From positions 1-24,009 of the IMG/VR virus record IMGVR_UViG_3300043427_001421: DNA of 24,009 nt, one strand, 5' to 3'. Below, in pieces: positions 1-24,009 of the stretch. Within the stretch, counting starts at the first letter, position 1; each line of letters begins with the position of its first letter. A program made the translations under genes and the position numbers. The notes under the pieces are model-generated. The model ran no database searches, had not been told where the DNA came from, and was given only the letters and a program-made list of their open reading frames with translations. This DNA is from a virus.

Positions 1-68
1 CTAATGACACTTCGCCGCTTTTTGTGGGCCAGATAGATGCGCCCTACACTGCAACGGTGCTTTCGTAG
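1..68 (+). CDS. 3' end of an upstream gene, probably head-tail or tail
   Basis: One frame is open from base 3 to a TAG at 66-68 and gives 21 residues ending in APYTATVLS. The other two forward frames are stopped early (TAA at 2-4, TAG at 34-36). The gene enters from the left edge, so nothing about its start can be seen. In lambda-like phages the gene before the tail tube protein is a tail completion or terminator protein (gpU/gpZ type); that role is inferred from position only. The residues are too few to identify a family. Confidence 0.45.
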   Translation, partial: NDTSPLFVGQIDAPYTATVLS

Positions 69-78
69 TTACTGTTGC

Positions 79-93
79 GGTTAGGCGCTAACC
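79..93. promoter_or_regulatory. Perfect inverted repeat upstream of the tail tube gene
   Basis: GGTTAGGCGCTAACC is a perfect 6-bp inverted repeat with a 3-base centre, located in the 75-base gap between the upstream stop and the tail tube gene. A second small hairpin (CGGGC, AGT, GCCCG) follows at 104-116 without a T tract, so it is not a typical terminator. The repeat could be an operator, an RNA processing site or chance; nothing in the sequence decides between these. Confidence 0.35.
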
Positions 94-143
94 TGTATTA
101 AGCCGGGCAGTGCCCGCCCCGTAACCTTCCATTGGTACGCCCT

Positions 144-917
144 ATGGCCACCACCGTTCTGTCCGGCACGTCCGGCGCTCTCTACTACAAGCCCGCCGGT
201 ACTTCCGGCACGTTCGGTGAAACGGACGTCAACGACGGCACCGATGTCATCACGGTGCAAACCTACCTGAACTTCAAGGTAGGCGATCCCGTTAAATTCT
301 CCGTGGTGAACAGCCAGACCGGTGGCACCGGTACTGGCACCCTGCCTGCCGGTATCACTGGCGGCACCACCTACTACGTTCTCAGCTACACGGCTTCCAC
401 TGGCGCGCTCACCGTTTCTGCTACGGCAGGCGGTGTGATTCTGCCTATCACCGATAACGGAACTGCCGTTGCTCCTAACGAGTTCGCCGTCAACTACGCC
501 GACTACGCCGCTGTGGGCCAAGTCCGTGACTGGAGCTTCGAGATCAGCCGTGCTGAGATCGACGTCACCACCATCGGCCAGACCCCCGGTCAGTACGTGC
601 CTTTCCGTAGCTACATCGCCGGCTTCGGTGATGGCACTGGAACCGCCACGGTCTACATGACCAACGAAGATGCGGCCCTCTCCAACCGGATGATCGAGGA
701 CGTGCTCCAGCGTCAACAGACTGGTGCAGCCTTCAAGCTGTACACCGACCGCGTTTTCAGCGGTGGCACCCTGAGCGAGACCCTTTCCCGCTCGATCAGC
801 TTCGATGCCACGCTGACTTCGGCCAGCCTGAACATCAACCCTGATGACGCACAATCGGTGACCGTCAACTTCCGTCCCGCTGGAACCCCCACCTTCGACT
901 TCGCTACCAGCGCCTGA
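144..917 (+). CDS. Major tail (tube) protein, gpV-like
   Basis: This 257-residue protein should form the stacked rings of the tail tube. The first 35 residues and the second half, from about residue 115, look like a tail tube core (WSFEISRAEIDVTTIG, then a β-rich end closing in NFRPAGTPTFDF). Residues of roughly 35-110 are an inserted, glycine/threonine-rich β-domain (VGDPVKFSVV, LPAGITGGTTYYV) of the kind that decorates phage tail proteins. The ATG at 144 is preferred; an in-frame TTG at 132 would add four residues. It is followed by a strong terminator, consistent with a highly expressed structural gene, and sits directly before the tail chaperone as in lambda. The family call is from order and general features, not a search. 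Confidence 0.82.
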   Translation: MATTVLSGTSGALYYKPAGTSGTFGETDVNDGTDVITVQTYLNFKVGDPVKFSVVNSQTGGTGTGTLPAGITGGTTYYVLSYTASTGALTVSATAGGVILPITDNGTAVAPNEFAVNYADYAAVGQVRDWSFEISRAEIDVTTIGQTPGQYVPFRSYIAGFGDGTGTATVYMTNEDAALSNRMIEDVLQRQQTGAAFKLYTDRVFSGGTLSETLSRSISFDATLTSASLNINPDDAQSVTVNFRPAGTPTFDFATSA

Positions 918-933
918 TCGACCTAACGATCAG
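914..933 (+). other. Stem-loop over the tail tube stop codon
   Basis: CTGATCG (914-920) and CGATCAG (927-933) form a perfect 7-bp stem with a six-base loop. The stem begins on the last sense base and includes the TGA stop. It has no T tract; the true terminator follows 12 bases later. It may stabilise the 3' end of the message or help termination. Confidence 0.55.
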
Positions 934-945
934 TCAAAGCAGACC

Positions 946-968
946 GCCCCAGGAAACTGGGGCTTTTT
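946..968 (+). terminator. Rho-independent terminator after tail tube gene
   Basis: GCCCCAG (946-952), a GAAA tetraloop (953-956) and CTGGGGC (957-963) form a perfect 7-bp GC-rich stem, followed by five T residues (964-968). The GNRA loop adds stability. It lies between the tail tube gene and the tail chaperone gene. It probably lowers transcription into the chaperone, which is needed in far smaller amounts than the tube protein. Confidence 0.88.
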
Positions 969-982
969 GCTGTCTATTCCGT

Positions 983-988
983 TACAGT
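983..988 (+). promoter_or_regulatory. Possible -10 element (TACAGT) before tail chaperone gene
   Basis: TACAGT lies 24 bases before the chaperone start and just after a strong terminator, where a new promoter would be useful. No convincing -35 box is present. It resembles other TAnnnT elements in the window (TAAACT at 1566, TATACT at 13677, TAAACT and TAGACT at 14521-14533). This is a weak call based on a short motif. Confidence 0.3.
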
Positions 989-1011
989 AGAGCAATCAAC
1001 AAGCACTTTGT

Positions 1012-1359
1012 ATGCCTGTTCCCGTTCGCGCCATTGACCGCCTCCGTAAGGCCGCCAACCTGGAGCCCAGTAAAAAGTCTGTCGAATTGTCGGACGGTAC
1101 CAAGTTTGATATGTGGGTTAGTCCTCTGACGATGGCCGAGCGTGAACGTGCCCAGAAGCAGGCCAAGTCAGACGATACCAACGCCTTCGCCCTCCAACTG
1201 CTGATTACCAAAGCCCTCGACGAGAGTGGCTCCAAACTGTTCAGCGCTGGAGAAATCGACGTCTTGAAAAACGAGGTCAAGGACAAGGACCTCCAGGCCC
1301 TGATGCTGGCGATCATCATGGATGACGCCGATGCCGAGGCAATGGACCCAAAATCCTGA
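1012..1359 (+). CDS. Tail assembly chaperone, gpG-like
   Basis: This 115-residue protein occupies the slot between tail tube and tape measure where phages encode the tail assembly chaperone that coats the tape measure during assembly. It is helical and highly charged, with the central segment FDMWVSPLTMAERERAQ typical of this group. The gene ends in CCA AAA TCC TGA, and the frame -1 to it continues as a well-formed coding sequence to 1544, as in lambda G/T. The unshifted product is expected to be the major form. The start is ATG at 1012. The Shine-Dalgarno signal is weak. Confidence 0.82.
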   Translation: MPVPVRAIDRLRKAANLEPSKKSVELSDGTKFDMWVSPLTMAERERAQKQAKSDDTNAFALQLLITKALDESGSKLFSAGEIDVLKNEVKDKDLQALMLAIIMDDADAEAMDPKS

Positions 1360-1544
1360 GCGCCGAACTCCGTAAGGACAACTGGCTCATGCTCCAGTTT
1401 GGCGTCGCCAAGGAACTGGGCATGAGTCTGACCGAAGTTCGGACCACCATGACCGCCGAAGAATTACTCGGCTGGAGCGCCTATTTCCAGATCCTGAACG
1501 AGGATCAGGCAAAGGAGATGGAAAAAGCCAAACGCCGCCGCTAA
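1012..1544 (+). CDS. Frameshifted tail assembly chaperone, gpGT-like
   Basis: Slippage at 1347-1353 would give a fusion of 114 gpG residues and 63 residues read from 1353 to the TAA at 1542-1544, 177 in all. The extension contains ELGMSLTEVRTTMTAEELLGWSAYF and a basic end (EKAKRRR). That resembles the T part of other phage chaperones, where the extension recruits the tube protein to the chaperone-coated tape measure. The extension's codons match those of its neighbours and it lacks a convincing start of its own. Placement directly before the tape measure gene is the classic arrangement. The fusion is inferred; only the heptamer and open frame are directly seen. Confidence 0.82.
1347..1353 (+). 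other. Programmed -1 frameshift site (C CCA AAA)
   Basis: In the gpG frame the bases read C CCA AAA, an exact X XXY YYZ slippery heptamer, three codons before the gpG stop. Both tRNAs can re-pair in the -1 frame (CCC AAA), after which reading continues as ATC CTG AGC. A GAGG stretch at 1336-1339, seven bases upstream, could act as a Shine-Dalgarno-like stimulator. Lambda uses GGGAAAG at the corresponding place. Confidence 0.85.
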
Positions 1545-1559
1545 CCCCGGCGGCTTTTT
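1534..1559 (+). terminator. Rho-independent terminator overlapping end of the gpT frame
   Basis: GCCGCCG (1534-1540), a seven-base loop that begins just before the stop codon, and CGGCGGC (1548-1554) form a perfect 7-bp stem followed by TTTTT (1555-1559). The left arm encodes the last arginines of the frameshift product. It separates the chaperone from the tape measure gene, so the tape measure may have its own start signal (TAAACT at 1566-1571). Confidence 0.85.
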
Positions 1560-1565
1560 ATCGCG

Positions 1566-1571
1566 TAAACT
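1566..1571 (+). promoter_or_regulatory. Possible -10 element (TAAACT) before tape measure gene
   Basis: TAAACT lies 21 bases before the GTG start of the tape measure gene and directly after a terminator. No -35 box is seen. The sequence around it (CGTAAACTGAAGTAC) resembles that at 14518-14533 (CGTTAAACTGTAGACT), which also precedes a gene after a non-coding gap. Confidence 0.3.
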
Positions 1572-1592
1572 GAAGTACCAGTCGTAGTAGCC

Positions 1593-4418
1593 GTGGCTTC
1601 GTATCCCGCCGTAATCGAATTACGCGTAGATGGGATCACGCAAGTAACGCGAGTTTTAGACAGCATCGACAAGCTGGATAGAGCACTCGTAAGCATAAAG
1701 AAAACGCCTCTAGCTATAGACTCTAAAAATGCAACAGATGGTATTCGTGTATTAAAAGACGAAGTAGATAAATTTATTATTAAACTTGGAAAAGGTGAAA
1801 CACAACTTGCAGCTACAACTGCAGGCGTAAACGCCCAGGCTGCAGCATTTAAGAATCTTGCGGCCAACGCAAAAATAGGCGGACAAGCGTTTAAACTATA
1901 CACACAAGCCACCGAACAAGCTAGACAAAAATCTACACTTGCTGGAGGTTTAGCTGAGATTGCAGCTCTACGCAGCGGATACCAAGCGGGTCGTACTGCC
2001 CCCATGCAATCCTTCATGGGTACACAAGAACTAATTAAATTTGCCGCACAAATACCTAAAAATACTGCTTCACTTGAACTATATAAAGCAGAACTACAAC
2101 GAGTATTGACCGTAGTTGACTACGGCACAAAAGACTACCGCGAACTCGAAGCAGCTATTGCCGGTGTAAATAAACAAATACAAATAGGTCAAGGTTTAGG
2201 TCCTGTACAAGGACCTGTACGACCTGGAGTAGGAGTAAGCGGTGGAGCACGAGGTAGACAAGCAGGTGGAAGCAGTCGATTCGCCGGAGCTATCAGCAAT
2301 GCTGTGATTGGTGGATCTTTTCCACTTCTGTTTGGTCAGTCAGGAGGAGCCGCCGTAGGCGGTGCCGTCGGTGGTATAGCCGGAAGTTTGCTAGGTCCCG
2401 GAGGAGGATTCGCAGGTTCTTTGCTTGGTACCTTGCTTGGTGAAACAGCATCTAAAGGTGAAAAAATAAAAGAATTAGCGAACGATATCGGTTTTACCGT
2501 AGAACAGACTAAACGTTTACAAGAAGCATTTGCTTTAGCAGGACGTGACTCCGAAAAATTTACTGCGTCTGTGCAAAATATTCGAGGACTTAATCTTAGC
2601 CTCGAAGACCAAGCAGATGCAATAAATCTTGTTGCTAACCTTACAGAAATATACAAAGGAAGAATCGACAAAGTTGCTAGCGCGTTTGCGACCGCTGTAG
2701 CGAACGGAAAAGTTACACAAACTACCTTAAATCAATTAACAAAAGAAGGCATAACTATACAGGATGCACTCGCTAAAAAATACGGAGTCAGTCAAAGTAA
2801 AATTCTACAGATGGCTAAAGACGGAACAATTTCTGTCCAAGATTTAATAGATACTTTAGTAGAACTCGGCAATGTTGCTCAAACAGAAGCAACAAAAACC
2901 GAAAAAAGTTGGGCAACTGCCTGGGAAGATTTGCAGCGTGGAGCGGGGCTTTCTCTGCAAGCAACCGTAGCAGTTTTTAATGCTATTACCGGTGCTGGTA
3001 TACAAAGTAGTGGTAATATAGCGGCTGATTTTGCTGCGATGTATGTCACCTTAGTTAAAGGTGCCATTAACATGGCAGAACGCGTCTCGCGCATACTTGC
3101 TAATCTTTCACGAGGTGGCGCCAATTTAGCTGCTACTTTTAGTTTAGGTGGTATAAATCCTTTTCCAAAAGCAGCGTTGGCAGGATTTAAGCAAGCAGAA
3201 CAATTTTTTAGTAAATTAGATGCAAATCTTCAAGGTATAAATCTGGAAGAGCCTCAAAGAACTAGAGTTGGTGCCATAACTGCTAACGGTCAATTACCTT
3301 CTCAAGGATCTGATGCGCGTAGTGGTAGATCAAAAGTTGATAGAGCCGCCGAAGAGAAACAGCGTCTAGATGCTTTACTTAAACAACTTAACGAAGAAAT
3401 TAGAATCCGCACAGAAAGTATAGGTCTAGAAGAAAGCCTGTTGAATGCACGTGCAGATCAAAATGACGAGTTAGAAGCTCAAATTCAGTCCAGTATGCGT
3501 CTGCTTGAAATCGGCAGCAAGCAGGCCGTAGTGCAGAAAAATTTCGATGCTGGCCGTATCGGACGTGCGGAGTACACACTCCGTTTGCAGCTACTGGAAC
3601 TGGACAGAACCGAAGATCAAATCAAATATGAAGAAGACTTAAACCGTATTTTCAAAGAACGCTACGGGATTACCGATGCTTTGGCGCGGCTATCTAGAGA
3701 AACTCGTGCCGCCGCTTTCGGTGGTACTGGCGCTACAGGAACATTTAGAACAGATATAAATCTTATGCCTGGGCTAACAGGCGGGCTTTTAGGTGAAGAG
3801 TACGACGAAGTTAAAACACAGCTAGACGAGTTACTTAAAATTGAAAATCAAGTTGCTAGTGCTGCTGACACTATCGGCCAAGCTTTTGGTAACTCGTTTA
3901 AGGGCATTCTCAATGGCACATTATCTGCACAGGAAGCTTTAGCTGGTTTCTTCAGTTCTGTTGCCGACTCCTTCGCTGACATGGTGTCGCAGATGATTGC
4001 ACAGTGGATACGGATGCAGATAATCGGTTTGGCACAAAGTTTACTTCCTGGCGGTAGCACTGTTTTTCCGCAAGGTGTTGGCAATTTCTCCGGCGCTTTT
4101 GGGTCTGCGAGCTCCGTTTCTTTTAATCCGGGCGTAGCTTTCGGTGGTTTTAGGGCTGCCGGCGGATCAGTTACGGGAGGAACGTCTTACATGGTGGGCG
4201 AGCGTGGCCCTGAACTGTTCGTGCCAGGTCGCAGCGGCACCATCGTCGCCAACGACAAGATGGGTGGCGGCAACACCAATGTGGTGGTCAACGTAGATGC
4301 CAGCGGTAGTAAAGTAGAAGGCGATGAACAGGAAGGTAAGCAGCTCGGTCGCGTGATCGCCGCTGCCATCCAGCAAGAGCTGGTCAAACAGAAGCGCCCC
4401 GGAGGACTGCTCGCATAA
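1593..4418 (+). CDS. Tail tape measure protein, gpH-like
   Basis: This 941-residue protein sets tail length and is ejected ahead of the DNA. An α-helical N-terminal part is followed by a glycine-rich hydrophobic stretch at about residues 230-290 (SNAVIGGSFPLLFGQ, then repeated GG/GA pairs). Long helical charged segments follow at about 570-680. A typical lambda-family C-terminal region comes next, with AFGNSFKGILNGTLSAQEAL and later SYMVGERGPELFVPGRSGT near residue 870. The start is GTG at 1593, chosen for its position just after the terminator. The stop overlaps the next ATG (TAATG). Base composition is odd: most of about 1680-3480 and 3730-4170 is AT-rich (bases 1741-1800 have 15 G+C of 60), while the gene ends and neighbours are GC-rich (4201-4260 has 38 of 60). 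This suggests recombination with a low-GC relative. Confidence 0.93.
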   Translation: MASYPAVIELRVDGITQVTRVLDSIDKLDRALVSIKKTPLAIDSKNATDGIRVLKDEVDKFIIKLGKGETQLAATTAGVNAQAAAFKNLAANAKIGGQAFKLYTQATEQARQKSTLAGGLAEIAALRSGYQAGRTAPMQSFMGTQELIKFAAQIPKNTASLELYKAELQRVLTVVDYGTKDYRELEAAIAGVNKQIQIGQGLGPVQGPVRPGVGVSGGARGRQAGGSSRFAGAISNAVIGGSFPLLFGQSGGAAVGGAVGGIAGSLLGPGGGFAGSLLGTLLGETASKGEKIKELANDIGFTVEQTKRLQEAFALAGRDSEKFTASVQNIRGLNLSLEDQADAINLVANLTEIYKGRIDKVASAFATAVANGKVTQTTLNQLTKEGITIQDALAKKYGVSQSKILQMAKDGTISVQDLIDTLVELGNVAQTEATKTEKSWATAWEDLQRGAGLSLQATVAVFNAITGAGIQSSGNIAADFAAMYVTLVKGAINMAERVSRILANLSRGGANLAATFSLGGINPFPKAALAGFKQAEQFFSKLDANLQGINLEEPQRTRVGAITANGQLPSQGSDARSGRSKVDRAAEEKQRLDALLKQLNEEIRIRTESIGLEESLLNARADQNDELEAQIQSSMRLLEIGSKQAVVQKNFDAGRIGRAEYTLRLQLLELDRTEDQIKYEEDLNRIFKERYGITDALARLSRETRAAAFGGTGATGTFRTDINLMPGLTGGLLGEEYDEVKTQLDELLKIENQVASAADTIGQAFGNSFKGILNGTLSAQEALAGFFSSVADSFADMVSQMIAQWIRMQIIGLAQSLLPGGSTVFPQGVGNFSGAFGSASSVSFNPGVAFGGFRAAGGSVTGGTSYMVGERGPELFVPGRSGTIVANDKMGGGNTNVVVNVDASGSKVEGDEQEGKQLGRVIAAAIQQELVKQKRPGGLLA

Positions 4419-4759
4419 TGGCTACCTTCCCCGATTACAACCCGACGTACTCGGCCACTAAAACCAGCCAGCCCAAGGTCCGCACTACGCAGTTTGGTGA
4501 TGGCTACCAACAGCGCGTCACTTTTGGCCTGAACCAGAACCCTAAGGAGTGGCGCCTTACTTTTAGTGTCAGTGATGCCGATGCCGACATTATCGAAGCG
4601 TTCCTGGATGCCCGTGCTGCCGACGGAGACAGTTTCGACTGGACCCCGCCGGACAGTAATACCAGTTACAAGTGGACCTGCTACAACTGGAGCAGAGAAC
4701 TATTTGAGTTTCAGCGCAGCAAAATTGACGTGACCTTTATGCAGGTATTCGAGCCGTGA
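4418..4759 (+). CDS. Minor tail protein, gpM-like
   Basis: This 113-residue protein matches the lambda gpM family (Phage_min_tail) in size and pattern. The signs are an early QFGDGYQQRV motif, the middle segment EWRLTFSVSDADADIIEAFL, a DWTPP motif and a closing strand ([11 protein letters not shown]). It belongs to the tail-tip complex that initiates tail assembly. The start ATG overlaps the tape measure stop by one base, and the gene's own stop overlaps the GTG of the next gene (GTGA), so translation is probably coupled. Gene order H-M-L is that of lambda. Confidence 0.9.
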   Translation: MATFPDYNPTYSATKTSQPKVRTTQFGDGYQQRVTFGLNQNPKEWRLTFSVSDADADIIEAFLDARAADGDSFDWTPPDSNTSYKWTCYNWSRELFEFQRSKIDVTFMQVFEP

Positions 4760-6141
4760 CCGTACCTGTTAGTGCTTTACAGGAGGTTGCACCCGGCGCC
4801 GTTATCGAGCTGTTCACGCTGGATCTGACGGCTGCGTTGCATGGCGTCACCGAGACCTACCGCTTCCACGCTGGCACCAGCCTGAACGCCAACGGCGAGC
4901 TGACCTGGAACGGCAACGCCTACCTGCGCTTTCCCGTCGAGGCGGATGGCTTTGAGTACAGCGGCCAGGGGCAGCTGCCGCGACCGAAGCTGCGGGTGAG
5001 CAACATTCTCGGCACCATCACCGCGATCCTGGTGAACCTGCCAGACGGCTTGGAAGGCGCCAAGGTGACGCGTATCCGCACGCTGGCGCGTTACATCGAC
5101 GCGGTGAACTTTCCCGGCAGCGTCAACCCATACGGCACGCCAGACCCGACTGCCGAGTTCCCGCGGGAGATTTACTACATCGACCGCAAGACCGTCGAGA
5201 CGCGCGATGTGGTGGAGTTCGAGCTGGCGGCCGCGTTTGACTTGACCGGCGTGCGGGCACCAAAGCGGCAGTGCATCAGTTCGATCTGCCAGTGGCAGTA
5301 TCGCTCGGCTGAGTGCAGCTACACGGCTGCGGCGTATTACGACGCCGACAACAACCCGGTCGCCGCGCTGGGTGAGGATGTTTGCGGCAAGCGGCTGAGC
5401 AGCTGCGAGACGCGGTTTGATCTCTACACCCGCACGGGCTCGGTGACGGTGGGCAGCAATGTGCTGACGATCCCTGGCGGCACTCTGTCGATCCTCCCGG
5501 GCGAGCCGGTGCGTGGCTGGGGGCTGCCGGCTGGCACAACGGTGTCGGCCATCCTCGGCGCGACGACGCTGCAACTCAGCGCCAATTCCAATGCCACCAC
5601 TTCAGTCACCGTCAACGGCACGCCATCAGCTACGGGTGCGTTTATGACGGTGGCGAGCAACACAGGCATCCAGGTCGGGCATACCGTCACCGGCCCGCTG
5701 ATGAATGGCGCAACGGTCACCGGCATCTCGGGCACCACGATCACACTGAGCCAGCGGCCGTACAGCATCGTCAAAACGGGCGTCTATCAAGATCCGCTAG
5801 GGGATGATTGGATTGAACAAATCTCAGGCGGCACGGCCGGCATCACTGTTGGGATGTATGCATTTGGCTCGTTTGCTGTCTACAAGCCGGTCGTTACTGT
5901 TCAATCGACTCGCGTGCGAATTGATACGGTGACAACGATCAAGGAGCTTTACCAGGACTTCATCGAGAACATCTTTGCCAAAACCAAACTTGCGGGCACA
6001 AAGGTCACCGTCTATTTTGTCCCCGCCAGCCCGTCGTCTGCTAGTTACACCTTCAGCGCCAACCAAATCTATTCCTTCCGCAATCCAGATGCCGTGCTGC
6101 CATTTGGCAGCTTCCCTGGCGTTGGGGCGTACACCTCATGA
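4756..6141 (+). CDS. Minor tail protein, gpL-like, with a large insertion
   Basis: This tail-tip protein has 461 residues against about 230 in lambda. Residues 1-170 are the gpL core. Five cysteines follow (C173, C178, C187, C210, C217) in the context [16 protein letters not shown] and [12 protein letters not shown]. In lambda gpL this region holds an iron-sulfur cluster, and the chain ends soon after with a PFGGFPG-type motif. Here that motif (LPFGSFPG, residues 448-455) is displaced about 225 residues downstream. The insertion starts right after CETRF and has two β-rich repeats ([11 protein letters not shown] and [35 protein letters not shown] and [16 protein letters not shown]), followed by a β-rich unit with no recognised family. 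The start is GTG at 4756, coupled to gpM. The stop overlaps the next ATG (ATGA). Confidence 0.88.
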
Positions 6142-6842
6142 TGAAGTGGCAGGCTGACGCGCTGGAGCACGCCAAGGCGGAAGATCCCCGCGAGGCATGT
6201 GGCCTGCTTGTGGTGGTCAAAGGCCGCAAGCGCTACTGGCCATGCCGCAACATGGCGGGCACGCCGCTGGACCAGTTCATCATGGATCCGGCTGACTTCG
6301 CCGCAGCCGAGGATGCAGGCGAGATCCTGGCGGTGGTTCACAGCCACCCGATCAGCCCGCCACAACCCAGCCAGGCGGACCTAGTGCAATGCGAACGCAC
6401 CGGCATCGAGTGGCACATCGTCAACCCCAAGACCGAGCAGTGGGGTGGATGCAAACCATCGGGCTACAAGGCGCCGCTGATTGGCCGCGAGTGGGTCTGG
6501 GGCATCACCGATTGCTGGAGCCTGGCGCGGGACTACTACGCCGAGCAGGGACTGCAGCTGCGCGATTGGGAGCGGCCGGTGACGCCTGAAGAGTTCATTG
6601 AAAACCCGATGTTCGATGGATGCTGGAAGGACACCGGCTTCCGCGAGCTAGATGAGGAGGAGGATCTGAAGCCCGGCGACCTACTGCTGCTGTCGATGAG
6701 TTCGCGGGGGCTCAATCACTGCGGGGTGTACCTGGGCGACCAGCTGATCCTTCACCACCTGCAACGCCGTCTGAGCAGCCGTGACCTTTACGGCGGCTGG
6801 CTCCTAAAATGCACAGGACGGAGGCTGCGCCATGCTTCGTAA
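6138..6842 (+). CDS. Tail-tip peptidase, gpK-like (JAMM plus NlpC/P60)
   Basis: This 234-residue protein has two domains, like lambda gpK. Residues 1-110 are a JAMM/MPN metalloprotease-like fold: E19 in REACG, and the H68-S-H70-x7-S78-x2-D81 motif ([16 protein letters not shown]), which would bind zinc. Residues 115-230 are an NlpC/P60 cysteine peptidase: C126 in [14 protein letters not shown]194 in [10 protein letters not shown], and a further histidine near 206. The roles proposed in the family are processing of tail-tip proteins during assembly and cutting of peptidoglycan at infection. All key residues appear intact. It is translationally coupled to gpL (ATGA at 6138-6141) and overlaps gpI by 11 bases. 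Confidence 0.92.
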
Positions 6843-7425
6843 GATCCGGCTGTATGGAGCGCTCGCCAAGTTCATCGGCAAGCGGGTGCTGCACGCTGAC
6901 GTGGCGACCGCAGCAGAGGCGGTGCGATTTTTGGTGGCCAACTTCCCCGAGGTCGAGCGCCACATGGCCGACCAGCATTACCGGGTGAGCGTGGCTGATT
7001 ACGACCTGACGCTCGACGAGCTGCACGATCCAGCCGGGCAGCAGGACATCAAGATCGTGCCGGTGATCGCAGGTGCGGGTGCCGTGGGGCGGATTCTGCT
7101 TGGCGCTGCGCTGATCATCGGTGCGTTCTTTACTGGAGGTGCAACTCTTGGCCTCCTAGGCTTGGCCGCGCCAGTTGCAGTGAGCACGGTGTTGTTTGGC
7201 GTCGGCGCCACCCTGGTCCTCGGCGGCGTGGCGCAGCTGCTCACGCCCACGCCCAAGATGCCAACGGGCAGTGACTCGGAACAAGACCCACGCAAGAGCT
7301 ACAGCTTCAGCGGCATTCAGAACACCAGCCGGCAGGGGCTGCCGGTGCCGATCGTCTATGGCGAGACCATCGTCGGTTCGGTGGTGGTCTCCGCCGGCAT
7401 TGACACCGTGCAGGTGAAGGCATGA
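6832..7425 (+). CDS. Tail assembly protein, gpI-like
   Basis: This 197-residue protein begins with a ubiquitin-like β-grasp segment (residues 1-75: [15 protein letters not shown] through [10 protein letters not shown]) typical of lambda gpI. A long glycine/alanine-rich hydrophobic region follows (about 80-137: [20 protein letters not shown]) that could insert into a membrane or pack in the tail tip. It ends with an [15 protein letters not shown]-type segment. It is needed for tail-tip assembly in lambda but is not a major part of the virion. The stop overlaps the start of the next gene (ATGA at 7422-7425). Confidence 0.88.
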
Positions 7426-10400
7426 GCGACCTGATCCGGGGTGCTGGCAGCAGCAGCGGCAAAGGCGGCGGGAAGCAGTATGTGCCGACTACGGCCCCGG
7501 ACGGGCTCGACTCAACGCAATACGCGCAGCTGATTGACCTGATCAGCGAAGGCGAAATCGAAGGTCTCAAAGATGGGCTTAAGTCCATCTTTATTAACAA
7601 CACGCCGCTACAGAACGCCAACGACAGCTTTAACTTTCAGAACGTTTCGGTTTACACCCGCAACGGCACGCAAGATCAATCCATCATCCCGCTTGCGTCC
7701 AGCATTGAGAACGAGGTGCCGGTCGGCGTGCAGGTGCTGCAGGATCTGCCTGTCGTGCGCACCATCACCGACCCAGATGCTGACGCAGCCCGCATCACAA
7801 TCACGGTGCCGCAGCTGCAAAAGTTCACCGACAAAGGCGACCTGCTTGGCGCCAGCGTGCGGCTACAAATTGCTGTGCAGTACGCCGGTGGCGGCTTCAC
7901 GACGGTCATCGACAACACGATTAAAGGCCGCACCGGCGACGCCTATCAGCGCGATTATCTGGTCGAGTTCTCTGGTGCCAAGCCGGTCGACATTCGCGTC
8001 ACGCGGGTGACAGTCGACAGCACGGATCCGAAGCTCACCAACGCTTTTAACTGGACGAGCTACACCGAAATCGTCCGTGCCAGGTTGCGCTACCCCAACA
8101 GCGCACTGGTCGGCATCCGCGTTGATGCGCAGCAGTTCTCCAGCATCCCGACCCGCTCCTATCGGGTGCGCGGCATCAAGGTCAAGATCCCAAGCAACGC
8201 CACCGTCGATAGCACCACCGGCCGGCTGGTCTACGCCGGCATCTGGAACGGCACCTTTGGCGCAGCGCAGTGGTGCTCTGACCCCGCGTGGATCTTGTGG
8301 GATCTGATCACATCGACGCGCTACGGCTTCGGTGATCACATTCAGGCCGCGACGCTGGACAAGTGGGCGTTTTACGCCGCGAGCCAATACGCCTCGGCGC
8401 TGGTGCCTAACGGCTTTGGCGGGCAAGAGCCGCGCTTCAGCTGCAACGTCAACATCCAGACGCAGGAGGACGCCTACAAGCTGATCAACGACCTCTGCTC
8501 AGTGTTCCGGGCGATGCCCTACTGGAGCACCGGAGCGCTCACCGTCAGCCAGGATGCGCCCGCTGATCCCAGCTACCTGTTCACGCTGGCGAACGTCTCT
8601 GAAGAAGGCTTCAGCTACCAGAGCAGCAGCCAGAAGACCCGGCCGACCGTGGCGGTGGTCAGCTACCTCGATCTGGCAAGCCGCGAGATTGCTTACGAAG
8701 CGGTGGAGGATCAGGACGCCATCGCCAAGCACGGCGTGGTCACCACCCAGATCTCTGCCTTTGCCTGCACCTCACGCGGCCAGGCAGCACGGATGGGCGA
8801 GTGGCTGCTTTACGCCGAGCAATACGAAGGCGAGGTGGTCAGCTTCACCACGTCGCTCGACGCTGGCGTGATCGTCCGGCCAGGGCAGGTCATCGAGGTG
8901 GCCGATCCGGTGCGGGCTGGTTCGCGGCGTGGCGGACGCATTGCCAGCGCAACCACCACCGCGGTCACGGTCGATGATGCGACCGGCCTGCCCGCATCTG
9001 GCGGCACGCTGTCGGTGATCCTGCCTGATGGCACGGTGCAAAGCCGTGCAGTAAACAACCGCACCGACAAGGTCATCACCGTCAGCACGGCCTACTCCAC
9101 GGCGCCCAATGCCAACAGCGTCTGGATCTACCAGACCGATTCGCTGCAAGCCTCCACTTGGCGGGTGCTGGCCGTGCAGGAGCAAGACGGCTGCAAATAC
9201 CTCGTCAACGCGCTGGCATATAACGCCAGCAAATACGACTACATCGAACGCGATCGGCCGCTACAGCCGCGAGACACCACCGACCTGAACGTGCTGCCAG
9301 CAGCACCGACCGATCTGGTGCTCAGCGAGGAGCTATACCTCTACCAGGATCAGGTCCGCGCCAAGGTAGTCGCATCCTGGAAGCCCGTGGTTGGCGTCAA
9401 TGAATATGAAGTGCGCTGGCGCAAAGATGATGGCAACTGGAACACGGTTAAACCGCAAGGGCCGGATTGCGAAATTTTGGACATTACGCCAGGCGTTTTT
9501 GATTTTGAGGTCTACTCAATCAGCGCTTCGCTAAAACTTTCAATTACGAAAATTACCGGCACTATTGATGCGTTAGGCAAGACTGCCCCGCCCAGCGACG
9601 TCATCAGCTTTGCCGCGGTGCTCGACCCTGACATCGGCGCCACGCTGACATGGAGCCCGATCACAGATTTGGATCTGCAGGGCTACGAGATCTGGGAGGG
9701 CACCGCGTTCGGCGTTGGCACCAAGATCGGCCTGTTTGCAGCGACTGCCAAGAAGGTCGGGCTGATGCCGACTGGCACCACCACCTGGTACATCAAGGCA
9801 CTCGACACCTCTGGCGTCTACTCAACCGCCGCCGCCAGCACATCGCTGACGATTGCAGCAGCAGCAGCGCCAACAGTCGGCGGCAGCTTCGCCGGTGAAA
9901 ACTTCACGCTTGGCTGGACCAAGGTGGCCGGTGATCTGGCGACCGACTTCTATGAGATCCGCTACGGCAGCACCAGCAGCACATGGGGCACGGCCACCGT
10001 GCTGGCCACCACCAAGGGCACGGCCTACGCAACAAAGGCCAGCTGGCTAGGCACCCGCCGGTTCTTTGTGGCAGCGGTGGACCTGAAGGGCAACGTCGGT
10101 GCATCGAGCTATTTCGACGCGATCGTGACAGCACCCACGCAACCGACGATTTCGCAGCAAGTGATCGACAACAACGTGCTGCTGAAGTGGAACGACTGCA
10201 CCCAGACGATCCCGCTCGACAGCTATGAGCTGCGGCGTGGCGCGACATGGGCGACCGCCACCGTGATCGGCACCAAGAAGGGACTGTTCACGACGGTCTT
10301 TGAGACTGCATCTGGCATCTACACCTATTGGCTGGCCGGCATTGACCTGGCCGGCAACTACGGCACGCCGGGCTCGGTTGCAGCAGTGGTCAACCAGCCG

Positions 10401-11117
10401 CCGGACTATGTGCTCGACTACGACCAGGACAGCACCTTCAGCGGCACCAAGACCAACACGGTGCTGCAGGATGGCGTGCTGATCGTCACGGTCAGCCCGA
10501 CCGAGACGTGGCAGGATCACTTCAGCACACGCAGCTGGACCACGCTGCAAGATCAGGTCAGCGCCGGCTATCCGATCTATGCGCAACCGTCCACTACCAC
10601 CGGCAGCTACGTCGAGGAAATCGACTTTGGCACCGTGCTGGCCGGCACCAAGATCACATCAACGCTGACCTATGCGGTAGTCAGCGGCTCCACCACAATC
10701 ACGCCGAAGCTCAGCGTCAAGACCACCGCCGGTGGCAGCTGGACCGATTACGCCGGCGTCGACTCGGTCTATGCCACCAACTTCCGCTACCTGAAGGTCA
10801 CCTATGACTTTGCCAGCGCCGGCGGTGATGACATCCTCAGCATCAGCCACTTGAACGTGAAGCTGGAAAAGAAGCTAAAGAGCGACGCCGGAACCGGCAC
10901 TGCCAACTCGGGCGACACTGGCGGCACCACCGTCAACTTCAACGTGCCCTTTGTGGACATCGAAGGCATCAACGTGACGCCAACGGGGACCACGGCACGG
11001 ATTGCCATCTATGATTTTGTGGATGCGCCCAACCCCACCAGCTTCAAGGTGCTGCTGTTCGATACCTCGGGCAACCGGGTAACCGGCGGCTTTAGCTGGC
11101 AAGCAAGAGGAACCTAG
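7422..11117 (+). CDS. Central tail-tip / host specificity protein, gpJ-like
   Basis: This 1231-residue protein caps the tail tip. The N-terminal half (about 1-610) looks like the gpJ hub: LIDLISEGEIEGL near 35, a long β-structured region, WCSDPAWILWDLITSTRYGFG near 285-305, and TQEDAYKLINDLCSVFRAMPYW near 345-365. From about residue 626 there are four fibronectin type III-like units starting near 626, 722, 816 and 904, each beginning with a proline-containing turn and holding a tryptophan/tyrosine core. The last 240 residues are β-rich with repeated AGTKITSTLTY-like strands. The C-terminal part is where lambda J meets its receptor. The gene is GC-rich, with a local AT-richer dip near 9460-9580. 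The stop TAG at 11115-11117 is just before the fibre gene. Confidence 0.92.
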   Translation: MSDLIRGAGSSSGKGGGKQYVPTTAPDGLDSTQYAQLIDLISEGEIEGLKDGLKSIFINNTPLQNANDSFNFQNVSVYTRNGTQDQSIIPLASSIENEVPVGVQVLQDLPVVRTITDPDADAARITITVPQLQKFTDKGDLLGASVRLQIAVQYAGGGFTTVIDNTIKGRTGDAYQRDYLVEFSGAKPVDIRVTRVTVDSTDPKLTNAFNWTSYTEIVRARLRYPNSALVGIRVDAQQFSSIPTRSYRVRGIKVKIPSNATVDSTTGRLVYAGIWNGTFGAAQWCSDPAWILWDLITSTRYGFGDHIQAATLDKWAFYAASQYASALVPNGFGGQEPRFSCNVNIQTQEDAYKLINDLCSVFRAMPYWSTGALTVSQDAPADPSYLFTLANVSEEGFSYQSSSQKTRPTVAVVSYLDLASREIAYEAVEDQDAIAKHGVVTTQISAFACTSRGQAARMGEWLLYAEQYEGEVVSFTTSLDAGVIVRPGQVIEVADPVRAGSRRGGRIASATTTAVTVDDATGLPASGGTLSVILPDGTVQSRAVNNRTDKVITVSTAYSTAPNANSVWIYQTDSLQASTWRVLAVQEQDGCKYLVNALAYNASKYDYIERDRPLQPRDTTDLNVLPAAPTDLVLSEELYLYQDQVRAKVVASWKPVVGVNEYEVRWRKDDGNWNTVKPQGPDCEILDITPGVFDFEVYSISASLKLSITKITGTIDALGKTAPPSDVISFAAVLDPDIGATLTWSPITDLDLQGYEIWEGTAFGVGTKIGLFAATAKKVGLMPTGTTTWYIKALDTSGVYSTAAASTSLTIAAAAAPTVGGSFAGENFTLGWTKVAGDLATDFYEIRYGSTSSTWGTATVLATTKGTAYATKASWLGTRRFFVAAVDLKGNVGASSYFDAIVTAPTQPTISQQVIDNNVLLKWNDCTQTIPLDSYELRRGATWATATVIGTKKGLFTTVFETASGIYTYWLAGIDLAGNYGTPGSVAAVVNQPPDYVLDYDQDSTFSGTKTNTVLQDGVLIVTVSPTETWQDHFSTRSWTTLQDQVSAGYPIYAQPSTTTGSYVEEIDFGTVLAGTKITSTLTYAVVSGSTTITPKLSVKTTAGGSWTDYAGVDSVYATNFRYLKVTYDFASAGGDDILSISHLNVKLEKKLKSDAGTGTANSGDTGGTTVNFNVPFVDIEGINVTPTGTTARIAIYDFVDAPNPTSFKVLLFDTSGNRVTGGFSWQARGT

Positions 11118-11120
11118 GAC

Positions 11121-12836
11121 ATGCCAAACGCCAACTGGTCCAACCCGACGCTGACGAGCACCTACACCAACTTCGTCAGCGAGGTGAAGAACCGCGACGA
11201 AGACCTGGCGCTGCAGTTTGACGGCACGACCAGCACCAACCTGCCAACCAATACGATCCGGTGGGACAGCGCAGCAAACCGCTGGAAGAAGTGGAACGGC
11301 AGCAGCTGGGCGGAACTGACCAGCACCTATGCGCTGACGGCGCTGAGCACCACGGGCAATGCCAACATCGGCGGCACGCTGGGCGTGACGGGTGCGGCAA
11401 CGCTGAGCAGCACGCTGGGCGTGACCGGCGCGATCACCGGCAGCAGCACGGTAAGCGGCACGGCGCTGATCCCGACCGCTGCGACGGTGCCGACCAATGG
11501 GGTGTACCTGCCGGCGGCAAACACCGTGGCACTGGCGACAAACGGCACGGGGCGGTTGTTTGTTGATGCGAGTGGGAATGTTGGCGTCGGAACCACGTCA
11601 ACGGCAGGTTTTGGGCGAGGTGTATCCGTAAACGGTACAACTTATTCGTATTACGACCTGTACGCAGACGGGGTGATCTATGGAAGAGTCCGCGCATTTT
11701 CAAATGAAATGGCTCTTCTTAGCCAGGGAGCTAGTAGCTACCTGACACTAGGCACCAACAACACCGAGCGAATGCGCCTGGACTCCAGTGGCCGCTTAGG
11801 TCTGGGGACTAATAGCCCTGCTGCAGGGATTCACATTGCAACTGCAGGTCAAACAACATCAGCATTAGATACCGCAGGTAGCCTAAACCTACTTGTAACG
11901 GATACAGGCGCTAGTGCTGGGAATGGCGGGTCTATCGTATTTGGTTTCAATAGTGGCTCCGGTCGATTTGCAGCTATCAAAGGGCAAGTTATTACTGGAG
12001 CAGGCAACAGCACCGGACATTTGACATTTGCAACTCGCAATGCAACGGGTGATTCAGCTCTAACAGAAAGACTCAGAATAACAAACGACGGCCTCGTAGG
12101 GATTGGCACTACGAGCCCCAGCCAGCAATTTGAGGTCAGCGGTGGTTATTCACTGTTGAACGGACTTCGCATTAGCGGAGCTGATACCGCCAATACGATC
12201 TATCAAAATGCCGCTGTTGGCATAAGTAGCGGCAATCACATTACCTTCGCGACAAACGCTGCCGGACCGTTTGAACGCGCCCGCATCGACAACTCCGGCA
12301 GGCTCTTAGTTGGCACGTCTACTGCTGATACGTCTGGCAACGCTTTGCTGCAGGTCAATGGCAGCATCAAAGGCACGATTACATCCGGCACGGCTGTCGC
12401 ATCCACCAGTGGCACCGCGATTGACTTCACCGGGATTCCGAGTTGGGTGCAGCGGGTGACGGTGATGTTTAGAGGGGTGAGTACGAATGGGACAAGCATC
12501 CCGCTGGTGCAACTTGGCACCTCAGGGGGCTTTACCATTAGCGGCTATTTAGCAGCCAGCACAAGCAGCACCCCATCTTCTGCTAATTACACGACTGGTT
12601 TCGGCTTGGGCTCCAATGCGGCTGCAAATGTTATTCATGGAATCATGATGATTGGCGCTTTGGGTGCAAACTCATGGGCAGCAAGTGGCACCATTGGGGC
12701 ATCTAATGCGGCCGGGGGGTGGTATTTCGGCGGCTCTATTGCCCTCTCCGGCACCCTAGACCGCGTCCGCATCACCACCGTCAACGGCACCGCCACCTTT
12801 GACGCTGGCACCATCAACATCCTGTACGAGGGCTGA
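11121..12836 (+). CDS. Tail fibre / receptor-binding protein
   Basis: This 571-residue, glycine/serine/threonine-rich protein should be a trimeric fibre. Residues 1-110 are a baseplate- or tip-facing segment ending in short repeats (TLGVTGAATLSSTLGVTGA). Four copies of a motif like RLRIDSSGRLGIGTTSP occur at about residues 145-160, 217-232, 317-332 and 386-400, a pattern common in phage and cyanophage fibres. The C-terminal 150 residues (AIDFTGIPSWVQRVTVMFRGVSTNGT onward, split by glycine-rich loops) look like a receptor-binding head seen at the ends of other phage fibres. No intramolecular chaperone (S74) domain is seen. An AGAGGA-like ribosome site lies 9 bases before the ATG. The central part (11600-12300) is less GC-rich than the ends. 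Confidence 0.82.
   Translation: MPNANWSNPTLTSTYTNFVSEVKNRDEDLALQFDGTTSTNLPTNTIRWDSAANRWKKWNGSSWAELTSTYALTALSTTGNANIGGTLGVTGAATLSSTLGVTGAITGSSTVSGTALIPTAATVPTNGVYLPAANTVALATNGTGRLFVDASGNVGVGTTSTAGFGRGVSVNGTTYSYYDLYADGVIYGRVRAFSNEMALLSQGASSYLTLGTNNTERMRLDSSGRLGLGTNSPAAGIHIATAGQTTSALDTAGSLNLLVTDTGASAGNGGSIVFGFNSGSGRFAAIKGQVITGAGNSTGHLTFATRNATGDSALTERLRITNDGLVGIGTTSPSQQFEVSGGYSLLNGLRISGADTANTIYQNAAVGISSGNHITFATNAAGPFERARIDNSGRLLVGTSTADTSGNALLQVNGSIKGTITSGTAVASTSGTAIDFTGIPSWVQRVTVMFRGVSTNGTSIPLVQLGTSGGFTISGYLAASTSSTPSSANYTTGFGLGSNAAANVIHGIMMIGALGANSWAASGTIGASNAAGGWYFGGSIALSGTLDRVRITTVNGTATFDAGTINILYEG
11374..11425 (+). repeat. Short direct repeat in the tail fibre gene
   Basis: The 16 bases GCACGCTGGGCGTGAC occur at 11374-11389 and again at 11410-11425, exactly 36 bases (12 codons) apart. 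They encode the repeated TLGVTGA units of the fibre shaft. Nucleotide identity of the copies suggests a recent tandem duplication or conversion. Confidence 0.7.
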
Positions 12837-12839
12837 TCC

Positions 12840-13229
12840 ATGGAACGCATTGAAGTTAACGTCATCACGGGCGAGCAGCAGACCATCCCGCTGACGGCTG
12901 AAGAAATCGCCGAGATTGAATCTCGCCCGCAACCCACGCCGCAGCCTGACTACCTAGCTTTTTGGGATGCGCTGATGGTCTCCACCGTCTACGCCTCCAT
13001 CCGCGAGCAGAGCTTCACCAGCCTGCCGATGAACACCCTCGCCACCGAGTTCATCGCACTGATGGGTGATGCCAAGGCAGGCCGCCCCAGCGAGCCCGCA
13101 ATTCAGGGCAGCATTGACGCCATCCTCGCCACCGGCACCTTCATCGAAGACCAGCTGACCGAGCTTGCCGGGGCGCTTGCTGCCGGCAACCTCGACGGCA
13201 TCTACATCCTGCCCGCCCCCGCACCCTAA
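12840..13229 (+). CDS. Tail fibre assembly-like / DUF4376-type protein
   Basis: This 129-residue protein lies directly after the tail fibre. Its N-terminus (IEVNVITGEQQTIPLTAEEIAEIE) resembles the short proteins that follow phage fibres and help fold or attach them, with a proline-rich spacer at 30-40. The remainder is helical (residues 41-120), suggestive of the XkdW/DUF4376 type. The stop overlaps the next ATG (TAATG at 13227-13231). The family call is tentative. Confidence 0.6.
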   Translation: MERIEVNVITGEQQTIPLTAEEIAEIESRPQPTPQPDYLAFWDALMVSTVYASIREQSFTSLPMNTLATEFIALMGDAKAGRPSEPAIQGSIDAILATGTFIEDQLTELAGALAAGNLDGIYILPAPAP

Positions 13230-13330
13230 TGGCAGTTCGCAGCAAAACCGGCGCCGCTCCCTGCGCGATGCCGGCAAGGATGCGGCCATGCAAACTGACA
13301 TCGACAAAGCCAAAACGCCCGAAGCGTTGA
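13229..13330 (+). CDS. 33-residue basic peptide, divergent copy of the 13535 gene
   Basis: The start overlaps the preceding stop (TAATG). The product begins MAVRSKTGAA, identical to the first ten residues of the gene at 13535, and later has CKLTSTKPKRPKR where the other has PKLTNQGQGKRSRP. The copies share 15 identical bases (13244-13258 and 13550-13564), but the ATG-proximal codons differ synonymously, so this is an old duplication rather than an assembly artefact. It is shorter than its partner by 12 residues and lacks the glycine/lysine tail. It may be a decayed or alternative copy. An overlapping frame (13288-13353) competes with it. Confidence 0.45.
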   Translation: MAVRSKTGAAPCAMPARMRPCKLTSTKPKRPKR

Positions 13331-13353
13331 AAACCATCCTCGGGATCGACTAA
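13288..13353 (+). CDS. Possible 21-residue ORF overlapping the 13229 peptide
   Basis: The ATG at 13288 opens a short frame ending in AKTPEALKTILGID. The same frame upstream (from 13165) has no better start except inside the 12840 gene. Its residue pattern looks protein-like, with an amphipathic helix, while the overlapping 13229 frame has a good coupled start and a visible paralogue. An AAGGA lies 10-14 bases before the ATG. It could be a real small gene or the remnant of a longer one broken by a frameshift. Confidence 0.3.
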   Translation: MQTDIDKAKTPEALKTILGID

Positions 13354-13377
13354 CCTCCAACCAAGGACACCACACAC

Positions 13378-13551
13378 ATGCCCTGCACCAAGGAAGAACT
13401 GATCACTGCCATCAACTCCTATGCCGCTGCGCGCACCACTGGTGACGCAGCCCTAGGGCAGATGGCAGCGGTCAGGCTGACCGAGCTGATCGACACCATC
13501 ACCTTCACCGAGCCTCCCGCCGAGGCTGATGACGATGGCGGTCAGGAGTAA
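13378..13551 (+). CDS. 57-residue acidic protein of unknown function
   Basis: The ATG at 13378 follows CAAGGACACCACACAC (AAGGA, 12 bases before). The product is helical through residue 43 (TKEELITAINSYAAARTTGDAAL), followed by a threonine/proline turn and an acidic tail (EADDDGGQE). From memory, small proteins of this type (TKEELI.AI.SYA.AR.TGD) occur near the structural genes of marine cyanophages. No function is known to me. It overlaps the next gene by 17 bases. Confidence 0.7.
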   Translation: MPCTKEELITAINSYAAARTTGDAALGQMAAVRLTELIDTITFTEPPAEADDDGGQE

Positions 13552-13672
13552 AACCGGCGCCGCTCGCGTCGAGCATCGTCCTGGCCCACCCAAACTGACA
13601 AACCAGGGTCAGGGTAAGCGAAGCCGCCCAAATCATGGTCGCAAGAAACTGCGGGGCCAGGGTAAGGGCTAA
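13535..13672 (+). CDS. 45-residue basic protein (MAVRSKTGAA family)
   Basis: A very basic, glycine-rich peptide with segments RVEHRPGPPKLT, GQGKRSRPNHGRKK and LRGQGKG. No cysteine or hydrophobic segment is present, so it is likely soluble and nucleic-acid or wall-polymer binding, but this is inference. Similar peptides occur, from memory, in cyanophages next to the acidic protein just upstream. The start lies within the upstream gene (13535-13551 shared), so translation is probably coupled. A divergent copy is at 13229. Confidence 0.72.
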   Translation: MAVRSKTGAARVEHRPGPPKLTNQGQGKRSRPNHGRKKLRGQGKG

Positions 13673-13676
13673 TCGC

Positions 13677-13682
13677 TATACT
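13677..13682 (+). promoter_or_regulatory. Possible -10 element (TATACT)
   Basis: TATACT lies in the 31-base gap between the basic peptide gene and the membrane protein gene at 13704, 21 bases before the ATG. No clear -35 element is seen. It is part of the TAnACT set described in the findings. Confidence 0.3.
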
Positions 13683-13703
13683 CGATAGGTAGCCCATTGC
13701 ACC

Positions 13704-13973
13704 ATGATTGAAGTAGTTGCCGCCATCGCTGGCGCATCAATCAGTGTGGCGGCAATGGGCGCCATGGGTTTTAGCCGCAAATCCGACGAAGCCCGCGACG
13801 CTGTAATCCGATTAACTAGCGCGGTGGAACACATCGCCACCCAACTCGAAGTCCTCCACACCGACATCAAAGAAGACCGTAAAGAAACATTTCAACGCTT
13901 GAACATCGTCGAACAGCGCGTCGTCAAGCTAGAAGCCAGAGACAAGTGGGACGGCAACGACCGACGCAGCTAA
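13704..13973 (+). CDS. Small membrane-anchored coiled-coil protein
   Basis: This 89-residue protein has an N-terminal hydrophobic segment (residues 2-23: IEVVAAIAGASISVAAMGAMGF) and then a charged helical stretch (about 25-80: VEHIATQLEVLHTDIKEDRKE, then RVVKLEARDKW) with heptad spacing, ending in a basic/polar tail. It probably spans the inner membrane once with a cytoplasmic or periplasmic coiled coil. Its place before the lysis genes would fit a spanin- or holin-related role, but no lipobox is visible and similar proteins in cyanophages are uncharacterised. The stop overlaps the next ATG (TAATG at 13971-13975). Confidence 0.7.
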   Translation: MIEVVAAIAGASISVAAMGAMGFSRKSDEARDAVIRLTSAVEHIATQLEVLHTDIKEDRKETFQRLNIVEQRVVKLEARDKWDGNDRRS

Positions 13974-14164
13974 TGGAATCCAACGTCGTCAGCATCCGAG
14001 ATTTAGGCCAAGGCTTCACCATCGAGCAACTGGAGAACGAAGCCGGCCACATTTTTTACCGCATGTGCCGAGGCAGTGTGTGCCGGTACTGCGAGGACGA
14101 GTACATGGCCTACATGTACGCCGAGGGTGCAGGCTGGGACCGCCTATCACTGGCTGATCCATAG
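13973..14164 (+). CDS. 63-residue protein with cysteine cluster
   Basis: The ATG at 13973 overlaps the stop of the upstream gene, and this start is preferred over an in-frame one at 13946. Residues 32-40 contain CRGSVCRYC, which could bind a metal, followed by EDEYMAYMYAEGAGWDRL. No family is recognised. Its last 18 bases are shared, antisense, with the end of the HNH gene. Confidence 0.65.
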   Translation: MESNVVSIRDLGQGFTIEQLENEAGHIFYRMCRGSVCRYCEDEYMAYMYAEGAGWDRLSLADP

Positions 14165-14458
14165 CTTGATTGCGTCTTCGAGGTGGGGCTCCCAGAAGTG
14201 CTGCGCCCGAAACCACGACAACCAATCGCTGCACGAGCCCTTACTCATGTTGCAGGCGTAACAGCACGCCAACAGATTGGAGCGCCTGGTTTCTCCACCT
14301 TTCGATTTCGGCCTGACGTGATCGAGCGTGCCTGACCTACCTAACGGTTCCCGGCAGTAGGCACACTTGTTATCCCAAAAGTTAAGAATGTGTTGTCTAA
14401 ACCGGGCTTTAGCTTCTCGTTTATTAAAGAATTCAGTGCCGTCGATGTAGTGTTCCAT
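14147..14458 (-). CDS. HNH endonuclease
   Basis: This 103-residue protein is a single HNH nuclease domain. Zinc ligands are C32/C35 (NKCAYCREPL) and C66/C69 (CCYACN). The catalytic core is D46-H47 (GTLDHVRPKSKGG), N61 and N70, with asparagine in place of the third residue (HNN type). It lacks a DNA-recognition domain, so it may be a homing-type or free-standing nuclease. The ATG at 14458 is chosen; an in-frame TTG at 14497 would add 13 residues. It is the only gene on this strand in the late region, lying between two + strand genes, which is typical of a mobile intruder. Confidence 0.85.
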   Translation of the reverse strand: MEHYIDGTEFFNKREAKARFRQHILNFWDNKCAYCREPLGRSGTLDHVRPKSKGGETRRSNLLACCYACNMSKGSCSDWLSWFRAQHFWEPHLEDAIKLWISQ

Positions 14459-14517
14459 GTGGGCACGGCTCTGTAGTGAATTTAGCCAAAAACCCAAGCT
14501 GCTACTTGCTTCTTACC

Positions 14518-14533
14518 CGTTAAACTGTAGACT
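14518..14533 (+). promoter_or_regulatory. Possible promoter before the small membrane protein
   Basis: CGTTAAACTGTAGACT contains two -10-like elements, TAAACT (14521-14526) and TAGACT (14528-14533), 25-32 bases before the ATG at 14558. No obvious -35 is seen. It lies in the divergent gap between the HNH gene and the lysis region, so a promoter is expected here. Confidence 0.35.
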
Positions 14534-14557
14534 GCTACAAAGCACTGCTTTACCGTC

Positions 14558-14698
14558 ATGGATTTTCTGTCCCATCCGGCCTTCTGGATCATCGTCGCTG
14601 CTGCCAGCGAACTGATCGCCCTTAGCCCTCTCAAGAGCAACAGCATCATCCAACTGGTGCTGCAGATCCTGAATCTGATCAAAGCAAAAAAGGTCTGA
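14558..14698 (+). CDS. 46-residue membrane peptide, possible holin
   Basis: The product begins MDFLSHPAFWIIVAAASELI and has a hydrophobic segment over residues 3-22, then ALSPLKSNSIIQLVLQILNL, a second hydrophobic helix, and a basic end (IKAKKV). Two short membrane helices and a lysine-rich tail upstream of an endolysin fit a holin, but phage membrane peptides of this sort in cyanophages are mostly unassigned. The gene ends GCA AAA AAG GTC TGA, placing a slippery heptamer just before the stop. The -1 frame continues as good coding sequence to 14937. Confidence 0.72.
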   Translation: MDFLSHPAFWIIVAAASELIALSPLKSNSIIQLVLQILNLIKAKKV

Positions 14699-14937
14699 TC
14701 GGTTTCGGCAAACCAGGCTGGCAGCGCAAGTTAGAGCGAGTCATCAACGACTGGTGGTTCTACAAAACGCTGCCGGCCAAAATCGACAAGGCCGAAGCCG
14801 ACTGGCACGCAACCCAACCACCCATGACAGCACCACCTGTCGTGGTCGAGCATCCGGTAGACGAAAGCCAGCAGACTGGTGACAGCCGCTTGTTAGGCGG
14901 TCCAATAAGTATCCACGCACCCTGGCGCCGTGACTAA
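14558..14937 (+). CDS. Predicted frameshift fusion: membrane peptide plus soluble tail
   Basis: Slippage at 14686-14692 gives 45 residues of the membrane peptide joined to 81 residues read from 14692 (GLIGFGKPGWQRKLERVINDWW, and so on) to the TAA at 14935-14937, 126 in total. The extension is basic and aromatic at first (FYKTLPAKIDKAEADW), then proline-rich (QPPMTAPPVVVEHPV), ending IHAPWRRD. Its codons resemble those of its neighbours, and ordinary start codons occur only well inside it (ATG at 14823). The fusion would be a membrane-anchored protein with a cytoplasmic or periplasmic tail, produced at a fixed ratio to the short peptide. Alternatively, the downstream frame starts from an unusual codon. 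Its end overlaps the endolysin start. Confidence 0.58.
14686..14692 (+). other. Candidate -1 frameshift site (A AAA AAG)
   Basis: In the frame of the 46-residue peptide the bases are A AAA AAG, the strongest known bacterial slippery heptamer. It sits one codon before the TGA. A 5-bp stem with a tetraloop (GGTTT 14701-14705, CGGC, AAACC 14710-14714) starts eight bases after the heptamer, within the usual spacing, although five pairs is weak. The -1 frame is open from here to 14937 and has no standard start codon near its beginning. Confidence 0.65.
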
Positions 14938-16111
14938 CAAGATCCGCTTAATTGATCTCTTCCGGTATTACAAGGCGTTGCCCCATCAGATGGCCGCCAT
15001 CACCGAACTGGAAGAAGTCATCAACCGGTCCAACCCCCACATTTTCGGGCGTGAACAGGGCTGGTTCAAGACCTGGAGTCAGGCCGGCAAACAACAGGAC
15101 TACACCCCTGCCGTAAAACTAATCAAAGAGTTCGAGGGTTGTCACCTTAGTGCCTACCCCGACCCGCTCCACGGCTGGGATGTAGCCACCATCGGCTTTG
15201 GAACAACCCGTTACTCTGACGGCCACAAAGTCAAACAGGGCGACAAGATAACGGTCGCTGAGGCCGAACGACTTCTACTCCAGGAAGTGGAGCGCATCGC
15301 CAAATACCTATCCACCAAGATTCCGCACTGGGGCGAAATGCGCGTGACACAGCAGTCCGCGTTAATCAGTTTCGCGTATAACCTCGGCAGCGATTTTTAC
15401 GGTGCCATCAACTTCCAGACCATCACAAAAGCACTTGCCAACAAGCAGTGGGACAAAGTACCAGCCGCCTTATTGCTCTACTGCAACCCTGGTACGTCTG
15501 TGGAAGCCGGGTTGCGTCGTAGGCGTGAAGCAGAGGGCAAAATGTGGGCCCAAAACACGGTGATTCTGCCTAACCAGAGCACGGCATCGGCTGTGAATCT
15601 GAAGGTTCCGTACGAGTACCAGCTCGACAACGGTCCCACCGGTTACCGGGAGTGCTTCAGTTCCAGTTGCGCGATGGTTGCCCGCTACTGGGGCAAGATC
15701 GCCGGGGACCACGAGTACAACCGGATCCGTTGCCGGTACGGTGATTCGACGGACGCCAAGGCCCACATCATGGCCTTGAAGACTCTGGGCCTCCGTGCCA
15801 CCTTCGAAATGGAGGGCACGGTCCAGATACTGGAGGGCGAGATCCGCTCGGGCTACCCCACACCTGTGGGTTGGCTGCACAAAGGTCCAGCTAATGCCCC
15901 CACAGGTTCCGGCCACTGGAGCGTGGTGACCGGCTTCACGTCCACGCATTTCATCCACAACGACCCAAATGGGGAGGCGGACATCACAAACGGTGGCTAC
16001 GTTAACCACAAGGGAGGTGCGGGCATCGCATACTCCAGACGAAACTGGTTGCGGCGGTGGCTAGTTGATGGCCCCCAGTCGGGCTGGTACATGAAAATCC
16101 GCCCCGTCTGA
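14930..16111 (+). CDS. Endolysin: GH24 lysozyme fused to C39-type peptidase
   Basis: This 393-residue lysis enzyme has three parts. Residues 1-60 are a helical leader (IRLIDLFRYYKALPHQ). Residues 61-206 are a GH24 phage lysozyme with E69 in EFEG, D78 in YPDP and T87 in VATIGFG, matching the T4 lysozyme E-8-D catalytic spacing. Residues 225-393 look like a C39-family cysteine peptidase: C247 in SSSCAMVARYWG, H329 in SGHWSVVTGF and D345 in HNDPNG. The first enzyme cuts the glycan chain; the second could cut the peptide stems, or serve in binding if inactive, though its triad looks intact. No signal peptide is seen, so a holin is needed for export. The start is GTG at 14930, overlapping the previous frame. 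Confidence 0.9.
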   Translation: MTNKIRLIDLFRYYKALPHQMAAITELEEVINRSNPHIFGREQGWFKTWSQAGKQQDYTPAVKLIKEFEGCHLSAYPDPLHGWDVATIGFGTTRYSDGHKVKQGDKITVAEAERLLLQEVERIAKYLSTKIPHWGEMRVTQQSALISFAYNLGSDFYGAINFQTITKALANKQWDKVPAALLLYCNPGTSVEAGLRRRREAEGKMWAQNTVILPNQSTASAVNLKVPYEYQLDNGPTGYRECFSSSCAMVARYWGKIAGDHEYNRIRCRYGDSTDAKAHIMALKTLGLRATFEMEGTVQILEGEIRSGYPTPVGWLHKGPANAPTGSGHWSVVTGFTSTHFIHNDPNGEADITNGGYVNHKGGAGIAYSRRNWLRRWLVDGPQSGWYMKIRPV

Positions 16112-16112
16112 A

Positions 16113-16334
16113 ATGAACACGTTTGACCAGCCCATCGAACAGCAGCTAAGTCAAAACGCCCGCGACAGATGGCTGCGCGAGCGTTACGAGGCAAAGGACT
16201 GGACTGGTTTGTTCGAGGCAGCAATCCTGCTCAACACGTTGTATCACATGGAGCGCACGAAATCCTCGTGGGCCATCCGTGAGGCAGCGTCAAACCTCTC
16301 CAGTATCTGCGGCCTCGACCGCGACTCCTGCTGA
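16113..16334 (+). CDS. 73-residue helical protein of unknown function
   Basis: It starts one base after the endolysin stop (TGAAATG). It is helical and charged: DQPIEQQLSQNARDRWLRERYEA, then TGLFEAAILLNTLYHMERTKSSWAIREA, with a CGLDRDSC end. It is short and cytoplasmic in character. From memory, similar proteins follow lysis genes in cyanophages, with no known function. It is the last gene of the + strand block and its final 45 bases overlap the end of the minus-strand gene at 16290. Confidence 0.65.
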   Translation: MNTFDQPIEQQLSQNARDRWLRERYEAKDWTGLFEAAILLNTLYHMERTKSSWAIREAASNLSSICGLDRDSC

Positions 16335-16721
16335 ATAGGCCTGGTACAACCCGGTGTACAGGCTGTACATGGGATGGTCCCGTTTGTCCCTGCCGTCTTT
16401 GACGTAGAGGGCCTCCAACTCGTCGTACCTTTGCTGATCCAGGAGAACAGATTCGGACATTTTCGGACTTTTTAGGACAATGTTCGTACGTTTACGAGCA
16501 CGTTTGTACCGCATACGTTGCAGTACAGACTGACTCGTGCTGGAGCGTGCCAGTGGGGACTTGGTGCGTGCGGTTTCAGGTGCCTGAACCCGGCTTTTAG
16601 GGTAGGCGGCTTGGGCCTTTTCGATGGCAAGTTCCAGTGTGTCTGCCTGGAACAACTGGCATAGCGGCCCGCTACCGGGCAACCAGACTACCAGTTCAAA
16701 GTAGTTACCGGCAGTAGCCAT
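16290..16721 (-). CDS. 143-residue protein of two unlike halves
   Basis: Residues 1-50 (YFELVVWLPGSGPLCQLFQA, then LELAIEKAQAAYP) look like a small αβ unit common in phage hypothetical proteins. Residues 50-86 are a basic linker (RMRYKRARKRT). Residues from M87 (MSESVLLDQQRYDELEALYV) resemble another family of short phage proteins. It may be a fusion of two originally separate small genes; an independent start at M87 is possible. The ATG overlaps the stop of the upstream gene (TGATG at 16719-16723), indicating coupling. It is the last gene of the minus block. Confidence 0.65.
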   Translation of the reverse strand: MATAGNYFELVVWLPGSGPLCQLFQADTLELAIEKAQAAYPKSRVQAPETARTKSPLARSSTSQSVLQRMRYKRARKRTNIVLKSPKMSESVLLDQQRYDELEALYVKDGRDKRDHPMYSLYTGLYQAYSAGVAVEAADTGEV

Positions 16722-16948
16722 CAGCCGGCTTTACACCAACTGCGGGGGTAGTCCTGTTCATCGACGCTGTGAACAGTGACAAAACCACCAAGAGATTGAG
16801 CAACAACCCGCGCCGCTTCGACGGCCCGTTCGTAGGTAACCCAGGTTCCAGCGTCATCCTTCTCGACAGTCAAGCCAATACCAGAACCCTTGGGACCGTA
16901 AAGGGCAGTGACGTACTGCCCATCAGCCACAACCAGATAGCGAGTCAT
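16721..16948 (-). CDS. 75-residue protein of unknown function
   Basis: The ATG at 16948 (MTRYLVVADGQYVTALYG) is preferred over an in-frame ATG 24 bases upstream. A mixed αβ protein with VTYERAVEAARVVAQSLGGFVTVHSVDEQDYPRSW. The run FVTVHSVDEQDYPRSW reads like a conserved end of an uncharacterised phage family. Its stop overlaps the start of the next gene in the minus-strand order. Confidence 0.65.
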   Translation of the reverse strand: MTRYLVVADGQYVTALYGPKGSGIGLTVEKDDAGTWVTYERAVEAARVVAQSLGGFVTVHSVDEQDYPRSWCKAG

Positions 16949-17026
16949 CGGAATTTCCGAACTACTGTGCAAGGTTAGCCCACCAAGCCTGCCTGGGTCA
17001 GACTTGTAAACGATTGCAACTGAGTC

Positions 17027-17302
17027 TTATGAGTCTTGTCCTGCACCTGAGTCATCTTGTTTTGGGCGTTGGCGTCCTTGGACCCGCCGCTTCACCGAGT
17101 CAGCCCACGCGGCATGATCTGCTGCTTCCGCAGCCCTGTATTCCGACATTGGTACGGCTTTTTCCAGTACCGAGTAGACCATCTCACGCAACAGAGCTGT
17201 GGTCCGTTTGCCTTGTTGCTTAGCCATCTCGTCCACCAGCATGTAACGGTGGCGATCCAGCAGCAGTTGGCAGTAAAACTTTTGCCCGTGACGTAGTGGC
17301 AT
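17027..17302 (-). CDS. Ribbon-helix-helix-like DNA-binding protein
   Basis: A 91-residue protein with the pattern of a ribbon-helix-helix (CopG/Arc) repressor: a β-strand at 7-15 (KFYCQLLLD), helix A at 17-29 (HRYMLVDEMAKQQ), a KRTTAL turn, and helix B at 34-49 (LLREMVYSVLEK). The C-terminal half is charged and rich in alanine and arginine. Such proteins bind DNA as dimers, so this is probably a phage transcription or replication regulator. The gap upstream (17303-17338) carries GCTACACACTAGC, a near-palindrome that could be its operator. The family assignment is by pattern only. Confidence 0.6.
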   Translation of the reverse strand: MPLRHGQKFYCQLLLDRHRYMLVDEMAKQQGKRTTALLREMVYSVLEKAVPMSEYRAAEAADHAAWADSVKRRVQGRQRPKQDDSGAGQDS

Positions 17303-17338
17303 CGTCGCGTAAGTCTCTTTTGCTACACACTAGCACGT

Positions 17339-17542
17339 CTACCAACGCACGTCGGTGTCCACCCGTTTTTTCCACGCCTGGTTTTGAGCCGACCTAGCAG
17401 CAGACCTCTGCCTGGAGCACCCGCGACGAACGTCCCAGGCCCACTCCAGAAACATTGCAGCCCGCTGAAGGTCGGCAGTCGTCGCCTTCCGCATCGCCGC
17501 ATGAAGTCGCTCCAACACGATTTCCCTGCCGGTGCGACTCAT
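17339..17542 (-). CDS. 67-residue basic helical protein
   Basis: The ATG at 17542 (MSRTGREIVLERLHAAM) is chosen because the in-frame ATG at 17587 would overlap the upstream gene by 32 bases. Residues 10-35 form an amphipathic helix, and the rest is rich in arginine, glutamine and alanine (RRGCSRQRSAARSAQNQAW). It is likely nucleic-acid binding by charge. No family is recognised. It sits in the minus-strand operon downstream of the DNA polymerase. Confidence 0.5.
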   Translation of the reverse strand: MSRTGREIVLERLHAAMRKATTADLQRAAMFLEWAWDVRRGCSRQRSAARSAQNQAWKKRVDTDVRW

Positions 17543-17555
17543 GAGACTCACTTTG

Positions 17556-17723
17556 CTACCAATCTTCCTCCTTGGTGATTCTGACAAGTCGCAGCGCCGG
17601 CCATAGTTCCCGGACGGTGTAGTGCGCCTGGGTCATTGAGTCGGCGTAGAACGTGGCCTTCTGCACCAGGCCCCCAGGCGTTCTCAACAAGGCCACGTAA
17701 TTGACTGGAGCTTTCCTGTTCAT
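17556..17723 (-). CDS. 55-residue protein coupled to the DNA polymerase gene
   Basis: The ATG at 17723 overlaps the polymerase stop (ATGA), so the start is well supported. The product (NYVALLRTPGGLVQKATFYADSMTQA, ending LRLVRITKEEDW) looks like a small β-rich domain. No function is recognised. It may be an accessory factor because of tight coupling, but no motif supports that. Confidence 0.6.
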   Translation of the reverse strand: MNRKAPVNYVALLRTPGGLVQKATFYADSMTQAHYTVRELWPALRLVRITKEEDW

Positions 17724-19555
17724 TTGGCGTCCACCCACGAGTCGGCGGCCTTTGCTTCTGCCAGGGGTGGAACAGGTCCCAACCATTCGGCTTCAGCGTC
17801 TTGCATTACGGCTGCGAGTTGTTGGCACCAAACATCCGCATGTTCTTCGCGCACAAGAAGAATAACTTCGTCATGAACGACACCCGCGAGGCGGACCACT
17901 TCTTCCCCATCAGCTTTAAGCAAGGGCCACAATTTACCAAGCGTACGTTTAAGTACAGCAGCACCAGCCCCCTGAATTGGGGTGTTGCATCTGACGGTCA
18001 GTGAGTTGTACTCACCCGGTAGAAACCGCCGCAGCCCGGACTCACGAATCCTGATCGCGGCATCGTTACTAGGGCGATTAGCTTGTGCAGCATTTTCGCG
18101 TTGCCACCGGCAGATTCCCTTATAAGACGCATGGAACTTGGCGCGGATTTCTCCAGCCTCAAGAAGATCCATTTGTATCCCCATTCCTGCTGCATAGTTG
18201 CGGAGTCCTCGGGCTCCCGATCCATACAGCAAACCGAAGTTCGCAGATTTACTAACCTGGCGCATGTCTTTCGTGACTTCATCTTCAGTGACGCCATAAA
18301 TTTGCATCGCAGTAACAGTGTGCAGATCCAACCCCTCCTGGAACGCCTGGATCATCAGCTCATCCTGAGCTTCGTTGGCGGCCAGTCGCAGCTCCATCTG
18401 GGCGTAATCCGCCACTACCAGTTTCCATCCGGCTGGAGCTTTGACACAGGCCCGGAAGCGTGGATCCCGGGGGATTTGTTGAAGATTCGGACCGATGCAG
18501 GACATACGCCCGGTGTCCGCCCCAAGTTGCATGTAGCTGGCCTTGATGAAGCCACTGGAGTCAAAGTGCTTTATCAGCGCCTCGACCATTTGCCGCCGCT
18601 TCTCCACCCGTTTCCAGGCGAGATACTCGGCAACAACCGGGTGATCTGCGGCGTACTCCCGTAGCGCAGATCGACTGGCACTGGGCTTTCCTTCACTGTT
18701 GACCGGTTGCCGATCCAGCAGAGTTGTGAAGATATCCAACAGTTGCTTGGGACTGTTGAGGTTGAAGCCGGCTTCTTTCTTAGTGCCAGCCCGGACGCTA
18801 CCTTCGGCCTTGGAGCGCAGGTTGAAGCTACCGTCCGGGTCACGGGGCAGTTTCTTGGATGCGGGCAATGCTTTATCGAGTGTTTCGATGAAGGCATCCC
18901 CAAGCCTGACGTGATCCTTAGCCAGGTCGGCGTGCAGTTCCTGGAGCGATTCCAGGTTGAAGGGCAGTCCGGTCCTCCACAGCTGGGCCATCGACGGAAG
19001 TGCGGCACACTCCAGAAACCAGGCCTTGTGCAGGTTGCCGACAGCCATCCGTTGGTTTATCGGCCCGTCCAACTGGGTCAGCAGGTAGACGTCGTAGGCG
19101 GCGTACTCCAGTTGACTGGGCGTTAGGTCACCGCTCCAGTCACTCTTCTGCTCCTCCTTGGAGATGTCCAGCTTCAGGTAACGCTTGACCACATGCTGCA
19201 GACCGTGTTTCAGGTTGGGCAGTCCGTTGGTCAGGATGCGACTGGCGAGCATGGTGCAGAGCACGTCCCCTTCGGGATACAGCTCGTGCTCCTGCAGCCA
19301 ACCCAAGTCGAACACAGCGTTGTGGGCGATCCAGTAACGCTTGACCGAGAAGAACTCCTCCAGATCAACCCAGTCTTCATCCTTCAGATCCCAGCAGTCA
19401 ATGACTACCGGGGTCCGATCCAACGCTGCCAGTTGCAGAAGACGCAGCCCACCAAAAACGGGCTGGAGCCCGGTGGTTTCACAGTCGAAGGCGACGGTGG
19501 TGGCATTGAACATCGTGTGCAGATGCTCGATGCCGTAGAGGTACTTGGGTGCCAT
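17720..19555 (-). CDS. polA: Family A DNA polymerase with 3'-5' exonuclease
   Basis: This 611-residue protein is a phage PolA with intact proofreading. Exonuclease motifs are D24-C-E26 (FDCETTG), HNAVFD with D83, and Y151-x3-D155 (YAAYD). The polymerase core has TGR near 348-350, motif A at 381-390 (VADYAQMELR, D383), motif B at 431-450 (MRQVSKSANFGLLYGS, with K436, F440 and Y444) and motif C at 560-563 (VHDE, D562). It copies the phage genome. F440 is the equivalent of E. coli F762, a residue that varies among phages. There is no 5' nuclease domain, as is usual in phages. Its start overlaps the upstream gene's stop (TGATG). Confidence 0.97.
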   Translation of the reverse strand: MAPKYLYGIEHLHTMFNATTVAFDCETTGLQPVFGGLRLLQLAALDRTPVVIDCWDLKDEDWVDLEEFFSVKRYWIAHNAVFDLGWLQEHELYPEGDVLCTMLASRILTNGLPNLKHGLQHVVKRYLKLDISKEEQKSDWSGDLTPSQLEYAAYDVYLLTQLDGPINQRMAVGNLHKAWFLECAALPSMAQLWRTGLPFNLESLQELHADLAKDHVRLGDAFIETLDKALPASKKLPRDPDGSFNLRSKAEGSVRAGTKKEAGFNLNSPKQLLDIFTTLLDRQPVNSEGKPSASRSALREYAADHPVVAEYLAWKRVEKRRQMVEALIKHFDSSGFIKASYMQLGADTGRMSCIGPNLQQIPRDPRFRACVKAPAGWKLVVADYAQMELRLAANEAQDELMIQAFQEGLDLHTVTAMQIYGVTEDEVTKDMRQVSKSANFGLLYGSGARGLRNYAAGMGIQMDLLEAGEIRAKFHASYKGICRWQRENAAQANRPSNDAAIRIRESGLRRFLPGEYNSLTVRCNTPIQGAGAAVLKRTLGKLWPLLKADGEEVVRLAGVVHDEVILLVREEHADVWCQQLAAVMQDAEAEWLGPVPPLAEAKAADSWVDAK

Positions 19556-19836
19556 CAGTTGTGCATCGCCAGGTGTTGGACATGGGCAGCACTGTGCATT
19601 TCCTGCATAGTCACGGGCGGTTCACCCGGGCACAGGTCCTCATCGGACGGTTCCCACTCGATACAGGCAATCGCGGCATCAAGAGTAGGCATCAGCTCGT
19701 TTTCGAGCACGTCCATCAAGTCCAGGGGAATGTGGGCATCCATCAAGTGGCGGCTGCCATCACGCTTGATGATGACCTCCAGTTTGCGCTGGAACTCGGC
19801 AATCAGCGTGGAGACCGCTGCAAAATCGTTTGTCAT
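19555..19836 (-). CDS. 93-residue acidic protein upstream of polymerase
   Basis: A helical, acidic protein (DFAAVSTLIAEFQRKLEVI, HIPLDLMDVLENELMPTLDA, IEWEPSDEDLCPGE) ending in a histidine-rich tail (MQEMHSAAHVQHLAMHN). No family is recognised. Its stop shares a base with the polymerase start (TGATG), so the two are probably co-translated. A putative promoter (TACACT at 19868-19873) lies 32 bases before its ATG. It may be a polymerase accessory protein, but only the position suggests this. Confidence 0.65.
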   Translation of the reverse strand: MTNDFAAVSTLIAEFQRKLEVIIKRDGSRHLMDAHIPLDLMDVLENELMPTLDAAIACIEWEPSDEDLCPGEPPVTMQEMHSAAHVQHLAMHN

Positions 19837-19867
19837 GGTGTGAGCCTCTGGTAGGGCGAACTTGTGT

Positions 19868-19873
19868 AGTGTA
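19868..19873 (-). promoter_or_regulatory. Possible promoter for the polymerase pair (TACACT)
   Basis: On the minus strand, TACACT appears within CTACACTACAC in the 50-base gap before the gene at 19836. No convincing -35 box is seen. The same ACACTA core precedes the genes at 22039 and 22822, the other two breaks in the tightly packed minus block. Confidence 0.4.
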
Positions 19874-19886
19874 GCAGGTTAGTAAG

Positions 19887-20348
19887 TCAGGTTACCTCGT
19901 AAAGCGAACAATCTGTAGCAAAGTCGCCGCCGGCATCCGGGAACCCAAAGCCGCACCCACCAGAAATCCAGTGTTTGCAATCCGTGCAGAGGTCCACCCC
20001 TTCAGCGGCCAACTCAAACCCTTTTGCCTGGAGCTGCTGGTACACGTCGGCGTACACCTGCCCCAGTCGCATCTGCGAGATTGCCTGGTGCGACACGCCG
20101 TACTGTTCCGCCAGTGCCAGGGTGCTTTTGGTGGACAGCATGATGTCCCTGGCCTGGTCATCACTGAGCAGACGTGTCTTGGCAATAGGCGGAAAGTTGC
20201 AGTACGCACTGGCTTCTTTACCGCTCCACCGGCTGTCCCACTTAACCAGGCAGGTCAGACATTTGTGCCGGCGTCTGCGATCACCGTTAGCAAGCGGACG
20301 ACTATCAATAACCCGTGTATCCGTGGAACCACAATCTGGACACTTCAT
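19887..20348 (-). CDS. NrdR-like zinc-ribbon protein with HTH
   Basis: A 153-residue protein. Residues 1-35 are a zinc ribbon with C3-x2-C6 and C30-x2-C33 and the NrdR-like signature IDSR...GDRRRRHKC. Residues 60-105 are a helix-turn-helix (LSDDQARDIM, then LAEQYGVSHQAISQMRLGQVY). The C-terminus has a second cysteine set (C121, C124, C132, C147 around TDCKHWISGGCGFGFPDA), which may bind another zinc. NrdR is the repressor of ribonucleotide reductase genes; the ATP-cone of real NrdR is absent, so regulation must differ. It shares the ribbon spacing with the gene at 22936. Likely a DNA-binding regulator or a nuclease-like recognition protein. Confidence 0.7.
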   Translation of the reverse strand: MKCPDCGSTDTRVIDSRPLANGDRRRRHKCLTCLVKWDSRWSGKEASAYCNFPPIAKTRLLSDDQARDIMLSTKSTLALAEQYGVSHQAISQMRLGQVYADVYQQLQAKGFELAAEGVDLCTDCKHWISGGCGFGFPDAGGDFATDCSLYEVT

Positions 20349-20686
20349 AGCTCGTCGGGCAGGGCCTCCAGGGCGCGGCGGATGGTGTCAACAGAGTCCT
20401 TGGTGAGGATTGTTTCACCAGTCATGTACTGCGTCAGCACAGCAAGCGCCTGCTCCTTCAAACTCGGCGGCTTGGGGCGGCGGGCGGCGTGGAGATCGGA
20501 CGCTTCAAGCCCCCAGTCATCCATCAGCTCACAGCACGCTTCCAGCTCCTGGTCGGCGCCCCATTGGGCGGCGCGAACGGTGAGATACAAATCATCTGAA
20601 CTGATTTTGGAAAAACCAGGGCCGCAGTAGACCTCGTCGGCCCACTGCTGCACCAGCTCCGGCGGTGGGGTGATGGGGTTAGTCAT
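20345..20686 (-). CDS. 113-residue protein, cyanophage-type hypothetical
   Basis: The product starts MTNPITPPPELVQQWADEV, a pattern I recall from many cyanobacterial phage and host hypothetical proteins, and has AAQWGADQELEACCELMDDW in the middle. It is acidic and helical. No function is known to me. Its stop overlaps the start of the NrdR-like gene (ATGA), and its own start overlaps the upstream gene by 8 bases. Confidence 0.7.
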   Translation of the reverse strand: MTNPITPPPELVQQWADEVYCGPGFSKISSDDLYLTVRAAQWGADQELEACCELMDDWGLEASDLHAARRPKPPSLKEQALAVLTQYMTGETILTKDSVDTIRRALEALPDEL

Positions 20687-20903
20687 TTAACGGGTGCTCC
20701 TTGATTGTGTAAAGCAGGTCTTCTTCGATGTGTACTTCAAAGGCTTCTTTTAGGTCTTCTTTTTGGTAACCGCAACCCGACGCAAAGTCCACAAAAGCAT
20801 CCACCAATCCCTGCGCTGTAGCTGCCTGGAACTTGGTGTTCATGCAGTACATAATTTCCTGGGCTTTGTTAGCCCGGATCAGCTCGAACTTAAAGTTGTC
20901 CAT
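20679..20903 (-). CDS. 74-residue protein of unknown function
   Basis: A helical acidic protein (FKFELIRANKAQEIMYCMNTKF, GYQKEDLKEAFEVHIEEDLLYTI). No motif is recognised. It overlaps both neighbours (14 bases upstream, 8 bases downstream), as do most genes in this block, which supports it being real. It is slightly less GC-rich than the adjacent genes. Confidence 0.62.
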   Translation of the reverse strand: MDNFKFELIRANKAQEIMYCMNTKFQAATAQGLVDAFVDFASGCGYQKEDLKEAFEVHIEEDLLYTIKEHPLND

Positions 20904-21147
20904 CAGATTCTTCCAGTTTGTCGATCAAACGGTTTAAGTACCAGCGGGCTTTGTTCGCGTCAATTTTCGGGCTGTCTTTTAGCCACAAGCGACTCATGTA
21001 TTTGATGACTTGCCACTGGAGCCCACCGACAACAGCGTCTGGGGCTTGCTTTACGCAGTCCTCGATAAAGTCGATGACCTCGACTTTGCCTTTGGTGTAG
21101 TGCCTGGGGTGGTTGACGAGTGCGTCAATGAAATCGTGCTGGCTCAT
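20890..21147 (-). CDS. DUF3310 protein
   Basis: This 85-residue protein carries the DUF3310 signature: NHPRHYTKGKVEVIDFIEDC near residues 12-31, then WQVIKYMSRLWLKD and ANKARWYLNRLIDKL. The family is common in phages beside nucleotide-metabolism and replication genes, and its role is not established. Here it directly follows the dCTP deaminase, with the start overlapping that gene's stop (ATGA). The conserved HP..HY and IKY..R motifs are complete. Confidence 0.85.
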   Translation of the reverse strand: MSQHDFIDALVNHPRHYTKGKVEVIDFIEDCVKQAPDAVVGGLQWQVIKYMSRLWLKDSPKIDANKARWYLNRLIDKLEESDGQL

Positions 21148-21656
21148 AGTTTTGCGGCGGTAACTTTTTGGTCAAAGTTGTAGTGTCCGACGATGGAGTA
21201 ATCCTCTGCCGGCCTGGCAGACATGACGTGAAACACAAGTTGTCCGATACGCATACCGGGCCACAACGCAACCGGGTGAATGGCCCTGGCGTTCTGCAGT
21301 TCCAGTGTGAGCTTGGATCCTTGCCAACCTGGATCGCAATAACCAGCCATCAGGTGCTCAATACCAGAGCGAGCCCTGGAACTTTTGAGTGCAAACTGGC
21401 CGGCCAGAAACGACGGAAGGAAAAAGGTTTCGACGGTTTCGGCCAGGATGAACTCCTTAGGCGGCAGCAGAAAAGGCTGGTCTTCGGTGTAGCCCTTGAT
21501 CGAGAAGGGCTGCATGAGTGAGTCGTGTTCCACCTCAACGAGAAGGTTCTCACCGAGACGCACATCGAGACTGGCCGGATTGACCAGTGTTGGGTCGTAG
21601 GGATCCACAAGGCCCTCCTCACAGAGGGCCCGGATCTCTGTATCACAGAGGATCAT
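21144..21656 (-). CDS. dcd: dCTP deaminase / dUTPase family protein
   Basis: This 170-residue protein belongs to the trimeric dCTP deaminase/dUTPase family. It has NPASLDVRLG (26-35), KSSRARSG with S92 and R96, YCDPGWQG with D108, and LTLELQN with E119. The expected reaction is dCTP to dUTP, a step towards dTTP. Alignment by eye with E. coli Dcd pairs R96/E119 with R115/E138 at the same spacing, but the loop between shows a shifted D108. Whether it is a deaminase, a dUTPase or both cannot be decided here. It would supply nucleotides for the phage polymerase. The start overlaps the upstream stop (ATGA). Confidence 0.88.
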   Translation of the reverse strand: MILCDTEIRALCEEGLVDPYDPTLVNPASLDVRLGENLLVEVEHDSLMQPFSIKGYTEDQPFLLPPKEFILAETVETFFLPSFLAGQFALKSSRARSGIEHLMAGYCDPGWQGSKLTLELQNARAIHPVALWPGMRIGQLVFHVMSARPAEDYSIVGHYNFDQKVTAAKL

Positions 21657-22039
21657 GCGTGGACGGTCACAGCGGCGGGCTGCTGGAGCGCGACATGCTT
21701 CCAGGTTTTGCCGGTCTTGATGCAGTTGATCGTGGTGAGATGGACCTTGAAGTCGCGGCTGATCGCCGTCGCACCATCACCAGCAGCCAAACGCCGCTTG
21801 ATCTCCAGCACCTGTTTTGCAGTCAGTGCCCGACGACCCCTCCCACGGCGAGACGCATGAGTCTTGACCTGAGACTTAGCCTTCTTGGCAACTGGAGCAG
21901 TTTTGGCGGCGCTGGCGCCTTCAAAGTTGACGGTCTGGGAGGCAGCAAGCACGGACTCGATCTCGGCCAGGTGCTTGTGGATGGTGCTGATACTGTCCGA
22001 CAGTGTACGGACTTGTGTGTCAGAGAAGATGGTGAGCAT
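21653..22039 (-). CDS. Coiled-coil and HTH protein
   Basis: The ATG at 22039 (MLTIFSDTQVRTLSDSIS) is chosen. An upstream in-frame ATG at 22150 lies inside the next gene and gives an unlikely sequence. Residues 5-35 form a coiled coil (ISTIHKHLAEIESVL), 45-70 are a lysine/arginine linker, and 70-115 are a helix-turn-helix (LTAKQVLEIKRRL, then ISRDFKVHLTTINCIKTGKTW) of the same style as in the zinc-ribbon proteins. It should bind DNA, probably as a dimer through the coil. A possible promoter lies upstream (22061-22066). Confidence 0.7.
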   Translation of the reverse strand: MLTIFSDTQVRTLSDSISTIHKHLAEIESVLAASQTVNFEGASAAKTAPVAKKAKSQVKTHASRRGRGRRALTAKQVLEIKRRLAAGDGATAISRDFKVHLTTINCIKTGKTWKHVALQQPAAVTVHA

Positions 22040-22060
22040 AGTGCTGGATAAAGCGTTGAT

Positions 22061-22066
22061 AGTGTA
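22061..22066 (-). promoter_or_regulatory. Possible promoter (TACACT) before the coiled-coil/HTH gene
   Basis: On the minus strand, TACACT within CTACACTATC lies 22 bases before the ATG at 22039. This is one of the few non-coding gaps in the minus block. No -35 box is evident. Confidence 0.38.
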
Positions 22067-22070
22067 GTAC

Positions 22071-22397
22071 CTAAGGGGTGCCGGCTTTGTACTGGTCCTG
22101 AAGTTGCAGCAGGGTTGCCTGGGGCAGTTTGAGCATCTCCTGGATCGCAATGCGTGCCAGCAGTTCGTGGTTGATGCTTTCGCTGCTGACGAAAGTGTCC
22201 ACGAGGTGGATGAAGAGCTGGTTCAGCGTGTGGGGCTGTACCCAGCTCGTATCGCATGGGATGGGCTCGGTCCCGTAGGACCAGTCGTCGTAAGAGTCCT
22301 CGTTGCGAAGGGCCTTAGCAGTCGTCTGCCCAATCCGAGAGATCCACCACTTCCCAGTCGTCGATGCGTTCGCTAAGCATTCGTTTGACTCCGGCAT
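22071..22397 (-). CDS. 108-residue protein of unknown function
   Basis: The ATG at 22397 is the only standard start; the frame overlaps the upstream gene by 83 bases, which is long for this block, so the true start is unsure. The C-terminal two-thirds (WVQPHTLNQLFIHLVDTF, then NHELLARIAIQEMLKLPQATLL) is helical and looks genuine. No family is recognised. Confidence 0.5.
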   Translation of the reverse strand: MPESNECLANASTTGKWWISRIGQTTAKALRNEDSYDDWSYGTEPIPCDTSWVQPHTLNQLFIHLVDTFVSSESINHELLARIAIQEMLKLPQATLLQLQDQYKAGTP

Positions 22398-22584
22398 CGG
22401 TCGCAGGGATTACGTCGTCTTCACAAAGGTAGAAGGTGCCTCGGCACAGAGCAGGACCCCACTCGGGCGGGTCTTCGAGGGTTTGAGAGCGTACCAGAAC
22501 AGCATCTTCAACGACAGCTTCCACGTCGCAACGGCCATCAGGACCAAAAGTAAGGTTGTAAATGTCGAGTACATCAGGATTCAT
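22315..22584 (-). CDS. 89-residue acidic protein of unknown function
   Basis: The ATG at 22584 (MNPDVLDIYNLTFGPDGRC) is preferred over an in-frame ATG at 22629, which would overlap the upstream gene by 56 bases; the chosen start leaves 11. Very acidic (VEAVVEDAV, FYLCEDDVIP, DDWEVVDLSDWADDC), with two cysteines near the middle and one at the end. Acidic phage proteins of this size can mimic DNA, but no motif supports any specific role. Confidence 0.62.
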   Translation of the reverse strand: MNPDVLDIYNLTFGPDGRCDVEAVVEDAVLVRSQTLEDPPEWGPALCRGTFYLCEDDVIPATDAGVKRMLSERIDDWEVVDLSDWADDC

Positions 22585-22822
22585 GACCAATTCCCACAGC
22601 ATGAAGGCAGGTTGAGGCAATTTCGTCAAACCAGGCGGTATCGGCAGCCTTCAGGAAGGTTTCGAGTTCCTGGAGCCGATCAACGTGTTGCTGGTCGTAC
22701 TCAGTGGGCCAGCCATAGGCGGTGTTGCGTTCGATGTTGTTCTCCAGTGCGAGCTTGGCCCAGTGGACCGAGAAGTACCAGGAGCTGACTTTTTCGCTTG
22801 GTAGGTTGATTTGGGTGACCAT
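22574..22822 (-). CDS. 82-residue protein of unknown function
   Basis: Starts at ATG 22822 after a 113-base gap. Residues 14-30 (WYFSVHWAKLALENN) and 50-70 (RLQELETFLKAADTAWFDE) are helical. No family is recognised. First gene after a probable promoter, with the next gene overlapping its end by 11 bases. Confidence 0.62.
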   Translation of the reverse strand: MVTQINLPSEKVSSWYFSVHWAKLALENNIERNTAYGWPTEYDQQHVDRLQELETFLKAADTAWFDEIASTCLHAVGIGHES

Positions 22823-22935
22823 TGCCCTGAATAAAGGAAAGGTGCGGAAGCTCTCGCCCCCACACCTGTAGTGTTACACACCTCCTGGCTGTGGTCCAGT
22901 AGGCCAGTTGTAAAAGTTCACACCCGCCTGCTGGA
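22823..22935 (-). promoter_or_regulatory. Largest gap in the minus block, with a possible promoter
   Basis: This 113-base non-coding stretch separates the zinc-ribbon/HTH gene from the gene at 22822. On the minus strand it contains GTGTAACACTACAGG (around 22867-22881), sharing the ACACTA core with the elements at 19868 and 22061, about 50 bases before the next ATG. No strong terminator is visible, so transcription may read through. Confidence 0.4.
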
Positions 22936-23283
22936 TCAGTGCGGATTCAGGACGCGATAGACCTCGCGGTAGGTCTTTCCCGCCCGAATGCCTTGAACAG
23001 CCTGACGCGAAATCTGGTACTTGTCGGCCAGTTCACGGAGGGATAGGCCTTGGGACATCAGGATTTCGGCGGCCTCCCAGTTGGTGAGCGATCGCCTCAA
23101 GGCCAAGGGGCGGTACGCCAATTTTCGTGGCGCAACCGCCTTGACCTCAGGTTCGACGGCCTGGTAGGTGCTCCAGCGATTACCGCAGGCCTCACAGGAA
23201 TACCGGCGATACCGCCGTCCATCCATACGCAGCCTGGATTCGATGATGTAGGCCTCGAATTTGCCGCAGTCAGTGCAGTTCAT
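22936..23283 (-). CDS. NrdR-like zinc-ribbon and HTH protein, second copy
   Basis: A 115-residue protein; the ATG at 23283 overlaps the AP2 gene by 14 bases. Residues 1-35 hold C3-x2-C6 and C30-x2-C33 with IESR...GRRYRRYSC, exactly the same cysteine positions as the gene at 19887. A linker at 43-64 is followed by a helix-turn-helix (LTNWEAAEIL, then LADKYQISRQAVQGIRAGKTY). Unlike the other copy it has no C-terminal cysteine set. It is probably a DNA-binding regulator. Its neighbour is another DNA-binding protein (AP2), suggesting the two act together or derive from a split homing endonuclease. Confidence 0.72.
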   Translation of the reverse strand: MNCTDCGKFEAYIIESRLRMDGRRYRRYSCEACGNRWSTYQAVEPEVKAVAPRKLAYRPLALRRSLTNWEAAEILMSQGLSLRELADKYQISRQAVQGIRAGKTYREVYRVLNPH

Positions 23284-23545
23284 CGGAGTGTGACAGATCG
23301 TTAAGTACGGCATGTGGTCCGATGACGGCCAACGCAGCACGGTTGTACGCCTTGGCGGCATCCAACTCGGTCGCGTAGTTGCCGAGGTAGTACCGCCTGC
23401 CCTGGTACGAGAACTGGGCCCGGTAAGGATTTTTGTAATTACCCCGGGTGACACCTCTGTACTGACTGACAGTACCGCGTGCCTGGGGCCGATTGGCGAG
23501 GGCGAGGTAGTAGTCCTTGTCTGGGATCTTGACGTAATAGCTCAT
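23270..23545 (-). CDS. AP2-domain protein
   Basis: A 91-residue protein carrying one AP2/ERF DNA-binding domain at about 27-82: YRGVTRGNYKNPYRAQF (the three-stranded sheet), YYLGNYATELDAAKAYNRAAL (the helix) and the conserved asparagine at the end. Residues 1-25 are a short leader (MSYYVKIPDKDYYLALANR) of the kind seen in front of HNH homing endonucleases. No nuclease residues are present, so it is probably a stand-alone DNA-binding protein. The start overlaps the upstream stop (ATGA). Confidence 0.88.
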   Translation of the reverse strand: MSYYVKIPDKDYYLALANRPQARGTVSQYRGVTRGNYKNPYRAQFSYQGRRYYLGNYATELDAAKAYNRAALAVIGPHAVLNDLSHSDELH

Positions 23546-23763
23546 TGGCTAAAAGTTTTTAAGTAATGGATACCCTTGTACAGGTAACCGTAATTACGGG
23601 CAGCTGTCACGCTGCCTTGTGCCTTGCAGACGTCACAGGTGTCGTTCCAGCAGGTGGTGGCGGCGCCAGCACGGTATGTGCCGTACTGGTCGCCACAGGT
23701 TGAACAGCACTGATAGGCGGCTACCAACCGCTCGCACAGTTCAGTTGGATTCAGGGATTCCAA
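23542..23763 (-). CDS. Cysteine-rich zinc-binding protein
   Basis: A 73-residue protein with two CxxC pairs: CSTCGDQYGT near residues 20-29 and CDVC near 43-46 (plus C19 and C38). It ends in RNYGYLYKGIHYLK. This is a compact zinc finger found in many tailed phages, with no fixed function. The only standard start is a TTG at 23763, giving a 23-base overlap with the upstream gene. The stop overlaps the AP2 start. Confidence 0.65.
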   Translation of the reverse strand: MESLNPTELCERLVAAYQCCSTCGDQYGTYRAGAATTCWNDTCDVCKAQGSVTAARNYGYLYKGIHYLKTFSQ

Positions 23764-24009
23764 GGGATTCGGGGGAGTAGGTGGTCATGACGGACACGTC
23801 GGCGCCTTGGCGCAGGGCCTGACCGACAGTGCCGTGGAACATGTCGTAGGCCTCGTCGCACTCAAGGATTTGAAACTCTTCAACCTCAACAGGTCGGCCT
23901 TGACGGAACCAGCTCATGCGGATGACGGCAAAGACGTCATCGGGCACGGCGCCAATGATGACAGCCAGCGTGGGGCGTCTCGGCGGCTTCGGCTTGGACT
24001 TGGTTGTAG
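23741..24009 (-). CDS. Partial gene entering from the right edge
   Basis: The frame is open from the stop at 23741 to the window edge, so the true start lies outside or is unresolved; a GTG at 23947 is also possible. Readable segments are KPKPPRRPTLAVIIGAVPDD, DVFAVIRMSWFRQGRPVEVE, ILECDEAYDMFHGTVGQALR and SVMTTYSPESLGIPESN. It is acidic in its last part. No family is recognised. Confidence 0.55.
   Translation of the reverse strand, partial: TTKSKPKPPRRPTLAVIIGAVPDDVFAVIRMSWFRQGRPVEVEEFQILECDEAYDMFHGTVGQALRQGADVSVMTTYSPESLGIPESN

Follow-up and report, generated by a model that had tools for sequence, protein, structure and literature searches.

How is the small membrane-protein gene that precedes the endolysin gene in this viral genome decoded, and does the reading frame that continues past its stop codon in the -1 register belong to the same product? 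The window analyzed is the whole 24,009-nucleotide stretch of IMG/VR virus record IMGVR_UViG_3300043427_001421 (positions 1 to 24,009), and the original prediction had read the locus as a probable programmed -1 frameshift joining a membrane peptide to a soluble tail. Comparison of related sequences led us to conclude that this gene, which codes for a small membrane protein in the lysis region of cyanophages, is very probably decoded by programmed -1 ribosomal frameshifting. The features of the window are as follows.

13704-13973, + strand: small protein with a membrane segment and a coiled coil; PHROG 26178, with a weak match to the XhlA-like 'hemolysin' PHROG 937; it probably shares one lysis region with the frameshift gene
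14558-14698, + strand: membrane peptide, the 0-frame ORF of 46 amino acids, starting with ATG at 14558; PHROG 22542, with no function annotated
14686-14692, + strand: slippery heptamer A AAA AAG, one codon ahead of the 0-frame TGA and kept in relatives
14692-14937, + strand: -1 frame extension, an 81-codon tail (long helix plus small C-terminal module) with its TAA stop at 14935-14937
14930-16111, + strand: endolysin with a phage lysozyme domain and a C39-like peptidase domain; its GTG start lies within the last codons of the tail (GTGACTAA)

The sequence and coordinates of the membrane ORF, the heptamer and the -1 frame were re-derived and were correct as predicted. The ORF at 14558-14698 translates as MDFLSHPAFWIIVAAASELIALSPLKSNSIIQLVLQILNLIKAKKV and ends with the codons ATC AAA GCA AAA AAG GTC TGA, which place A AAA AAG in the X XXY YYZ register relative to the 0 frame. 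After a -1 slip on the two lysine codons, reading would continue with GGT CTG ATC for 81 codons (14692-14934), and the predicted fusion has 45 + 81 = 126 amino acids. The -1 frame had been described as open to 14937 without a standard start at its beginning, and its first ATG, GTG or TTG is indeed the ATG at 14824, in the middle of the tail. Ribosomes that remain in frame would read AAA AAG and stop one codon on, yielding the 46-residue membrane peptide. A share of ribosomes would slip one base backward on A AAA AAG as two lysyl-tRNAs re-pair, bypass the stop and add 81 residues, which would give a 126-residue protein with the same membrane anchor and a helical tail. We infer the synthesis, amount and topology of this fusion.

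Relatives were gathered by tblastn with the fusion, four IMG/VR scans, one GTDB genome scan and the addition of named phages. The 293 sequences obtained were reduced to 199 non-redundant members with distinct sequence around the stop, which comprised viral contigs, a few MAGs and named Synechococcus sipho- and podoviruses. The IMG/VR part consists of at most 80 matches per scan and leans to the best ones; counts across members are not independent because the members are related. The profile used to detect the tail was trained on heptamer-bearing members. The same two-frame layout was found by tblastn in Synechococcus phages S-CBS3, S-CBS1, KBS-S-2A and S-EIV1, and the membrane peptide was matched in podoviruses 7B11-B, WH11-B and S-B28 and in uncultured phage S37-C6. 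Database records either omit the tail or give it an internal start and list it as a hypothetical protein of its own. The search for proviruses in the GTDB genome scan returned only four MAG contigs.

The heptamer was present in the 0-frame register, just ahead of the stop, in 163 of the 199 listed members. Among the matches listed, 160 members had both the heptamer and a homologous tail, 32 had neither, 4 had the tail only and 3 had the heptamer only (Fisher p about 4e-29, relatedness ignored). One of the three heptamer-only members, L140, matched the tail weakly and seems to be a member whose ORF has been disrupted. The 0-frame stop was 0 or 1 codon past the heptamer in every heptamer-bearing member, and heptamer, register, stop and -1 tail were all kept while the tails share only 20-30% identity. 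A search for the downstream frame in related phages had been proposed with the original prediction, and the heptamer and frame relation proved to be kept. Loss of the heptamer with both frames retained, named there as evidence against the frameshift, was looked for and found in four of the 199 listed members: L028 (GTA AAG), L154 (TCA AAG), L195 (TCA AAG) and L145 (TCG GGG AAG). Three of these keep an A AAG tetramer (NNA AAG) and L145 has neither element. Tetramers of the NNA AAG type are also found in IS elements and require a strong stimulator (PMC4066793). The kind of heptamer switches at least several times on the tree, and too few well-supported pairs were available when the tree was used to ask whether heptamer and tail had been lost together independently.

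Codon usage at the site points to conservation of the nucleotides themselves. The base preceding AAA AAG was A in all 143 cases, with 11 amino acids encoded at that position (codons GCA, CCA, GGA, GTA, CGA, AAA, TCA, ACA, CAA, GAA and CTA), and A was the rarest base before AAA AAG in other long ORFs of the same contigs (8 of 109). With the third base fixed and the residue free, the site is, by this measure, conserved beyond the need of the encoded residue. In the tail-less group around S37-C6 the same K-P-K-K end is written CCA AAG AAA or CCA AAG AAG; judged by their codons, tail-less members are a natural control for the heptamer. NNA AAA AAG was used in 140 of the 148 tail-bearing members having a terminal Lys-Lys, compared with 8 of 462 other Lys-Lys pairs (1.7%), and as a measure of chance, 14 of 1,160 other long ORFs (1.2%) carry X XXY YYZ in frame within their last codons. 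In S-EIV1 and a marine subgroup, G GGA AAG replaces A AAA AAG in the same register and is preceded by AAG, CCG or TCG; member L128 has A AAA AAC. The heptamers of listed members belong to the X_XXA_AAG kind, which gives the most efficient slippage on Escherichia coli ribosomes (PMC4066793).

The tail could instead be made as a separate protein if ribosomes started within the -1 ORF or re-initiated where it overlaps the 0-frame stop. It is annotated as its own gene from an internal start in S-CBS3 (gp22) and S-EIV1 (AHV82131), the tail of S-CBS2 resembles an overlapping gene of its own, and an internal ATG is present in many tails. However, in 112 of 163 tails the stretch reaching from 10 codons ahead of the stop to 15 codons past it contains no ATG, GTG or TTG, in 98 of 164 the stop is overlapped by GTA, CTA or TTA, which are unusual starts, and the heptamer is left unexplained. 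Separate initiation fails because 9 of the 55 tail clusters have no ATG, GTG or TTG across the entire -1 ORF, and we consider it highly improbable. A standard start of its own for the tail in relatives had also been named as evidence against the frameshift, and it is ruled out in those nine clusters.

RNA polymerase slippage on the A run would produce a mixed mRNA population with no shift by the ribosome, and six A's at most sites and up to nine in L121 and L125 speak in its favor. Six A's are few for slippage of this kind, G GGA AAG, with runs only three long, does not fit it at all, and tandem codon re-pairing accords with the register and with G as the seventh base; polymerase slippage is very unlikely. 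Two hypothetical ORFs in different frames could also suggest gene decay or an error in sequencing, but conservation already refutes this: isolates and many metagenomes contribute 55 tail clusters in which the -1 relation, the stop and the heptamer are found again, and the tail shows purifying selection. We give this reading almost no weight. Tandem ribosomal slippage explains the heptamer pattern, the start-less tails and the G GGA AAG swap together. Programmed frameshifting, as originally proposed, is thus strongly supported by the kept heptamer, register, stop and tail and by that swap.

A stem of five base pairs (GGTTT/AAACC) does begin 8 nt past the heptamer in the window, as had been noted, but its stimulatory significance did not hold up. 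The region around it showed no added stability relative to shuffled sequences (z = -0.67), and across the 55 tail clusters folding downstream of the heptamer (mean z -0.82) was close to that of a control 100 nt further on (-0.68), with no conserved stem-loop found. An upstream Shine-Dalgarno-like stimulator was also looked for, and no shared motif was seen among relatives. A stimulatory element is common but not obligatory for frameshifts of this class; with neither a conserved structure nor a Shine-Dalgarno-like stimulator, slip efficiency may therefore be low. The proposed event resembles the -1 frameshifts of dnaX and IS elements in the heptamer class (A AAA AAG), the tandem slip and the short and long products with a common N-terminus. 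It differs from them in gene and organism, in the stop that follows immediately and in that no stimulatory stem or Shine-Dalgarno-like element was found.

One homologous tail family occupies the -1 frame of all subgroups, and the tail profile matched that frame only, never the two other frames. Its consensus is P.DG..L...RS..E...R.I...KF..TLP.KLD.AE..W...QP......E...DG......LGG, and the end is often APW. Over 47 disjoint pairs, substitutions by codon position were 326/192/840 and the median dN/dS was 0.15, a pattern by which the tail is under purifying selection. At the level of sequence, selection is shown to maintain both products. AlphaFold modeled the tail as a 33-residue helix followed by a small C-terminal strand-helix-strand module (mean pLDDT 88). 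Pfam scans of the tails gave nothing above the cut-off and a structure search with the tail model gave no PDB match. The viral set of the structure search returned only an S-PM2 protein of T4-GC 852 and two fragments, which by their length fit annotated pieces of the frameshift family in S-CBS3 and S-EIV1.

Cyanomyovirus proteins of PHROG 3316, T4-GC 852 and T4-GC 410 (PHROG 6464) have a homologous C-terminal tail (98% profile probability) but encode it in one ORF without frameshifting. In cyanomyoviruses S-B68, S-CREM1 and DSL-LC03 that single ordinary ORF holds both a membrane segment and the tail; the T4-GC 410 proteins have a single-ORF tail with no clear membrane segment ahead, and a literature search for T4-GC 410 found no paper. 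Some phages thus make a membrane-anchored tail without a frameshift, and we therefore argue that the fusion is a functional product. In S-CBS2 (L294, 1169-1659) the annotation divides the membrane peptide and the tail between two genes that overlap in -1 relation and have no canonical heptamer, possibly a transition between the frameshifted and the separate-gene form. By homology, S-CBS2 and the cyanomyoviruses are diverged relatives with other solutions.

Whether the gene acts in lysis is a separate matter, which its position addresses in part. The original prediction placed it directly before the endolysin, and in the window the endolysin start overlaps the end of the tail. Of 164 tail members among the matches listed, 95 have an endolysin ORF directly downstream, within 1 kb. 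On the upstream side there is often an XhlA-like membrane gene, and in many siphovirus-type contigs the frameshift gene is directly between the XhlA-like gene and the endolysin; in S-B68 the single-ORF form is one gene from the endolysin. Podovirus relatives have an endonuclease or terminase gene next to it instead of the endolysin; there the location between tail fibre and terminase matches the place of holin gene 17.5 in T7. In the membrane peptide a single strong hydrophobic helix precedes a weaker amphipathic helix, and in its small size, its membrane helix and its closeness to an endolysin the gene product is as expected of a holin. The membrane peptide matched no Pfam or PHROG holin profile and fell only in PHROGs with no function assigned.

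From position, we put the involvement of the gene in lysis at about an even chance. The most likely role, again with roughly equal prospects of being right or wrong, is joint action of both forms at the membrane during lysis, for example as a holin-like peptide and a regulatory or endolysin-linked partner; for a direct holin and regulator pair our expectation is a little under one half. The pairing of a holin with a membrane-anchored regulator, suggested originally, thus stays plausible by position, while the holin profiles and the podovirus neighborhood do not favor it. Alternatively, the frameshift may be real and the gene unrelated to lysis, encoding, for example, a virion or membrane-remodelling protein that merely adjoins the endolysin. 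Neighbors in podoviruses and cyanomyoviruses (endonucleases, terminase, gp3 or uvsY rather than the endolysin) and the lack of a holin profile match are consistent with this, and we consider it a substantial possibility somewhat short of even. The location between the XhlA-like gene and the endolysin in many siphovirus-type contigs, the small membrane peptide as product and the place of the S-B68 form argue against it.

If the gene does act in lysis, a comparison can be made with lambda S, the dual-start holin/antiholin. The likeness would be two forms of one small membrane protein beside the endolysin; here they differ at the C-terminus through frameshifting, whereas the lambda S forms differ at the N-terminus through two starts, and holin function is putative here. 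An anchor followed by a long helix also fits loosely with an i-spanin, which has an N-terminal membrane helix, a periplasmic helical domain and a lipoprotein partner.

The endolysin start offers a further link. The GTG at 14930 is inside the end of the tail ORF, and in the 96 cases examined the final 40 bases of that ORF held a candidate endolysin start. Slipped ribosomes would therefore terminate at the endolysin start, and those that do not slip would end about 230 nt before it in the window. Of the scored endolysin starts, 82 had no upstream Shine-Dalgarno match, although the window and a few near relatives were scored at a later ATG despite the overlapping GTG. Slipped ribosomes ending over the start codon may thus also feed endolysin translation by coupling, which is only a hypothesis because gene overlap is common in phages. 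In a tentative and rather unlikely scheme, the frameshift would be a translational lysis timer that sets the ratio of holin-like peptide to tailed regulatory form and feeds a poorly initiated endolysin start, with one site proportioning all three. As cited in PMC10885494, the lysis gene of MS2 is reached after frameshifting in the coat gene, with frameshifted ribosomes terminating at the lysis-gene start. On that account, the slip in MS2 is rare, non-programmed and in another gene; here the heptamer is conserved, a conserved fusion is predicted and the coupling is hypothetical.

The original prediction knew of no described frameshift of this kind in cyanophage lysis genes, and our literature search, which covered few subscription journals, likewise found no frameshifted holin and no cyanophage frameshift outside tail genes. 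To our knowledge, most of what is known of conserved programmed frameshifting in tailed phages concerns the tail assembly chaperones. The lambda G/GT frameshift (Xu, Hendrix and Duda, 2004, as cited in PMC3483164 and PMC10885494) shares with the present one, so far as those citing accounts go, a conserved -1 shift of tailed phages that takes place shortly before a small ORF ends, on a heptamer of variable sequence; here a membrane peptide beside the endolysin is concerned, in a different place and protein. Identity with the tail assembly chaperone was rejected: the gene sits after the tail genes and before the endolysin, and the tape measure gene is at 1593-4418. The present case would be a second widespread conserved frameshift of tailed phages, in the lysis region, occurring in sipho- and podoviruses of Synechococcus and uncultured relatives. 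It would unite two halves of a gene so far annotated as unrelated hypothetical proteins or omitted, offers a candidate holin and regulator for cyanophages, and would make lysis timing in ecologically important viruses directly testable by altering one heptamer.

Several other features of the window were observed. On the - strand, the stretch separating the frameshift gene from the XhlA-like gene holds an ORF (14147-14497) with the look of an HNH endonuclease, and in S-CBS4 (L172), too, an HNH gene is annotated close to the lysis genes and on the other strand. The endolysin (14930-16111) has, besides a phage lysozyme domain (PF00959), a peptidase domain of the C39-like/papain-like kind (PF13529, PF12385), a pairing that is unusual in an endolysin. 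By eye, its N-terminus (14945-15020, LIDLFRYYKALPHQMAAITELE) is similar to part of the tail (14740-14810, VINDWWFYKTLPAKIDKAEADW); homology of the two (FRYYKALPHQ vs. KFYKTLPxK) had a profile probability of only 16% and is a lead at most. Just before the tape measure gene, ORFs at 1012-1359 and 1389-1544 are in -1 relation, and the first ends GAC CCA AAA TCC TGA with C CCA AAA in slip register. The region 1012-1544 is a candidate for an ordinary tail assembly chaperone frameshift and is probably the first frameshift of the original prediction.
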